Of a stretch of DNA of 64,000 bases, positions 1 to 64,000 are shown one piece after another. The notes beneath the pieces were generated by a model. The model saw only the letters and a list, made by a program, of their open reading frames with translations. It did not search any database and was not told the origin of the DNA. Source of the stretch: Ohtaekwangia koreensis (lineage in GTDB: Bacteria > Bacteroidota > Bacteroidia > Cytophagales > Cyclobacteriaceae); assembly GCF_900167975.1 (NCBI RefSeq), contig NZ_FUZU01000002.1, positions 317,501-381,500 on the forward strand. Reading direction: 5' to 3'. The position numbers and the translations under genes are program-made. Numbering within the stretch: the stretch's first letter is position 1; each line of letters opens with the position of its first letter.

Positions 1-126
1 ACGAAAAAAGAACTTGCCTATCTTATAGAAGACATAAACGATGAGACTAAGTATGATAAGGAATCTGAACATATTACTTCGTTTAACAGCTTAAACAGAA
101 ATACAAAGGTAGAGGTTCGCTTGTAA
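1..126 (+). CDS. C-terminal fragment of an unidentified protein
   Basis: Frame 1 is open from the first base to a TAA at 124-126 and encodes 41 residues, beginning TKKELAYLIEDINDE and ending NRNTKVEVRL. The start lies outside the window. The fragment is hydrophilic, has no recognisable motif and is too short to assign. It is co-directional with nothing nearby: the next gene (carB) is convergent. Confidence 0.5.
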   Translation, partial: TKKELAYLIEDINDETKYDKESEHITSFNSLNRNTKVEVRL

Positions 127-260
127 TTAGCAATTCACGGCTACTGCAGAGAGGAGACGAAAGATGCTGCAAATTATTTCAGTCCGTTGGCTTTACATGA
201 ATAATCCTTACCGTTTTAGGAAATGCGATTAAACATTTTTCCTAGGTTAAACATGTAACG

Positions 261-299
261 CTTCCAAAAAAGAAACCCCGGAGATTTCCCCAGGGTTTC
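261..299 (-). terminator. Rho-independent terminator of carB
   Basis: Bases 272-281 and 290-299 form a 10-bp stem with one mismatch (GAAACCC paired with GGGTTTC, plus GG/CC) around an 8-nt loop. On the minus strand the hairpin is followed by a run of six T. It lies about 20 bp after the carB stop. Confidence 0.8.
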
Positions 300-321
300 A
301 CATTAATTTTAATTATCAGTA

Positions 322-3138
322 TTATCGACTCAGGTATAAATTCCGTTCCGAGTAAATCTTCATGAAGTAATCATCCATCAGGTCATCGATGAAATAAATC
401 GCTTCGCCCGTAGATTTCATTTCAGGGCCAAGCTCCTTATTTACTTCCGGGAATTTATGGAAAGAGAACACAGGCTCTTTAATCGCGTATCCCTTGCGGG
501 TAGGATTGAAAGTAAAGTCTGTCACTTTCTTCTCGCCCAGCATCACCTTCGTTGCGTAGTTTACATACGGTTCATCGTATGCTTTGCAAATGAACGGCAC
601 CGTTCTGGAAGCACGCGGGTTTGCTTCAATGATATATACCTTGTCGTTCTTGATGGCGAACTGAATGTTTATCAAACCAACCGTGCGTAACGCTACTGCA
701 ATTTTTTGAGTATAGTTTTCGATTTGTTTGATCACCAGATCTCCGAGGTTAAATGGTGGCAACACTGCGTATGAGTCACCGGAGTGAATACCCGCTGGCT
801 CAATATGCTGCATAATACCAATGATGTATACATTTTCACCATCGCATATAGCGTCTGCTTCTGCCTCAATGGCACCATCCAGAAAATGGTCAAGCAATAC
901 TTTATTTTCCGGTAAATGTTTCCAGATGTCGAGGATGTGATCTTCCAGTTCCTGTTCGTTGATCACGATCTTCATGCTCTGTCCTCCGAGTACATACGAT
1001 GGACGCACCAACAACGGGAAGCCTATTGTTTTACAAACTTCCAGCGCTTCATCTGCATTTGTCGCTACACCAAATTCAGGATATGGAATTCCAAGTTCCT
1101 TCAGCAGAGACGAGAATCTTCCGCGATCTTCCGCAAGGTCAAGTGCCTCGAAAGAGGTACCGATTATTTTGATTCCGTATTTATCAAGTTTCTCAGCAAG
1201 CTTCAATGCCGTCTGGCCACCCAACTGAACAATTACACCTTCCGGTTTTTCATGTTGAATGATGTCGTAAATGTGTTCCCAGAATACAGGCTCGAAATAT
1301 AGTTTATCTGCTATATCAAAATCAGTGGATACAGTTTCCGGATTACAATTGATCATGATGGTTTCATAACCGCACTCTTTCGCAGCCAGTACACCATGCA
1401 CACAAGAGTAATCAAACTCTATACCTTGTCCAATACGATTCGGTCCTGAACCCAACACTACTACTTTCTTCCGATCAGAAACGGGGGACTCATTCTCCGT
1501 GTCGAATGTAGAATAGTAGTATGGAGTTTTTGCTTCAAACTCTGCCGCACATGTATCTACTAATTTATATACCCGATTGATCCCAAGCTCTGTACGCTTT
1601 TTATGTACATCACTTTCATAGCAATCTACCAAGTGAGCAATCTGCCGATCAGCGTATCCTTTTTCTTTTGCTGTGCGAATCAGAGAAGCCGGTATGTTTT
1701 CAATGGTATACTTTTCAATTTCTTTTTCGAGTTCAATCAACTCTTCGATCTGCTTTAGGAACCAGCGATCGATCTTTGTGAGTTTCAGAACGGTCTTCAT
1801 TGGTATACCGAGCTTCAACGCATCGTATATGTGGAAGATCCGGTTCCAGGATGGATTCTCAAGGCTATGCAAAATTTCATCTTGCTTCGTCAGTGATTTT
1901 CCATCTGCACCAAGACCGTTTCTTCTGATCTCCAGTGATTGACAAGCCTTTTGTAAAGCTTCCTGGAAATTTCTTCCAATACCCATCGCTTCACCTACTG
2001 ACTTCATTTGCAAACCTAATCTGCGATCTGCTCCGTGAAACTTATCGAAGTTCCAGCGTGGAATTTTCACGATCACATAATCTATAGCAGGTTCGAAGTA
2101 TGCTGTTGTTGTTTTGGTGATTGCATTTTTCAATTCATCGAGGTTATACCCGATGGCAAGTTTTGCTGCAATCTTCGCGATAGGATACCCCGTAGCTTTT
2201 GAAGCCAACGCTGATGAGCGCGAAACCCTTGGGTTAATTTCTATACCAATGATGTTGTGATCGTTATCCGGGTCGAGCGAGAATTGTACGTTACAACCTC
2301 CTGCAAACTGACCTATACCGTTCATCATTTTGATGGCAAGATCGCGCATGCGCTGATATACTGTGTCAGGCAACGTCATGGCTGGAGCAACCGTGATAGA
2401 ATCTCCGGTGTGAATCCCCATCGGATCGAAGTTTTCAATCGAGCAGATGATGATCACGTTACCATTACCATCGCGAAGCAATTCCAATTCGTATTCTTTC
2501 CATCCCATGATACTTTGCTCCACCAACACCTCATGTATAGGTGATGCGTGCAAGCCATTGTTCAAGGCATGATCGAATTCGTCAGGGCTGTTTACGAAGG
2601 CTCCACCGGTTCCGCCTAATGTATAGGAAGGACGAATCACCAATGGGAAACCAATTTGCTGAGCAATTTCTTTTCCCTGGAGGAACGAACTCGCAGTACC
2701 TCCCTTACAAACACCTACACCAAGCTCGAGCATTTTCAGTCGAAACTTCTCACGGTCTTCGGTAGTTTCAATGGCTTTGATATCAACACCAATGATACGT
2801 ACTCCGTAATGCTGCCAGATTCCTGCTTTGTCGCAATCAATGCAAAGATTCAAAGCAGTTTGTCCGCCCATTGTAGGGAGCACCGCGTCAATATGGTGCT
2901 TCTCCAAAATCTCACGAATTGATTTTTTGGTCAGTGGCTTCAGGTAAACATGATCAGCCGTTACTTTATCGGTCATGATCGTAGCCGGATTAGAATTGAT
3001 CAGCACGACTTCAATGCCTTCTTCACGCAACGAACGCGATGCTTGTGAACCTGCATAGTCGAACTCGCAAGCTTGACCAATAATAATAGGGCCGCTACCG
3101 ATGATGAGTATGGAGCGTATACTTCTGTCTCTTGGCAT
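322..3138 (-). CDS. carB: Carbamoyl-phosphate synthase large subunit (short form)
   Basis: 938 aa. It makes carbamoyl phosphate from ammonia, bicarbonate and two ATP for pyrimidine and arginine synthesis, with CarA as glutaminase partner (not in this window). The two homologous ATP-grasp halves are clear: the first starts at IRSILIIGSGPIIIGQACEFDYAG, residues about 8-30, and the second repeats GSGPNRIGQGIEFDYS near residue 555. The protein stops just after STGEAIYFIDDL, where the E. coli enzyme (about 1073 aa) continues into its MGS-like allosteric domain. That domain is absent, as in many Bacteroidota, so regulation by UMP or ornithine through it is not expected. It is monocistronic with its own terminator. 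Confidence 0.95.
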   Translation of the reverse strand: MPRDRSIRSILIIGSGPIIIGQACEFDYAGSQASRSLREEGIEVVLINSNPATIMTDKVTADHVYLKPLTKKSIREILEKHHIDAVLPTMGGQTALNLCIDCDKAGIWQHYGVRIIGVDIKAIETTEDREKFRLKMLELGVGVCKGGTASSFLQGKEIAQQIGFPLVIRPSYTLGGTGGAFVNSPDEFDHALNNGLHASPIHEVLVEQSIMGWKEYELELLRDGNGNVIIICSIENFDPMGIHTGDSITVAPAMTLPDTVYQRMRDLAIKMMNGIGQFAGGCNVQFSLDPDNDHNIIGIEINPRVSRSSALASKATGYPIAKIAAKLAIGYNLDELKNAITKTTTAYFEPAIDYVIVKIPRWNFDKFHGADRRLGLQMKSVGEAMGIGRNFQEALQKACQSLEIRRNGLGADGKSLTKQDEILHSLENPSWNRIFHIYDALKLGIPMKTVLKLTKIDRWFLKQIEELIELEKEIEKYTIENIPASLIRTAKEKGYADRQIAHLVDCYESDVHKKRTELGINRVYKLVDTCAAEFEAKTPYYYSTFDTENESPVSDRKKVVVLGSGPNRIGQGIEFDYSCVHGVLAAKECGYETIMINCNPETVSTDFDIADKLYFEPVFWEHIYDIIQHEKPEGVIVQLGGQTALKLAEKLDKYGIKIIGTSFEALDLAEDRGRFSSLLKELGIPYPEFGVATNADEALEVCKTIGFPLLVRPSYVLGGQSMKIVINEQELEDHILDIWKHLPENKVLLDHFLDGAIEAEADAICDGENVYIIGIMQHIEPAGIHSGDSYAVLPPFNLGDLVIKQIENYTQKIAVALRTVGLINIQFAIKNDKVYIIEANPRASRTVPFICKAYDEPYVNYATKVMLGEKKVTDFTFNPTRKGYAIKEPVFSFHKFPEVNKELGPEMKSTGEAIYFIDDLMDDYFMKIYSERNLYLSR

Positions 3139-3371
3139 TTTTGTAGTGGAGTGGTATGAACAAAATTGCGCAAAAATATAACATGAGGTCGAATGCTAAA
3201 GCGATTCGGAAGATTAAATATTAAAAAGTGCAATCCATACAATTGATAGGATGTCCTTCATATTCTGAAGCAGACTCTTTTAGCACCATGTGACCGTTCC
3301 CGTTACCGTTTGAAAAACTTATTTTCGATGCACAAAAGATTTTAGAATTTTAGAGTAAACAAATCTGAAGG

Positions 3372-5066
3372 ATGAATCTGAACGGTAAAGCCCGGGAGCA
3401 AAATACATATGACGCCATCGTTGTGGGCTCGGGCATAAGTGGAGGATGGGCCGCGAAAGAACTTTGCGAGAAGGGGCTGAAAGTATTGATGTTGGAACGT
3501 GGCAAAAATGTAACGCATCCGAATTACCCGACTGCAAGTGACGATCCCTGGAAAATTGATTACGCTGGAAAGTTAACAGCAGCTGATCGAGAGAAAGGTC
3601 CGATACAATCACGTCATTATTCTTATCGGGGCGACAACAAACATTTTTACATTAACGATCTCGAGAATCCCTATACTGAAGTGAAACGCTTTGATTGGAT
3701 TCGAGGAGATGTTGTTGGAGGGCGGTCGCTTTTGTGGGGACGTCATTGCTATCGCTGGAGCGATCTTGATTTTACAGCGAATCATGAGGATGGCTTTGGC
3801 GTTGACTGGCCTATTCGGTATAAAGAGTTAGAGCCGTGGTACGATTACGTTGAAACATATATAGGGGTGAGCGGTCAGTCCGAAGGTCTCGATCATTTAC
3901 CCGATGGAAAGTTTCAACCTCCCATGGAGATGACGTGCGTTGAAAAAAAATTCAAGGAGCTCTCCGAGAAGAAATTTCCGGACCGAAGAATTACCATCGG
4001 ACGAATCGCCAATCTCACACAAGCTGTTAAAGGCCGGGGTACCTGTCAGTATAGAAATCTTTGTCATCGTGGTTGTCCGTATGGTGCTTACTTCAGCACG
4101 AACGCGAGTACAATGCCTGCAGCTTTTGCCACCGGCAATCTTACACTCCGACCAAATTCACTTGTGAACAGAGTGCTCTATGATGAGCAAAAACAAAAAG
4201 CGATTGGTGTTGAAATTATAGACACCGAGAGTAAAGAGACAATTGAATATTACTCGAAGATATTATTTCTGAATGCTTCTACGCTCGGTACAACGTTCAT
4301 TCTACTCAACTCGATTTCAAATCGATTCCCCAATGGATTAGGAAATGATAGCGACCAGGTCGGTCGTAATCTGATGGATCACCATAAACATGCTGGTGCC
4401 GAAGCATTACTGGACGGATTTGAAGATCAATACTATTTCGGACGGAGGCCTAATGGACTATATGTACCTCGTTTCAAGAACCTTGGCAAAAAAACAGAAA
4501 ATTATTTTCGCGGTTTTGGACTCATGGGAAGTTCGTGGCGTAGTGGTTGGATGAGTCATTTTGCGTCTGATGAAATAGGAGAATCTCTGAAGCAAAGTAT
4601 TCAGAAACCGGGTCCATGGGGAATATCTTTTTCAGGTTATGGCGAATGTTTGCCTTACCAGGATAATCGCGTCACCTTAAACAGCGATACAAAAGATGCC
4701 TATGGACGCAACACGATAACAATTGATTGCGAGTTTAAAGAAAACGAAATGGCAATGCAGCAGGATATGGCTCAGTCATCTGCAGAGATGTTGGAGGCGG
4801 CAGGATTTAAAGATATCAAGCCCTATATCCGTACATCTGCGCCTGGTAATGCAAATCATGAAATGGGAACAGCACGCATGGGGCGCGACCCGAAGACTTC
4901 GGTGCTCAATGGATTCAATCAAATGCATGCCGTGAAAAATATATTCATTACCGATGGCTCATGCATGACTTCTTCATCTTGTGTAAATCCTTCATTAACC
5001 TATATGGCCATGACTGCACGCGCCTGCGATTATGCCGTGAAACAACTGAATAAATTAAATATCTGA
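3372..5066 (+). CDS. GMC-family FAD oxidoreductase, candidate glycoside 3-dehydrogenase
   Basis: 564 aa. The N-terminal dinucleotide-binding loop [15 protein letters not shown] is at about residues 17-31, followed by the LMLERG strand. The C-terminal GMC signature [10 protein letters not shown] holds H496, and CVNPSL holds N529, the expected catalytic His/Asn pair. A C225-x5-C231-x3-C235 cluster resembles the Fe-S binding cysteines of membrane-linked GMC dehydrogenases that pass electrons to a respiratory carrier. There is no N-terminal signal peptide. It is first in a run of three genes (34 and 26 bp gaps) with a DUF1080 protein and a Gfo/Idh/MocA protein, a grouping that suggests oxidation of sugars at C3. 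Substrate is inferred. Confidence 0.85.
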
Positions 5067-5100
5067 TTTCAACGAACCCATAACCATCCACATATATATC

Positions 5101-6456
5101 ATGAAACGACTCGGTATAGTAATTTTTGTTTTCGCCTCGTGTCTGAGCTACGCACAAAAAACTGATAAAGGCTGGCGAAAACTTTTCAACGGTAAAGACC
5201 TTACGGGCTGGAAACAGATCAATGGTAAAGCTCCTTACAAAGTTGAAAACGGAATGATTGTAGGAACAACGATCAGTGATTCGCCAAACTCTTTTATTGT
5301 TACAGAAGAAACATTCGGTGATTTCATTCTTGAGCTTGACTTCAAAATGGATGATGGTACAAATTCCGGAATACAGTTTCGCAGCGAAAGCAAGCCTGAT
5401 TACTTAAATGGAAAAGTATTCGGCTACCAATTGGACATTGATCCTACACCTCGCAAGTGGTGCGGTGGTATATATGATGAATCGAGAAGACAATGGCTAT
5501 ATCCGTTAGAATATAATACCCCTGCTAAAAATGCATATCGTAACAACGAGTGGAATACGGTTCGCATCGAAGCAATAGGCAACGCGTTGCGCACCTGGAT
5601 CAACGGCATTCCATGTGCCCATATTATTGATGACATGACCTTGCGTGGCTTCATCGCCCTGCAAGTGCACTCCATCAACAAACCGGAAGAGGCAGGTAAA
5701 CATGTGTGGTTTAAAAATGTACGCATCAAAACCGAAAACCTGCAACCCTCACCAATGGATTCTATTTTCGTAATGAATTTTGTTCCGAATACATTAACAG
5801 AGCAAGAAAAGAAAAACGGTTTTGTTTTTCTGTGGGATGCCAAAACAACACAAGGATGGAGAGGCGCATACAAAGATAAATTTCCGGAGCACGGATGGGA
5901 GATCAAAGACGGTACCCTGAGTGTGGTGAAGTCAGCAGGAGCAGAATCACAAAACGGAGGAGATATAGTTACTACCAATGAGTATGGAGCCTTCGATCTC
6001 CAGTTCGAATTCAAATTGACAGAAGGCGCCAACAGCGGTGTAAAATATTTTGTTACCGAAAAAGAAAACAACCAGGGCTCTGCTATAGGACTTGAGTACC
6101 AGGTGCTCGATGATGAAAAACATCCGGATGCTAAATTAGGCGCTGCAGGTAATCGCACCCTGGCATCACTATACGATCTGATTCCTTCCGAAAAAAATCC
6201 AAGAGGTCTTAAAAAGATTGGTGAGTGGAATAACGGTCGTGTTATAGTATACCCTGATAACCGCGTAGAGCATTGGCTGAACGGATACAAAGTGGTAGAG
6301 TATAAGCGCGGCAACAATATATATAAAGCTTTGGTGGCTCGTAGTAAATATGCACAGTGGGAAAATTTCGGCATGGCAGAAAAAGGACATATACTCTTGC
6401 AGGACCATGGTGATAACGTGTCTTTTAGAAGTATCAAAATCAAAGAACTAAAATAA
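5101..6456 (+). CDS. Secreted twin DUF1080 protein, candidate 3-keto-glycoside hydrolase
   Basis: 451 aa with a Sec signal peptide (hydrophobic stretch then SYAQK near residue 20). It carries two consecutive DUF1080 (PF06439) domains. The first is about 22-210, opening [16 protein letters not shown]. The second is about 235-450, opening [15 protein letters not shown]. The same jelly-roll motifs recur in each half ([17 protein letters not shown] and [16 protein letters not shown]). Characterised PF06439 members cleave 3-keto-glycosides after a dehydrogenase has oxidised the sugar. The upstream GMC dehydrogenase and downstream Gfo/Idh/MocA protein fit that scheme. Which half is catalytic cannot be told by eye. 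Confidence 0.85.
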
Positions 6457-6482
6457 AGATCAGGTAGCTGAACTATATCTCT

Positions 6483-7820
6483 ATGAAAACATCCAGAAGA
6501 AATTTTATTAAAAAATCAGCGATGGCATCTCTTGGAGCGATGGCCTTTACCGCTAAGAGTTATGCGAATATCATTGGCGCCAATGATCGTGTGCGCGTAG
6601 GCGTTGTCGGATTTTCTGACCGCTTCCGTCAGTCATTGCTGCCAAGCTTTATGAATCACTACCAGGAATTGAACTTTGATATAGTTGCTGTTTCTGACCT
6701 ATGGAAAAAGAGGAGAGAAGAAGGCCAGGCATATCTGAAAGAAAAATTTGCTCACGACATTCAGGCTTGTGTTAATAATGATGAGCTCTATAAAATTAAA
6801 GATCTCGATGCTGTTATTATCAGTACCGCAGACTTTCAACATGCATTGCATACTATAGAAGCAGTAAAGGCAGGCTGTGATACGTATACCGAAAAACCTT
6901 TTGCTGAAACGATGGAAGACAATCGCGCAGCACTAAAGGCAGTAAAAAATTCCAAGCAGATTGTACAGATCGGGTCACAGCGAAGAAGCGGTAAGAATTA
7001 TCATGCTGCCGCAGATTTTATTCAGAGTGGTAAGTTCGGTCCTATCGTAATGGTAGAACTAAGCTGGAATGTTAACCAGCCCGGCCGTTGGAGAAGACCC
7101 GCGCTGGTAGCCGAGTTACGCGAACAGGATACAGATTGGAAACGCTTTCTGCTGAACAGGCCGTTTGAAAATTTTGATCCAAGAAAATACTTAGAGTATC
7201 GCTTGTTCTGGCCGTACTCATCGGGCATGCCTGGTCAATGGATGAGTCACCAGATTGACACTGTGCATTGGTTCAGTGGACTGAAACATCCACGCAGTGT
7301 GGTAGCCAACGGTGGTGTATATTTCTGGAAAGACGGTCGTAAGAATTGGGACACCACAACGGCTGTGTTTGATTATGGTGACGACAAGCAAGGCTTTCAG
7401 GTACAATTTACATCGCGCATGATGAATGGTGATGAACGTCCGGCTGAGATATACTACTCCAATGGCGGCGAGCTTAATCTCAATCTTAACAAAGTTTCAC
7501 CGGTTGGAGGGCTTCGTGAAAATCATGCTTTGGCCATGAACATGAAGGCCAATCTATTGCCAGAGATGGACATCGTTCAAAACGTTGAAACCGTTGTTGC
7601 CTCTGCGAATACAGGAGGTGATTCTCTTACATCAGCACACATGCGCAACTGGATGGAATGTATTAGAAGCAGAAAAGAGCCGAACGCTCCAGTGGAAGCG
7701 GGATATATGCATTCCATTGCTACGATCATGACAAATGCTGCAGTGCACACCGGAGAGAAAGTAACATTCGATGAGAAAAAACAAGAGGTAATGGCTGGCG
7801 ATAAAGTCTTTAAATACTAA
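6483..7820 (+). CDS. Tat-exported Gfo/Idh/MocA oxidoreductase
   Basis: 445 aa. The N-terminus has a twin-arginine signal (SRRNFIKK, residues 4-11) followed by an Ala-rich hydrophobic stretch, so the enzyme is probably exported folded with its NAD(P) cofactor. The Rossmann strand VRVGVVGFSDR is at about residues 37-47. The diagnostic EKP motif is E137-K138-P139, and WMSHQIDTVHW supplies the usual downstream His/Asp residues. Exported Gfo/Idh/MocA proteins next to DUF1080 proteins are common in Bacteroidota and are thought to interconvert sugars and 3-keto-sugars. It ends the three-gene operon before a strong terminator. Confidence 0.88.
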   Translation: MKTSRRNFIKKSAMASLGAMAFTAKSYANIIGANDRVRVGVVGFSDRFRQSLLPSFMNHYQELNFDIVAVSDLWKKRREEGQAYLKEKFAHDIQACVNNDELYKIKDLDAVIISTADFQHALHTIEAVKAGCDTYTEKPFAETMEDNRAALKAVKNSKQIVQIGSQRRSGKNYHAAADFIQSGKFGPIVMVELSWNVNQPGRWRRPALVAELREQDTDWKRFLLNRPFENFDPRKYLEYRLFWPYSSGMPGQWMSHQIDTVHWFSGLKHPRSVVANGGVYFWKDGRKNWDTTTAVFDYGDDKQGFQVQFTSRMMNGDERPAEIYYSNGGELNLNLNKVSPVGGLRENHALAMNMKANLLPEMDIVQNVETVVASANTGGDSLTSAHMRNWMECIRSRKEPNAPVEAGYMHSIATIMTNAAVHTGEKVTFDEKKQEVMAGDKVFKY

Positions 7821-7851
7821 TCGTTAACGCTTACTCCCAAATAAGAAACGG

Positions 7852-7890
7852 CTCCTCTGTTGGATATACTCAACAGAGGAGTTTTTATTT
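7852..7890 (+). terminator. Rho-independent terminator after the 3-keto-glycoside operon
   Basis: A perfect 11-bp stem (CTCCTCTGTTG at 7852-7862 with CAACAGAGGAG at 7871-7881) encloses an 8-nt loop and is followed by TTTTTATTTT. Confidence 0.92.
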
Positions 7891-7978
7891 TGTGAAAGTT
7901 GATTTAACCAAAGAGGCTTTGGAATGCACGCGCTGGTCGTGTTGATTCATTACTTTTATAGCTCAAACTTTTCACGCT

Positions 7979-9172
7979 ATGTACTATCATCGTCTCGGAA
8001 AAATTCCACCCAAGCGCCACACACAATTCCGTCAGCCAGATGGAAGTTTGTACAAAGAAGAGTTGGTGAGCTCCGAAGGATTCTCAGGTATATATTCCAA
8101 CCTATATCATATAAATCCCCCAACACGCATTAAAGAATTAAGGGAGCCTGTACGCTATGGTGCGCGAAAAATAGATGACTATGCGTTGCGACAAACGCAT
8201 TTGAATACATCGAAGGTAACGACTACCGGAGAGGACTATCTCGATGCACGCAAAGTGTTATTGATGAATGCAGATTGTTCTATCTCCATTTGTTCTCCGC
8301 GCAAGCGCACAATGGATTATTTCTATAAAAATGCTGAAGGTGATGAAGTGCTCTACGTGCATGATGGTAAAGGAATTCTTCTTTCACAATTCGGAAAATT
8401 GGAAATTCGTCAGGGAGATTACATTGTTATACCACGTACGGTTATTTATAAACTCGAATTTGAAGAAGGTCCTTTACGTCTGCTGATAATCGAATCAGCA
8501 TCTCCTGTTGAAACTGTTAAGCGGTATAGGAATCAATTAGGACAATTACAGGAACATTCGCCTTACTGTGAGCGCGACATCCGGCCACCACATGAACTCA
8601 TTACCGAAACAACAAAAGGTGAATTTCTGATGAAGATCAAGAAGCAAGGATATCTGCATCAGTATATATATGATTATAGTCCCTTGGATCTTGTAGGATG
8701 GGATGGTTTTCTTTGGCCGTATGCTTTATCTATACACGACTTCGAGCCTGTTACCGGGCGCATCCATCAACCACCTCCGGTACATCAGACATTTCAGGCA
8801 AGAAATTTTGTGATCTGCTCATTCGTGCCACGCTTGTTTGATTATCATCCGCTGGCTATACCGGCACCTTACAATCACAGCAACATCGATTCTGATGAAG
8901 TGCTATACTATGCAGAAGGTAATTTCATGAGCCGAAGAGGTATTGAGCGCGGATCCTTTACACTTCATCCCGGAGGTCTGCCACACGGACCACATCCTGG
9001 CACCGTAGAGAAAAGTATAGGCGCTAAAGAGACACACGAATTGGCGGTAATGATCGACACGTTTCATCCCCTATATTTAACGAATGACGCCATGGAGTTT
9101 TTGGACAAGAATTACCCAATGAGTTGGACAGATAACCACCGCGAAGGGTATAATGAAGTAAATACACCTTAA
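7979..9172 (+). CDS. hmgA: Homogentisate 1,2-dioxygenase
   Basis: 397 aa cupin enzyme that opens the ring of homogentisate to maleylacetoacetate in tyrosine and phenylalanine breakdown. Family stretches include KRHTQFRQPDGSLYKEE near the N-terminus, GFSGIYSNLYHINPPT, the HQTFQARNF stretch and the metal-site region PYNHSNIDSDEVLYY followed by HPGGLPHGPHPG. H300, E307 and the His residues of the last motif are presumed Fe(II) ligands. No other tyrosine-catabolism gene is adjacent. The start follows the terminator of the previous operon, so it has its own promoter. Confidence 0.88.
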   Translation: MYYHRLGKIPPKRHTQFRQPDGSLYKEELVSSEGFSGIYSNLYHINPPTRIKELREPVRYGARKIDDYALRQTHLNTSKVTTTGEDYLDARKVLLMNADCSISICSPRKRTMDYFYKNAEGDEVLYVHDGKGILLSQFGKLEIRQGDYIVIPRTVIYKLEFEEGPLRLLIIESASPVETVKRYRNQLGQLQEHSPYCERDIRPPHELITETTKGEFLMKIKKQGYLHQYIYDYSPLDLVGWDGFLWPYALSIHDFEPVTGRIHQPPPVHQTFQARNFVICSFVPRLFDYHPLAIPAPYNHSNIDSDEVLYYAEGNFMSRRGIERGSFTLHPGGLPHGPHPGTVEKSIGAKETHELAVMIDTFHPLYLTNDAMEFLDKNYPMSWTDNHREGYNEVNTP

Positions 9173-9328
9173 ACTTTCATCGGTCTGTCAAGGCAATCTG
9201 TCTTCTTTATTAACATTTTTAACTCAAATATTACGACCGTGTTGTATTACTGTTAATAGCGGGCATAATTGTTGAACATCAGCTATCTGATTTACGTTAT
9301 TTGTATTGTCAAACAACCACTAAAGCGT

Positions 9329-9535
9329 ATGACAAACATGAATCAAAAACATCAGATAGTCGAGTCGTTGAATTCGCTTGATCAGATGCAGACTGAGAAG
9401 GTTCTGGAGTACATTAAAAAGCTTACCTATCCTGCTATACAGGATGAAGCTTCCTATCAAAAGTTTAAACGCGAAGCGCTGAAGGAGATTCGTCAGGCGC
9501 TGGGTAAAGGCCGCAAGCTCAGACCATCTTTCTAA
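9329..9535 (+). CDS. Small protein of unknown function
   Basis: 68 aa from ATG 9329 (or 65 aa from ATG 9338). The open frame extends upstream, but those residues look like untranslated sequence. The protein is helical and charged: a first helix with LNSLDQMQTEKVLEYIKKL, then SYQKFKREALKEIRQALGKG, ending in a basic RKLRPSF. The first part resembles the leading segment of small DUF2281/VapB-like antitoxins, but no toxin gene is next to it. Function is not assigned. Confidence 0.55.
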   Translation: MTNMNQKHQIVESLNSLDQMQTEKVLEYIKKLTYPAIQDEASYQKFKREALKEIRQALGKGRKLRPSF

Positions 9536-9739
9536 GATACTGAAGGCCGCTGCCCGATCATCGATCTAACAGCGTTTAGATTACTTCTTCCATTCGCTTG
9601 GTGCACTTCTGCATCAAACACAATCCTTTACTCTCTTTTATACGCTACCTGTTCATGGTATTTCGATAATTTTGTTATCTGAAAACCAAAAAAAATATAT
9701 ACTATATATTAATATTAGATGTAGATCGAAGTATAGCTG

Positions 9740-10768
9740 TTAGTTATACTTTACATAATTGTCCCATTTCTCAAGTACGTCTACAAAATCCTGAGGAAGC
9801 TCTGAATCAAATTGGAGAAATTTCTTTGTGGCGGGATGAACAAAGCCCAGTGTTTTTGCATGCAATGCCTGTCTCGGTATAACCTTGAAACAATTTTCAA
9901 CAAACTGTTTATACTTCGTAAAGGTTGTGCCCTTCAAAATTTCATCGCCACCATACATAGCATCATTAAATAACGGATGCCCCAGGTATTTCATGTGTGC
10001 ACGGATCTGATGTGTGCGACCTGTCTCAAGTTTACATTCCACCAAAGAAACATAGCGCAAATCCTTTAGCAAGCGATAATGCGTTACAGCACGTCTGCCC
10101 ATATCACCATTGGGAAACACGGTGGTTACGCGTCTGTCCTTGAGGCTTCGGCCTACATTTACATTGATCGTGCCGCTGGCAGACTCTGGCACACCCCACA
10201 CCAACGCATTATACGTGCGCTCTATAGAGTGATCAAAGAACTGCTTCGCCAAACCTGTTAGACTTACTTCATCCTTCGCTATAACAAGCAACCCGGAAGT
10301 ATCTTTATCGATCCGATGCACTAACCCAGGCCTTCCTTCATTGCCTTCCATCTGTGGAAGATTTTGAAAATGATACGCCAAGGCATTGACTACTGTTCCA
10401 CTCCAGTTTTGATATGCAGGATGTACCACCATACCTGCAGGTTTGTTGATGACGAGTAAGTGTTCATCTTCAAACACAATGTTGAGTGGTATATTTTCAG
10501 CAACAATTTCTGTATCGCGAGGAGCTTCCGGCAGCGAAACAGTTATTATATCGTTGGGGTGTATTCTATAGTTTGGCTTGATCGGCTTTTCATTTACCCT
10601 CACAAAACCATCATGAATACCACTCTGTATTTTGGTTCGCGTTACATTCGGCAAGCGATCCATCAGGAATTTATCGATGCGAAGTAAACTCTGCTTGGGA
10701 TCTGCCACGATGCGATGGTGCTCAAACAATTCATCATCGTCATCTGGAAGTATAGCTTCTTCGCTCAT
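9740..10768 (-). CDS. rluD: RluD-family 23S rRNA pseudouridine synthase
   Basis: 342 aa. An N-terminal S4-like RNA-binding domain (about residues 25-90, RIDKFLMDRLPNVTRTKIQ) precedes the RsuA/RluA catalytic domain. The signature GLVHRIDKDTSGLLVIAK holds the catalytic Asp, and RTHQIRAHMKYLGHPLFND is the second family motif. It isomerises uridine to pseudouridine in large-subunit rRNA; the exact positions are inferred from family. Its start overlaps the stop of the upstream DUF1801 gene by 4 bp (ATGA), so the two are translationally coupled. Confidence 0.92.
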   Translation of the reverse strand: MSEEAILPDDDDELFEHHRIVADPKQSLLRIDKFLMDRLPNVTRTKIQSGIHDGFVRVNEKPIKPNYRIHPNDIITVSLPEAPRDTEIVAENIPLNIVFEDEHLLVINKPAGMVVHPAYQNWSGTVVNALAYHFQNLPQMEGNEGRPGLVHRIDKDTSGLLVIAKDEVSLTGLAKQFFDHSIERTYNALVWGVPESASGTINVNVGRSLKDRRVTTVFPNGDMGRRAVTHYRLLKDLRYVSLVECKLETGRTHQIRAHMKYLGHPLFNDAMYGGDEILKGTTFTKYKQFVENCFKVIPRQALHAKTLGFVHPATKKFLQFDSELPQDFVDVLEKWDNYVKYN

Positions 10769-11145
10769 TTCGTAGTTCTTTGTTTTTTACGTTTAGAATG
10801 ATATTCATTCAGGATTGCAGCTTCGTTCAGGATATGCCGGATCTTTTCCTCATTCTCTTCTACTTCTGCCACACTGTGGAATGTTATTGATTTAACATGC
10901 TTACGTCCTTTAGACTCCAGCAATTCATCATCATTGGACAATTCATATCCTTTTGCAAAACCAAAATCTACTCCATCAACAGCCGGACTCAGATAACACA
11001 GTTGCCCATAGAAATAGAAGTAAGGAATTTTATTGCTGATCTTTTCCTGCACATGCGTGCCCAGATCCATTACCCACGAACGGAGTATGGTCATAATCTC
11101 GCGAGCCGGCTCTTCTTTTTCAGAAATAAAGTGAGAAACAGTCAT
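10765..11145 (-). CDS. DUF1801 domain protein
   Basis: 126 aa, small single-domain protein of the YdhG/DUF1801 type: PAREIMTILRSWVMDL helix, then KISNKIPYFYFYGQLCYLSP and a DFGFAKGYEL strand. The C-terminus is strongly basic (HSKRKKQRTTK). The family has a frataxin-like fold and no established biochemical role. It overlaps the rluD start by 4 bp. A second DUF1801 protein is encoded at 60181-60555. Confidence 0.75.
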   Translation of the reverse strand: MTVSHFISEKEEPAREIMTILRSWVMDLGTHVQEKISNKIPYFYFYGQLCYLSPAVDGVDFGFAKGYELSNDDELLESKGRKHVKSITFHSVAEVEENEEKIRHILNEAAILNEYHSKRKKQRTTK

Positions 11146-11310
11146 GTGACAAAAATAAGCTTCCTGAATCTACATTCTGTAGAATCATGAAAGAAAGATC
11201 GTGCTTCATGTGGGCTGGAAAGGTCCTCCCCGGAACAGTATTTTTATAAACCTTTACGGAAAGAGAACCAACATAGGTTGATACTTGTTGTAAGGCCAAA
11301 CCACTCCACT

Positions 11311-11532
11311 ATGGTTTTTGCTGATGATATCCGGAAAACAATTTTGAAACTCGCAGACGAGCGAGGTGCAGAAAAAACGTTTTGTCCATCCGATGTTGCT
11401 CAGGCTATCGATCAGAAAAACTGGCAAATGCTGGTCGATCAAGTAGAACTTGTTGCCAGCACTTTGATCCAGGAAGGCAAAATCATCGCCACACAAGATT
11501 ATAAAGAGCCACTTCGATTCCGCAAGAAGTAG
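11311..11532 (+). CDS. DUF3253 family small protein
   Basis: 73 aa from ATG 11311; a TTG further upstream (11278) would add eleven residues that do not fit the family. It begins MVFADDIRKTILKLADERG and contains FCPSDVAQAI and LVDQVELVASTLIQEGKI, a winged-helix-like arrangement typical of DUF3253. It ends YKEPLRFRKK. Family members are uncharacterised small cytoplasmic proteins. It is monocistronic, between a divergent DUF1801 gene and the ECF sigma gene. Confidence 0.75.
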   Translation: MVFADDIRKTILKLADERGAEKTFCPSDVAQAIDQKNWQMLVDQVELVASTLIQEGKIIATQDYKEPLRFRKK

Positions 11533-11590
11533 ATCATACTACCTGCTTATCCCCTTCATTAATAATCTCTTTACGATTTGATAACACCTA

Positions 11591-11598
11591 TACTTTTG
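11591..11598 (+). promoter_or_regulatory. Candidate -7 element upstream of the ECF sigma gene
   Basis: TACTTTTG matches the Bacteroidota -7 consensus TAnnTTTG and lies 31 bp before the GTG start of the sigma gene. I see no clean TTG -33 element at the expected spacing, so this is tentative. Confidence 0.35.
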
Positions 11599-11629
11599 TG
11601 CTCTGCAGCGAAAATCGAATTTTTAAGCT

Positions 11630-12217
11630 GTGGAACAGGAGAGCAACGATATTATACTTTTCAGACAGGTAAAGTCTGATGATCGCCTTGCGCTCAACAC
11701 GCTGTTTGCCCGGTATTATCAAAAGCTGTGCGGGTTCGCCACCACCTATATACGCCAGGCAAATGAAGCCGAAGAAGTAGTTTCAGATGTCTTTGTGACA
11801 CTCTGGAAGAATCGCCACCACCTTGTCATTGAAAAAAATCTGAAGGCTTATCTCTACGTCTCAGTGCGACATGCAGCATTGGCCGTTATTAAAAAAAGAC
11901 AACCGTTGTTCGAAGATATTGAAGATATACTCTTTGAAAACACTCTCCCTGATTTCCATACACCCGAGCAATCGCTCCTGCATAAAGAACTTCAACAGTA
12001 TATAAACAATACAGTTGACGCCTTGCCACCCCGTTGTAAACAGGTTTTCCTGATGAGTCGGATAGATGAATTGACCTATCGGGAGATCAGTGAGATCCTA
12101 GAAATTTCCGAAAACACAGTAGAAAACCATTTGGTAAAGGCGTTGAGTGTACTGCGCGATTCTCTGAAACGGTATCATTACACCGAACATCATCCTCGTG
12201 CGTTAACAGAAGCTTAA
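11630..12217 (+). CDS. ECF-type RNA polymerase sigma factor
   Basis: 195 aa from a GTG start. Sigma region 2 spans about residues 20-90 (LNTLFARYYQKLCGFATTYI, EAEEVVSDVFVTLWKNR) and region 4 about 130-185 (LPPRCKQVFLMSRIDELTYREIS and ENTVENHLVKAL, the -35 binding helix-turn-helix). It belongs to the Bacteroidota ECF group that pairs with FecR anti-sigma factors. A FecR gene follows after 70 bp and a STN-containing TonB receptor after that, the standard order for substrate-triggered cell-surface signalling. Likely target: the downstream receptor/phytase genes. Confidence 0.93.
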   Translation: MEQESNDIILFRQVKSDDRLALNTLFARYYQKLCGFATTYIRQANEAEEVVSDVFVTLWKNRHHLVIEKNLKAYLYVSVRHAALAVIKKRQPLFEDIEDILFENTLPDFHTPEQSLLHKELQQYINNTVDALPPRCKQVFLMSRIDELTYREISEILEISENTVENHLVKALSVLRDSLKRYHYTEHHPRALTEA

Positions 12218-12287
12218 CCTTTAATTAATATAGCGCACTGGTGGTGTACACGCTATATATACTCTTCCTGTATAGAAAACAGAATCT

Positions 12288-13280
12288 ATGCAGGAGAATA
12301 TTCCCACACACCTCATTGTACGCTACCTCTCGAACGAAGCAACTGCAGAGGAAAAGAAAAAATTACTGGATTGGGTTGCAGAAGATGCGTCCCATCACAA
12401 AGCATTCCTGGAATGGCTAACACTTTGGGAGAACAAGACACCCCGGCCTGCGGAACCTGATCTTTCACATGCACTTCGTCAGCTCAATGACAAGATTGAT
12501 ATATACGAGGAGGATGAGAAGAAAACACGAACGCTCTTCTCCTGGAGAAAACTTGCCGCTTCCATTGCAGTATTTCTCGTAGCCGGTATAGCCATTTATT
12601 TACTGGGTAAATATTCGGAATCTCGTTCAGAAAAAATAACCTATACACAGCAGACCACATCATCCGGAGAACAAATCAGTATAAAACTGAGCGATGGTTC
12701 GGTTGTACAACTTAATGCGCAGGCGTCATTGAAATATCCCGAAACATTCAAAGGGTTCAAACGCGAAGTATACCTGACAGGAGAAGCATTTTTCGAAATT
12801 GAAAAAGATTCGTTACGGCCTTTCATCATTCACACCGGAGAATTTTCAACACATGTATTGGGGACATCTTTCAATGTAAATGCAACCGGCGACAACATTA
12901 TAGTAAGTGTAGCTTCTGGAAAAGTGCGGGTGATGCAAGGCGATGAAATGCAGACTCTCCTTCCGGAAGAAAAAGTAAGATACTCCAGTGCTACTAAAAT
13001 CATGGTGAAAGAAAAAGCCAATCTCGAACGAGAGCTGGCATGGAAAAACAACACACTCATCTTTGAAGACACTCGTCTCTCTGACGCATCGAAAAAAATA
13101 GAACAATGGTATGGTGTCAGCGTAAGCTTTCAAAACGAAGCAATCAAGCATTGCCTTATCACTGGCAAATATAAAAATGAACCGATTGATAAAGTGTTGC
13201 AAGCCATCAGTTATAGTACCGGAATTCAATATCGTATCACTGACAAAACCATTACACTCTACGGCAAGGGCTGTGAGTAA
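12288..13280 (+). CDS. FecR-family anti-sigma factor
   Basis: 330 aa, one membrane segment at about residues 88-108 (KLAASIAVFLVAGIAIYLL). The cytoplasmic N-terminal part binds the sigma factor. The periplasmic FecR domain follows (SGEQISIKLSDGSVVQLNAQ; VYLTGEAFFEIEKD; FIIHTGEFSTHVLGTSFNV), then a C-terminal DUF4974-type domain that should contact the receptor STN domain. It sits between its presumed sigma factor (70 bp upstream) and receptor (42 bp downstream). Confidence 0.93.
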   Translation: MQENIPTHLIVRYLSNEATAEEKKKLLDWVAEDASHHKAFLEWLTLWENKTPRPAEPDLSHALRQLNDKIDIYEEDEKKTRTLFSWRKLAASIAVFLVAGIAIYLLGKYSESRSEKITYTQQTTSSGEQISIKLSDGSVVQLNAQASLKYPETFKGFKREVYLTGEAFFEIEKDSLRPFIIHTGEFSTHVLGTSFNVNATGDNIIVSVASGKVRVMQGDEMQTLLPEEKVRYSSATKIMVKEKANLERELAWKNNTLIFEDTRLSDASKKIEQWYGVSVSFQNEAIKHCLITGKYKNEPIDKVLQAISYSTGIQYRITDKTITLYGKGCE

Positions 13281-13322
13281 CATGACTATATATACCCAAC
13301 GGAGAAAATAAACCTGAACCTT

Positions 13323-16300
13323 ATGCACAAAAACTTACAAACTTTCATCAGCAAATTACGGAAGCTCTCGCTTTATACCTTGTCGGGTATACTTCTTCAG
13401 TGTCTGCTTTTCAACTTCCTGCTTGCAAAAGACGGAACAGCACAAAATATCTACGATGTTAAACTACGGCTTGAAGTAAAAGACAAAACACTAAAAGATG
13501 TGTTCAGCACCATCGAGGAGAAAACTGAATTTACTTTTACCTATAGCAGTAAGAAAGTAGATCTGGCTAAAAAGATCACACTCGATGGACAACAAACAAA
13601 CCTGGGACAAATTCTCGAATCCATCTCGCGTCAGGCAAATATAGCAGTACAACAAGTGGACAATTTATTAATGGTGAAAGCTCAGGAAACAGCCGTGGTA
13701 AAAAAACAAGCAGCTGCTAACGGTGTTATTCGCGGACGCGTTGTAGATGAAGTATTAAAATCCGTGTTACCAGGTGCTACCATTTTTCAAAAGGGAACCA
13801 ACAATGGAACTACATCTGATGTGAATGGAGAATTCTTTCTTCGGGTGCCAGCAGGTGATGTTGAAATTGAAGTAAGCTATATAGGCTTTCGCAAATATTC
13901 CGAAGTCGTTACTGTTCCGGAAAATGGAGTAGCGCAGGTAGAACTTAAAATGATCAGCGATGCTACTGAGTTACAGGATATCGTGATTACCGGTGTATTA
14001 CAAGGACAACAAAAAGCACTCAACCAGCAGAAGACAGCGGACAACATCAAGAATATAGTAAGTGCAGATCAGATTGGTCGCTTCCCGGATCCAAACGTAG
14101 CAGAAGCATTGCAACGTGTTCCGGCAGTAAACATTGAAAGAGATCAGGGCGAAGGCCGCTATGTACTGGTGCGCGGATTAGCACCTCAATTTACCAACAT
14201 CAGTATAAATGGAGAACAAATTCCTTCACCTGAAGCCAGTGTTCGATATGTAGCATTGGATGCAGTACCCGCAGATCAACTTGCATCAATTGAAGTAAGC
14301 AAAGCTATAACACCCGATATGGATGGGGATGCTATAGGAGGTTCTGTCAATTTGATTACACGTACAGCACAAACTGAAAACATCAGTGTAAATGCATCCG
14401 GATTGATGGGCTATAATAATATTAGTGGTAAAGCGAATTTGCAAGGCTCCCTGGAGCTCAGCAAGCGCTTCCTGAACAACAAGCTTGGCATTATGCTAAA
14501 CTCCAGTTACTATGAGACCGAACGAGGTTCTGACAATTGGGAACGTGATGAACATCAACTGGAACTCCGGGACTATGAATTAACCCGTACACGCCTGGGC
14601 CTAAGCAGTACGATAGACTATAAATTCAACGAAAAGAACGAAGTATATTTCAGAACACTATATAATCGCTTCACAGATCGTGAGCAGCGCAGACGGTATA
14701 TATTTGCACCGAATGCGGAGGATTCTCCTTTCGAAGACAATGAAATCGAGCGTCTCACCAAAGACAGACTTGAAAAACAGATTGTAACAAGTTTCAATCT
14801 GGGTGCAAAACATACACTTTCCAAATTCAGCCTCGATTATGAAGTATCATATTCTGAAGCTATACAAGATACGCCCTATGATATTGAGATTGGAAGCGTG
14901 GGCGAAGTGGATCAACTGTCCACAGACTTCACCACAAACGCCAAGTTCCCTACATTTACAGTAGATGATCTTCCGAACACAAGCCCACAGAATATATACC
15001 TTGACAATTCGATCTATGAATTTGATGAGGCCACGATGGGAAACACCTACGCCAAGGACGTAAACAAAACTGCGAAGTTTAATATAGGCATTCCATACAA
15101 GGCTGGTACCAGCGATGGTCTATTCAAATTTGGTGGTAAAGTAAGATTGAAAGAAAAAAGTTATCGCATAACCGAAAATGTTTTCAGCTATACCGGCTCA
15201 GACGACATTACCCTAGATCAATACGCAGGAGGAACAGTTGATGACAATTTCCTGGATGGCCGCTATAAACTCAGCGCAAATGCAGACCCTGAGAAGTTTG
15301 TAAAATTCTTCAATGCTAACCGTAACGATTTCGAACTATCAATAGAAGATAAACTGGCCACCGAAGCAGCAGAATCTTTTACTGCTAAGGAGGATGTATA
15401 TGCAGGCTATATCATGTCGAAGCTTCAGTTGAGCAAACTTATGATATTAGGAGGTCTACGGTACGAGCATACCAGTGTTGACTATACATCTTCTAATGTT
15501 ATAAATGAAAGTGAGATTATACCCGAAGAAGGCGGAACAGACTATAGTTTCCTGCTACCTCAATTACACATTCGCTACAACATAACCGACAACATGAATC
15601 TTCGTGCGGCTATTACGCGAAGCTACGCCCGTCCAAACTTTAGTGACATTATACCTGCACAGGAGATCAACATCAATGAAGGAGAAGGAACTATTGGTAA
15701 TGCCAAACTTAAGCCCGTTGCCGCTACGAACGTAGATATACTTGCCGAAAAATACTTTGGAAGTGTAGGTATATTATCCGGTGGTATATTTTACAAGCGC
15801 CTTACCGATTTCATTTTCAACCGCAGATTCGAATCTGATCAATACCCGGGTTCTGAAGGACAAGTGATTGATATAACACAGGCCCGTAATGGGGAATCAG
15901 CATCCTTGTTTGGTTTCGAAGTAGCCTACCAACAAAACCTTACGTTTTTACCCGGAGCACTCAAAGGGTTGAGTATATATGCCAATTATACGCTTACAAC
16001 CTCTAATGCCAAGATTCAGTCGCGCGATGACAATACCAGTGATGAAGAAATCAGGCTTCCGGGTCAGTCTAAACATGTCGGGAATATATCTTTGGGCTAC
16101 GATCTCGGGCGCTTCAATTTCCGGGTGGCCGCTAATTTCAATGGAGAGTATATCAGTGAAATTGGAGGAAGTGCAGATGAAGATCTATATGTAAAGGATC
16201 GCGTACAACTCGATGCCACTACTACCTTCACGATCAGTCCCAAGCTTCGGTTCTTTGCTGAGTTCCTGAACATCACCAACCAGCCGTTTCAAGTATACCA

Positions 16301-16376
16301 GGGCGAAGAGAACCGCTACATACAACGTGAATTCTATTCATGGTGGACGCGTGCAGGTTTAAAACTTGATCTTTAA
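13323..16376 (+). CDS. TonB-dependent receptor with STN signalling domain, candidate phytate transporter
   Basis: 1017 aa. In order: signal peptide to about residue 41; STN domain about 42-118 (LKDVFSTIEEKTEFTFTYSS), which relays substrate binding to FecR; carboxypeptidase-like regulatory domain about 136-217 (IRGRVVDEVLKSVLPGATIF); plug about 230-345 (GRFPDPNVAEALQRVPAV; YVLVRGLAPQFTNISINGEQ); then the 22-strand barrel ending in WWTRAGLKLDL with a small terminal residue series. The plug resembles the Caulobacter-type (TIGR01782) receptors rather than SusC. No SusD partner is present; instead an acidic lipoprotein and a phytase follow, pointing to phytate or inositol-phosphate uptake. Confidence 0.92.
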   Translation: MHKNLQTFISKLRKLSLYTLSGILLQCLLFNFLLAKDGTAQNIYDVKLRLEVKDKTLKDVFSTIEEKTEFTFTYSSKKVDLAKKITLDGQQTNLGQILESISRQANIAVQQVDNLLMVKAQETAVVKKQAAANGVIRGRVVDEVLKSVLPGATIFQKGTNNGTTSDVNGEFFLRVPAGDVEIEVSYIGFRKYSEVVTVPENGVAQVELKMISDATELQDIVITGVLQGQQKALNQQKTADNIKNIVSADQIGRFPDPNVAEALQRVPAVNIERDQGEGRYVLVRGLAPQFTNISINGEQIPSPEASVRYVALDAVPADQLASIEVSKAITPDMDGDAIGGSVNLITRTAQTENISVNASGLMGYNNISGKANLQGSLELSKRFLNNKLGIMLNSSYYETERGSDNWERDEHQLELRDYELTRTRLGLSSTIDYKFNEKNEVYFRTLYNRFTDREQRRRYIFAPNAEDSPFEDNEIERLTKDRLEKQIVTSFNLGAKHTLSKFSLDYEVSYSEAIQDTPYDIEIGSVGEVDQLSTDFTTNAKFPTFTVDDLPNTSPQNIYLDNSIYEFDEATMGNTYAKDVNKTAKFNIGIPYKAGTSDGLFKFGGKVRLKEKSYRITENVFSYTGSDDITLDQYAGGTVDDNFLDGRYKLSANADPEKFVKFFNANRNDFELSIEDKLATEAAESFTAKEDVYAGYIMSKLQLSKLMILGGLRYEHTSVDYTSSNVINESEIIPEEGGTDYSFLLPQLHIRYNITDNMNLRAAITRSYARPNFSDIIPAQEININEGEGTIGNAKLKPVAATNVDILAEKYFGSVGILSGGIFYKRLTDFIFNRRFESDQYPGSEGQVIDITQARNGESASLFGFEVAYQQNLTFLPGALKGLSIYANYTLTTSNAKIQSRDDNTSDEEIRLPGQSKHVGNISLGYDLGRFNFRVAANFNGEYISEIGGSADEDLYVKDRVQLDATTTFTISPKLRFFAEFLNITNQPFQVYQGEENRYIQREFYSWWTRAGLKLDL

Positions 16377-16394
16377 TCTTAACCGAACTGAAAA

Positions 16395-17432
16395 ATGAAA
16401 AAGCATCTATATATACTTTCTCTGGCAACAGCCTTTGCAACTTTACTGAGCTGTGCCGACAATTCTCTGGAAGAAACACCAAATGATGGCAACTTTCCTT
16501 TTCAATTACTGCTCGATGCAGAAGAAGGAGCTGATCTTGCAGACGCTGAAGACTATAGCGTAGAAATAAAATTTGCCGATTACCTGCCCGATGCAACGCT
16601 TCCCAAAAATGCCATTACACTTGGTTATACCCTTAGTGACCTGGAAGACGATATGATCGGAAATGTTACTATCGACAAAATAGTATATGAAGTTGAAATG
16701 GATGATTGTATATATGAACGTGAACTGAACTTCACAAAAGATACCGATGGCCTCTCCGGCACAATAACACTTTCTCCGGATACAGATCTTAACACGGTGC
16801 CACCCTCCTTTGAAGTTGTATTTACATTACCGGGAGGAGATGAGACTAAAGGAAGCTTCAAATTTGAGATCACCAATTTAACATCGAATGGAAATGTAGT
16901 ATTGGGCTCTCCAAGGGTATTTGAATATGAGGTGTTGGACAATGACGTAGCGGGTGAATGGGAATTCGAAATCACCTCTGAAGAAGATCTTGAATCATTC
17001 AAGAGTATATTTGGCCACGTCAATGCCGACCTTGGAAAACTTACCCTTGAAGATATAACCGGAAAAGTGAAGGCCGAATTCGAATTTGAAGAAATGAAAT
17101 TTGAAATCGAATTATTGGAGGAAGAAGAGATTACATCCTGTGAAAACGGAGAAACAGAAACTGAAGTCGAAAACAAGGTTATTGAGATTGAAGCTGACTA
17201 CAATGCTGAAGATGGTGAGATAGAATTAGAAGGAAGTCATGTGATCGTGAACGATGATGGCATCGAGGAAAAAGAATTGGACTTCATTGTAGAGGGTGAA
17301 TATGAAATACATGAAGATGATGAGACTGTAACCTTCACCTTTACGAAGGTTGTAGATGAAGACAATTTCAAGGATGGTGAAGAGTTATACTCCAGCAAGG
17401 ATGGCGTAACAATCACATTCAAAAAAGATTAG
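16395..17432 (+). CDS. Extremely acidic lipoprotein of the phytase locus
   Basis: 345 aa. The lipoprotein signal peptide ends in LLSC with C20 as lipidated Cys. The mature protein is dominated by Asp and Glu (for example LLDAEEGADLADAEDYS, EFEFEEMKFEIELLEEEEI, EIEADYNAEDGEIELEG) alternating with hydrophobic residues, as in a beta-sandwich with an acidic surface. No known family is recognised. It begins 18 bp after the receptor and precedes the Ca-dependent phytase, in the slot where SusD would be in a glycan locus. A calcium-binding or phytate-capturing surface role is inferred only from position and charge. Confidence 0.8.
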   Translation: MKKHLYILSLATAFATLLSCADNSLEETPNDGNFPFQLLLDAEEGADLADAEDYSVEIKFADYLPDATLPKNAITLGYTLSDLEDDMIGNVTIDKIVYEVEMDDCIYERELNFTKDTDGLSGTITLSPDTDLNTVPPSFEVVFTLPGGDETKGSFKFEITNLTSNGNVVLGSPRVFEYEVLDNDVAGEWEFEITSEEDLESFKSIFGHVNADLGKLTLEDITGKVKAEFEFEEMKFEIELLEEEEITSCENGETETEVENKVIEIEADYNAEDGEIELEGSHVIVNDDGIEEKELDFIVEGEYEIHEDDETVTFTFTKVVDEDNFKDGEELYSSKDGVTITFKKD

Positions 17433-17490
17433 ATCGAACGCACCCTATAGCGTATACTATAAATGTCCTAACCGAAGATTACGTATATAA

Positions 17491-18573
17491 ATGAAGAAAT
17501 TATTCATACTGGCAGCATCTGCATTGCTTTTTATTACCTGCAAACAAAAAGAAGCAGCTACGCAGAGCATGGCATTAGATTCAACAACCATCATAGAACC
17601 AGCGTTTGCCACGGATACAGTCGCCTATGACAGTGACGACCCTGCATTCTGGATCAATCCTTCAGATCCTTCACAAAGTCTCATCCTTGGCACTGATAAG
17701 GGTGGAGATACAGGCAATGGCGCACTCTATGTCTTTGATCTGACAGGGAAAGAGGTTCCGGGTAAAACTATAAAAAATATAAAGCGCCCTAATAATGTGG
17801 ACGTTGCCTATGGCCTTATGCTCCAAAACAAAAAGAAAGATATAGCAGTATGCACGGAGCGTAATACCAATTCTATCCGTGTTTTTAGCTTGCCCGACAT
17901 GAAGCCTATAGATCAGGGAGGTATACCTGTCTTTGAAAATGATTCTCTTCGTGCACCCATGGGCATTGCACTCTACACCAACCCGGCCGATGGAAAAATC
18001 TATGCTATTGTTGGTAGAAAAACAGGCCCAACGAATGGGACCTATTTATACCAGTACCTTCTGCATGATGGTGGCAACGGAACAGTGAAAGGTAAACTTG
18101 TGCGCACATTCGGAAATTATAGCGGCAAGAATGAAATTGAATCCATCTCGGTCGACAACGAACTCGGCTATATATACTGCTCAGATGAAGGTGTTGGCAT
18201 TCGAAAATACTATGCTCACCCGGACAGTAGCAATACCGAGCTGGCTCTTTTTGGAACAACCGGATTTGCCGACAACCATGAAGGCATCTCTATTTACAAA
18301 TTCAGCGATGGCACCGGGTATATATTAGTATCCGATCAGCAGGCCAATCAGTTTCATATATTTCCTCGCGAAGGCCGCGGTGGAAATCCACACGACCATC
18401 CTATCATCAAATCGGTAAAGACCTCTACGATTGAAAGCGATGGCAGCGATGTAACCAGTATAGCACTCCCCGGATTTGAGCATGGACTATTTGTCGCCAT
18501 GAGCGATAACAAAACATTTCAATTTTATCGTTGGGAAGATATCGCCGGACAAGAATTAAGAAAGGCTAATTAA
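17491..18573 (+). CDS. Beta-propeller 3-phytase lipoprotein
   Basis: 360 aa. The signal peptide ends LLFITC, with C17 as probable lipid site. The body matches the beta-propeller phytase family (PF02333): AYDSDDPAFWINPSDP (D49, D50), LGTDKGGDTGNGALYVFDL, NNVDVAYGL, NEIESISVDNELGYIYCSDE, DNHEGISIYKF and YILVSDQQANQFHIF. These blocks supply the Ca-binding and phosphate-binding residues. The enzyme removes phosphates from myo-inositol hexakisphosphate. Together with the upstream sigma/anti-sigma/receptor genes it defines a phosphate-from-phytate acquisition locus. Confidence 0.92.
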   Translation: MKKLFILAASALLFITCKQKEAATQSMALDSTTIIEPAFATDTVAYDSDDPAFWINPSDPSQSLILGTDKGGDTGNGALYVFDLTGKEVPGKTIKNIKRPNNVDVAYGLMLQNKKKDIAVCTERNTNSIRVFSLPDMKPIDQGGIPVFENDSLRAPMGIALYTNPADGKIYAIVGRKTGPTNGTYLYQYLLHDGGNGTVKGKLVRTFGNYSGKNEIESISVDNELGYIYCSDEGVGIRKYYAHPDSSNTELALFGTTGFADNHEGISIYKFSDGTGYILVSDQQANQFHIFPREGRGGNPHDHPIIKSVKTSTIESDGSDVTSIALPGFEHGLFVAMSDNKTFQFYRWEDIAGQELRKAN

Positions 18574-18592
18574 GCTATAGCTATAGCTATAA
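18574..18592 (+). repeat. Short tandem GCTATA repeat between convergent genes
   Basis: Three tandem GCTATA units fill the whole 19-bp gap between the phytase stop and the stop of the convergent kinase gene. The GCTATAGC unit is self-complementary. There is no room for a conventional terminator here. Confidence 0.6.
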
Positions 18593-19987
18593 TCAACTCA
18601 CGGGAAAGTATAGGGTGAATTCTGCGCCTTCGTTTATTTTCCCGTGGGCTGTTACAAACCCGAGGTGATTGGTCATAATCCTCTTTACGATTGTTAATCC
18701 GATGCCTTTTCCTTTGTACACAGTCTCCTGAGCGTGCAAGCGCTGAAACAGATTAAACACTTTTCCGGCAAACTCATCATCAAAGCCTATACCGTTATCT
18801 CTGATGATTACTTTTATATACCGTTGGTGGTCGTGCTTGATCTTGAATTTTTCTGCCATCTCTTCCGCTGTGGCATCTTGGGTAAGAATAAAAATTACGG
18901 GGGCTACATTATCACGCGAGAATTTTACGGCATTGTCAATCAGTGCATGAAAAAGTAAACCTAACTGATTATAGTATCCTGTAATCACAGGCAACTTCAA
19001 GTCAATGGAAAGCTGAGCGTCCTTGGCAGCAAATACATCTTTAAAATTATACTGCACCTCTTCAACAACTTCTTTCAATGATACCTTTTGTGGTTCTTCT
19101 TTTATTCCGGCAAGGCGTGTAAAACTCATCAGATCATCCACCAATCCATGCATGCGTGTAGCCGAGAGTTGCAAGCGCTCCACCAGGCGTTGAGCCTCTG
19201 CTGGTATAGTGGAAGTATATTTCACTTTCAGCATATCACTGAACGTCATGATTTTTCGCAACGGCTCCTGCAGATCATGTGAAGCCGCAAATGTAATTTG
19301 TTCCAGCTCTGCATTTGCCTGATTGAGTTCAGTGATCTTCAACTCAAGATCGCGCTGATACCGGAATCTTCTGGACAGTTCCCGAATGATGAGTAAAAAA
19401 GTAATGATGAATACCACAAAGGAAAATATAAAGATCACAACGGAGTAGTTAGACGAAGATGTGCCATAGGTGTCTTTGATCTTTCTTCGCATTACCAGTA
19501 AACGCTGTTCTTCCTTTTCCATCCTGGAAAGTATAACCGCGCAATTATCCATCGCTTCCCTTCCTTCTATCAATCGTTTCTTAAACAACGTACGATCCAG
19601 TGTATGCAGAACGATCGCTTCTTCCAGAATATCCAATCGCCTTGATATAAGATAATTCAAGTTGCCAAGATTTTTCTGTTGGGTGGGGTTGTCACTTGTC
19701 AGTTGCAGCAATCGCTTAAAGGAAAGTTTTATACTATTAATCTTTTTGTCAGACGATTTCAAAAAAACACTGTCGCCCGTGAGCAGAAAACCACGCTGAC
19801 TACTTTCAATTTCCTTAAAATAATTTTCAAAATTTCTGATCTCATGAAGAACTTCATGCGTGTGCTCAATCCAGGTGATTGAATAATTATAGCGTAATAA
19901 ACGCGTGTAAAAATTGAAGCCAATGCCCAGCAAAATGACAAGTGATATGAAAAAAGCCACATACGTGATTGCTACCGACTTGCGCAT
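18593..19987 (-). CDS. CHASE3-domain sensor histidine kinase
   Basis: 464 aa membrane kinase. TM1 is about 7-27, an extracytoplasmic CHASE3 domain spans about 40-180 (family motif SQRGFLLTGDSVFL), and TM2 is about 185-205. The cytoplasmic part has a HisKA domain (FAASHDLQEPLRKIMTFSD, phospho-acceptor His) and a HATPase domain with the N box LIDNAVKFS, G1 RDNGIGFDDE and G2 GKGIGLTIV. It is convergent with the phytase and has no adjacent response regulator on its strand, so its partner may be one of the single receivers at 27.2 or 28.9 kb (inference). Confidence 0.92.
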   Translation of the reverse strand: MRKSVAITYVAFFISLVILLGIGFNFYTRLLRYNYSITWIEHTHEVLHEIRNFENYFKEIESSQRGFLLTGDSVFLKSSDKKINSIKLSFKRLLQLTSDNPTQQKNLGNLNYLISRRLDILEEAIVLHTLDRTLFKKRLIEGREAMDNCAVILSRMEKEEQRLLVMRRKIKDTYGTSSSNYSVVIFIFSFVVFIITFLLIIRELSRRFRYQRDLELKITELNQANAELEQITFAASHDLQEPLRKIMTFSDMLKVKYTSTIPAEAQRLVERLQLSATRMHGLVDDLMSFTRLAGIKEEPQKVSLKEVVEEVQYNFKDVFAAKDAQLSIDLKLPVITGYYNQLGLLFHALIDNAVKFSRDNVAPVIFILTQDATAEEMAEKFKIKHDHQRYIKVIIRDNGIGFDDEFAGKVFNLFQRLHAQETVYKGKGIGLTIVKRIMTNHLGFVTAHGKINEGAEFTLYFPVS

Positions 19988-20169
19988 AGAATAGATAAAT
20001 TTCTACAAATCGAGTAATAATTTCCACAATACCCCACTTTGATACTTGCTTATCAATATCATTGGAATTATATTTATTTGATTATCAATTCATTAAAAAA
20101 AAATTCGGAGGTTTAAAAATTTGGTTTTAGGGTTGCATGTACTTCCTGGTATTTAAACCCGAACCAGCT

Positions 20170-21579
20170 ATGTTACGTCAGAACTTAACTCAAAAGCAAC
20201 AGCTAAAGATAAATCCTCAGCAGCTTCAGATGCTCGAGCTGTTTCACTTAACAAGCTTACAACTTGAGCAACGAATTAAAAACGAATTAGAGGAAAATCC
20301 AATCATCGAAGAGAAAGAGGCCGATGAAATTGATACTACGAATAGCAAGGAAGAGGTTCAGGAGTATCAGGATTGGGAAGAATATGGATACGATGATATA
20401 CCAGACTATAAAACAGAGAACAAACAATACTATCAACAGGATGATATGCCTGATAAACCTATCGTTGCGTCACGCGATTTCAAGGTAGATTTAGAAGAAC
20501 AATTATCAGCTATAAAACTTTCTGAAACAGATCTGGCGTTCGCGCAATTCATCATTGGAAATCTGAATGAAAAAGGTTTTCTGGAAACTCCTCTTGAAAC
20601 ATTAGCAGAAGATTTTTCTTTGAAAACCATGCAGTGGATTGAAGGTGAGGATGCTGAAAAATTACTTCACGTCATTCAACGTTTTGAGCCTGCAGGTGTG
20701 GGTTCGCGCGATATACGCGAGTGCATGATGTTGCAGCTGAAACGGATGAATACAAAATGTCCGGATGTAAAAGCTGCACTTGTTATACTTGAAAAATATT
20801 ATGATGATCTCAAAGCGCGCAATTTCGAAAAAATTGAAAATGCTTTACAGATAGATGAAGAAGAATTAAGGATGGTGCTTGAGATGATGGGTTCGCTCAA
20901 CCTCAATCCGGTAGGAAGCACTGAAGAGAGAAGTTCAGCCGATACAATCATTCCTGATTTCTTTATTACTCATCGTGAAGACGGTATGGAAGTAGGCCTT
21001 ACAAATCAACGCTCAGCAAACCTGGTTATCAGTAATCGCATGAAAGCCATGGTGCAGCAAGCAGAGAAAGGCAAAGACACACGCGCGTTCCAATATTTAA
21101 AAAGCAAACTTAGTTCGGCAGAATGGTTTGTTAATGCAATTCGCCAGCGCGAAACCACTATGTTGAATGTTATCAATTCCATTGTCCAGTATCAATTTGA
21201 CTATTTTCAGGATGGTGATAAGTCTCAATTGAGGCCAATGATCCTGAAGAATATAGCAGAGATGGCCGGAGTAGATATATCCACGGTGTCCCGCATTACT
21301 TGTAACAAATACGTTCAGACTCCCTTTGGAACGATTTTATTAAAGAGTTTATTTAGTGAAGGTATTGAAAACAAAAGTGGCGCGGTGATCAGCAACAAGG
21401 TCATCCAAAAAGAAATTGAAGAAGTTATTAAGCGTGAAGATAAAAAGTCACCCTATTCCGATCAGCAGTTGGCTTCATTACTGGCTACACGAGGATTTAA
21501 TATCGCAAGAAGAACTGTTACCAAATACCGGGAGCATCTCCAAATACCCGTTGCACAGATGAGAGCTTTCTGGGCTTAA
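20170..21579 (+). CDS. rpoN: RNA polymerase sigma-54 factor
   Basis: 469 aa from ATG 20170, which starts the canonical region I (LRQNLTQKQQLKINPQQLQ); the longer open frame from 20137 adds nothing family-like. Region I is Gln/Leu rich, region II is very acidic (EEKEADEID), and region III ends with the RpoN box ARRTVTKYRE near the C-terminus. It directs transcription that depends on an AAA+ activator; an activator of that class is encoded 50 bp downstream. Confidence 0.96.
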   Translation: MLRQNLTQKQQLKINPQQLQMLELFHLTSLQLEQRIKNELEENPIIEEKEADEIDTTNSKEEVQEYQDWEEYGYDDIPDYKTENKQYYQQDDMPDKPIVASRDFKVDLEEQLSAIKLSETDLAFAQFIIGNLNEKGFLETPLETLAEDFSLKTMQWIEGEDAEKLLHVIQRFEPAGVGSRDIRECMMLQLKRMNTKCPDVKAALVILEKYYDDLKARNFEKIENALQIDEEELRMVLEMMGSLNLNPVGSTEERSSADTIIPDFFITHREDGMEVGLTNQRSANLVISNRMKAMVQQAEKGKDTRAFQYLKSKLSSAEWFVNAIRQRETTMLNVINSIVQYQFDYFQDGDKSQLRPMILKNIAEMAGVDISTVSRITCNKYVQTPFGTILLKSLFSEGIENKSGAVISNKVIQKEIEEVIKREDKKSPYSDQQLASLLATRGFNIARRTVTKYREHLQIPVAQMRAFWA

Positions 21580-21629
21580 TTTTTTTAAGTAATTATAGTA
21601 GTAGTTATGTAGTTATTTTTAAAAAAGAT

Positions 21630-23135
21630 ATGGCTGAAAAAATTTTAATCATTGATGATGATAAGGACATGTGCCTTGTTTTAAAGCGTTTCCTATCCAA
21701 ACATGGCTTTGAAGCAATTGAAGCGAATAGTGGTAAAAAAGCGTTGGAGATTTTAGAGAGCACCGACCCGGATTTAATACTTTGCGATTTTAAGCTGGAA
21801 GATATGGATGGCACTACCATCCTTAAAAACATAAAGGAAAAGCTTCCAACGGTTCCTGTAATAATCATTACAGGCTATAGCAATATTAAAACGGCTGTAG
21901 AGGTAATGAGACTGGGTGCGATTGATTACGTTACAAAACCGCTGTTGCCCGATGAAATATTAGTGACCATCAAGCGTGCGCTCAAGGAGCCCGCAGCGGT
22001 TGTAACTCACGTTTCCTCCGGTAACAATGACAGTAATAATGATACGAAGGCGTTATCATTCTCTAAAAAACACGAAAACGGGCAAACCTATATCTTCGGT
22101 AATAGCCCCGACTTCAAAAACATTTTAAATCAGATTGACCTGGTTGGTCCAACCAACTATAGCGTTATCATTTACGGTGAAAGCGGAAGTGGTAAAGAAG
22201 CTATAGCACAAGAGATACACAAGCGCAGCAAACGTGCAGACAAGCCATTTATAGCTATAGATTGTGGTGCCCTATCAAAAGAACTTGCCGGCAGTGAGTT
22301 GTTTGGTCACGAAAAAGGATCATTCACCGGTGCTGTTGGTCAAAAGATAGGAAGCTTCGAACTGGCAAATGGTGGAACAATTCTGCTTGATGAAATTGCC
22401 AACTTACCGTATGATGTGCAGGTTTCATTACTCCGTGTTACACAGGAGAGAAAAATGAAACGTGTTGGAGGAACGAAAGATATAGAACTCGATGTACGCA
22501 TTATTGTAGCGAGTAACGAAAAACTTTGGGATGCTGCCCGCAATGGAAAGTTCCGCGAAGATTTATACCACCGCTTCAATGAATTCCAGATCAATGTGCC
22601 ACCGTTGCGTGAACGCAAAAACGATGTTATGATTTTCGCGAATCACTTCCTGAATATAACCAACCAGGAACTTGGTAAAAATGTAAAAGGATTCACTCCT
22701 GAAGTGGAAAACATTTTCCAGAACTACGTATGGCATGGCAATCTTCGCGAATTGAAAAATGTTATCAAACGTGCAACGCTTTTAAGTGACGGAGATATCA
22801 TCGATGTGAAGAGCATTCCTTTCGAGGTATCAAATTATACAAAACTGCAATTCGATGCAGGAGCAGAGCAGCAAATTCCTGTAATGTCGTCTTCCTATGG
22901 ATTGGATTCCGGATTACCGCCAACACCAACGTATACCCGTCCCGTTATAAAAGAAACAGGGTTGAAGGGTGCTGGTATAGATGCGGAATATGAAATCATA
23001 CTGGAGGCATTAAAGCGCGTTAACTTTAATAAAAGTAAAGCCGCCAAGCTTTTAAAAATCGATCGTAAAACACTATATAACAAAATCAAGCAGTACAAGG
23101 AGCTTAATAATATTGAGTTCCAGCAAGAAGTATGA
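21630..23135 (+). CDS. NtrC-family sigma-54 response regulator
   Basis: 501 aa. The receiver domain (about 1-120) has the acidic pair in LIIDDDKD, phospho-acceptor D53 in LILCDFKLEDMDG and the conserved Lys in DYVTKPL. The AAA+ domain (about 155-390) has Walker A GESGSGKE, a GSFTGA version of the sigma-54 contact loop (Ser for Ala) and Walker B GGTILLDEIA. A Fis-type helix-turn-helix closes the protein (FNKSKAAKLLKIDRKTLYNK). It overlaps the next kinase gene by 4 bp (ATGA), so the two probably form a pair. Confidence 0.95.
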   Translation: MAEKILIIDDDKDMCLVLKRFLSKHGFEAIEANSGKKALEILESTDPDLILCDFKLEDMDGTTILKNIKEKLPTVPVIIITGYSNIKTAVEVMRLGAIDYVTKPLLPDEILVTIKRALKEPAAVVTHVSSGNNDSNNDTKALSFSKKHENGQTYIFGNSPDFKNILNQIDLVGPTNYSVIIYGESGSGKEAIAQEIHKRSKRADKPFIAIDCGALSKELAGSELFGHEKGSFTGAVGQKIGSFELANGGTILLDEIANLPYDVQVSLLRVTQERKMKRVGGTKDIELDVRIIVASNEKLWDAARNGKFREDLYHRFNEFQINVPPLRERKNDVMIFANHFLNITNQELGKNVKGFTPEVENIFQNYVWHGNLRELKNVIKRATLLSDGDIIDVKSIPFEVSNYTKLQFDAGAEQQIPVMSSSYGLDSGLPPTPTYTRPVIKETGLKGAGIDAEYEIILEALKRVNFNKSKAAKLLKIDRKTLYNKIKQYKELNNIEFQQEV

Positions 23136-24700
23136 GTGAATACATCCACTACTTGAAAATGCTGTTCGACTCGGGTGAAAACCGAGATACATTTGACGAA
23201 AAAATAGCAGACTTCTTTCCCGCGATTATTTATGTCTATGATGTTAGTAACAAACGCTTAAAGTTTGTTAACAAACGCATATCTGATTTCCTGGGATTCT
23301 CTTATGACGAGATCCGGGAAGGCGACTTGAGCAAGATCATTTTTAAAGATGATCTTGATCTCGTTCAGACTGAACTCCAAAAATTTTACGCACTCCAGAA
23401 CAACGATTCTTATTCCTATAAATGCAGGCTAAACCATAAACAAGGTCATTGGCGTTACTTCCGAACATTGGGTTCGGTTCTACGCAGAAATGAAAATGGT
23501 GATGCCGCTTCACTCTTGTTCATAGCAGAAGATATTACAGAACTTCAAAAAAGTGAAGAAGAGACGAAGGCCATTCGCGAACTGTTTGATGAAACAGAAG
23601 AACTGTTACAACTTGGAAGCTGGACCTATACTATATCTGAGAAAAAGATGCAGTGGTCTAAAGGTATATATAAGTTGTTTGAATTTGATCGTGACGAGCT
23701 GCCCACAGTCTCTTATGATTTTTACATGAGCCTGGTTTCGCACGATGATGTTGATGGTTTTGAAAAAGCCATGCAAAACGCCTATGATACAAAATCGGAA
23801 TTCGAATGTGAATACCAGGTAAAAACAAAGCACGACACCAGCAAGATTGTATCGACCAAGGCTAAAGTTGTTACCGATACAAATGGAACACCGTTGAAAA
23901 TGATCGGTATAACGCGGGATGTCACAACCGTTAGAAATTTTGAACGGGATCGTGAACGAAGTATTCGCGAACTAAATCGTTCGAACAAAGAGCTTGAAGA
24001 GTTTGCATATGTAGCTTCACACGATTTACAGGAACCCCTGCGGAAGATCTCCACCTTCAGTGAGCGCCTCAAAGGTATACTATCGTCTGAGTTGAAAGCT
24101 GATGGACTGCTATACCTGGAACGCATCATGGCTTCTGCTGAAAATATGCGCATCCTGATTGACAACCTTCTGGATTTTTCCCGTACTACACGCAGTTCAC
24201 ATATTTACGAACAAGTAAATATGAATGATGTTATCGCTGCTGTTAAATCCGATCTCGAGTTAAAAATCGAAGAGACGAATGCTAAGATTATAACATACTC
24301 GTTGCCACAACTAGAAGCTGTGCGATCAGAAATAAAACAACTTTTTAATAATCTGATTGGTAACGCTATCAAATTCAGAAAGCAAACACTCAACCCGGTT
24401 ATTAAAATCAATAGTGTAAGAATTACAAAACAAGACAAGGAGCTATACCACCTTCCTGCGGACAAAGATTTTTTTAAGATCCAGGTGCAGGACAATGGAA
24501 TTGGTTTTGAAGAAGAATATTCCGAAAGAATTTTTCAGATCTTTCAACGTCTTCACGGAAAGTCAGAATACCCCGGCTCGGGGATTGGACTGGCGATCTG
24601 CAAAAAAATTGTCGATAATCATAGCGGAGTGATGTACGCTGAAAGCAAACCAGAAGCAGGTGCCTGCTTCTTTATTATTTTGCCGGAGAAACAATCCTGA
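23132..24700 (+). CDS. Cytoplasmic PAS-domain histidine kinase
   Basis: 522 aa, no membrane segment. Two PAS/PAC modules occupy about residues 20-140 and 150-270 (FLGFSYDEIREGDLSK; HWRYFRTLGSVL; ending GITRDVTTVRNFERD). A short coiled coil leads into HisKA (YVASHDLQEPLRKISTFSE) and HATPase with NNLIGNAIKFR, QDNGIGFEEEY and GSGIGLAICKKIV. The His and kinase motifs are intact. Overlap with the NtrC-type regulator upstream makes that its likely partner. Confidence 0.93.
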   Translation: MSEYIHYLKMLFDSGENRDTFDEKIADFFPAIIYVYDVSNKRLKFVNKRISDFLGFSYDEIREGDLSKIIFKDDLDLVQTELQKFYALQNNDSYSYKCRLNHKQGHWRYFRTLGSVLRRNENGDAASLLFIAEDITELQKSEEETKAIRELFDETEELLQLGSWTYTISEKKMQWSKGIYKLFEFDRDELPTVSYDFYMSLVSHDDVDGFEKAMQNAYDTKSEFECEYQVKTKHDTSKIVSTKAKVVTDTNGTPLKMIGITRDVTTVRNFERDRERSIRELNRSNKELEEFAYVASHDLQEPLRKISTFSERLKGILSSELKADGLLYLERIMASAENMRILIDNLLDFSRTTRSSHIYEQVNMNDVIAAVKSDLELKIEETNAKIITYSLPQLEAVRSEIKQLFNNLIGNAIKFRKQTLNPVIKINSVRITKQDKELYHLPADKDFFKIQVQDNGIGFEEEYSERIFQIFQRLHGKSEYPGSGIGLAICKKIVDNHSGVMYAESKPEAGACFFIILPEKQS

Positions 24701-24705
24701 ATTAC

Positions 24706-26136
24706 ATGTCACAATCCACACGTATTTTAATTGTTGATGATGATGAAGATGATTTTCTCATCACGAGTGACTATATAAAAAGTATTGACAGCGCTGCTTT
24801 TAAAATTGACTGGTGTTCTACATATGCAAAAGCGGTGGATCACATTCGAACTTCCGAGCATGATATATACCTGGTCGATTACCGTCTTGGAGTAAAGACC
24901 GGGCTTGACTTGTTGAAGGAAGCGGTTCGCCTGAATTGTGAACAGCCTATCATTCTGCTCACCGGAAAGGGAAACCAGGCTGTAGATAAGGAAGCCATGC
25001 AAGTGGGCGCTGTGGATTACCTTATAAAATCAGAGCTTAACACCGAGAAACTTGAACGAAGCATTCGTTACTCGCTGGAGCGTTCTGCATCGCTTAAAGC
25101 ACTGCGTGCAAATGAAAGAAAATATCGCAGCATTTTTGAACGGTCCAAAGACGCTGTTTTCATAACGGATGAAGCGCTACGTTTCAAAAATATTAATAGC
25201 GCTACTGCCGAGTTATTAGGATATACCACAGAAGAACTTTCTCTTCTCTCACTATACGAACTTATCACAGAAGGTAAAGATCGTGTCTCACAAAGTCTGG
25301 AGCAGACCAAAGAGATCGATGATGCCGAAATTATACTCATCAATAAACAGGGCGAGAAGAAGATATGTATACTCTCCGCCACATTAGAGATTGATAACAC
25401 CGGGGCTCCGTATGTTCAAGGTATAATTCATGATATAACAAATTTGAAGCGTGCCGAGAAGGCAGCGTTGCAAGCCGAGAAACTAGCTGCTACCGGCCGA
25501 CTCGTACGAACACTTGCACATGAAGTACGCAACCCGCTAAACAATATACAGATGTCGGTAGAGCAATTGATCACTTCAAATAAATCTGAAGATGATGCAT
25601 TGTTCCTGGAGATCATTCAGCGAAACTCAAAAAGAATAAACGATCTGATCACCGAACTTCTTAATTCAGCACGTCCGACAGAACTCGTATTCAAGAAAGC
25701 TATACTTCAAGCTGTATTGGATGATAGCATCAGTGCTGCGCTCGATCGGATTACTTTACAGCATATTAATATGCGCGTGCGTTACCCGGAGACACCATGC
25801 TATATTCAGGCTGACAACAGTAAATTAAAAATCGCCTTTTTGAATATTATCATCAATGCAGTGGAAGCCATGAAGGACATGCAGGGAGAACTAACCATTG
25901 CGATAAATCCTACCCCAGGAGCTTACGTGGTCGAAATCATCGACAATGGATGTGGTATTTCCTCCGAGAATATCTCTAAACTTTTTGAGCCATACTTTAC
26001 TTCGAAACGAAATGGCATGGGGCTTGGCCTGGCAGCAACGCTTAATATTCTGCAGGCGCATAAGGCACATATAGATGTTAAGTCTAAAGAGAATATGGGA
26101 ACTACGTTTTTGATTTCGTTTCCCGCTATAGCATAA
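24706..26136 (+). CDS. Receiver-PAS-histidine kinase fusion
   Basis: 476 aa. The N-terminal receiver (about 1-125) has the acidic cluster ILIVDDDEDDF, phospho-acceptor Asp in YLVDYRLG and the Lys in DYLIKSEL. A PAS domain follows (about 135-255), then HisKA of the NtrB/AtoS kind (LAHEVRNPLNNIQMSVEQL) and HATPase with IDNGCGISSENISKLFEPYF and GMGLGLAATLNI. A receiver at the front means this kinase is itself gated by phosphorylation, perhaps by the kinase 5 bp upstream. It ends the four-gene sigma-54 signalling run. Confidence 0.93.
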   Translation: MSQSTRILIVDDDEDDFLITSDYIKSIDSAAFKIDWCSTYAKAVDHIRTSEHDIYLVDYRLGVKTGLDLLKEAVRLNCEQPIILLTGKGNQAVDKEAMQVGAVDYLIKSELNTEKLERSIRYSLERSASLKALRANERKYRSIFERSKDAVFITDEALRFKNINSATAELLGYTTEELSLLSLYELITEGKDRVSQSLEQTKEIDDAEIILINKQGEKKICILSATLEIDNTGAPYVQGIIHDITNLKRAEKAALQAEKLAATGRLVRTLAHEVRNPLNNIQMSVEQLITSNKSEDDALFLEIIQRNSKRINDLITELLNSARPTELVFKKAILQAVLDDSISAALDRITLQHINMRVRYPETPCYIQADNSKLKIAFLNIIINAVEAMKDMQGELTIAINPTPGAYVVEIIDNGCGISSENISKLFEPYFTSKRNGMGLGLAATLNILQAHKAHIDVKSKENMGTTFLISFPAIA

Positions 26137-26197
26137 CAGGTATGAAATGTATAGCTAGCAATAAGGGTTTCAATCACTCTTAATCGCTATACTCTGT

Positions 26198-26716
26198 TCA
26201 TTTACCTTTCCCGAATTTCAGTTTGCCTACTTCGCCTTCGTCATACCGATCGCCCGTTGCAATAGACTTCACCATATTAAAAAATGTTACCATTTTATTT
26301 GACGCGCTGTTCCAATAGTGTGCTTCCTGTACATTTACTTTTATCAGGCAAAGCTTCGGATCATCCACTCCATCCGGAAACCATGCTTTAACAAGAGGTG
26401 TCCATAATTCTTTCATCTTCGCCTTATCAACCACAACTGTACTGACACCATTTATATGTACATATACATTCTTACCAGGATGAGAATATGCAAGCGCTAC
26501 GGAGTTGTCTTGTGAAGCTTCATGAATTTTTTCGGAAAACTCATTGGTAAAGAACCAAACGTTGCCTTCATCATCAGTGTCCACCGTAGCCATAGGGCGG
26601 CTCATCACTTTGCCGTTATCATCTGTTGTTATGAACATGCAGATGTTTACATCCTGCAACAGATCTTTCAATTTATCTATTGCTTCACTTCTGTTTTCAA
26701 TAATTTCAAATTCCAT
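26198..26716 (-). CDS. General stress protein 26-like flavin-binding protein
   Basis: 172 aa split-barrel protein of the pyridoxamine-5'-phosphate-oxidase-like superfamily: ICMFITTDDNGKVMSRPMAT, NVWFFTNEFSEKIHEA, VALAYSHPGKNVYVHINGVS and a C-terminal tail GEVGKLKFGKGK. Homologues bind FMN and are induced by stress; the reaction is unknown. It is convergent with the sigma-54 kinase block and first of a run of stress-type genes. Confidence 0.88.
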   Translation of the reverse strand: MEFEIIENRSEAIDKLKDLLQDVNICMFITTDDNGKVMSRPMATVDTDDEGNVWFFTNEFSEKIHEASQDNSVALAYSHPGKNVYVHINGVSTVVVDKAKMKELWTPLVKAWFPDGVDDPKLCLIKVNVQEAHYWNSASNKMVTFFNMVKSIATGDRYDEGEVGKLKFGKGK

Positions 26717-26767
26717 GGTATAATTTGTTACTGATAGATATGTTTGGAACTATATATATAGCGCTGA

Positions 26768-27052
26768 TTACTTATCGCGTTGATCCGTTATTTCATCTTG
26801 CGAATGCTCCGGATTGTTAACGATGTTTTTTTGTTCATCCGCATTTACACGCGGCTGGCGTTCCCATTCCTTTGTTTGTGCAACCGTCTCTTGGCGGTCA
26901 CTTGATGATGCATTTTGTTCTGGTCCTGCCGACACTTCTGCATCGGTTACAGGCTTCTCACGCTTTTCACTGGGCACAGAACGCTCTGCTGAATTTACCG
27001 GTGAAGTTTTTTTATGCGCCGAGCGTTTACGTTGTTTTGCATGCTTTTCCAT
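26768..27052 (-). CDS. Small disordered hydrophilic protein
   Basis: 94 aa with almost no hydrophobic residues. The N-terminus is basic (KQRKRSAHKKTS) and the rest is rich in Glu, Gln, Asn, Ser and Asp (SSSDRQETVAQTKEWERQPR; NNPEHSQDEITDQRDK). No domain is recognised. The composition recalls hydrophilic stress or desiccation proteins, and it sits just upstream of the general stress protein on the same strand. The coding assignment rests on frame length and position. Confidence 0.5.
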   Translation of the reverse strand: MEKHAKQRKRSAHKKTSPVNSAERSVPSEKREKPVTDAEVSAGPEQNASSSDRQETVAQTKEWERQPRVNADEQKNIVNNPEHSQDEITDQRDK

Positions 27053-27193
27053 AACACTTCTTTCTGTTCTCTATAAAATTTAAATGCCTGCTCAAATAAA
27101 ATGTGTTTTCGCAGGCAGTTCTTTCAGGGAGGAATTTATTCCACAGATTTATACATGCTTTCCTCGGTTTTATGATTCACTGATTGCGAATGG

Positions 27194-27226
27194 TTGAACA
27201 ACAGTAAAATGAATAGTTTATATTTG
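27194..27226 (+). promoter_or_regulatory. Candidate Bacteroidota promoter of the single-receiver gene
   Basis: TATATTTG at 27219-27226 matches TAnnTTTG, with TTG at 27194-27196 as a -33 element 22 bp upstream. It ends only 4 bp before the ATG at 27231, so the transcript would be leaderless or would use ATG 27237. Confidence 0.4.
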
Positions 27227-27230
27227 ATTT

Positions 27231-27662
27231 ATGACTATGAAGACCACTCGAAAAGAATTTATACTGGTTGCTGAAGATGATGCTGATGATCGCTACTTAA
27301 TGCAAACAGCCTTTCATGAGAAAGGGTATACTGAAAAAATTGAATTTGTTGAGAATGGCGTAGAGTTATTAAAATTCCTCGAATCAGTTGCAAACGCAGA
27401 GTATCCGGGATTCATTTTACTGGACTTGAACATGCCAAAAAAAGACGGTCGCGAAGCATTGAAAGAAATAAAGCAACATCCTGTGTTTAAGAAAATACCA
27501 GTCATTGTTTTCACTACCACAAAAAATGACACAGAGATTAAACGGTGTTATGAGCTGGGTGCTAACACGTATATAGTAAAACCGACCAGTTTTGAATCGC
27601 TGCTAAATGTAGTCGAGGAAATCCGAAGCTACTGGTTTCGGGTGGCTTCTATTCCTGCATAG
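27231..27662 (+). CDS. Single-domain response regulator
   Basis: 143 aa, receiver domain only. The acidic cluster is LVAEDDADDRYLM, the phospho-acceptor Asp is in FILLDLNMPKKDG, the Thr in IVFTTTKND and the Lys in YIVKPTSFE. It resembles Rcp1/CheY-like regulators that pass signals from phytochrome-type or PAS kinases without a DNA-binding output. A second start at ATG 27237 is possible. It is near several kinases that lack a partner. Confidence 0.93.
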   Translation: MTMKTTRKEFILVAEDDADDRYLMQTAFHEKGYTEKIEFVENGVELLKFLESVANAEYPGFILLDLNMPKKDGREALKEIKQHPVFKKIPVIVFTTTKNDTEIKRCYELGANTYIVKPTSFESLLNVVEEIRSYWFRVASIPA

Positions 27663-27681
27663 ATATATAGTATATAAATAC

Positions 27682-28059
27682 CTACTGCTGTTCTTCGACA
27701 ACCGGTTTCTTCTTCCGTGATCCGATAAGTTTTTGAAGCCACGGTTTAGCGCTATAGAGTAAATGTGAAGTCACATTCTTTAACATACCAGGCAAGAACA
27801 ACCTGCTGATTATATTTTTCGGCAACACTTTTCTGGCCAGCAAGTCAATCGCCAGCGATGACCCGGTACTAATCAACGCATCGTTGCGTGTTTCCCGCGT
27901 AGTCATTTTCCCCAATACCTTGGTGAGGTTAAGCAAAGGCTTCATTTCCTCACGAAGTTCCTGCATATCAACTTTAATCTGTTGCTTATGGAACTGAAGC
28001 TGTGCTCTTAATTTTTCTCTTTCCCGTAAAAGATCATCATAGGTACGAATGTTACTCAT
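27682..28059 (-). CDS. Conserved hypothetical protein of the Holin-X/YtxH cluster
   Basis: 125 aa. The N-terminal 55 residues look like a coiled coil (DDLLREREKLRAQLQFHKQQ). A more hydrophobic part with SSLAIDLLARKVLPKNIISRLF follows, and the end is basic (SRKKKPVVEEQQ). No domain is recognised. Its start overlaps the Holin-X gene stop by 8 bp, so the two are coupled. Membrane association through its partner is plausible but inferred. Confidence 0.7.
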   Translation of the reverse strand: MSNIRTYDDLLREREKLRAQLQFHKQQIKVDMQELREEMKPLLNLTKVLGKMTTRETRNDALISTGSSLAIDLLARKVLPKNIISRLFLPGMLKNVTSHLLYSAKPWLQKLIGSRKKKPVVEEQQ

Positions 28060-28393
28060 AAATCCGGGCTATTAAAAAATTACGGATAAGGGGCGCTATA
28101 TGCTTTTTGCGAAAGAGTAATAAAATGGCAATCAACAACCCATATACTCCTGCTACAATAAAAAATCCACCAACAATATTATTGATTGCATTTCCTATCC
28201 ACCAACTCAAACCAAGTCCCGAAAACAACAGGACAAACAACGACAGCACCGTTAACAACGCTACTGTTACACCTTGAGATGCCAGACCAGTAGCCTTATC
28301 GGTAGCATTTAAAACTGCCAGCTTAAAATGGGTCTCAAAGTAATCACCTGCATGCTCAGCTAAATTTTCAGCTTTTGATTTTAACTCTTCCAT
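28052..28393 (-). CDS. Holin-X/YqjE-like small membrane protein
   Basis: 113 aa. An amphipathic N-terminal helix (ELKSKAENLAEHAGDYFETHFKL) is followed by two membrane helices, about 45-68 (VALLTVLSLFVLLFSGLG) and 75-95 (GGFFIVAGVYGLLIAILLL). This is the pattern of PF07332/YqjE stress-associated membrane proteins; the Holin-X name is historical and does not imply a phage. It lies between YtxH and the coiled-coil protein on the same strand. Confidence 0.75.
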   Translation of the reverse strand: MEELKSKAENLAEHAGDYFETHFKLAVLNATDKATGLASQGVTVALLTVLSLFVLLFSGLGLSWWIGNAINNIVGGFFIVAGVYGLLIAILLLFRKKHIAPLIRNFLIARIYE

Positions 28394-28499
28394 AGGGTTT
28401 ACTGTTTAAGGGAAGTATATAGAGCAAATGTTTAAGGTTTACATCTAAAACCAAATGGAATCGAATGAAACCTTAAACAAAAGCTTAGAGCTTATAGAA

Positions 28500-28769
28500 T
28501 CAGCTTACAGATTCCTTCACACGACCAAAGCGTGATGCAGCTTCGGACTTTAATCCTTTCGCTTCATTCACAAATTGATCCTTTGCGCTGAGTAATTTTT
28601 CTCTGTTGCTTAATATCGCATCCGTCAGGCTACCCGCAAACTCATCTGCTGCCTTTGATATGCGCTTACGAAGATCGCTTCCTTTGTCTGGTGCAAGTAG
28701 TAATCCGATAACAGCACCAGCTGCTGCTGCACCAACAATACCTAAAATTATTTTACTGTTTCTGTTCAT
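28500..28769 (-). CDS. YtxH-domain protein
   Basis: 89 aa. One N-terminal membrane helix (IILGIVGAAAAGAVIGLLLAP, about residues 6-26) ends in the APDKGSDLRKRI motif typical of YtxH, followed by a long amphipathic helix (AADEFAGSLTDAILSNREKL). YtxH proteins are induced by general stress; the mechanism is not known. It is the first gene of a likely three-gene minus-strand unit with the Holin-X and coiled-coil genes. Confidence 0.85.
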   Translation of the reverse strand: MNRNSKIILGIVGAAAAGAVIGLLLAPDKGSDLRKRISKAADEFAGSLTDAILSNREKLLSAKDQFVNEAKGLKSEAASRFGRVKESVS

Positions 28770-28957
28770 GGCTGTTATATTTTTAGATGTATACCAGGTT
28801 AGTAAAAAACCGTTCCAAGGGTAATGCTTTTCGAATGAATATCACCTACATAAAAATGTAATACGATTTTTTTCGCGTTATATACTTAAACACCGAAAAA
28901 TCGTTTACTTTTATTGAATTGGTTTATTTACTCACTACCCAGTAAAGAGCATTTAGA

Positions 28958-29293
28958 GTGAAAAAGGTTTTAATCATAGATGATGAAAGGGATCTATGCG
29001 TATTGCTGAAGGCTTATCTCGTTCCTTTGCAATACGAAGTACATTTAGCCTATACGCTGAAGGATGGCATTCAGAAGTTAGAAGGTATATCTCCTGATAT
29101 TATTTTTCTCGACAATAATTTACCGGACGGTTTGGGATGGGACAAAGTAGAATATATACGCACTAATTTTCCAAAAAGTGCGATCAATTTAATGAGCGCT
29201 TACAGAGGCTTTCCGCAGGAACTTGATAATATTTCATCTGTTAAATTTTTGGAGAAGCCCATCAGCCTCGGATCTCTCAAGAATTTTCTATGA
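28958..29293 (+). CDS. Single-domain response regulator (GTG start)
   Basis: 111 aa from GTG 28958. Receiver features: VLIIDDERDLCVLL acidic pair, phospho-acceptor Asp in IIFLDNNLPDG, Ser in NLMSAYRG in place of the usual Thr, and Lys in VKFLEKPIS. No output domain. Its last 6 bases overlap the 3' end of the convergent AsmA-like gene. With the 27.2 kb receiver it makes two stand-alone receivers in this stress-gene area. Confidence 0.88.
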   Translation: MKKVLIIDDERDLCVLLKAYLVPLQYEVHLAYTLKDGIQKLEGISPDIIFLDNNLPDGLGWDKVEYIRTNFPKSAINLMSAYRGFPQELDNISSVKFLEKPISLGSLKNFL

Positions 29294-30439
29294 CTCTTCT
29301 TTTTTCTTTTTACGCTCTTCCCTTTTTTTCCGTCTGCGTTCTTTACGCTCCTCTTTCTTAGCCTTCTTTTCCAATTGCTTTACTATACCCGAATCTTCGT
29401 TTACTACAGTCTTTAACTTTAGTGTGCCTTCACGTTTTTCCTCAAAGGCCTTCACGAAACCTTCCCATAGAACATTCCACAAAACAGGTACTACTGCCAC
29501 AGTGCTATCGCTCGTAACGCTGGTAATCGGCACGCGCGTTGATAACCTGTCCTTGGACTGATTCGCGAGCAAAAAGGTTGATATAGATTTCCATCCAGCT
29601 CTTTCATCGTCTGCCTTACGTTTCCCTATACTTACTCCTTTCAGATTTTCAATGACGGGCGATATATATCCTTCCGTTTTTCCATCCATCATAACTACTT
29701 CTGTATATAGATTAAAATTACCTTGCTGTATATGGATACCGGGATACGCCTTAAGAAAATCATCCCACGCTTTCAAGTCTGCATTTTCAAATTTCAGATT
29801 GATCTCGAGATCAGGAAAAGACTTTGCTACATTCATTTTAATTTTCACACCTAACATTCCGTTACCGGGAGTAACAGCCGCCAGATGCGCAGATGCAGGC
29901 AACATGCCCGGATCTTCAGTTATATTCAGAAGATTTTCTGCCGATGCATTGACAGAATTTAAAACCAATTCTGCATGAGGCACCGTAGTGGAATCATAGT
30001 AAGCAATTCTGCCATTTGTGATTTTGATGCGGTTAACACGAAGCGGCATTAACGCGCGTATCGGCTGCATCCAGTCCACATCCATTCCGTTCGTACTATT
30101 TTTACTCCCGGTAAAATTCAACTCCGAATTTTCGAAGGTGACTTGCCCCACCAGGGCTGCATCAAGCACCGCGCTCCATTCTACCGAAAGATCTATCACT
30201 GGTATATATATAAATGGACTCTCATTGTTTTCATTCTCTTTAAAAACGCGCAACTCCTTCAATTGATATGCACCTCTGTACAAGTATATATCGACATCAC
30301 TCAAGGTATAGCGATACCCGGGTATAGCTGCCAATACCTTATTTACATGGCGCGTTACAAAGTAAGGCATGGACAATCGGGCTGCGAAAATGATCGCTGC
30401 AACGGCTATTAGTATCCAAACCTTCTTTGACAGTTTCAT
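29288..30439 (-). CDS. AsmA/DUF748-like envelope protein with basic tail
   Basis: 383 aa. An N-terminal membrane anchor (VWILIAVAAIIFAARLSM, about 7-24) is followed by a large periplasmic part with the beta-rich repeats of DUF748/AsmA proteins (GAYQLKELRVFKENEN; FENSELNFTG; VNRIKITNGRIAYYDST). The end is a highly charged Lys/Arg/Glu helix (EERKERRRKKREERKKKK). AsmA-like proteins are thought to bridge the periplasm and move lipids. It lies 12 bp after a second, longer protein of the same design. Confidence 0.75.
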   Translation of the reverse strand: MKLSKKVWILIAVAAIIFAARLSMPYFVTRHVNKVLAAIPGYRYTLSDVDIYLYRGAYQLKELRVFKENENNESPFIYIPVIDLSVEWSAVLDAALVGQVTFENSELNFTGSKNSTNGMDVDWMQPIRALMPLRVNRIKITNGRIAYYDSTTVPHAELVLNSVNASAENLLNITEDPGMLPASAHLAAVTPGNGMLGVKIKMNVAKSFPDLEINLKFENADLKAWDDFLKAYPGIHIQQGNFNLYTEVVMMDGKTEGYISPVIENLKGVSIGKRKADDERAGWKSISTFLLANQSKDRLSTRVPITSVTSDSTVAVVPVLWNVLWEGFVKAFEEKREGTLKLKTVVNEDSGIVKQLEKKAKKEERKERRRKKREERKKKKEES

Positions 30440-30451
30440 ATTTATACCGTA

Positions 30452-32050
30452 TCACTCTTTTTTCTTCATTCGCTTCTTCCTGTCCTTCTTCGCATTTTTC
30501 TCAGCAGTCAGTCTATCGGTTTGCTCTGTTCGCAAGGCTACCGATGACTTTATCCCCGAGAAAAGCGATTTCCACCAATAATTGAAAATGGCTTTCTTAC
30601 GATCACGATAAAATAAAATGATGCCTGTTTGTTTTTCACCCGTCACAAATTGTCCTGCATCATCCTTTATAAATGTATTGATAGCAAGTGTCAATAAATT
30701 ATTACGCACCGCCTTGTCTGTATCCTTGTCTTTACGCAGGCTTGTTATTTTTAAATCTTTATAACTCAAGTCCACCGCTCCATCCGAGCGATATTCACCA
30801 AAGCCAAAACTGAAATTAAGTTTCATCATGGTGCCGCTTTCAACCTCTACTTTTGCCTGCGGTCGTAGTATATCATTCACAAGCGTGAGAGGAAAATTGC
30901 TTAATGAGCCTTTTACCATCGCAGGTTTTTTCGTGTTTGAAAACTGGCAGGTCATTTTAAGTTTACCTTTACCCATTAGGGCACTCGAAGCTTCGAGGTA
31001 AGGCGCTGGCATTGTGGTGTCCGTTGAGATGTGAAAGATACCAGCCTCAAGCTTATCAAAATATAGTGTGCCGGTAGAGTCTGCTTCTTCGCCCAATTCT
31101 TCATACGACACATAACTATCGCGTATGCGTACCGTGTCCAACGTAAGCGAAAAGGGCAATCGCTTCAATGCGTCCATTGGCAAAGGCATATAGTCACGCT
31201 TCGGAAACGGATAATGTTTATTCCTGTATATATCCATGGCTAAACTAAATGTGAGGGCCGATGCATTTACAAAGGCAGAATCTCCGGTTTCAAAATCAAA
31301 TCCATCTGCAGTAATAGCGGTAATTATACCATGGAAGCGATCGTCCTCTACACGTTTACGTCTTGCATGCTCACGCTTTGAAAACCGAGGTTTGATACGA
31401 AGTGTATCGATAGCAAGATGTCGCCTGTCTTTATCAAGGTCCAGGTGATCACTGACGATAGTATAAAATGGAGAATCGAATGTCAAAGAATCCATCGAAA
31501 GGGCATGGAACGTCCATGGCGATTCATCACGCGTGTCGTTAATGCTCAGTCCTTTTACTTGTATACTTCCTTGAATCGTTACGGTATCGCGACTTGTACT
31601 ATCTTCTGTACGAAAAAAAGCATGGCGAATATTAATAGAATTTATAATGACGGAAAGATCTCCCTTTTGATCAGCGTCAAGTTTTTCTTTTTCAACATGC
31701 TTTTTGGTCATGCTGAATTTTACTTCGTCTGCAGTAACGTCATTCAGATGAATACGTTTACGGAAGAGCAATGGAAGAATGTGAAATGAATTTATTTTGC
31801 AGTTATATATCTCTGCAGAGATTTTCTTTTCCGGAATGTCAAGGGTGATGGTATCAATTTCAATCTGTCTTTGCCATAAATTCAATTGCAAAGAATCATA
31901 TTTCAGAACGATACCTTTTTTACGGAGTGATGCGACTTTTTCCCGAAGTGTTTTGTGAAGGAAACCTGGCAGATAACGGTTTGCAACCAAGGCAGAAGCA
32001 CTAAGTATTATTAGAATTATAATTATCGAGACATACGTTTTCCTTTTCAT
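30452..32050 (-). CDS. AsmA/DUF748-like envelope protein with basic tail (second copy)
   Basis: 532 aa. The N-terminal anchor is YVSIIIILIILSASALVAN (about 5-23). The periplasmic portion has repeated beta-strand units typical of AsmA-like proteins (LKYDSLQLNLWQRQIEIDTI; FDKLEAGIFHISTDTT; GSLSNFPLTLVNDIL). It ends in a charged tail (AEKNAKKDRKKRMKKKE) like its downstream neighbour. The pair is transcribed together, upstream gene first. Sequence between the two is not obviously alignable beyond layout, so they may be a heteromeric pair. Confidence 0.75.
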   Translation of the reverse strand: MKRKTYVSIIIILIILSASALVANRYLPGFLHKTLREKVASLRKKGIVLKYDSLQLNLWQRQIEIDTITLDIPEKKISAEIYNCKINSFHILPLLFRKRIHLNDVTADEVKFSMTKKHVEKEKLDADQKGDLSVIINSINIRHAFFRTEDSTSRDTVTIQGSIQVKGLSINDTRDESPWTFHALSMDSLTFDSPFYTIVSDHLDLDKDRRHLAIDTLRIKPRFSKREHARRKRVEDDRFHGIITAITADGFDFETGDSAFVNASALTFSLAMDIYRNKHYPFPKRDYMPLPMDALKRLPFSLTLDTVRIRDSYVSYEELGEEADSTGTLYFDKLEAGIFHISTDTTMPAPYLEASSALMGKGKLKMTCQFSNTKKPAMVKGSLSNFPLTLVNDILRPQAKVEVESGTMMKLNFSFGFGEYRSDGAVDLSYKDLKITSLRKDKDTDKAVRNNLLTLAINTFIKDDAGQFVTGEKQTGIILFYRDRKKAIFNYWWKSLFSGIKSSVALRTEQTDRLTAEKNAKKDRKKRMKKKE

Positions 32051-32154
32051 GTATACATGTGCTTACGGGTTTCTTAGCAGCAGCATAGAAGTTGTAGAAA
32101 GTATTTCCAAAACTCCTATGCGTACTGTAAGAAGTAAATATATAGTGGTTGTTA

Positions 32155-32853
32155 TTATGAATTGCCTGTGTCATTTTTCTCTGCCCACTTCTTCATTTTC
32201 TTATTTGCAAAGATAGCAACCTCTACGCGTCTGTTCTGATCTTTACCCACATCGGTAGTATTATCTGCTACCGGTTGGGTTTCACCATAACCAGTCGTTG
32301 TTATACGACCGTTCTTTACATTCTGCGCATTTAGAAAAGTAGCTACAGATCTTGCTCTTTCTTCAGAGAGTTTTTGATTGTGTTCATCCGAACCAGTATT
32401 ATCTGTATGACCTTCAATTAAAATGTTGGTGTCTTCATATTTATTCAGCGTAGCGGCCAGCTCACGTAAATTTTGTTGTGTTGTTGGACTCAGCTGCGAT
32501 GAATTAACATTAAACAACAGACCGGAGTTAAAAGTTATCTTTATACCTTCTCCTACACGTTCTACGGTTGCGCCTTCCAGATCGCGTTTAAGTTCTTCCG
32601 CTTGTTTATCCATCTGGCGTCCTATCAATGCACCTGCTGCTCCACCCACTGTAGCACCTATAATAGCGCCCACGGCAGTGTTACCTGATCGTGATCCTAT
32701 AACTCCGCCTATAGCACCTCCGGCTCCTGCACCAATAGCACCACCTTTGGTAGTGTTGGTCGCATTACAGCCCATCAGTACCTGCATGCTTATCGCTACA
32801 AGCATAAACAATACAGATACTTTACTAAGAACGCTGCTTTTGACTTTGTTCAT
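32155..32853 (-). CDS. OmpA-family lipoprotein with glycine-zipper region
   Basis: 232 aa. The signal peptide ends VLMGC, C29 being the lipidated Cys. A Gly/Ala-rich zipper follows at about residues 37-80 (GGAIGAGAGGAIGGVIG). The C-terminal OmpA domain (about 105-220) binds peptidoglycan: NILIEGHTDNTGSDEHNQKLS, ARSVATFL, YGETQPVADNTT and QNRRVEVAIF are the hallmark segments. This is the YiaD-like architecture, tethering the outer membrane to the cell wall. Confidence 0.92.
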   Translation of the reverse strand: MNKVKSSVLSKVSVLFMLVAISMQVLMGCNATNTTKGGAIGAGAGGAIGGVIGSRSGNTAVGAIIGATVGGAAGALIGRQMDKQAEELKRDLEGATVERVGEGIKITFNSGLLFNVNSSQLSPTTQQNLRELAATLNKYEDTNILIEGHTDNTGSDEHNQKLSEERARSVATFLNAQNVKNGRITTTGYGETQPVADNTTDVGKDQNRRVEVAIFANKKMKKWAEKNDTGNS

Positions 32854-32885
32854 GATTTAAATGTTTGGTTGAAGATTCTGATTTA

Positions 32886-33032
32886 TCAAGCCCTTCTGAT
32901 TACACCCAGTAATAAGGAGAGAATTGCGAGTACAATAAGAACGTGAATTAATCCGGTAGCGCTATAAACAAATACGCCTAAAAGCCATCCAATGATTAAT
33001 ATCACTGCGATTAAATACAATAATGATCTCAT
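32886..33032 (-). CDS. lmo0937-type 48-residue membrane micro-protein
   Basis: 48 aa, starting MRSLLYLIAVILIIGWLLG and ending LLGVIRRA. Two hydrophobic helices of about 18 residues are separated by VYSATGLIH. This is the typical lmo0937-family layout, a common stress-associated micro-protein in Bacteroidota. Start ATG is at 33030-33032 and stop TGA at 32886-32888. It lies just upstream of the OmpA lipoprotein on the same strand. Confidence 0.8.
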   Translation of the reverse strand: MRSLLYLIAVILIIGWLLGVFVYSATGLIHVLIVLAILSLLLGVIRRA

Positions 33033-33259
33033 AATAGTATAGTTAAAATTAGTTTGATGTTTGTAATGCTACATCTTAAAAAAGCTTGCCACCAACCGGC
33101 TCACCTGTAGAAAAAGTTACTTCATAGTATGTGAAGTCAGTGATATATATTTTCAAATTGCCCAAGTGTAGACATTCTTATACAGCCCGGTTTATAAAAG
33201 CTGTATGCCTTTTTGGGGCACAACTTTTACAAAGGCCCATGTTATATATATCTGTATAC

Positions 33260-34015
33260 ATGAAAATCAAAAAATTGTTAATAGACCTCGCTGACATTTA
33301 TCGGTTTGTTATAAACGTTATACGCGAAGTGTTTTTACCGCCTTATGACTGGAAGGAAACGTTGCGACAATGCTTTGTTGTTGGTAATCGCTCCTTGTTC
33401 TTGATTGTATTTACTTCATTTCTCGCAGGCGTTGTGTTTACACGTCAATCGCGTCCGTCACTATCTTCTTTTGGAGCGGAGTCGTGGTTGCCTTCGCTGG
33501 TGTCACAAGCGGTGGTGCGTTCCCTTGGCCCGCTAATTACAGGACTTATCTGCGCCGGGAAATTGGGATCGAATATGGGAGCTGAGCTTGGAAGTATGCG
33601 TGTAACCGAACAGATCGATGCGATGGAAGTATCGGGCACTCGCCCTTTCTCGTTTCTCGTGGCAAGTCGCGTTACGGCTGCAACGTTAATGCTTCCTTTC
33701 CTGGTAGTCTTCGCGGACATGACTGCGCTGCTGGGATCTTTTCTCACCGTAAACTTCATGAACAACTCCAGTTTCCAGCTATACTTTAATGATGTTGCTG
33801 TGTCAATCACGTATGTAGATATATTCTCTTCCCTTATAAAAGCGGCCTTCTTTGGTTTTGCTATAGGAGCGGTAGGATGTTACGCTGGCTATCATGCCGA
33901 GCGCGGCACTGCCGGAGTTGGTAAAGCTGCAAATACTGCAGTAGTGGTTTCCATGATCCTCATTTTTGTGATCGATCTGCTGAGCCTTCAATTCATTAAC
34001 CTTTTCAGACGATGA
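33260..34015 (+). CDS. mlaE: MlaE-type ABC transporter permease
   Basis: 251 aa from ATG 33260; the open frame extends to 33131 but the extra 43 residues do not fit the family. It is the permease of a phospholipid (Mla-like) transporter: VIREVFLPPYDWKETLRQC near the N-terminus, VVRSLGPLITGLICAGKLGSNMGAELG in the middle (family core EIG-like segment), MRVTEQIDAMEVSG, then hydrophobic helices. It overlaps the ATPase gene by 4 bp and is followed by an MCE protein, giving the order E-F-D. Confidence 0.92.
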   Translation: MKIKKLLIDLADIYRFVINVIREVFLPPYDWKETLRQCFVVGNRSLFLIVFTSFLAGVVFTRQSRPSLSSFGAESWLPSLVSQAVVRSLGPLITGLICAGKLGSNMGAELGSMRVTEQIDAMEVSGTRPFSFLVASRVTAATLMLPFLVVFADMTALLGSFLTVNFMNNSSFQLYFNDVAVSITYVDIFSSLIKAAFFGFAIGAVGCYAGYHAERGTAGVGKAANTAVVVSMILIFVIDLLSLQFINLFRR

Positions 34016-34797
34016 ACCAGGATATAGCGACAGCTTCTGCAAAGGAAAAGAATATACCGGCATCAACAGATATAGTTGTAAAGGTCCGGAATTTAAAAAA
34101 GTCATTTGGCGATACGCATGTACTCCGTGATATAAACCTCGACCTGCATAACAGTGAGAACCTGGTTATACTCGGCAGGTCTGGCACGGGTAAATCTGTA
34201 CTCATTAAATGTATGGTGGGCCTCATTACGCCAGACGCTGGCTCGATTACTATACTCAACTATGATGTACTCTCGCTGAATCAAAAAGAAATGAATGAAC
34301 TGCGTTTGCATGTGGGCTTTTCATTTCAAGGCAGCGCGCTATATGATTCTATGACGGTGCGCGAAAACCTGGAGTTCCCGCTCAAGAGAAATCTGGGTAT
34401 AAATGATCCGCATGAACTGGAAGAGCGTGTCGTTAAAGCTCTGGAAGATGTGGGACTCGAAGATGCCATCAATAAAATGCCGGCAGAACTTTCCGGTGGT
34501 ATGAAAAAAAGGATCGGTATAGCACGAACGCTAATCCTCAATCCGAAGATCATGCTATATGACGAGCCTACTGCGGGGCTTGATCCCATTACGTCCATTG
34601 AAATCAATGAGCTGATACTTAAAGTACGCGATAAGTATAAAACGTCTTCCATCATTATCACACACGACATCAGCAGCGCCCGTCACACGTCCGACCGTGT
34701 TATTGCATTGGTAGGAGGCTACAGTAAATATGAAGGTACGTTTGATGAGATCAGACAAACTACCGATCCTGAATTAGAACCATTCTTTAATTATTAA
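34012..34797 (+). CDS. mlaF: MlaF-type ABC transporter ATP-binding protein
   Basis: 261 aa. Walker A is LGRSGTGKSVLIK, the Q loop is FSFQGSALYDSMTV, the ABC signature is LSGGMKKRIGIA, Walker B is KIMLYDEPTAGLDP and the switch His is in IITHDISSA. It powers the MlaE permease encoded by the overlapping upstream gene. The MCE subunit gene starts 4 bp after its stop. Confidence 0.94.
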   Translation: MNQDIATASAKEKNIPASTDIVVKVRNLKKSFGDTHVLRDINLDLHNSENLVILGRSGTGKSVLIKCMVGLITPDAGSITILNYDVLSLNQKEMNELRLHVGFSFQGSALYDSMTVRENLEFPLKRNLGINDPHELEERVVKALEDVGLEDAINKMPAELSGGMKKRIGIARTLILNPKIMLYDEPTAGLDPITSIEINELILKVRDKYKTSSIIITHDISSARHTSDRVIALVGGYSKYEGTFDEIRQTTDPELEPFFNY

Positions 34798-34801
34798 CTA
34801 T

Positions 34802-35773
34802 ATGAAAACGAACGAAGTTAAACAAGATATAAAACTGGGCGCCTTTGTGCTCGCAGGGTTAGCGATCTTCATTGCAACGGTGTTTTTTATCGGAAGCGAG
34901 AACAGCATCTTCAGTAAAACCTTTACAGTAGTATCGATCTTCAAAAATGTTGAAGGATTGAAAAGAGGCGATAATGTTTGGTTGTCGGGAGTAAAGATCG
35001 GCACGGTAAAAGAAGTACAAATCGTTTCTGAAGGTAAAGTGGTAGTACAACTTCAATTGAAAGAGCGGCAAAACGAGTTTATCTCTAAAAATGCAACAGC
35101 CTATATCGGCTCCGATGGACTCGTAGGAAATAAAATTGTAGTGGTGCGCCCGGGTAATGCACATACGCATATAGATGACAACGATACTATAAATGCTGCA
35201 TCACCTGCAGATACACAAGAACTCATAAATATAGCGAAAGATGTAGGGCAGAATACAAAATCGTTAACAGGCGATCTTCAAACTATATCCAAGCGAATAA
35301 AGGACGGACAAGGTGTAGTGGGAGAATTATTAAATGACGGGCAGTTTGCACAAGAGCTGCGCAGTACGGTAAGCAGTCTCAAGTCGGCAGGCAACAACAT
35401 GAATCATGCTACCGCGGAATTGAATGGACTGGTATATGAAATGAAAAACGGCGATGGCGTTATCAATAAACTCCTATACGACACGAGTATGGCGAGCACG
35501 TTTGACGCAGCACTGGTGAATGTAAAAAAAGTATCCGCAAACACTGCGAAGATCGCAAGCGACTTACAGGAGGTCGTTGCAAAAGTGAACAGCAATGATA
35601 ATGCATTGGGTTTATTATTGGCAGATACAACTTTTGCACAACGTATGGAAAATACATTGATCAATGCAGAAAGTGCATCCGGTAAACTGGACGAAAACAT
35701 GGAAGCCATGCAGCATAATTTTCTTCTTCGCGGATATTTCAAGAAGAAGAAAAAGAACGAGCAAAAACAGTGA
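34802..35773 (+). CDS. mlaD: MCE-domain protein, MlaD-type substrate-binding subunit
   Basis: 323 aa. One N-terminal membrane helix (LGAFVLAGLAIFIATVFFIG, about 12-31) anchors a single MCE domain (about 38-115: VVSIFKNVEGLKRGDNVWLSG, VKIGTVKEVQI, GLVGNKIVVV). A long helical tail follows and ends in basic KKKKKNEQKQ. MCE proteins form hexameric tunnels for lipids across the periplasm. No MlaB or MlaC gene follows, as is usual for Bacteroidota. Confidence 0.92.
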   Translation: MKTNEVKQDIKLGAFVLAGLAIFIATVFFIGSENSIFSKTFTVVSIFKNVEGLKRGDNVWLSGVKIGTVKEVQIVSEGKVVVQLQLKERQNEFISKNATAYIGSDGLVGNKIVVVRPGNAHTHIDDNDTINAASPADTQELINIAKDVGQNTKSLTGDLQTISKRIKDGQGVVGELLNDGQFAQELRSTVSSLKSAGNNMNHATAELNGLVYEMKNGDGVINKLLYDTSMASTFDAALVNVKKVSANTAKIASDLQEVVAKVNSNDNALGLLLADTTFAQRMENTLINAESASGKLDENMEAMQHNFLLRGYFKKKKKNEQKQ

Positions 35774-35916
35774 GAAATTTTATACCTAACACTTAAGCTT
35801 GTCTGGTTCTCGGGGATAATCATCTACAAGAAAAAGCTTGAAAACCAGAGTGGTAGTGGCACAGAGTTTTATACATATAGTATAGATTAAGATTAATCAT
35901 TAAAACCCTTAGAACC

Positions 35917-36453
35917 ATGGAAAAAACAAGCACTAAAAAAGCTTCTTCAGCGAAGGAAAGCTCTTCCGAACTCGAAGAATTTTTCGTTGACAGCCTGAAA
36001 GACATTTATTGGGCAGAAAAGCATCTTACAAAGGCATTGGCAAAAATGCAGAAGGCAGCAACCTCTGAAGAGCTTGCTAACGCTTTCGCGGATCACATTA
36101 CCGTAACACAAGAGCATGTTGCACGTGTAGAAAAAGTTTTTGAACTGCTGGATAAAAAACCGCAAGCAAAAAAATGCGAAGCAATGGAAGGTTTGATCAA
36201 AGAAGGTGAAGATATCATTTCTGAAACAGAGAAAGGATCTGCTACGAGGGATGTAGGATTGATTCTTGCAGCGCAAAAAGTTGAGCACTACGAAATCGCT
36301 ACCTATGGTGGTTTGGCACAACTTGCCAAAACGCTAGGGCGTGAAGATATCAAAGATATACTTGGTCAGACACTCGATGAAGAGAAGCAAGCCGATGAAC
36401 TGCTGACGTCTCTCGCAGAAGCTGACATTAACGAAGCTGCTGAACAGGAGTAG
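35917..36453 (+). CDS. DUF892 (YciE/YciF-like) ferritin-like protein
   Basis: 178 aa, all-helical. Motifs LEEFFVDSLKDIYWAEKHL, ITVTQEHVARVEKVFELLD, EGEDIISE, AAQKVEHYEIATYGGLAQLA and DEEKQADELL give the paired Glu/His residues of a ferritin-like four-helix bundle. Family members are stress-induced, and metal binding is presumed. A perfect terminator follows, so it is monocistronic. Confidence 0.9.
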   Translation: MEKTSTKKASSAKESSSELEEFFVDSLKDIYWAEKHLTKALAKMQKAATSEELANAFADHITVTQEHVARVEKVFELLDKKPQAKKCEAMEGLIKEGEDIISETEKGSATRDVGLILAAQKVEHYEIATYGGLAQLAKTLGREDIKDILGQTLDEEKQADELLTSLAEADINEAAEQE

Positions 36454-36473
36454 GTCACATTCCCTCACAGCCG

Positions 36474-36503
36474 AAAGTCAGGACATACAGTCCTGACTTT
36501 TTT
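36474..36503 (+). terminator. Rho-independent terminator after the DUF892 gene
   Basis: An 11-bp perfect stem (AAAGTCAGGAC at 36474-36484 with GTCCTGACTTT at 36490-36500) has a 5-nt loop and runs into six T. Confidence 0.92.
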
Positions 36504-36519
36504 ATTACCGACTTACTTT

Positions 36520-37611
36520 ATGAACAACAACACATTAAATATAGCCTTAACGCATAAGGAGTTTATCCGGCTTGACCGAAACTACGAGAAGGCTGCGCAG
36601 GCAGCATCGCTTAAGTATGTTACGGATTCAAGCACCGGTATTGTGCGTATACGAAAAGGTACAGGCTATATATACCTCCTTGACCGCAAGCCACTGCGTA
36701 GCAAACGAGAACTTGAGAGGATTAAAAAACTTGCGATTCCTCCTTCATGGTCGGATGTGTGGATTTGTACCGATGAAGCAGGACATATACAAGCAACAGG
36801 GTTTGATCTTCGTCATCGTAAACAATATAGATATCATCCGTTGTGGACGGCTTTGCGCAACGAAACTAAATTCCACCGCTTGTATGAATTTGGCAAAGCG
36901 CTGCCGACTCTTCGGTTAAAACTTGAAGAAGATCTGAATCGCAAAGACCTTTGTGAGGAGCGTGTTATCGCTACTGTAATAGCGTTGATGGAGCGAACCT
37001 ATATTCGTGTAGGCAATGATGGCTACGAGAAACTATATGGCTCGTATGGTTTGACAACCTTAAAAGATAAGCACGTTGCTATTGACGGAAGTAAACTTGA
37101 ATTCTCTTTCAAAGGGAAGAAAGGAATATTTCACAAAGTATCGCTTCAAAACAAACGGCTTGCTAAAATAGTAAAGCAATGCAGAGAGATACCGGGCAAA
37201 GAACTCTTTCAGTACTATGATGCTAACGGACTTCGCAGGTCGATAGACTCTGGAATGGTGAATGGCTATATACAACGGGTAACCGGATTCGAATTTACTG
37301 CCAAAGATTTTAGAACATGGGCCGGATCACTTCACTTTTTACGCGAGCTTAAATCACTGGGTGAGGTGTCTTCGGATACCGAATCAAAACGAAATATACT
37401 TTCTGCACTGGATGCTGTGAGTAGAAAATTAGGGAATACGCGTACGGTGTGCCGGAAATATTATGTACACCCTGCGCTGATCAAATTATACGAAGAGCGA
37501 AATTTAAAGCGATATCTGGATGAACTGGATGCTATTGAAGTAACAGACGGCCAATCTGATCTTACAATAGACGAAAAGGTGCTGATGAAGATTCTGAAGG
37601 CGCTTCTTTGA
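36520..37611 (+). CDS. Poxvirus-type DNA topoisomerase IB
   Basis: 363 aa, about the length of other bacterial type IB enzymes. It relaxes supercoils through a 3'-phosphotyrosine intermediate. Visible family segments: GTGYIYLLDRKPL, LAIPPSWSDVWIC (N-terminal domain), ERTYIRVGNDGYEKLYGSYG, FSFKGKKGIFHKV, VTGFEFTAKDFRTWAGS and the active-site stretch TRTVCRKYYVHPAL, with Y315 the probable nucleophile. It lies among stress genes, as in many bacteria. Confidence 0.93.
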   Translation: MNNNTLNIALTHKEFIRLDRNYEKAAQAASLKYVTDSSTGIVRIRKGTGYIYLLDRKPLRSKRELERIKKLAIPPSWSDVWICTDEAGHIQATGFDLRHRKQYRYHPLWTALRNETKFHRLYEFGKALPTLRLKLEEDLNRKDLCEERVIATVIALMERTYIRVGNDGYEKLYGSYGLTTLKDKHVAIDGSKLEFSFKGKKGIFHKVSLQNKRLAKIVKQCREIPGKELFQYYDANGLRRSIDSGMVNGYIQRVTGFEFTAKDFRTWAGSLHFLRELKSLGEVSSDTESKRNILSALDAVSRKLGNTRTVCRKYYVHPALIKLYEERNLKRYLDELDAIEVTDGQSDLTIDEKVLMKILKALL

Positions 37612-37647
37612 TGGTACGGCATGCAAATTTTGATTTTTTGAAAGATC

Positions 37648-37679
37648 GCGCCCTATAAATATATAGGCACCCTATAAAT
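37648..37679 (+). promoter_or_regulatory. Direct repeat and palindrome upstream of the DUF4286 gene
   Basis: The 13-mer GCGCCCTATAAAT at 37648 recurs with one mismatch at 37667, a 19-bp period. Between them CCTATAAATATATAGG (37652-37667) is a short inverted repeat. Two copies on nearly two helical turns suggest a regulator-binding site; no regulator is known. A TACCTTTG (-7-like) follows at 37696-37703, only 4 bp before the start codon. Confidence 0.4.
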
Positions 37680-37707
37680 GATGGTGTAAGACTACTACCT
37701 TTGTGGC

Positions 37708-38010
37708 ATGCTGCTTTACAACGTAACAATAGGAATAGACAAAGAAATTGAACAGGAGTGGTTGCTTTGGATGAAAGAACAATATCTTCCTGTAGTCATG
37801 AAAACAGAAATGTTTACAGATTGGAAAATGTATAGAGTGCTTCACGACCAGGACGAAGGTTCTGTTTCGTATAGCGTTCAATACTTTGCAGCAGATATTC
37901 AGGAGGTGGTGCAATTTGTAGAGCAGTTCGAGCCGGAGCTTAACAAAGCGTTTCAAAACCGCTTCAAGGACCGACACGTGGCATTCCGAACACTTTTAGA
38001 GGAAATCTGA
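37708..38010 (+). CDS. DUF4286 family protein
   Basis: 100 aa. It starts MLLYNVTIGIDKEIEQEWLLW, the usual DUF4286 opening, and contains VSYSVQYFAADIQEVVQFVEQ and a C-terminal RFKDRHVAFRTLLEEI. The predicted fold is a small ferredoxin-like alpha/beta domain. It is widespread in Bacteroidota, and no function is established. It is followed after 77 bp by another small conserved protein. Confidence 0.85.
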   Translation: MLLYNVTIGIDKEIEQEWLLWMKEQYLPVVMKTEMFTDWKMYRVLHDQDEGSVSYSVQYFAADIQEVVQFVEQFEPELNKAFQNRFKDRHVAFRTLLEEI

Positions 38011-38087
38011 AACGAAAAGATTTTTCTCTTTGTTTTGATGTCACCGCTTACTTCTCTTTCCTGTCAGAACTTAACATTTAAATATAT

Positions 38088-38369
38088 ATGGACGTCAGGA
38101 AAATTAACCCAGAAGAAATTCCAATGGTGCATTTCACACACCAGGATGTACTCAGTGACGAAGAACAAAAGATACTTCGTGCTCACAAACTCGTAAAAGC
38201 CGTGATGATCAGTAGCCTTGAACACCAGGATATAGGCCTTATCATGAAACTTGAAGACGGTGAAGTCATCGAAACTTTTTCAAACCTGATTGACTTCGCA
38301 GATAACTATGTTGAAGTAAAAGGAGGTTCGCTTATTCCGGTATGGGCTATCGTGGATATCGAAGCCTGA
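38088..38369 (+). CDS. Small conserved Bacteroidota protein of unknown function
   Basis: 93 aa. It starts MDVRKINPEEIPMVHFTHQD, with LSDEEQKILRAHKLVKAVMI, KLEDGEVIETFSNLIDF and a C-terminal SLIPVWAIVDIEA. Mixed alpha/beta, no signal peptide, no catalytic motif seen. A bidirectional terminator lies about 110 bp downstream. Confidence 0.7.
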   Translation: MDVRKINPEEIPMVHFTHQDVLSDEEQKILRAHKLVKAVMISSLEHQDIGLIMKLEDGEVIETFSNLIDFADNYVEVKGGSLIPVWAIVDIEA

Positions 38370-38478
38370 CGGGAAGCCTGATAAAAAAGATACTACATAT
38401 TTACATGCCATTGGGGAGTACCCCATGAACATTATTGCTCAGCATACTCAAACGCGAGGAGCCTGTCTATTGTGTACT

Positions 38479-38521
38479 AAAAGCAATCACCTGCTTGCAT
38501 CTAAAACAGGCGATTGCTTTT
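38479..38521. terminator. Bidirectional terminator between convergent genes
   Basis: AAAAGCAATC-A-CCTG at 38479-38493 pairs with CAGG-C-GATTGCTTTT at 38507-38521 (15 positions, one mismatch) around a 13-nt loop. A-run before and T-run after let it work on both strands, ending the 38088 gene and the convergent 38538 gene. Confidence 0.85.
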
Positions 38522-38537
38522 CTCTATATCCAATAGA

Positions 38538-38924
38538 CTAATCTTTTTTCTTACCTGGATATTCTTCCCGGTGTTTATCGTAAGATTTTTGTGGTTCATC
38601 GCCACTGAAGTCGAGATCAATCTTTGGTGCAGCAAGCAAGTCAACACCCTTTAGTATATCTGGCAACTTCGCAGATATAGACCAGTTCTTTCCCGACATC
38701 GATATATATACTCCACGGTCATTATCATAATATACCGGGTAATCTTTAAAGTATACATAGCGCGTTTTTGCGCGGTAACCATGTGCCGGTGCCCAGGGTG
38801 GCGGGCCTCCTGCTTTCTTCTCTGACTTGTGTTTCTTTTTGCTTTTTCCCTGCGCTTTTGTATCCACTGTTGAAAACAACGTAAATGCCAGCAGCAGGAT
38901 CAGGAGTAATCTTAGATTCTTCAT
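38538..38924 (-). CDS. Secreted hypothetical protein, GPPPWAPAHGYRAKTRYVYF family
   Basis: 128 aa. The Sec signal peptide (LLLILLLAFTLFSTVDTKAQ) is followed by a Lys-rich linker (KSKKKHKSEKK), the conserved block GGPPPWAPAHGYRAKTRYVYF and a YPVYYDNDRGVYISMSGKNW stretch. The block is familiar from many small Bacteroidota periplasmic proteins of unknown role. The C-terminus is charged (HREEYPGKKKD). Confidence 0.75.
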   Translation of the reverse strand: MKNLRLLLILLLAFTLFSTVDTKAQGKSKKKHKSEKKAGGPPPWAPAHGYRAKTRYVYFKDYPVYYDNDRGVYISMSGKNWSISAKLPDILKGVDLLAAPKIDLDFSGDEPQKSYDKHREEYPGKKKD

Positions 38925-39015
38925 ACTTTCAATTTGAAATTCAAAGATGAAGAACTGTTGCGGATTATACTCTCCGAAAGCCCATAAAACCTTACAGGTA
39001 GAAATAAATCAAGTA

Positions 39016-39510
39016 TTAATGCTTGCTGTTATTCCCTGAAAAGAATTTTTCAATCTGATCGCGCTCAAGTGTACAGTTCAGCCAATCATCGCCAAACTTG
39101 GTACCGTACTTTTTATAAAAATTTATAGCAGGATCATTCCAATCCAATACTTGCCACATCATGCCCGAGCAATTCTGATCCAATGAGTGCTGCATGGTTC
39201 TGTCGAATAGTATTTTACCAATGCCTTTACCACGCTCTGCTTCGGTAACAATTATATCTTCCAGGTATAAACGTTTTCCTTTCCATGTAGAATACCGCCA
39301 ATAGAACAGTGAAAGTCCAATGATACCGTTCTCATTCTCGGCAACAAAAAAACCATAGATCGGATTTATACCGAAGCCATCGATCTCCATCAGCTCAACT
39401 GTATTGATCACTTCATGGGGTGCGCGCTCATATAAAGCGAGTTCTTTCACCAACTCCAGCACACGAGGCAGATCATCTTTCTTACCGATCCGGATATTCA
39501 CATTACTCAT
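39016..39510 (-). CDS. GNAT-family N-acetyltransferase
   Basis: 164 aa GNAT fold. Motif A, the acetyl-CoA loop, is TEAERGKGIGKILFD; upstream strands are GLSLFYWRYSTW and RLYLEDIIV; motif B includes WQVLDWNDPAINFYKKYG. The LYLEDIIVTEAERGKGIG context resembles spermidine/diamine acetyltransferases (SSAT type), so a polyamine or similar amine is a likely acceptor, by family only. Confidence 0.9.
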   Translation of the reverse strand: MSNVNIRIGKKDDLPRVLELVKELALYERAPHEVINTVELMEIDGFGINPIYGFFVAENENGIIGLSLFYWRYSTWKGKRLYLEDIIVTEAERGKGIGKILFDRTMQHSLDQNCSGMMWQVLDWNDPAINFYKKYGTKFGDDWLNCTLERDQIEKFFSGNNSKH

Positions 39511-39649
39511 ATATCAAAAATAAAAGAGGCAGCGGTATATGCTGCCTCTTGTGGTAAATATTTACAGTATTTTTTTAATTATACTTCTTCTCCTACACTT
39601 CTCAACCGCACTTCAACTCCAATTGGATTCTCCTGCTTCGTATGCGATT

Positions 39650-41803
39650 TTACATTTCCTTTTTCGCGATGGGAGGAATAACTCCCATGTTATACCATGC
39701 AAACACATATTGATCAGCCGTTGATTCAATCGCTTTTGAAAGATTGGATGCACCATGACCAGATTTCGTATCGATGCGAATGAGCACCGGATTTTCTCCC
39801 GACTGACTTTCCTGCAAGGCAGCGGCAAACTTGAACGAGTGTGAGGGCACAACGCGATCATCATGATCCGCTGTTGTTACCATCGTAGCAGGATAAGACA
39901 CACCGGCTTTCAGTGCATGAACCGGAGAATACTTCTTTAGATACTCAAACATTTCCTTTGAATCATCTGCGGTACCATAGTCGTATGCCCAGCCTGCACC
40001 AGCCGTAAAGGTGTGATAGCGTAACATATCCATTACACCTACAGCAGGCAAAGCAACTTTGGCAAGATCAGGACGCTGCGCCATGGTTGCACCGACGAGC
40101 AAACCTCCGTTAGAGCCTCCGGATATAGCCAGGTAATTACTTGAAGTATATTTCTCCTTGATCAGGTATTCACCGGCAGCGATGAAGTCATCGAATACAT
40201 TTTGTTTGTTCAGTTTGGTTCCGGCCAGGTGCCACTTCTCGCCATACTCACCACCTCCGCGTAAGTTCGGCTGCGCATATATACCACCGTTCTCAAGCCA
40301 CACAATGCGCGATGTGTTAAAGCCTGGTGTAAGGCTTACACCAAAGCCGCCATACGCATATAGCATCGTTGGGTTTTTACCATTCATCTCCAGACCTTTT
40401 TTATATACGATGAACATCGGCACCTTCGTTCCATCCTTGCTGGCATAAAACACTTGTTTTGTTTCATACGCTTCAGGATCAAAGTCTACTTTTGGTTTTT
40501 CATATAGCGTAGATTTTCCGGAAGCAATATTAAATTTAAAGATCGATGTAGGGTAGGTAAAGGAAGTATAGGAATAGTATACATCTTTGTCGGTGATCCT
40601 GCCACCAAAACCATTTGCCGTGCCAATACCTGGTAGACTCACTTCGCGCTCAGGCTTACCGTTGTAATCAAATTGCTTGATCAGTGTACTCGCATCTTTC
40701 AGATAATTCACGAATAACTTTTTGCCCGCTGTGCTTACCCCTTGCAAGGCGTTCTCTGTTTCGAGTATAATATCCTTCCAATGCTCCGGAGTAGGGTTAG
40801 AGAAATCTACCGCCACGATGCGATCGTTCGGTGCGTTAAGATTTGTTTGTATAATGAGACGCGAACCATCATTGTCGATGACGTTGTGGTTGTTATCAAA
40901 ATTATTTACCAGGCATACAAGCTTGCCTTTTGGATCATTCAAATCCTGAACATATAGCTCATTACCCGTGGTGCTGGTAGCAGCCGAAACTATGAGGAAA
41001 CGTTCGTCCTCCGTGAGGCCGGCACCTATATATCGGCGTGGTGTCGCTTCGCCACCAAATACAAGTATATCTTCATGCTGCGGTGTACCAAGCTTGTGAT
41101 AAAACAGTTTATGATGCTGTGTTTTGGAAGACAACTCGCTGCCTTTTGGTTTATCATAGCTGCTATAATAAAACCCTTCATTTCCCTTCCAGGCAATGCC
41201 GGTAAATTTTAGATCGCGAAGTGAATCTTCTACAACACTTTTATCAGCAGTCTTGATAACAATAGCTTTACGCCAATCCGATCCACCTTCAGAAATCATA
41301 TAGGCTGCCATCGAACCATCCTTCGTAAAAGATACACCCGCTAAACCGGTAGTACCATCTTTTGAAAAAGTATTTGGGTCCAGGAAAACTTCTGGTGTTC
41401 CGTTCTCCTCCTTCTTACGGTAGAGCACGCTGTGGTTTTGCAATCCGTCATTCTTATAGAAATAATAATATTCGCCTTCTTTACTCGGTGCGCCTAGTCG
41501 CTCGTAATTATATACCTGTTCCAATCGCTTTTTGATTGTTTCACGATAAGGGATTTTTTCCAGGAAGCCAAACGTTACATCATTCTGCGCCTTTACCCAA
41601 TCTGCAGTTTCCTTTGCAGTATCATTCTCAAGCCATCGGTATGGATCTGATACCTTTTCTCCAAAATATATATCGACCGAATCGACCTTCTGTGTTACCG
41701 GATATTTCATGTTAGTTGTTTCTTCTTTTTTTGTTGAACATGCTAACGCCATCCCTGCGAAGCAAACTATGAGTAAACGAGTTTGGGTTTTCATGCTATA
41801 CAT
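39650..41803 (-). CDS. Prolyl oligopeptidase family (S9) lipoprotein
   Basis: 717 aa (714 if the second Met, ATG ending at 41794, is used). The signal peptide ends ALACS with a lipobox Cys at 22. The N-terminal seven-blade propeller starts around PYRWLENDTAKETADW and the C-terminal alpha/beta hydrolase has the S9A triad: S564 in AISGGSNGG, Asp in TADHDDRVVPSHSF and His in KSGHGAS. It cleaves proline-containing oligopeptides, here probably at the periplasmic face. It is monocistronic. Confidence 0.94.
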   Translation of the reverse strand: MYSMKTQTRLLIVCFAGMALACSTKKEETTNMKYPVTQKVDSVDIYFGEKVSDPYRWLENDTAKETADWVKAQNDVTFGFLEKIPYRETIKKRLEQVYNYERLGAPSKEGEYYYFYKNDGLQNHSVLYRKKEENGTPEVFLDPNTFSKDGTTGLAGVSFTKDGSMAAYMISEGGSDWRKAIVIKTADKSVVEDSLRDLKFTGIAWKGNEGFYYSSYDKPKGSELSSKTQHHKLFYHKLGTPQHEDILVFGGEATPRRYIGAGLTEDERFLIVSAATSTTGNELYVQDLNDPKGKLVCLVNNFDNNHNVIDNDGSRLIIQTNLNAPNDRIVAVDFSNPTPEHWKDIILETENALQGVSTAGKKLFVNYLKDASTLIKQFDYNGKPEREVSLPGIGTANGFGGRITDKDVYYSYTSFTYPTSIFKFNIASGKSTLYEKPKVDFDPEAYETKQVFYASKDGTKVPMFIVYKKGLEMNGKNPTMLYAYGGFGVSLTPGFNTSRIVWLENGGIYAQPNLRGGGEYGEKWHLAGTKLNKQNVFDDFIAAGEYLIKEKYTSSNYLAISGGSNGGLLVGATMAQRPDLAKVALPAVGVMDMLRYHTFTAGAGWAYDYGTADDSKEMFEYLKKYSPVHALKAGVSYPATMVTTADHDDRVVPSHSFKFAAALQESQSGENPVLIRIDTKSGHGASNLSKAIESTADQYVFAWYNMGVIPPIAKKEM

Positions 41804-41914
41804 TTAAGTGCTCTTAAAATAAAAACTCTTTCTCCGCTTTACCAATTCAGTTTGGGATGAATGGCATAACTTTTTAATTACACACGTGTTATAGCGTTGA
41901 TAAAACTATACAAT

Positions 41915-42664
41915 ATGAAAAGTACAGTGCTCCGTTTAGCCGCTACACTATCTTTTGCAGCTATGGTTGCCGTCAATGCGCTGGCGAATATACTTCCCAT
42001 GAATGGTTTAAACACAGGTGAAGTGTCGGCACTATATCCCAGTCTTTTTACGCCTGCAGGATTAACGTTTTCAATATGGAGCGTCATTTATATTTTGCTG
42101 GGTGGCTTTATAGTGATCAGTTGGACGCAGCGTGATGACAAAAGAATTGATCGCGTGCTGGCCTGGTTTATACTTACATGTGTCTTTAACATCGGCTGGA
42201 TTTTAGTGTGGCATCATTTGCTTACTGCGCTATCTGTAATCATCATGCTGGCCTTGCTCTCGGTATTAATCCTGATCTTTCGTATTGTACATGAGTCACC
42301 CTGGCAGGAGAACAAACTACAAGTATGGGTTGTGTTGCCGTTTACAATTTACCTCGCCTGGATCACGGTAGCGACCATCGCCAACATTTCCGCGCTGCTG
42401 GTTTCTCTCGAATGGAACGGTGGATTCCTATCGCAGCAAACCTGGACGATTATCATGATGACTATAGCAACGTTGCTTGCTTTCAAAATTACGTTCGACT
42501 ATAAAGTCCCTTTCTTTGCCGTTGTGGTGATGTGGGCCTTGTTCGGAATATACTTCCGCTGGCAAGGTGGCGATTTCAACATCATCACCTATACATCTGT
42601 TTTGCTGATGACACTCCTCGGGTTGGGCATTTTCTATATCATGCGAAAGAGAACTTCATCGTAG
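41915..42664 (+). CDS. TspO/MBR-like membrane protein
   Basis: 249 aa from ATG 41915 (a TTG at 41897 is less likely). Six to seven hydrophobic helices. The segment FTPAGLTFSIWSVIYILLGGF matches the TspO/MBR tryptophan-rich sensory family (P-x-G-x-x-F-x-I-W). Further helices include WFILTCVFNIGWILVWHH and VVVMWALFGIYFRW. It is longer than classic five-helix TspO (about 160 aa), as many Bacteroidota members are. Porphyrin or sterol binding is not established for this subgroup. Confidence 0.75.
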   Translation: MKSTVLRLAATLSFAAMVAVNALANILPMNGLNTGEVSALYPSLFTPAGLTFSIWSVIYILLGGFIVISWTQRDDKRIDRVLAWFILTCVFNIGWILVWHHLLTALSVIIMLALLSVLILIFRIVHESPWQENKLQVWVVLPFTIYLAWITVATIANISALLVSLEWNGGFLSQQTWTIIMMTIATLLAFKITFDYKVPFFAVVVMWALFGIYFRWQGGDFNIITYTSVLLMTLLGLGIFYIMRKRTSS

Positions 42665-42684
42665 CTATAAAGTTGTACGCAGAT

Positions 42685-43722
42685 CTAGCTTTCGCTATCA
42701 AAATATAGTTTATAAAAATGCTTTCCCGTTACTTCATCGAATCCTTTTTCGATTAGTTCGCGGCTGCCATGTATATAGATGTGAAAGTTCTTATCGAGCT
42801 TGAGGATACTTTTAAAAACGCGTGCTTGTCGCTTTACAGCTTGCACCGAGATCTCGAAGTTATCCATAGGATCCAGGTTATTCGTGGTCATGAAATTGTT
42901 CCCGTAATTCCGGAATGATTCAATGACATCCGCATTACCGAGTACATCAACTTCAAATTCTGCCTTGCTGAACTCTTCTTTCGATCGGAAGAAGTCCATG
43001 GATCGATTCAACAAATCAATCTTATCTGCTTTCGATACACTGAACTCTTCCGCAAGCTGGTCTTCTACATATTGTTTCGTAAGCTTCATGAAGTTGTTCG
43101 TGTGATGGAACGCATCCGAGCGTGGCTTTACATTCAGAAAGTCATGCTTCCAGAACTGCGCATCCGACTTATTGATATTATCTACGATCAGTACTTTATA
43201 CCCTTCTTCTTTTTCGGCATTCAAAATCAAGCAACCCTTATCAAGTTTCTTGATATTTATACCTTCATCGGCACTCATGCTAAACTGAGGCGACAACTTC
43301 AGATAATTCTCTTTATTCTCCGACTTAAATATACCGATTGCTTCCACACTCATATTCTGCACTTCAATAGAATCGAAGTATGCAATATATAGTTCGCCCG
43401 CTTTTATATTCGGATGCTGCGTTGCTCCATACAAGTGCTTGGCCAGGTTTACAGAGTTCTCGTGAAAAGACTCCGGCTCCTGAAATATATCCATCGCAAA
43501 TTTATAGATCGGGTTGAGCGTGAAGTCTTCGTTGGAAAATGTAAATGTATAGTACTCGGGTGTAGTGAAGTTCGAGAGAAAGTATGTACGCAAAAGCTGA
43601 TGTACCTTTTCATCATTCACTTCCATAGGCGCTTCCGATAGACGGAGCGATTCACTATTGGCCGGGTTGCCGATATAGTGTGCCGATACTTGCTGAATGT
43701 TGGTTAGCGATGAATCGATCAT
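42685..43722 (-). CDS. Nucleoid-associated protein, NdpA/YejK-like
   Basis: 345 aa soluble protein. It matches PF04245: an N-terminal alpha/beta region (NIQQVSAHYIGNPANSESLRL), IKAGELYIAYFDSIEV, LDKGCLILNAEKEEGYKVLIVDN, DAQFWKHDFLNVKPRSDAFHHTNNFM and a helical C-terminus. Homologues bind DNA or RNA and are associated with the nucleoid; the mechanism is unknown. It is upstream of the serS terminator on the same strand, but the hairpin at 43747-43772 separates them. Confidence 0.82.
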   Translation of the reverse strand: MIDSSLTNIQQVSAHYIGNPANSESLRLSEAPMEVNDEKVHQLLRTYFLSNFTTPEYYTFTFSNEDFTLNPIYKFAMDIFQEPESFHENSVNLAKHLYGATQHPNIKAGELYIAYFDSIEVQNMSVEAIGIFKSENKENYLKLSPQFSMSADEGINIKKLDKGCLILNAEKEEGYKVLIVDNINKSDAQFWKHDFLNVKPRSDAFHHTNNFMKLTKQYVEDQLAEEFSVSKADKIDLLNRSMDFFRSKEEFSKAEFEVDVLGNADVIESFRNYGNNFMTTNNLDPMDNFEISVQAVKRQARVFKSILKLDKNFHIYIHGSRELIEKGFDEVTGKHFYKLYFDSES

Positions 43723-43740
43723 AGTGGATTAAGCATTAAA

Positions 43741-43772
43741 AAATATAGCCCACGGAATTTATACCGCGGGCT
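43741..43772 (-). terminator. Terminator of serS
   Basis: AGCCCACGG at 43747-43755 pairs with CCGCGGGCT at 43764-43772 (one mismatch, 8-nt loop). On the minus strand the hairpin is followed by TATATTTTTT. It sits 25 bp after the serS stop. Confidence 0.8.
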
Positions 43773-43797
43773 TGTATTCAATTTGTTATCGTTATTA

Positions 43798-45072
43798 TTA
43801 GTTGATGAGATCAAAACCTGTATAGGGCACCAATACTTTCGGTATACGGATGCCTTCTTTGGTTTGGTTATTCTCCAGTATAGCGGCAACAATACGCGGC
43901 AGTGCCAGCGCACTTCCGTTCAGGGTATGCAGCAACTGCGTTTTACCTTCTTTGCCTTTATACCGAAGCTTGAGGCGATTTGCCTGGAAGGTTTCAAAGT
44001 TACTTACAGAACTTACCTCCAGCCAACGTTGCTGTGCTGCAGAGTATACTTCCATATCGTACGTGATAGCAGCATTAAAACCCATGTCGCCACCGCAGAG
44101 TAATAACTTGCGATAGGGCAATTCGAGTTTCTCCAACAAGCCCTGTACATGTGCACACATATCTTCCAGCGCGTCGTATGATTCTTCTGGTTTCCGGATC
44201 TGCACGATCTCAACTTTATCGAATTGATGCAGACGATTCAAGCCCCGCACATGCGCACCCCAGCTTCCTGCTTCACGTCTGAAGCAAGGAGTATATCCTG
44301 CATTCTTGATGGGCAGATCATCTTCCGTTACCAGAACATCACGGTATAGATTGGTGATCGGTACCTCGGCTGTCGGAATCAGGTATAGGCCGTCTTCATT
44401 TACGAAGTACATCTGCCCTTCCTTATCCGGCAATTGTCCTGTGCCATAACCGGACGCTTCGTTCACCACGATAGGCGGTTGAATTTCGCGGTAGCCCAAC
44501 CGTGTTGCCTCATCTAAAAAGAAATTGATGAGCGCACGCTGCAGGCGGGCACCTTTGCCTTTATATACCGGGAACCCCGCACCGGAGATTTTTATACCCA
44601 AATCGAAATCGATTATATCATATTTCTTGATCAGGTCCCAATGCGGAACTGCCTCACTATAGAGCTCGGGAACTGTACCGTGGCTATATACTTCTATATT
44701 ATCATCGGCACCAACACCGGCTGGTACTTTATCGTGCGGTACATTGGGAATCTTATATAGCAGCTCGAGTTGCTTTTTCTCATATACATCCAATGATGTC
44801 TCAAGCGACTTCACTTTATCTTTATCCGCGGTAACAGCAGCGCGCAATGCAGTAGCTTCGTCTTGCTTTCCCGACTTCATTAACTCTCCGATTTTTTTTG
44901 AATCGACATTAGATTTAGCTTTCAGCTCATCGAGAATTTTCTGAGTATCTCTTCGTAGCTGATCGTTCTCGAGTACCTGGTTTATAAGGTTCTCTGCATC
45001 TTTGAAATTCCGTTTTGCCAAACCCTGAATGATCTTCTCGGTTTGTTCGCGGACAGTAGCAAGCTGTAACAT
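43798..45072 (-). CDS. serS: Serine--tRNA ligase
   Basis: 424 aa class II aminoacyl-tRNA synthetase. The N-terminal coiled-coil arm spans about 25-105 (QTEKIIQGLAKRNFKD to TSLDVYEKKQLELLYKIPNV). Catalytic motifs are GYREIQPPIVVNEA (motif 1 area), CFRREAGSWGAHVRGLNRLHQF (motif 2) and GSALALPRIVAAILENNQ (motif 3). TAEVPITNLYRD is the serine-site signature. It charges tRNA-Ser and tRNA-Sec-type acceptors; essential housekeeping. Confidence 0.97.
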   Translation of the reverse strand: MLQLATVREQTEKIIQGLAKRNFKDAENLINQVLENDQLRRDTQKILDELKAKSNVDSKKIGELMKSGKQDEATALRAAVTADKDKVKSLETSLDVYEKKQLELLYKIPNVPHDKVPAGVGADDNIEVYSHGTVPELYSEAVPHWDLIKKYDIIDFDLGIKISGAGFPVYKGKGARLQRALINFFLDEATRLGYREIQPPIVVNEASGYGTGQLPDKEGQMYFVNEDGLYLIPTAEVPITNLYRDVLVTEDDLPIKNAGYTPCFRREAGSWGAHVRGLNRLHQFDKVEIVQIRKPEESYDALEDMCAHVQGLLEKLELPYRKLLLCGGDMGFNAAITYDMEVYSAAQQRWLEVSSVSNFETFQANRLKLRYKGKEGKTQLLHTLNGSALALPRIVAAILENNQTKEGIRIPKVLVPYTGFDLIN

Positions 45073-45353
45073 GGGTATGGATTTTTAAAAGGCTTCAAAA
45101 TTAGTTTTTTTTGATCGCCATGCGCTTTTCCAAGCTCAATAAAATATTTAACGGTTTGATAATTTTCAATTTTGGGTTATACTTGCATCATCATTCGGCT
45201 TTTATCTCAAGCCCTCTGAATATAAATCCGGAACTCTTTATCAAATTTTTGTTTTCTAGTTATCAGTCCATGACGTTATTACTCAGCTTTACGCTGATCA
45301 CCAACCAATTCACATATCATTTTTAAAATTAACCACATTCATTTTTAAATCTC

Positions 45354-46958
45354 ATGTACACTATTGACGACCTGAATGTCAGGCTTCTTTCTGAATTGAA
45401 AGAAATTGCAGAGGATATGGGCGTAAAGAACGCCAAGAAGCTTTCGAAACAAGATCTTATCTACAAAATCCTCGATCAACAAGCTGTGTCAGGCGATACA
45501 GCCCCCGCCAAAAAAGCCGCTGCACCCAAAGCCGAAGTTACTGAATCAAATGACGCTTCTGCCCCTGAACGCAAAATGCGTCCACGCAGACGAGAGAATG
45601 TAGCACCTGCAACACCTGCTCCTGCTGCTTCAACACCACAACCTCCGGCAAAAACAGAAACTGATTTCTCTTCTGATGAACTGCTGGATTCCATCAACCT
45701 CGATTTCGATTCTACTCCTCAAACTTTTGAAGAGCATACCGAAGATGATTCGGATATAGAGAATATCATCATTAACGAAGAGCCGCGCCACGAACACCGT
45801 ATGCCGGAGAGACCTCAGCATCAACGTGCATCGATCCGTGAGTTTGACGGAGCGATCAGCAACGAAGGTGTATTGGAGATCATGCAAGATGGCTACGGTT
45901 TCCTGCGCTCATCTGACTATAATTACCTGGCGAGCCCTGATGATATTTACGTATCGCCATCACAGATAAAATTATTTGGTCTTAAAACAGGTGATACTGT
46001 TAAAGGTCAGATCCGTCCTCCGAAAGAAGGCGAAAAATACTTTGCTCTTCTCAAAGTCGAATCCGTTAACGGTAAGACTACTGAAGAGATCCGCGACCGT
46101 GTTGCTTTCGAATATCTGACTCCACTTTTCCCGGAGCAGAAATTGAGACTCGCCACCACGCCAGATAATATGTCTACACGTATACTTGACTTGTTCTCTC
46201 CTATAGGTAAAGGACAACGCGGTATGATTGTAGCACAGCCTAAAACAGGTAAGACTGTATTGCTGAAGAACATTGCCAACGCTATAGCATTGAACCACCC
46301 GGAAGTTTACCTGATCGTATTACTGATCGATGAACGCCCGGAAGAAGTTACAGACATGGCGCGCAGTGTAAATGCAGAAGTGATCGCTTCTACATTCGAT
46401 GAGCAAGCTGAACGTCACGTGAAAGTTGCCAGCATCGTATTGGAGAAAGCAAAGCGCATGGTAGAGTGCGGACATGATGTTGTGATCCTGCTGGATTCTA
46501 TCACTCGTCTCGCGCGTGCCTACAACACCGTAGTTCCTTCGTCTGGTAAAATACTTTCCGGTGGTGTGGATGCAAATGCATTACATAAACCAAAGCGTTT
46601 CTTTGGTGCTGCCCGTAAAATTGAAAACGGTGGTTCACTCACCATTATAGCAACTGCGTTAATCGATACCGGCTCGAAGATGGATGAAGTTATTTTCGAA
46701 GAATTTAAAGGTACCGGCAACATGGAATTGCAACTTGACCGTAAGCTTGCCAACCGCAGAGTATATCCTGCTATGGATGTACCGGCATCAGGCACAAGAC
46801 GCGAAGATCTGTTGATGAAAGAAGACGAACTGCAACGTGTCTGGATACTGCGCAAGTTTATGTCTGACATGAACTCGGTTGAAGCGATGGAGTTCCTGCA
46901 AGGTAAAATGCGCGGAACCCGTACCAACGAAGAGTTCCTGCTCTCTATGAACGGATAG
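45354..46958 (+). CDS. rho: Transcription termination factor Rho with disordered insert
   Basis: 534 aa. The Rho N-terminal helical domain covers about 1-45 ([20 protein letters not shown]). Residues about 47-160 form an Ala/Pro-rich, then basic (MRPRRREN), then acidic ([12 protein letters not shown]) disordered insert. The cold-shock RNA-binding domain starts near 163 ([20 protein letters not shown]). The hexameric ATPase part has P-loop [11 protein letters not shown], Walker B-like [16 protein letters not shown], the Q/R loops and the usual [15 protein letters not shown] end. It terminates transcription at unstructured C-rich RNA. The insert is typical of Bacteroidota Rho. Confidence 0.97.
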
Positions 46959-46980
46959 TATATATAGCACTACAGTATAG

Positions 46981-47012
46981 AAGCCATCTCTGATTCAGGG
47001 ATGGCTTTTTTT
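46981..47012 (+). terminator. Terminator of rho
   Basis: AAGCCATC (46981-46988) pairs with GATGGCTT (47000-47007). An inner CTG/CAG extends the stem, and a run of seven T follows. It lies 22 bp after the rho stop. Confidence 0.88.
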
Positions 47013-47171
47013 ATTCGCTTTGCGCGTGATATCATTACCATGAAATCCATTATACACGATGGTCAGGGTAACGTTCTCTACGCGCCCGGATTTATAACGA
47101 ATGCTATTTCCATAGATATAAATAGAAATTACGTGATCCTGTCCTAATTTTACTCAACCAAAATAGTCACT

Positions 47172-47843
47172 ATGACACGATATCGATTGGCGTGGTGGAA
47201 AGTCTTAACGCTTATACTGCTATATTATACAGCCATTGGCGGCTTTCTGCTTCCGGTTCCACGACTGCACATTCTCAATGAAAGTATACGCCTTAATTAC
47301 TTTCACGTGCCCATGTGGTTTAGCATGATGTTTCAGTTCGCTTACTCGGTATGGTACTCGATACGATACCTGCGCTCATCCGCTATCGAAGATGATGACC
47401 ACGCGTTCGTTGCTACACAAGTTGGTTTTCTGTTTGGTGTACTCGGCCTCATAACGGGGTCACTATGGGCCAATGCAACATGGGGCACTTTTTGGACGAC
47501 CGACCCCAAGCTGAACAACACCGCCATCGGACTCATGATATACGCTGCCTACTTTGTATTGCGTGGCGGCCTGCAAGACGAAACCCAGCGCGCGAGACTA
47601 AGTGCCGTCTACAATATTTTTGCCTTTAGTATATTTATACCGTTGATATATATACTTCCGCGCATGACGGATTCGCTCCACCCTGGCAGTGGCGACAACC
47701 CTACGTTTCGTCTTTTTGACACCGCACATAACATGAAGCTGGTGATCTATACTTCCATCATTGCCTTTATTATGACTGGCTGGTGGTTTAAAACTATACT
47801 CTTCCGCCTACGAACCCTAACCCGACTACACCATGAAATATAG
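47172..47843 (+). CDS. ccmC: Cytochrome c biogenesis heme-handling protein CcmC
   Basis: 223 aa with six membrane helices. Family marks: YFHVPMWFSMM (conserved His near the second helix), the WWD-type segment GSLWANATWGTFWTTDPKL and a late His in DTAHNMKLV. CcmC binds heme for delivery to CcmE in cytochrome c maturation. It overlaps the ccmD-like gene by 11 bp. CcmB, CcmE and CcmF genes are not in this window. Confidence 0.9.
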   Translation: MTRYRLAWWKVLTLILLYYTAIGGFLLPVPRLHILNESIRLNYFHVPMWFSMMFQFAYSVWYSIRYLRSSAIEDDDHAFVATQVGFLFGVLGLITGSLWANATWGTFWTTDPKLNNTAIGLMIYAAYFVLRGGLQDETQRARLSAVYNIFAFSIFIPLIYILPRMTDSLHPGSGDNPTFRLFDTAHNMKLVIYTSIIAFIMTGWWFKTILFRLRTLTRLHHEI

Positions 47844-48057
47844 CATCGCTCTCATCACAATCATATTACTTGCCTGCTCATTACAAGCTTTTGCCCAAGA
47901 CAACACTCCCGTTGAAATGGCCGACACCTTGAGACGCGATGGAAAGATATATACCGTAGTAGCCGGACTCGTAGTAATACTCACCGGCTTTGTTGTATTT
48001 CTGATACGCGTAGATCGTAAACTTCACAAAATGGAAGAAGAGGCTAAGCAGAATTAA
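47833..48057 (+). CDS. CcmD-family protein
   Basis: 74 aa. A signal-like N-terminal helix (IALITIILLACSLQAFAQ) is followed by a second membrane helix (YTVVAGLVVILTGFVVFLIRV) and a short charged tail (DRKLHKMEEEAKQN). The size, helix plus VDRKLHKME tail, and overlap with ccmC are typical of Bacteroidota CcmD, which assists heme release from the CcmC complex. Confidence 0.8.
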   Translation: MKYSIALITIILLACSLQAFAQDNTPVEMADTLRRDGKIYTVVAGLVVILTGFVVFLIRVDRKLHKMEEEAKQN

Positions 48058-48631
48058 GAATTAGCGACCAAGAAGCGAGGAGTGGCATGCTGCCATAATT
48101 GCCGGCTTGCCAAAGAATCGTTGGATTTAAGTGCTATTTTTCCAAAATGTCCTAAAGGGTAGGTAAGGCGTTCCTAAGGCGTTCCAACACCCCCTGATTT
48201 TTTGAGCCACTCTGGCAGGAAACAGAATTAAATTCTGTTTTGCATACAGTATATTTTATATCGCCCCTCACCATGTACTTTCGAAGGAGGCATAGCAGAG
48301 AAATCCTTGCTCGAAGCAACTCACTCGTTATACTATAATCATTCGGTAAGTAAAACTACTGTTTCGGAAACAAAATAATATTGTTGGGAAGGAAATTTGA
48401 TAGGCTTATATACTCAATTTGATTTAGTTATCTTTAATAGAGCGATATAGATATATTTGCATGCCCAATAATTACTCAAATAAACATCAATTGATATTGA
48501 TATTGATTTCGATTAACTTAAATTAATTATCTACTTGATTGACTTAATTAATTTTGATAGCTTAACTACAAAAAACAACTCTTGATGATAGAATTCGTTA
48601 CATTAGATGCGCTTGACTTTCTATATCTGAA
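48058..48631. other. 574-bp non-coding boundary region of the accessory segment
   Basis: No supported gene is seen. It holds a tandem 11-mer TAAGGCGTTCC repeated exactly at 48164-48174 and 48175-48185, and a palindrome at 48220-48240 (AAACAGAATT and its complement around one base). There is a TATATTTG at 48452-48459 (TAnnTTTG-like) without a clear -33 partner. Base composition turns AT-rich from about 48.35 kb, which marks the left edge of the accessory segment. No tRNA or att-like duplication was seen. Confidence 0.6.
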
Positions 48632-49333
48632 ATGATTCAAACTGACATTCCGAAAAAAATTACTCCAGATCCTATAGTCGACTCTGTTGTCGAGTTTAGA
48701 TTCTCCTCTCAACATCCCAAAGATAGACTGACTACGTTGCTACTAAATCACTTCAGTGTTGAGTTCCCTTCCTTTAGAGATTTTGCACCCCAAATTGGGT
48801 TTCCGCTTGAGTTCACAACGAAAGTATCCTTACACAATGATAATTTTAACGTAAACATCGGCCCGAATGTAATTTCTTTTGGATGCATGAATAGCTATAA
48901 AGGATGGTCTCCTTTCTCAGCAATTGTTACAGAGACCATGCATAACCTTAGTAAACAAGGTTTAATAAACGAAATCGAAAGAGTTGGATTGAGGTACATC
49001 AATTTTTTCAAAAATATTATGTTGATCTCTCAAAACACGAATCTTGACATTAGCTTTTCAGGACGTGAAAATTATACTACACGGAGCACTTCGTTAAGAA
49101 CTCAACTCCAAAAAGACCCTTTTATTTTTAATGTAATTATTGCAGACAACGTTGTGCACAATAATGTTCCAGGCTCGATTTTAGATATTGACGTAGCCAC
49201 GGAACATGGCTTAAAAATTAAATTTTCCGACCAGATTATTAGAATTCTAGAGCAAGCTCACAGCGAAGAGAAAATGATATTCTATAGCTTGCTTAAAAAC
49301 GATTTTGTTAAAAAATTCAATCCTGAATACTAG
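48632..49333 (+). CDS. TIGR04255-family protein, lead gene of an uncharacterised three-gene cassette
   Basis: 233 aa. Family features: N-terminal PIVDSVVEFRFSS, the central ERVGLRYINFFKN (GLRYIN signature), a GSILDIDVAT strand and the C-terminal ILEQAHSEEKMIFYSLLKND ending FNPEY. TIGR04255 proteins are sporadically distributed and functionally undefined. The gene is 4 bp from the next one. It is AT-rich, with AAA/TTT-heavy codons, unlike its housekeeping neighbours. No signal peptide or membrane helix. Confidence 0.82.
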   Translation: MIQTDIPKKITPDPIVDSVVEFRFSSQHPKDRLTTLLLNHFSVEFPSFRDFAPQIGFPLEFTTKVSLHNDNFNVNIGPNVISFGCMNSYKGWSPFSAIVTETMHNLSKQGLINEIERVGLRYINFFKNIMLISQNTNLDISFSGRENYTTRSTSLRTQLQKDPFIFNVIIADNVVHNNVPGSILDIDVATEHGLKIKFSDQIIRILEQAHSEEKMIFYSLLKNDFVKKFNPEY

Positions 49334-49337
49334 GATT

Positions 49338-50105
49338 ATGACAGAAGAAATTCCTACTCAGACTGACGCATATAGCAAGCTCTTATGCGAAGCAGCAGGT
49401 ACCTATGAAACCTGGGGAACTGCGCCTGAACATTTCATGATCGCATCGCTAGTTCCACACATCTACTATTCTAACAGTAATTGGAATGTCCAAAAATCGC
49501 TTACCAATAATTTCTTGAGATCATTTGTTGCTTCACAAGGTTTCAACGAAAACATTTTTGACAATAACAAAATTTTCACATTTGCTCTTGACTATCCAAG
49601 AGCAAATGGAACTGCACTTAGTGGCCAAGATTTCGAAATGGTTTCCGACCTTGATATTAAAATTGCGAAATTAAACTCTCACTATGAGAAGGAGAAAGAA
49701 GCTGTCAAAGAATTTTTAGGAAATAAGTCGACCGTATTTGATGACAGTGTAAAGAATATCATAGTCACGGTAAGCGCATTAAAAATTCCTACTATAAACT
49801 TAGAACTAAGAGATGAAGCGACAATAATATTCAAACTAAAACTCGATGACTTAGGAAAGATAATGTTCAGATACCACTTGGATGAACCTAGTCGATGCAC
49901 TTACAGCTATTTCAAGAAAGCCTTATGCATAGAAAATGGTGTTGGAAGCTTAAAAGACGTTATACTGGATATAAAGAAAATTATTTTTCAAGCTAGAATA
50001 CAAACTTTGTTGCATTCAAGGCGACCTGAAATTAATTCCGCAATTGAAAACTGGAAGAATTCGTTTGTCGATGTCCTATCCTCAGGAGTTACTACCCAAA
50101 TATAA
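49338..50105 (+). CDS. Uncharacterised protein, second gene of the TIGR04255 cassette
   Basis: 255 aa from ATG 49338; an upstream TTG (49305) lies inside the previous gene and is unlikely. No family is recognised. Visible features: TYETWGTAPEHFMIASLVPHI near the N-terminus, a charged helical part (SHYEKEKEAVKEFLGNK) and a C-terminal helix before SSGVTTQI. No membrane segment and no nuclease, NTPase or protease motif is seen. It overlaps the third gene by 35 bp, so the three are probably made together. Confidence 0.78.
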   Translation: MTEEIPTQTDAYSKLLCEAAGTYETWGTAPEHFMIASLVPHIYYSNSNWNVQKSLTNNFLRSFVASQGFNENIFDNNKIFTFALDYPRANGTALSGQDFEMVSDLDIKIAKLNSHYEKEKEAVKEFLGNKSTVFDDSVKNIIVTVSALKIPTINLELRDEATIIFKLKLDDLGKIMFRYHLDEPSRCTYSYFKKALCIENGVGSLKDVILDIKKIIFQARIQTLLHSRRPEINSAIENWKNSFVDVLSSGVTTQI

Positions 50106-50760
50106 TTATAAGAGTAATATTGAGGTCGAAAGGCTCTTATTATCTCACCCATCAGCTTCCTTACTTAGAAAGTCAGCTGATGGTGCTGATTTATCCGATT
50201 TAAAAGTCCGTGATGTATTTCCTAATAGAGGAAGCCTCTATGGTTTCTCTACCTATTTCTTTGGAGAATTTCTTAATGACCATATTAAGTATAAAACGAA
50301 AACAAGAACTTACTGGAAAGAAGGGGATGCTTGCTTAAAGAGTAAAGATGTTAAGTATACCAATGAATCTTCGCTTGTCTTTCCCCTATATTTTAAACTG
50401 AAGGATTGTCACGAATTGAAAATACCACTGAAGAAAACAGAAAACAAATTAACACAAACAGTGATGTCCACATTGCTTGTTAAACATAGACCGATGTTGG
50501 ATAACTATTGGCATTTTGAATTTGTAGTTTTCGATGAAAGTGGAACGGAGATAGATTCAAGCAATCTTAAGGAGTATCACAAAAAATCTGCATTAGAATT
50601 TGTTGAAGATCAAATTATGACGCTTGTTGATACAAATGATGCAAGTGCGAACAAAATTCAAAATCCGCTCTATAAAAAATCACCTTTTCAATCCTTCAAG
50701 GCATTAATAGAGAGCCGATTTATGTATATACTAGCTCAAATTAAAGATTCGTTTAGGTAA
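50071..50760 (+). CDS. Uncharacterised protein, third gene of the TIGR04255 cassette
   Basis: 229 aa from ATG 50071, inside the end of the second gene in another frame. No family is recognised. It is basic and soluble, with ADGADLSDLKVRDVFPNRGS, SLVFPLYFKLKDCHELKIPL, MLDNYWHFEFVVFDESGTEI and a helical C-terminus ALEFVEDQIMTLVDT. The alternating strands could be a small beta-sandwich or binding domain, but I make no functional claim. The stop is 12 bp from the end of the convergent Xre regulator gene. Confidence 0.78.
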   Translation: MSYPQELLPKYNYKSNIEVERLLLSHPSASLLRKSADGADLSDLKVRDVFPNRGSLYGFSTYFFGEFLNDHIKYKTKTRTYWKEGDACLKSKDVKYTNESSLVFPLYFKLKDCHELKIPLKKTENKLTQTVMSTLLVKHRPMLDNYWHFEFVVFDESGTEIDSSNLKEYHKKSALEFVEDQIMTLVDTNDASANKIQNPLYKKSPFQSFKALIESRFMYILAQIKDSFR

Positions 50761-50772
50761 CTCTGTTGTTCC

Positions 50773-50997
50773 TCAATAATTTATAAGGTCTTTCGGATTC
50801 ACTCTTAATACCCTACCGATCTCAAACAATGTTTCAAGTGAAGGCTGTCGATGGTTATTAACATAACGAGTAACAGTCACAAAATCCTTATCCAACTTCT
50901 CAGCCAACCATGTCTGAGTTTTACCTTGCTCCTCCAATACTTCTTTAATCCGATTTAAAATCGGCTTGGTAGATTTTGTTTTTCTTTTTGCCATCAT
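50773..50997 (-). CDS. Xre-family helix-turn-helix regulator
   Basis: 74 aa, a single HTH_3 domain: LNRIKEVLEEQGKTQTWLAEK is helices 1-2, DFVTVTRYVNNHRQPSLETLFEI covers the recognition helix and following helix, ending LRVNPKDLINY. The N-terminus is Lys-rich (AKRKTKSTKP). It is divergent from a small ORF at 51071 with a perfect palindrome between them, consistent with autorepression. It could alternatively control the convergent cassette. Confidence 0.9.
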   Translation of the reverse strand: MMAKRKTKSTKPILNRIKEVLEEQGKTQTWLAEKLDKDFVTVTRYVNNHRQPSLETLFEIGRVLRVNPKDLINY

Positions 50998-51021
50998 TTC
51001 AAATATCTACCTATCCAATTT

Positions 51022-51047
51022 GGTTATATATAACCGTTTTGGTTATA
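51022..51047. promoter_or_regulatory. Candidate Xre operator
   Basis: GGTTATATATAACC (51022-51035) is a perfect 14-bp palindrome. A half-site copy GGTTATA follows at 51041-51047. It is 25 bp before the Xre start codon and 24-49 bp before the divergent ATG at 51071, so it could control both. Confidence 0.65.
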
Positions 51048-51070
51048 TTGTACTTTCGTTTTAATTGAGA

Positions 51071-51409
51071 ATGAAAAAGATAACGTTGAAAGAAAGTAGC
51101 AAGGAACTACGGAACCGTATACATCATCTTGAATTTAAGTTGGCTCAACATGAAGAGGCACAAAGTCATGCTACACCATACAATAACAAGAATGAAATAA
51201 TAGAAGCCTTAAGCGAACTTTCAGTAGGTATAGATACATACGAGTTTCTGAGTGAGCTTTTCTTTAACTTTTTGGCTAACGAAGTACGCACTACATCCCC
51301 CTCTGAAGAGCGCCTTAATCTATATATAAACACTCGCCATGAGATACACCAGCTTTATGAACTGGCACGTGCTGCTAAAATGCTGCGAATGAAAATGGTT
51401 AATAAGTAA
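51071..51409 (+). CDS. Small helical protein divergent from the Xre regulator
   Basis: 112 aa from ATG 51071 (TTG 51065 is weaker). Mostly helical: TLKESSKELRNRIHHLEFKL, EIIEALSELSVGIDTYEFLS, HEIHQLYELARAAKMLRMKM. No family is recognised. The shared palindromic operator suggests that it is the main regulated target of the neighbouring Xre protein. A toxin-antitoxin role is possible but nothing in the sequence proves it. Confidence 0.65.
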   Translation: MKKITLKESSKELRNRIHHLEFKLAQHEEAQSHATPYNNKNEIIEALSELSVGIDTYEFLSELFFNFLANEVRTTSPSEERLNLYINTRHEIHQLYELARAAKMLRMKMVNK

Positions 51410-51442
51410 ATTATTATTATAGCACTTTAAGAGGCTGCGATC

Positions 51443-51482
51443 TATATCGCGAAGTCCCCGAGGCGGGAGACTTCGCTCGGAC
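51443..51482. repeat. REP-like palindromic repeat, copy 1
   Basis: 40 bp containing GCGAAGTC and GACTTCGC arms, with inner CCG and CGG, making a nested hairpin. A second copy at 52641-52680 matches at 39 of 40 positions. It lies 34 bp after the stop of the upstream gene. Confidence 0.85.
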
Positions 51483-51573
51483 ATAAGCCCAGAGTAAAAA
51501 GAAACAGAAAACAAAAGATCTCGTCAAGATTGCAAATTACCGTATTTTGCAGCTGGACGCTAAATCCTAAAGT

Positions 51574-52110
51574 ATGTCGTTGGGAGAAGACAAGAGTACA
51601 GATGCCGTTTTCGATAAAAAATCCTTTCATTTAGTTGTCCTAATATTGTTCTGTCTCCTTACATCATACTATTTAAAAAGTACCTTTAAACCTATAGAAG
51701 TTAACAAGCTATCCACTATTAAAGGCGCATTGGAAAAAGTTCCTTACTGGGGCGCAACTGGCGGGGACTTCACTTACGAATATGTAGAAATCATCATAGC
51801 AGATGGTAATTACATTCATCTTTCAAGTTGTAGTTATGAGACTTCTGATCTCAATAAAATTCGGCTTCTACAAATAGGAGATTCCATTACATTTCAAACA
51901 AGCGATAGTATCCCCAAAGAAAAAGAATACGAAGTATTTACTATAACTTCCAAGGAGTATGGCAACATATTAACTGTACAAGATTACAATGCTTGTGAGA
52001 AGAACCGCTGGAAGATGGTTTACTACATAGCGTTGGCTTCAGCTGCAATATTGATACTACGGATTGGTATTAGAACATTCGACAAATATATAGGAGATAA
52101 AACCGCGTAG
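51574..52110 (+). CDS. Two-helix membrane protein with an extracytoplasmic domain
   Basis: 178 aa. Membrane helices at about 18-38 (FHLVVLILFCLLTSYYLKS) and 150-167 (MVYYIALASAAILILRIGI) enclose a beta-rich domain (about 40-140) with IEVNKLSTIKGALEK, YEYVEIIIADGNYIHL and ILTVQDYNACEKN. No family is recognised. It could be anchored with both ends inside. Only island-type neighbours are present. Confidence 0.65.
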   Translation: MSLGEDKSTDAVFDKKSFHLVVLILFCLLTSYYLKSTFKPIEVNKLSTIKGALEKVPYWGATGGDFTYEYVEIIIADGNYIHLSSCSYETSDLNKIRLLQIGDSITFQTSDSIPKEKEYEVFTITSKEYGNILTVQDYNACEKNRWKMVYYIALASAAILILRIGIRTFDKYIGDKTA

Positions 52111-52162
52111 TCCTTTAGCACTCACTAAAGCTAAGTGATTTAACAGCGTAACAATATTATGT

Positions 52163-52612
52163 ATGGGCTACTATTTACAAGCTTTTATTGGCAGAGATGA
52201 AGATCTAAAGATCATTGAGAAGAGTTTTGAACACGCTAACGTCATTGCACTTGTTGATCACATTGCTTTACTTCCTTTAACCGAGGAACTATATAATGAG
52301 ATTAATAACTATCAGAAAAGTGAGAGTATAGATACATTTGAATTTTTAACAACAGAAACGGAAAGACAAATATTACAGATCATTCAGCACAAAATGATCG
52401 CTTATGTGGAAGCTGAATATTTCGGAGGAATGGGAAATCAATGTGGAATAATTTGGAGGGATGGGAAAAGAATTTTCAAAAAGCTGGCTGAACAAGACGT
52501 CATAAACATTATACTAAATCAATTCGGCATCAAAAGAAGCAAGTCATTGGATGAGTTTGATATCGTTGGATTGGGAAGATATCGAAATACAAAGGACTGG
52601 AATACTTTATAG
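52163..52612 (+). CDS. Uncharacterised protein, possibly immunity-like
   Basis: 149 aa. It starts MGYYLQAFIGRDEDLKIIEK and has ALLPLTEELYNEINNYQ, MIAYVEAEYFGGMGNQCGIIW (a recurrent pattern in many single-gene accessory proteins) and a C-terminus with LGRYRNTKDWNTL. Soluble and mixed alpha/beta. Size and island setting recall immunity proteins of polymorphic toxin systems, but no toxin is adjacent and the family is not identified. A REP-like repeat follows after 29 bp. Confidence 0.65.
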   Translation: MGYYLQAFIGRDEDLKIIEKSFEHANVIALVDHIALLPLTEELYNEINNYQKSESIDTFEFLTTETERQILQIIQHKMIAYVEAEYFGGMGNQCGIIWRDGKRIFKKLAEQDVINIILNQFGIKRSKSLDEFDIVGLGRYRNTKDWNTL

Positions 52613-52640
52613 TGAATTCACCCGCTGCCGCCCAACTATA

Positions 52641-52680
52641 TATATCGCGAAGTCCCCGAAGCGGGAGACTTCGCTCGGAC
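52641..52680. repeat. REP-like palindromic repeat, copy 2
   Basis: Same 40-bp element as at 51443-51482 with one substitution in the loop (A for G). It lies 29 bp after the upstream stop and directly abuts the 130-bp repeat that starts at 52683. Confidence 0.85.
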
Positions 52681-52682
52681 GC

Positions 52683-52812
52683 AAGAATTGCACTACATTA
52701 CATATCCATTGCACAGGGATAATCCCTGTGCAATAGATGCAAGGCAAATGAGTTCTAATAAAATCAACTATCAACAAAAAATCAATTAAGATTGCTAAGT
52801 AAAGATGTGATT
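52683..52812. repeat. 130-bp palindrome-centred repeat, copy 1
   Basis: The unit runs from AAGAATTGCACTAC to AAGATGTGATT. It has a central stem-loop at 52703-52738 (TTGCACAGGGAT with ATCCCTGTGCAA), then a less conserved arm. Copy 2 at 53822-53950 is alignable over its full length, with matching ends and core. It is upstream of the HD-hydrolase gene by about 90 bp. Confidence 0.8.
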
Positions 52813-52899
52813 CAACCCCATCAGAATCACCGGTTTTCCGGGACTCTGATGTGCTCGCGGCTATAAACGCAATCCATTATTATTATAACTTTATTACAC

Positions 52900-53466
52900 A
52901 TGAAACAACACTGGTCAATAGACGAAGTCCAGAACATCTGGCAACTCGCTTCACGATTACATGACGGACAAAAATATGGTGGCTCCAATGAAGGCGAAAA
53001 GATCGAGTATATAAATCACATCGGCAGCGTAACGTTTGAAATTTTAAATGCTATACACTATACCGAAGATATAGATGCAGGTCTCGCTATCAAATGTGCG
53101 ATCTTACACGATACCATTGAAGATACCTCCTTTACCTATACGAAAGTAAAAGAGCTGTTTGGTGATGAGGTTGCCAACGGTGTTATGGCATTGTCTAAAA
53201 ATGATAAAATTGAAGATCATCTTGAGAAGATGCTCGATAGCTTGAAGAGGATCAAACAACAGCCTAAAGAAATCTGGGCTGTCAAGCTGGCAGATAGAAT
53301 TGTAAACCTATACGAACCTCCTTACTCTTGGAACAACGACAAGAAAAAGAAGTATAAAGAAGAAGCTGAAATTATACTGAAAGAACTTGGCGATGGAAAT
53401 AAATACCTCTCCGACCGACTGCGCAATAAAATAGCCAGCTATGATCGCTTCATAACTGGCAGTTAA
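52900..53466 (+). CDS. HD-domain phosphohydrolase, candidate small alarmone hydrolase
   Basis: 188 aa. The HD domain runs through most of it: YINHIGSVTFEIL supplies the first His, CAILHDTIEDTSFTY the HD and following ED pair, and WAVKLADRIVNLYEPP the last Asp. This spacing fits the stand-alone hydrolases related to the N-terminal half of SpoT (MESH1/small alarmone hydrolases), which remove pyrophosphate from (p)ppGpp. No synthetase domain is present. A hairpin at 52819-52851 lies between the repeat and the start. Confidence 0.82.
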   Translation: MKQHWSIDEVQNIWQLASRLHDGQKYGGSNEGEKIEYINHIGSVTFEILNAIHYTEDIDAGLAIKCAILHDTIEDTSFTYTKVKELFGDEVANGVMALSKNDKIEDHLEKMLDSLKRIKQQPKEIWAVKLADRIVNLYEPPYSWNNDKKKKYKEEAEIILKELGDGNKYLSDRLRNKIASYDRFITGS

Positions 53467-53570
53467 GGTGTGCAGCTAACGGCTGCCAATGATAATCTAT
53501 GATCAGATTCAACTTTTATTCCTCTTAAGTACTTTTTTCATATTAGCTTTGTGTCTATATAAGTTGCTCG

Positions 53571-53810
53571 ATGAAAAAGCAGTTCTTCACATACTCGTCA
53601 ATAATACTGGCAATTCTCCTGATCTTTCACATTGTGAAGTTCACACAACGTTCTTCGGAATATGCACTTAACGGTGCAGGAGATTTTCTCTACGGTCTTC
53701 TCAAAACACTAACGTGGGCATTCCCTATATACCTGGTCTTAGCAGTGATCGGTGGTTATGTAGTCGCGCTGATACGGAAGAACCGCGGGCAGAGGCTTGG
53801 GGAGAAATAA
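53571..53810 (+). CDS. Small two-helix membrane protein
   Basis: 79 aa with hydrophobic helices at about 7-24 (TYSSIILAILLIFHIV) and 48-68 (AFPIYLVLAVIGGYVVALI), and a basic tail (RKNRGQRLGEK). Positive-inside bias puts both ends in the cytoplasm. No family is recognised. It is followed by the second 130-bp repeat. Confidence 0.6.
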   Translation: MKKQFFTYSSIILAILLIFHIVKFTQRSSEYALNGAGDFLYGLLKTLTWAFPIYLVLAVIGGYVVALIRKNRGQRLGEK

Positions 53811-53821
53811 ACTAATAAAAT

Positions 53822-53950
53822 AAGAATAGCATTATTTCACATATCCATTGCACAGGGATTAATCCCTGTGCAATGGATACAGGCACATAAGCACTGATGA
53901 AATCAAATGCCCAACAAAGCATTATATCAGTTTAAGATAAGGATGTGATT
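53822..53950. repeat. 130-bp palindrome-centred repeat, copy 2
   Basis: 129 bp homologous to 52683-52812. Its centre, 53842-53879, is a perfect 38-bp palindrome with GGGATTAATCCC at the middle. The right end (AAGGATGTGATT) runs to within 20 bp of the start of the next gene. Confidence 0.85.
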
Positions 53951-53968
53951 ATTATCAACATGCCATTA

Positions 53969-54463
53969 ATGAAATCGCTAGTAACCATACTTCTTCTCTT
54001 ATTATCAGGCAATGTGTATAGCCAATCAAACAATAGCGACACCCTCATCATCACTTTGGATGAGAATAAACAATGGCTAACTAAATTTGAAGGGAAAGAC
54101 CTGAAAGATAAACTCACTATCATCCGAAACAGAATCTTATCCGACACAGCAATCTATATCAGGCAAACTTTTGCTGATAGAATAAGGGTGGAAGACCAAT
54201 ACACACATGAAAAAAGAATTGAGGGTACCTGTAAACCATTATTCATTCTTGGCAATCAACCCATATACATTACTAATCAAACCAGTAATAAACAAATTGA
54301 AAATTTAGTGGAGCTCATTAATGTCCACAATATCAAAGATGTGAGAATTTTGAATGACAGTACAGCACCGGCTATCTATGGATCAAAAGCAATTTGTGGT
54401 GTCATTATCCTCGACCCTAAAATAAAAAATGCAGGGAAAATTAATCCTTTGCCCTGGGATTAA
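53969..54463 (+). CDS. Secreted protein with a stand-alone TonB-plug-like domain
   Basis: 164 aa from ATG 53969, chosen because it gives a clean signal peptide (KSLVTILLLLLSGNVYSQ); ATG 53960 and GTG 53945 are possible. After an unassigned N-terminal part, NIKDVRILNDSTAPAIYGSKAICGVIILD closely follows the conserved plug segment of SusC-type TonB receptors (normally v-l-K-D-a-s-A-a-a-i-Y-G-s-r-g-A-n-G-V). No barrel follows. The last codons and the stop lie inside the palindrome at 54444-54479. Confidence 0.72.
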   Translation: MKSLVTILLLLLSGNVYSQSNNSDTLIITLDENKQWLTKFEGKDLKDKLTIIRNRILSDTAIYIRQTFADRIRVEDQYTHEKRIEGTCKPLFILGNQPIYITNQTSNKQIENLVELINVHNIKDVRILNDSTAPAIYGSKAICGVIILDPKIKNAGKINPLPWD

Positions 54464-54479
54464 TCCCCGGGCAAAGGAT
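54444..54479. repeat. 36-bp near-perfect palindrome at a gene end
   Basis: An 18 + 18 bp palindrome with one mismatch. It shares the ATCC, TTGC and GGGATTAATCCC positions with the centres of the 130-bp repeats at 52.7 and 53.8 kb. The outer flanks are not alignable with those copies. It contains the stop codon of the upstream gene. Confidence 0.75.
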
Positions 54480-54516
54480 AAGATTGGTATATTAGATCTC
54501 TGCAATCACCTGATAT

Positions 54517-56997
54517 ATGCTAACAACCCATCTTAAAGTAGCTCTCCGTCATCTCATCCGAAGCAAGATCTTCACACTTATTAACGTTATCGGACTTGCT
54601 ATAGGTATATCCGCTTTTCTGCTTATTGCTCATTATATAAGTTTTCAGCTGAGCTTCGATCAATTTCATTCCAACAAAGACTATATATACCGTGTCGGGC
54701 TGAAGAGGTACGAAAATGGTGAGTTGGTGGAGACTTCGGCAAAAACATTTCCGGGTGTACGTGCGCTATTAAAAGAACACTTCCCCGAAGTGCAGAGTGT
54801 TACCGGGTTTTACAAGATTCCAGCCAATACCGGATTTTTATTTCGCCATCAAGGCAAAATATATAATGAGACCGGGGGATGGCTTAGTTCTGATTCCGCA
54901 TTCTTTACAGTGTTTCCTTCGCTTCTTCTTCGTGGTGATGCAGCAACAGCAATGAAGGAGCCGAACAGTATTGTAATTTCAGAGGCTGTTGCAAAGAAAT
55001 TATTCGGAGATAAAGATCCGGTTGGTCAGGTACTCGATAGAATTGACGACCACTCGGAAGGAGGACACTATACTATACGCGGTGTACTAAAAGATATACC
55101 GGGCAATGCACACTTTCATGCAACCATTGTCGAGCAGATTAACGACAGTCGGCCGGAACAAGAAACGGAGTTATGGGAAGAAGGAAGGCTTGCTACGTAT
55201 GTAACCTTTTCAGAAAAGATACAACCCGATGTAATCGAACAAAAATTAAATCTATTACTCGACAAATTAAAAAAGGAACATAAACTGGTTGAAAACACAA
55301 CGCTATATCTGCAACCCGTTACCGACATTCATTTGTCATCACACTGCAAAGATGAGCTTGAAGCGAATGGCAATAAAGGATTACTATATCTGCTAGGTAG
55401 CATCGGGGTTATCATTCTTACTCTTGCCTGGATAAACTATATTAACCTGGAGACATCCAGATTTGTATCGCGCACAAAAGAGTTTAGCGTAAGGCGGATC
55501 ATTGGCTCGGGCAAACGTAATCTGGCAGCACAATATTTAACAGAGTACTATTGTCTCACTATGGCTGCGCTTATCCTATCCGTTGTAATCATTGTTTCTT
55601 TTTCACCGCATTATTCTGATCTTATCGGCACTCAACTGCAACGCATATCACTGGATCAGCCGATGGTATGGATAGCAGCATCGATTTTATTTTTGCTTGG
55701 ATCGATTGCTGCCGGAATATACCCTGCCATTTTTCTGTTAAGGTTCAATCCGGTAAATGCGATCAAAGGTGCAGTGAGTAAATATAGGACCGGCAACAAA
55801 GTGAGACAGACTCTTGTCGTGTTTCAGTTTACAGTTTCTATCATTCTAGTTGCGTTTGTTATAACCGTACATCAGCAACTGGATTTCATGAAGCTGATCA
55901 ATAAAGGTATTGAGCTTGAAACCGTAGTGGCCATCAGAAATCCGACAGCATATTCAAATCAGGAACTCACGACTAAATATGGTGAGTTTGAAAGTCTTGA
56001 GAATAAACTGAAACAGTATCCAGCGGTCCAATCGGTAGCGAGTTCGTCTGCTATACCAGGATCAGAGATCGGGTTCAATTATATTAACCTGATCAAGCGA
56101 AATATAGGCGATCCATACGACCCTGCGGTCTATAAAACGCTCTTTGTGAGCGCAGACTTTATTGAAACCTATAACATTGACATTCTTGCAGGCAACACGT
56201 TTGAAATTCCCTCAAACTTCAATGGCACAGCCCCGTGGGAAACTGCCAACTGGTCGTCAGTGATTCTGAACGAACGTGCTATACGACAACTGGGATTCCC
56301 ATCTGTAGCAGAGGCTATAAATCAGGAAATATACTTTACAGCATTCGATGAACCCTTGAAGTGCCGCATCATTGGTGTCATTAAAGACTACCACCATGAA
56401 GCAAGCCGGAAAGAAGTATACCCAACAATACTATTCCACAACTACGCAAGCTTTCAGCAGGTATATTTCTCGGTACGTCTGAAAGAAGGTAGTCGCCCGC
56501 AAGAATCGTTGTCGCAAATTGAAAATACGTGGAAAGAGCTTTTCCCTGACCGACCTTTTGATTACTTCTTTCTCAATGAATACTACGACCACCAATTTAG
56601 AGGTGAACTATATTTCCAGAAGATATTCACATTGTTTGCAGGTATAGCCATTATAGTCGCATGTCTGGGAATTATAGGCATGACGCTCTTTGAAATGAAT
56701 TCGCGGTTAAAGGAAATCAGCATACGGAAAGTTCTTGGAGCATCAGTATTAGGGGTTACGGTACTCTTATCGAAGACTAATGTGAGGCTCATTGCAATTG
56801 CAGCCGCTCTTGCTACACCACTCATATACATCCTTGCTAAGGAGTGGCTCTCTGTTTATCCCGAAAGAATTCAGTTAACGGCATGGCTTGCATTATTGCC
56901 TGTGGTAATCATCATGGTTATTGTACTACTAATCTCCGGAGTACAAACAATAAAAGCAGCAAGTGCAAATCCGGTTGATCATTTGAGGGGAGAGTAA
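54517..56997 (+). CDS. MacB/FtsX-type ABC transporter permease (four-domain form)
   Basis: 826 aa. Start motif HLKVALRHLIRSKIFTLINVIGLAIG is the standard opening of this Bacteroidota family. TM1 is about 20-40, followed by a periplasmic MacB core domain, a FtsX block (about 290-420), a second core domain (about 450-660) and a second FtsX block ending GVQTIKAASANPVDHLRGE. The cytoplasmic loop KEFSVRRIIGSGKRNLAAQ and its repeat KEISIRKVLGASVLGVTVLL confirm the duplication. No ATPase gene is adjacent, so the partner is elsewhere. Confidence 0.9.
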   Translation: MLTTHLKVALRHLIRSKIFTLINVIGLAIGISAFLLIAHYISFQLSFDQFHSNKDYIYRVGLKRYENGELVETSAKTFPGVRALLKEHFPEVQSVTGFYKIPANTGFLFRHQGKIYNETGGWLSSDSAFFTVFPSLLLRGDAATAMKEPNSIVISEAVAKKLFGDKDPVGQVLDRIDDHSEGGHYTIRGVLKDIPGNAHFHATIVEQINDSRPEQETELWEEGRLATYVTFSEKIQPDVIEQKLNLLLDKLKKEHKLVENTTLYLQPVTDIHLSSHCKDELEANGNKGLLYLLGSIGVIILTLAWINYINLETSRFVSRTKEFSVRRIIGSGKRNLAAQYLTEYYCLTMAALILSVVIIVSFSPHYSDLIGTQLQRISLDQPMVWIAASILFLLGSIAAGIYPAIFLLRFNPVNAIKGAVSKYRTGNKVRQTLVVFQFTVSIILVAFVITVHQQLDFMKLINKGIELETVVAIRNPTAYSNQELTTKYGEFESLENKLKQYPAVQSVASSSAIPGSEIGFNYINLIKRNIGDPYDPAVYKTLFVSADFIETYNIDILAGNTFEIPSNFNGTAPWETANWSSVILNERAIRQLGFPSVAEAINQEIYFTAFDEPLKCRIIGVIKDYHHEASRKEVYPTILFHNYASFQQVYFSVRLKEGSRPQESLSQIENTWKELFPDRPFDYFFLNEYYDHQFRGELYFQKIFTLFAGIAIIVACLGIIGMTLFEMNSRLKEISIRKVLGASVLGVTVLLSKTNVRLIAIAAALATPLIYILAKEWLSVYPERIQLTAWLALLPVVIIMVIVLLISGVQTIKAASANPVDHLRGE

Positions 56998-57083
56998 AAA
57001 CGCAACTATATTAATTCGCCTATATGCATCCCCCAAAAAATTAATATATATCTTGCATCCTGATTTTGAAAACCCTAGGCGTG

Positions 57084-57109
57084 TATCCAGAGACATTGTT
57101 CTCTGGATA
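57084..57109. other. Hairpin upstream of the 57.1 kb lipoprotein gene
   Basis: TATCCAGAGA (57084-57093) and TCTCTGGATA (57100-57109) form a perfect 10-bp stem with a 6-nt loop, without a T-run on either strand. It lies 31 bp before the start codon and could be an operator or a leader hairpin. Confidence 0.45.
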
Positions 57110-57140
57110 AAACCATGAACTCTATACTCTACAAGCTAAT

Positions 57141-58298
57141 ATGAAAGAAGTCGTTTTAAGTTTGGTCGTCACGGTATATTCATTAACCCTCATAAGTTGC
57201 AAATCAAAAGAACAGGCCTCCGAATTAAGCGAAACGGATAGTATATCGCAGGTCGAAGAGCACGTTGTGGGGGAAAGGGACACCATTTTATTGAAAAATA
57301 TTATTCGCTATAGCGGTGCTGTACAAGACAACATCCGAACTTCACTGGAAACATTTTCACCGCTTGCTTCAGTTTTGGAATTTGCCCAGCGTTCTGTTAG
57401 CCTTAAAGATAGTTTGGAATTCGCTCACGAAACACAACCCCTTACGGATCCACAGGACAGTCTCATTTTTATGCCACACCAAACACAGGCATACCAGGCT
57501 ATACTGGACTATAAAAAGCTAATGGCATCAGGGCCTTCGCTTCAGGATGTGTGCCCTAAATTAATAGCACTGAACCGCGTAACCGATGCCGGTGATTCTT
57601 CATCCAATCTGCTTCCTCCGGCTGGCGCATCTACCGTACTTTCACATGGCGATTTTTTCTTTCTCGGTGGCGCACCCTTTATATCAAAACTTACTACGGA
57701 TGACAATGCTGTTTATAGCGATCCGCAGGGAAACCCGGAGACTCGCTTTGAGAGTTATGTAACCGAGAACGGAAACTATATATTAAATTCTATATATCAC
57801 TTTAAAAAGAATTTACCCACTACAATATCCTTTGGCCCACCGCTTGGTTCGTATGATGGAGGGCCACAGGAAGTGAATGGAATCGGATCGCTCATTCATG
57901 AATTTAATAGTCGCATTCCTGTTATGTTTTTCACAGAAAATGGATTGGTACCTGCTCATCTCATTTCCATTACAATTAAAATTGTTCCTGAGTCCCTGGG
58001 CTGTGTCTCTGATCAGCCGAATCTCGTATTCGCCTGCTCTAAAAATATAGAAGCACAGGATATACTCGGTATATATATTCCCTACAACACAACGCCTATA
58101 GTATCTTGTAAAATTACCCGTCATCCCAACTCCGTGTGGACTGCGGATCTGAATAACGATGGCATTCCTGAGTTCGCCTGTGTCACAGGCTCCTTTGAGG
58201 GAATCGCCAGCGATGTAATGCTCGATGCGTTATGGTTTGTAAACATCGAAGGTGGCTGGGAAATTATTGATAGCGGGCAAGAGCTTGATTGCACATGA
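57141..58298 (+). CDS. Lipoprotein of unknown function with an FG-GAP-like end
   Basis: 385 aa. The signal peptide ends LTLISC (C20 lipidated). The middle has no recognised domain (LPPAGASTVLSHGDFFFLGGAP; GNYILNSIYHFKKN). Near the C-terminus WTADLNNDGIPEFACVTGSF looks like a D-x-N-x-D-G Ca-binding loop of FG-GAP/VCBS repeats. Its stop overlaps the start of the downstream polytopic membrane protein (ATGA), so the two are coupled and probably work together at the envelope. Confidence 0.75.
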   Translation: MKEVVLSLVVTVYSLTLISCKSKEQASELSETDSISQVEEHVVGERDTILLKNIIRYSGAVQDNIRTSLETFSPLASVLEFAQRSVSLKDSLEFAHETQPLTDPQDSLIFMPHQTQAYQAILDYKKLMASGPSLQDVCPKLIALNRVTDAGDSSSNLLPPAGASTVLSHGDFFFLGGAPFISKLTTDDNAVYSDPQGNPETRFESYVTENGNYILNSIYHFKKNLPTTISFGPPLGSYDGGPQEVNGIGSLIHEFNSRIPVMFFTENGLVPAHLISITIKIVPESLGCVSDQPNLVFACSKNIEAQDILGIYIPYNTTPIVSCKITRHPNSVWTADLNNDGIPEFACVTGSFEGIASDVMLDALWFVNIEGGWEIIDSGQELDCT

Positions 58299-58852
58299 GA
58301 GCGAGTGCATCTTATTATAAAGCCACGGCATTCTTGCTCGCATTCTTTGTCCTGGTTTTTGCAATCGCATTCTCCTTCAATCGGTACTACCCTGTACTTG
58401 TAATTGCAGGTGAATCATCTGTTGGCACATGGATGTCCGGTGTACTGCTAACTATATCTGCCACTATATCCCTTATTTTAGGAATGCGCCACGGCTGGCG
58501 CCCGTGGTTTGTGTTCGCTGCATTTTTCTTTGTGCTGGCGCTGGATGAACGTTTCATGTTTCATGAGCATCTCAAAGAGTGGATAATTTTCTCTTCGCAC
58601 ACGAACCAAACATCGCGATGGGTATATGAACTTCCGGCTATAGCAGGCGGGCTGGTGGGCGCATATATAGCTATTATCTTATGGAAAAATCTGGAGGGTG
58701 TAAGTCGAATATTTCTTCTTTCCGCTACTATACTTGGTACTGCTTCTGTAACCATTGATGTTTTTGCTGCTGGAGTTCTATGGGAAGAATGTTTCAAGCT
58801 TCTTGGCGAGTTGTCAATCACCTGTGCGCTTTTAAGAAAAGCCGACCTGTAG
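58295..58852 (+). CDS. Polytopic membrane protein with DERFMFHE motif
   Basis: 185 aa from ATG 58295, four bases of overlap with the lipoprotein gene. It has five hydrophobic helices (ATAFLLAFFVLVFAIAFSF; VLLTISATISLILGM; WFVFAAFFFVLAL; IAGGLVGAYIAIILW; FLLSATILGTASVTIDVFA). Between or within them lie LALDERFMFHEHLKEW and LWEECFKLLGEL, polar residues unusual for a membrane core. This pattern of buried Asp/Glu/His can mark an intramembrane metal or heme site; no family is recognised. Confidence 0.7.
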   Translation: MRASASYYKATAFLLAFFVLVFAIAFSFNRYYPVLVIAGESSVGTWMSGVLLTISATISLILGMRHGWRPWFVFAAFFFVLALDERFMFHEHLKEWIIFSSHTNQTSRWVYELPAIAGGLVGAYIAIILWKNLEGVSRIFLLSATILGTASVTIDVFAAGVLWEECFKLLGELSITCALLRKADL

Positions 58853-59004
58853 TACTATATTAAGGCTGTGGTTTTCGAGTCCCTACATCACCGATTATGG
58901 AATAAATCACGTATACAGAAAAATTTAACACACCACTCTATAACATTTAACACAGAAAAAGTATATTTAACTGTGGTGTTTTGCCATGACTAACTTACCC
59001 TTCT

Positions 59005-59568
59005 ATGGAAATATTAGATGAACCCCAGCTTAACGTAGATCGTAATTCAGTTATATATGCAGGATTCTGGCCCCGGCTTGGAGCGCTATTCCTCGATGGA
59101 CTGATACTAACTCCTCTGACATTTGGCGTTATGTACTTTAATATAACTTCATGGAAGAGCATTCCGATACTCGCGGTCGTCACGGTGCTCTCCCTGTCCT
59201 ACAAGCCTTTTATGGAATACAACTACGGGGCTACCCTTGGAAAGATGGCCTTAAAGCTTAAAGTTGTAAATCTGCAATTTGAAAAAGCCGATCTCCAGGA
59301 GATCCTCTTGCGAAACATTTTTCATATTGTACCGTCTTTGATCACGCTCTTTATTACCATTGGTATATATTCATCAGAAGAGTTTCAGGATATAACCGGA
59401 TTTGGAGAATTCTCAACATACAGCAGTCGATATACATCACTTCAAATTATAAACGTAGTGAGCGGAATCATCACCATTGCAGACATGATCGTGATGTTGT
59501 CCGATTCACGGAAGAGATCATTGCATGACAAGATTGGTGGCACGTATGTAATTGAACAGCGGCACTAA
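59005..59568 (+). CDS. RDD-family membrane protein
   Basis: 187 aa. The RDD signature is YAGFWPRLGALFLDGLIL (R and D residues of helix 1) with YGATLGKMALKLKVVN after helix 2 and the RSLHDKIGGTYVI end. Three to four membrane helices. RDD proteins are small transport-associated or uncharacterised membrane proteins. It is monocistronic. Confidence 0.88.
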   Translation: MEILDEPQLNVDRNSVIYAGFWPRLGALFLDGLILTPLTFGVMYFNITSWKSIPILAVVTVLSLSYKPFMEYNYGATLGKMALKLKVVNLQFEKADLQEILLRNIFHIVPSLITLFITIGIYSSEEFQDITGFGEFSTYSSRYTSLQIINVVSGIITIADMIVMLSDSRKRSLHDKIGGTYVIEQRH

Positions 59569-59575
59569 TACTTCT

Positions 59576-59615
59576 ACACAGCATTTCCTTTATGATCATA
59601 AAAGAAATGCTGTGT
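59576..59615. repeat. 40-bp near-perfect palindrome after the RDD gene
   Basis: Arms of 20 bp (ACACAGCATTTC...GAAATGCTGTGT outside, TTATGATCATAA at the centre) match with one mismatch. It starts 8 bp after the RDD stop. There is no T-run, so a standard terminator is uncertain. Confidence 0.65.
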
Positions 59616-59704
59616 AACATCTATATATAATAATACGTTATCGTCCGTACCAGGAACCACAATTTCAGGTTGCACTCTACGATGACTAGAAATTATTATA
59701 TACT

Positions 59705-60178
59705 ATGAGTATCCTTCAGAAAGTACTATCGTTATTTAAAAACAAGGATATCACGTTAGCATTGTCTGGTCAGTGGATTGGCCACTATGGTTATGGCAGT
59801 AAGTATTCTCCAACTGTCCAAAACCGCACGGTTTCATTTGTAGCGGACATTATCGCACAAGACAACACGTTTGAGGGAAATATAAAAGAAGATACTACAG
59901 GAATTCCGGAGGTGGCCCGAATTGAGGGTAGTATTACGCAGAGGAAAATACAATTCACCAAAACATATCAAAACTCGTACTCTATTGATGAGCACGGTAA
60001 AAGAATGGTTGCAAAAGGACCGGCCTATATCCAGTACTCGGGTATATATGATGAATCGGAAAAGAAATTCAAGGGAATGTGGACGATTGAAACAATCTAT
60101 ACTCTTGACTCCGGCAGGAAAATGAATCACATCAGCAGTGGATCGTGGGAGATGAAAAGATTACTGTCCCCTAATTAG
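59705..60178 (+). CDS. Hypothetical protein, beta-rich
   Basis: 157 aa, no signal peptide. A beta-strand series reminiscent of small lipocalin-like barrels: LALSGQWIGHYGYGSKY, RTVSFVADIIAQDNTFEGNI, EGSITQRKIQFTKTY, YIQYSGIYDESEKKFKGMW and ISSGSWEMKRLL. No close family named. It is convergent with the DUF1801 gene, ending 3 bp from that gene's end. Confidence 0.65.
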   Translation: MSILQKVLSLFKNKDITLALSGQWIGHYGYGSKYSPTVQNRTVSFVADIIAQDNTFEGNIKEDTTGIPEVARIEGSITQRKIQFTKTYQNSYSIDEHGKRMVAKGPAYIQYSGIYDESEKKFKGMWTIETIYTLDSGRKMNHISSGSWEMKRLLSPN

Positions 60179-60180
60179 CG

Positions 60181-60555
60181 CTAGGCATTTTTCATTTTTT
60201 GTTTTTCCTGGTTTCGCTTCACGTTATACTTCACAATTTTAACAATTAATGTCAATGGGGGTGGTGCATCCAATGGGATTTTCAGTGTGTCCTTTTCACC
60301 TTCGTACGCATCAAGTTCTTTCTTAAATCCATCTACTCCTCTGGGCACCGGATAAATTCCGATGTGATTTTTGAAGGCAGCGAAATGTATCACGTTGCCG
60401 TTCAGCACAAATGTAGGCATCGCATATTTAATGGCTTCTTCCGCTTTGGGAACTGCCTTCTTTACAGCATCTCTAATTTCTTTCAAGGGCTTTTGAATTT
60501 CCTTCGGGAAACCAGCAATGTATTCATCTATACTTGATGCTTGTGTATTTTTCAT
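60181..60555 (-). CDS. DUF1801 domain protein
   Basis: 124 aa from ATG ending at 60555; the longer frame adds a 17-residue extension without family likeness. Marks of DUF1801: SIDEYIAGFPKEIQKPLKEI, AEEAIKYAMPTFVLNGNVI, HFAAFKNHIGIYPVP and a basic end (KYNVKRNQEKQKMKNA). Related to but clearly distinct from the 10765 copy. Function unknown. Confidence 0.85.
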   Translation of the reverse strand: MKNTQASSIDEYIAGFPKEIQKPLKEIRDAVKKAVPKAEEAIKYAMPTFVLNGNVIHFAAFKNHIGIYPVPRGVDGFKKELDAYEGEKDTLKIPLDAPPPLTLIVKIVKYNVKRNQEKQKMKNA

Positions 60556-60683
60556 AGATACCGTTATTGATTCTTCCTGTAGATAAACGCACTGTAAACA
60601 TAACATTTTGTAATGCGAAAAATCCTGTGCGAACGCGACAGACTACGGGGCAGATGCGCCAAATGCACTACTGTATTTCAAAA

Positions 60684-60711
60684 AAATACCTGCTTTAATT
60701 AGCAGGTATTT
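60684..60711 (-). terminator. Terminator of the GH20 gene
   Basis: AAATACCTGC (60684-60693) and GCAGGTATTT (60702-60711) form a perfect 10-bp stem with an 8-nt loop. On the minus strand the hairpin continues into a T-rich run. It is 18 bp after the GH20 stop. Confidence 0.88.
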
Positions 60712-60728
60712 CAAGCAGTACTGGAAAA

Positions 60729-62639
60729 TTATTTCTTTACTCTTTTCTCAAGCTCTTCAGTCTTCAGTGAGATCAACCGCCCCACAGGCTCACCTTTCCT
60801 GAATGTGATTACACGCAAGTTGTCAGCACCGGCCGGGTACTCAATAGGTGAATTATACTTTGGATAATATTGATTGGGAATTGAGTTATCTACCGTATAA
60901 TAAATATCAAGCCCAGGTACTTCCGTGGCGAGTTCAATGATAAGCTTTCCGGATGCGTTTTTCCGCACCGTGACGATAGCATCATATATACTTTGTGCAT
61001 AGTTAATTTGCGCTATATCCATGCGCTTAAAGTGATATTCTACGCGCGGCACGAAGCTATTCCAGTCTTTCTGTTTTTCCGGAGTCCAGAACGATTCTGC
61101 CATAGCAAGCGCACGTGGGTACGTCATATACTCTACCTGTGGTTCCGTGGGAATTTGCTCCGTCCATAAATTCCCCTGTGCACCGAGGACATAGGCTGAA
61201 TCCATTTCTGCCGGAACTAAATCAAATGTATATACTTCCTTCAGCCGGGCACTGTTATATACCGGAGGCTCAATGGATCGCTCGCCCTGGTACATGTCCA
61301 AATAATACACCGGTGCCGGGCTCATTACTACCGGATGCTTCAGGTGTGATGCCTCAATGCCGCCTTTGGTTCCACGCCAACTCATAACGGCTGCACCCGG
61401 AGCTATACCTCCCTCCAGGATTTCATCCCAACCCATCATCTTTTTCTTTTTGCTTTGAATGATTTTACCAACACGCTTTACAAAGTATGATTGCAACTCC
61501 TCACCATTCTTCAAGTTATTCTTCTTCATGAAAGCCTGAACGTTTTTATCGCGCTCCCAAAAGCCTTTATAACATTCATCGCCACCCATGTGTATATATT
61601 CGAATGGGAACAACACGGCAACCTCTGTAAATACTTTGTCCAGAAACTGATATACCTTTTCATCGGTAGGATCGAGTGTATTATCGAGGTGCATTTCGAA
61701 TTTACCATTACCAAACCAGGTTGAGAAACTTGATCCTGGATTTACTTTCAAGGTTGTATCATTGGTAACGGATAGCTCCGGGTACGAGGCAAGTACCGCC
61801 ATGCTATGGCCAGGTACATCTATTTCCGGAAGAACCTCTATATATCGCTCTTTTGCATATTGGACAATTTCCTTTATATCCGCTTGTTTATAGTAACCGC
61901 CATAGGTAGCAGGTTCACCCGGCTTCGGAGCATCGTTACTGCCAAATGTACCAACGCGTGGCACGCGCCATGCACCGACTGATGTTAAGCGTGGCAGACT
62001 TTTTATTTCAATGCGCCAGCCATTGTCGTCTGTTAAATGCCAGTGAAACCGATTCAACTTATAGCTCGCCATGCGATCTATATACTTCTTCACATATTCT
62101 TTCGAGAAGAAATGTCTACTCACATCAAACATCTGGCCGCGCCAGGTGAAGCGCGGGTAATCCAAAATAGTTACTGATGGTGCCTTCCATTCAACATCCT
62201 GGATCAATGATGCAGACAATATCTCGGCAGGCAAAAGCTGCAACAATGTTTGAACACCGTAGAATATACCGGTCGCTGTATTGGCAGTGATATCAACTTT
62301 ACCAGCTTCTGTATGCAGTGTATATCCTTCCTGTCCTAAACGACTATTGGGCTTTGTATTTAGTGTTAAAACTATATTTGCCGGTTTTGCTTCAACAGTA
62401 TTTAATGTATAGCCTGTTGCTGGCTTAACTTTATCAGCAAAATATTTTGCTATGCTTGCAAGCTCTGGTTGCTTCGCAGGAATACTTATTGTTGTAGAGT
62501 TCGTCAATAGAAAATGACCGATCTCCTGTTTTAAGCTAACAGGAGCAGGAATGATAGAAATAGTCTGGGCATGTATGCATATCGGCAGTGTGCAAAACCA
62601 TGCAAAGCATAGTATCCATTGTCGTTTTGTTCGAATCAT
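60729..62639 (-). CDS. GH20 beta-N-acetylhexosaminidase
   Basis: 636 aa, with a signal peptide (ILCFAWFCTLPICIHAQ). The N-terminal GH20b domain spans about 30-145. The catalytic barrel (about 148-500) has RGQMFDVSRHFFSKEYVKKY, FHWHLTDDNGWRIEI, VLPEIDVPGHSMAVL and the catalytic pair D354-E355 in HMGGDECYKGFW. A C-terminal beta domain ends it. It releases N-acetylglucosamine or N-acetylgalactosamine from the non-reducing ends of chitin, peptidoglycan or glycoproteins. Confidence 0.95.
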   Translation of the reverse strand: MIRTKRQWILCFAWFCTLPICIHAQTISIIPAPVSLKQEIGHFLLTNSTTISIPAKQPELASIAKYFADKVKPATGYTLNTVEAKPANIVLTLNTKPNSRLGQEGYTLHTEAGKVDITANTATGIFYGVQTLLQLLPAEILSASLIQDVEWKAPSVTILDYPRFTWRGQMFDVSRHFFSKEYVKKYIDRMASYKLNRFHWHLTDDNGWRIEIKSLPRLTSVGAWRVPRVGTFGSNDAPKPGEPATYGGYYKQADIKEIVQYAKERYIEVLPEIDVPGHSMAVLASYPELSVTNDTTLKVNPGSSFSTWFGNGKFEMHLDNTLDPTDEKVYQFLDKVFTEVAVLFPFEYIHMGGDECYKGFWERDKNVQAFMKKNNLKNGEELQSYFVKRVGKIIQSKKKKMMGWDEILEGGIAPGAAVMSWRGTKGGIEASHLKHPVVMSPAPVYYLDMYQGERSIEPPVYNSARLKEVYTFDLVPAEMDSAYVLGAQGNLWTEQIPTEPQVEYMTYPRALAMAESFWTPEKQKDWNSFVPRVEYHFKRMDIAQINYAQSIYDAIVTVRKNASGKLIIELATEVPGLDIYYTVDNSIPNQYYPKYNSPIEYPAGADNLRVITFRKGEPVGRLISLKTEELEKRVKK

Positions 62640-62779
62640 GATTGTTGTCGGGGTTGGTTGCTAAACCAAGTTAAATACTTTTACTGTGCTGATGAAAAGT
62701 TTTTCCATGTTCACAGCACACACGGGTATTAACGGTTTGAGAAATAGATTTCGAGTAGCGAGACGAATACCTTTTTTAG

Positions 62780-63883
62780 TTATTCAACAACCAATTTCAT
62801 TTTATTATCTGCAGACAACATGAACTTGTAAACACGTTTCTCAAAAGTTTTCAGATTGGTAGATACAACCAGGAATTTGGTGATGCCACGATCAAGATAT
62901 TCCCCCACAAAGATTTTTTGATTTGCATCACGCTTCGCTTCATATACGAAGGAGGTTTGTTTCAGAATTACATCGCGTATTTCGTCAATCAACAACAACT
63001 GAACTTTCGTGCCGGATTTATATACCAGCGCTACATCAATAAAAGGATTTATACCGGAGGACGGACGATATTCTATAAACTGGCGATCAAGTACCTGCTT
63101 CGTTTTGTTTTCACTTGAAACTCCCACCACTTCGTATGTATAGCGGCCACGGGTTGCGAGTGTATCGGTTATAGAATAAGAAGTGGTATACGTTCCGATT
63201 GTGTTAAGTGCTATTGGTATTCTGCCAACCAAAGTGGATTTACGAATACTTTGCTGACTTCTGTATATTTCAAATTCACGAAGTGTTTGCTGAAGTGCTT
63301 CACTCGTTGTCCATTCCAGGTGTACCGCTTTACCAATCACATCTGCTGAGAGACCCAGTGTATCCAGGTTTTGATAGCGGTGTGGAAATCCTTGTGGCTC
63401 TGTGCTGAATTGTATTTTGAAGCTGCAGAAATCTCCCAGAAAACCATCAATGTTTACAAAGTAATCTTCATCTGCCTGTATAGAATCCAACGTAATAAAA
63501 GCATCCTCTCCGCGAATTTGCGCGATGCAATGCCGGATCGTATAGTTTTTTGTTTGACACGGATTTCCTGCCACTACTATAGCCTGAATTCCCTTTTCAT
63601 CACGACACTTCTGCGATGCTATATTTAAATAGTACTTACCTGATTTGACAACCCGAAAAGTAAACCACTGATCGTTGTGGTATATCAGGCATTTATGAGT
63701 AGCGGCACGAAGAGACTTGTTGATACAATTCCACTCCACGGTGGTGTGACTTGTAGACGATTCTATATAATCATTATTCAGTGTAAGGACAAAGCCGTGC
63801 TGTATATCATTGTTAGCCACCTGTGCCCAGAGGCCATAAATGCCAGTCAATAGCCAAAAGATAGTGCACAGAAAAAATCGCAT
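62780..63883 (-). CDS. Secreted protein with fibronectin-like domain
   Basis: 367 aa. The signal peptide (FFLCTIFWLLTGIYGLWAQ) is followed by an N-terminal beta region (HNDQWFTFRVVKSGKYYLNI, with Cys pairs) and a fibronectin type III-like segment at about 180-260 (KAVHLEWTTSEALQQTLREFEIYR, RYTYEVVGV). The C-terminal part (DRGITKFLVVSTNLKTFEKRVYKF) has no assignment. Probably periplasmic or surface. The function is unknown. Confidence 0.72.
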   Translation of the reverse strand: MRFFLCTIFWLLTGIYGLWAQVANNDIQHGFVLTLNNDYIESSTSHTTVEWNCINKSLRAATHKCLIYHNDQWFTFRVVKSGKYYLNIASQKCRDEKGIQAIVVAGNPCQTKNYTIRHCIAQIRGEDAFITLDSIQADEDYFVNIDGFLGDFCSFKIQFSTEPQGFPHRYQNLDTLGLSADVIGKAVHLEWTTSEALQQTLREFEIYRSQQSIRKSTLVGRIPIALNTIGTYTTSYSITDTLATRGRYTYEVVGVSSENKTKQVLDRQFIEYRPSSGINPFIDVALVYKSGTKVQLLLIDEIRDVILKQTSFVYEAKRDANQKIFVGEYLDRGITKFLVVSTNLKTFEKRVYKFMLSADNKMKLVVE

Positions 63884-63916
63884 GTATAGTTAATTACAAC
63901 AAATATAGTATAGCTG

Positions 63917-64000
63917 CTATCGTGTTTTCTTTTTGATGGCTCTCTTGCTACCTTCCTTAAATTCTTTAACTACTACCTTAACACCTTTTTTATAGTAGTC
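63917..64000 (-). CDS. C-terminal fragment of an unidentified basic protein
   Basis: The minus strand is open from the right edge to a TAG at 63917-63919, giving 27 residues that start DYYKKGVKVVVKEFKEG and end AIKKKTR. The start is outside the window. It is Lys-rich; no family is assigned. Confidence 0.45.
   Translation of the reverse strand, partial: DYYKKGVKVVVKEFKEGSKRAIKKKTR

Follow-up and report, generated by a model that had tools for sequence, protein, structure and literature searches.

Three-gene TIGR04255 cassettes with exchangeable third genes, probably a phage-defence or toxin-antitoxin device

The three genes and their relatives

Do three tightly packed genes of Ohtaekwangia koreensis, only the first of which belongs to a named family, form one unit, and what might such a unit do? 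The genes lie in the window (the whole 64,000-nucleotide stretch that was analysed, positions 317,501 to 381,500 of contig NZ_FUZU01000002.1 in GCF_900167975.1), and are referred to here as A, B, and C:

48632..49333 (+), gene A, 233 aa, TIGR04255 family, with a predicted two-lobed fold nearest to TBP; the constant component
49338..50105 (+), gene B, 255 aa, no known family, the middle gene; proposed neutraliser/adaptor of C
50071..50760 (+), gene C, 229 aa, a divergent member of a "HxPxxxNYxH" group of third genes; proposed toxin/effector

The preliminary description of this locus, a TIGR04255 gene followed by two unrecognised genes across a 4-bp gap and a 35-bp overlap, in an AT-rich island with repeats and an Xre gene after it, is confirmed. 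B from its ATG at 49338 leaves the 4-bp gap after the stop of A, and C from its ATG at 50071 overlaps B by 35 bp. The motif "YP" stands near the N-terminus in all four relatives of C, as in "MSYP" of the window, which supports that start, although in one relative (L034) it follows about 23 extra residues of the listed ORF. A matches TIGR04255 (NCBIfam) over residues 10-230 at 4.7e-25 and 88.8 bits, where the curated cut-off is 30, and PHROG 5464 at 3.8e-21. B and C have no match that passes a cut-off in Pfam or NCBIfam, none in PADLOC-DB up to E 1, and in PHROGs only B has a match, at 0.0093, to a family of unknown function. Neither has a solved relative or a membrane-like stretch (best 19-residue Kyte-Doolittle means 1.08 and 0.69). 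G+C is 35.0% for the cassette, 36.3% for 48058-54463, and 41.9% for the rest of the window. The repeats comprise a 48-nt pair at 51440 and 52638 and palindromes at 53842 and 54444. The Xre-type gene at 50773-50997 is real (HTH_3, 9.7e-12) but convergent, and none was seen by eye beside the three related loci whose downstream sequence was listed (L033, L034, and L044, introduced below), so it is not considered part of the cassette. No Rfam match was found in 47800-54600, and promoter- and terminator-like sites are no more frequent than in shuffled sequence.

Conservation of B and C together with TIGR04255 proteins had been named beforehand as the condition on which the unit would stand or fall, and it was found. 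TIGR04255 is present in 26 of 341 genomes of the order (28 loci) and in 24 of 395 genomes of the phylum (23 over the cut-off; 26 rows, 25 of them new), with the genome of the window counted in both. Among ORFs of the order loci, C matched, besides itself, one ORF each in loci L015 (2.1e-5) and L023 (2.1e-4), both downstream of A, while plain blastp with B matched none of the middle genes there. Longer stretches (L033, from genome G225, and L034, from genome G338) show three genes in the same order. A profile of C found itself and one further genome of the 395 (locus L042), and two loci in 84,980 species genomes: L043, taken to be the same as L033 (Belliella calami), and L044, a Bacteroidetes MAG. 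Thus five distinct loci hold this C (the window, L033, L034, L044, and L042), and all five have a middle gene and an A-position gene upstream in the same order. In the window, L033, L034, and L044 the genes lie on one strand with overlaps or short gaps; in L042 the A-position ORF of 199 aa is not recognised as TIGR04255 and only the LRY motif lines up (hhalign E 0.02), so that A is recognisable in four of the five. The relatives of C share HxPxxxNYWH.

The middle genes are related to B. The middle gene of L042 is found by phmmer at 3e-4, and a profile of the four middle genes finds B at 2.3e-6 (both with database size set to 1000). The hhalign score is 23.8 over residues 113-215, against at most 19.3 in 100 shuffles of B, although the probability given by hhalign itself is only 5%. 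The three ORFs are more than chance: A and C have diverged homologues in the same order elsewhere, and B is found by this profile. Single pairs other than L042 with B, and L033 with L044, were not significant, and B shows no relation to the middle genes of other cassette types (hhalign E 0.03 to 0.46).

Searches with B or C as single proteins found nearly nothing. B matched one other of the 341 genomes at 8.6e-4, a short match with a stop inside (locus L003, in genome G091, which has no TIGR04255 match); neither B nor C matched in plasmids, and C had no match in phages. In viral contigs there was no match to the profile of C, to a further profile (A3), to A of locus L018, or to C of loci L007, L014, and L018, while A of phage Dobby found only two copies of itself.

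Exchange of the third gene and placement of the cassettes

The trio is one version of a larger module. Of the 53 TIGR04255 loci of both surveys, 47 have a third-gene candidate; L005, L025, L027, L028, L102 (contig ends near) and L122 (below the cut-off) do not. Third genes and their motif labels were chosen by eye from ORF listings, and 54 of them (the 47 plus L042, L044, and five from phages and plasmids) were then clustered automatically, giving 17 groups by phmmer and 13 after profile rounds at E 1e-3 with database size 1000, with no detected relation between the groups. The largest has 16 members with a motif such as SNTCD, SQSCD, or SQACD ("SxxCD"). The next has 12 members and holds C of the window, whose group of five was joined to the NYSH/NYAH group through one protein, L042, at 1.3e-4; hhalign of the two profiles gives a score of 24.6 (E 0.0067, probability only 6%) against at most 15.7 in 199 column shuffles (at most 20.1 in an earlier set that included faulty runs). 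The place of C in this NYxH group rests on one bridging protein and a short motif. Four third genes form a HEPN cluster, in which the Pfam cut-off is passed only by the Thermus plasmid protein (PF05168, 4.2e-6, 27.4 bits, cut-off 22); L037 (the longer stretch of L008) and L100 score 18.2 and 17.7 bits, and L046 has no Pfam hit but joins at 2.3e-6. Four are PemK/MazF-like, of which the one scanned, L108, scores 50.4 bits (PF02452, 3e-13, cut-off 23.1). One is DUF7689 (1.7e-40), and the rest have no family. Only two of the groups are known toxins, both RNase families.

Linkage was also examined from the other side. A scan of 2.9 million viral contigs with an alignment of nine SxxCD third genes, using no information on A, gave 46 loci, and a profile built from 25 A proteins finds A upstream in 44 of them. 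Of the other two, the match in L083 starts at base 7 of the contig, while L084 has ORFs of fitting size and place in which A is not recognised. Some loci are near-copies, leaving 36 distinct A proteins. In 34 distinct B proteins of this type (L081 gave no B by the filter used) the A-B distance is -29 to +17 bp and the B-C distance -16 to +26 bp; these B proteins have a moderately hydrophobic stretch near the N-terminus (best means 0.76-1.98), a variable middle, and a similar C-terminal tail. By tblastn, C of Dobby hits four phage records, all among the five hit by A of the window, and one plasmid, one of two hit by A; two of the four phage records are the same phage and a third is identical over C. 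B of L100 found only the known Thermus record in plasmids, and C of L103 found none.

In a tree of 64 A proteins the eight partner labels need 13 changes, where 7 is the least possible, while shuffled labels need 33 on average and none of 200 was as low; partners travel with A but are swapped. For this tree 65 loci were chosen, near-copies and broken A genes were left out, and L017 dropped out because the A profile missed it. PemK and one unknown type are single clades, while HEPN, SxxCD, and NYxH need 3, 7, and 7 changes. The four NYWH A proteins form one side of a branch with weak support (73/70) and lie among A proteins with mostly SxxCD partners; however, long branches make single placements unsure.

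Cassettes sit in temperate phages and on plasmids. In phage VW-6S the cassette begins 217 bp after the CI repressor gene, and in Dobby, a Peduoviridae phage, it lies beside the portal gene. The site of P2 between the replication endonuclease and portal genes has been described as one that holds defence systems (PMC9519451), but in the Dobby-like contig L055 the gene on the other side is an integrase, not a replication gene, so the sites need not be the same; a literature search for Dobby or its genus with defence listed no paper with those names. In Sulfurimonas phage SNW-1 the cassette lies in the stretch with genes annotated CII and HTH regulator and has a HEPN-cluster third gene. It also lies on a Phocaeicola plasmid after an ORF that looks like an integrase by eye, and on a Thermus plasmid about 1.6 kb from cas6. 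Of 75 proteins flanking 20 representative viral loci, 7 match integrase phrog_1, 5 integrase phrog_216, and 5 CI-like phrog_6201, the commonest families among the 25 of 114 listed (one protein may match several); others match terminase, endolysin, antitermination, or nothing known. L038 lies directly downstream, on the same strand, of type I methyltransferase (2.7e-175), PDC-S04 (3.3e-159), and specificity subunit (3.4e-55) genes, and L040 lies beside two pieces of an AbiLi-like gene, while the tested neighbours of L018 and L033 gave nothing. The two further genes tested in the island of the window (52163-52609 and 52900-53466) match nothing in PADLOC-DB, so this island is not shown to be a defence island.

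Predicted fold of A

With 28 aligned proteins, AlphaFold2 predicts A at pLDDT 89.3 and pTM 0.86, with the order strand-helix-strands-helix about twice. The two halves of A compared with each other by sequence give E 0.062, so the internal repeat is seen in the predicted fold only. Foldseek against the PDB gives eight matches at E 1e-3 or better: two chains named TBP (3oci), two of 3eik ("double stranded DNA binding protein", a TBP), two unnamed chains of RNA polymerase III initiation complexes (probably TBP), and two AdoMetDC prozyme chains; three further TBP entries follow. The E values of the best matches, TBP-type and AdoMetDC-type chains, are 2.6e-4 to 5.8e-4, and the best has probability 0.99, but whole-chain TM-scores of the TBP-type matches are only 0.26-0.34 and rmsd 10-11, so the lobes are arranged differently or the likeness is partial. 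Among viral models the best is A0A515MGR4, unnamed (1.7e-6, TM 0.50/0.57). No solved structure is related by sequence (best E 0.13), and the A profile matches no RnlA or TBP among sequences of solved structures up to E 10. A is acidic (median pI 5.35 in 28 proteins, 6.38 in the window), which speaks against a simple DNA-binding role. An AlphaFold model of C from three sequences reached only pLDDT 38 and was not used.

Proposed function and alternatives

The preliminary interpretation, an obligately linked and sporadically spread trio that might be a new defence or conflict system, is partly supported: the unit is conserved, sporadic, and seen in mobile and conflict contexts, but it is not a closed system, since A stays while the third gene is exchanged, and defence activity remains unshown, as that description had allowed. 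The explanation favoured here, about as likely as not, is a tripartite toxin-antitoxin-like module, most probably anti-phage, in which C would be the toxic effector, B its cognate neutraliser made just before it, and A a conserved scaffold and sensor with a predicted TBP-like fold that holds the B-C pair silent. When a phage product binds A or removes it from the complex, B would be lost or displaced and C would stop the cell or the phage. The second gene precedes and often overlaps the third, as antitoxins do, and carriage near CI, integrase, or portal genes of temperate phages fits exclusion of other phages. The analysis itself establishes the gene order and linkage, the exchange of third genes, the known toxin families in third position of other cassettes, the carriage by temperate phages, and the fold of A as a prediction; the toxicity of C of the window, its neutralisation by B, the sensing of phage by A, any protection, and the order of events are inferences. 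Against this reading, C of the window has no nameable catalytic motif, six loci have no recognisable third gene, and most third-gene groups are not known toxins. Matches to PADLOC-DB models are also unconvincing: A of the window reaches only 0.0094 (type II restriction enzyme model), and of nine C proteins and one A (that of Dobby, without a match) from relatives, only HEPN-type C (2e-5 and 0.0088) and C of L034 (mad7, 0.0073) gave anything.

The model is drawn by analogy, not homology, with the toxin-antitoxin-chaperone (TAC) system CmdTAC, where newly made capsid protein draws the chaperone away, the antitoxin is degraded, and the toxin is freed (PMC11618068). TAC systems likewise have three genes with variable toxins, but a SecB relation of A, considered at the outset, is not supported: A has no Pfam match up to E 1, and SecB is absent from the 50 rows examined of 1122 PDB fold matches. 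PemK/MazF and HEPN toxins occupy the third position of some cassettes, yet there an extra TIGR04255 gene comes first, and C of the window belongs to neither family by Pfam. The gene arrangement fits a type II toxin-antitoxin system, in which a protein antitoxin from the same operon inhibits the toxin, but known toxins occur as C only in relatives, not in the window. Panacea and other partner-swapping antitoxins also pair one conserved component with many unrelated toxins (PMC10440598), but as two-gene pairs with the antitoxin as the constant part, while here the constant part is a further gene in front.

TIGR04255 has been a name without a function, and its entry as shown is defined on A alone, without B, C, the swapping of third genes, or the fold; no paper in the literature searched, which lacked most subscription journals, bioRxiv preprints, and supplements, contains TIGR04255, phrog_5464, or DUF7689. 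Tripartite toxin-antitoxin and defence modules are already known, and the cassette is placed among these as a version built around TIGR04255, with a real chance that A defines a new class. It is possible, though rather less likely than not, that TIGR04255 proteins are the constant sensor/scaffold, with a TBP-like fold new to this role, of a large undescribed class of prophage- and island-borne tripartite immune modules, and that most of the toxins exchanged around this hub, including the NYxH group, are new families. If the favoured reading is right, it adds a class of immune modules with a new kind of sensor/scaffold and several unknown toxin families, and makes directly testable the function of a family found in about 6-8% of the Bacteroidota-group genomes sampled and in temperate phages of other bacteria.

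Other explanations are less likely. A split enzyme resembling RNase LS (RnlA-RnlB), with A as the nucleic-acid-binding, substrate-recognising half, C as the catalytic half, and B as the antitoxin, is suggested by the TBP matches of A, by the HEPN and PemK families in third position, with a TBP-like A beside a HEPN-cluster C in four loci, and by reported RNase LS HEPN domains fused to a TBP-like domain, which in RNase HIII binds DNA-RNA hybrids (PMC3710099). It remains unlikely given the acidity of A, the low TM-scores, the lack of RnlA or TBP matches to the A profile, and the absence of any HEPN match in A, B, or C of the window in Pfam up to E 1. The cassette also differs from RNase LS in its separate genes and additional gene B. 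Slightly less likely still is an addiction operon like omega-epsilon-zeta, with A only an autoregulator, B the antitoxin, and C the toxin; the order regulator-antitoxin-toxin, the PemK and HEPN third genes, and carriage on phages and plasmids would fit, but A matches no DNA-binding family in Pfam or NCBIfam and is acidic (574 bp separate ccmD from A).

A phage-borne counter-defence or lysogeny-fitness set that later settled in chromosomes, protecting the prophage from host systems rather than blocking other phages, is also unlikely. Many copies lie in viral contigs with integrase and repressor genes near by and one lies directly downstream of host type I restriction genes, but known toxins as third genes do not fit plain counter-defence, and many chromosomal copies have no phage genes visible by eye in the few kilobases listed. 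That the copy in the window is an accident, with A having lost its system beside unrelated accessory genes, is very unlikely. Although the island is low in G+C and carries repeats, and C is rare (the genome of the window and one other of 395 phylum genomes by profile), this reading is already contradicted by the same order and close packing, with related B and C, in four other loci.

The AT-rich island around the cassette

The following features lie in and beside the island:
47172-48057, ccmC- and ccmD-like genes
50773-50997, convergent Xre-type regulator
51440-51487 and 52638-52685, 48-nt element in two copies
52900-53466, stand-alone HD-domain protein
53842-53880 and 54444-54480, two related palindromes

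The ccmC- and ccmD-like genes, named by eye, are present without ccmE and ccmF; in all 9 relatives listed a ccmE-like ORF follows ccmC, while here the AT-rich island begins. A second ccmC with ccmE- and ccmF-like ORFs lies at G000:C6, so the window holds a second, shortened copy. The Xre-type regulator has 74 amino acids (HTH_3, 9.7e-12) and lies 12 bp after C, the third gene of the cassette, but none was seen beside the three related cassettes looked at. The HD-domain protein, in the same AT-rich island, is related to the hydrolase part of RelA/SpoT (HD_4, 3e-7; spoT_relA, 6.9e-12), and is perhaps a small alarmone hydrolase.

Repeated elements

The 48-nt element contains an inverted repeat, and its two copies are 92% identical and 1198 bp apart; its 34-nt core occurs nowhere else in the 7.24-Mb genome when up to 2 mismatches are allowed. 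The palindromes are each about 37 nt and frame a small ORF.

Cassettes at other loci

Four TIGR04255 loci of the phylum survey (L105, L107, L112, and L118) have a third-gene family starting MFLAR/MYLAR with a longer middle gene, and the one pair scanned, that of L112, has no Pfam family. At another locus, L038 (5738-11604), a TIGR04255 cassette with a DUF7689 third gene lies directly downstream of type I restriction-modification genes and a PDC-S04 gene. In the viral contig locus L084 (2006-4624), the A-position ORF (209 aa) is not recognisable as TIGR04255, although a B-like ORF and a third gene of the SxxCD type follow; a HicAB-like pair, identified by eye, lies just upstream.
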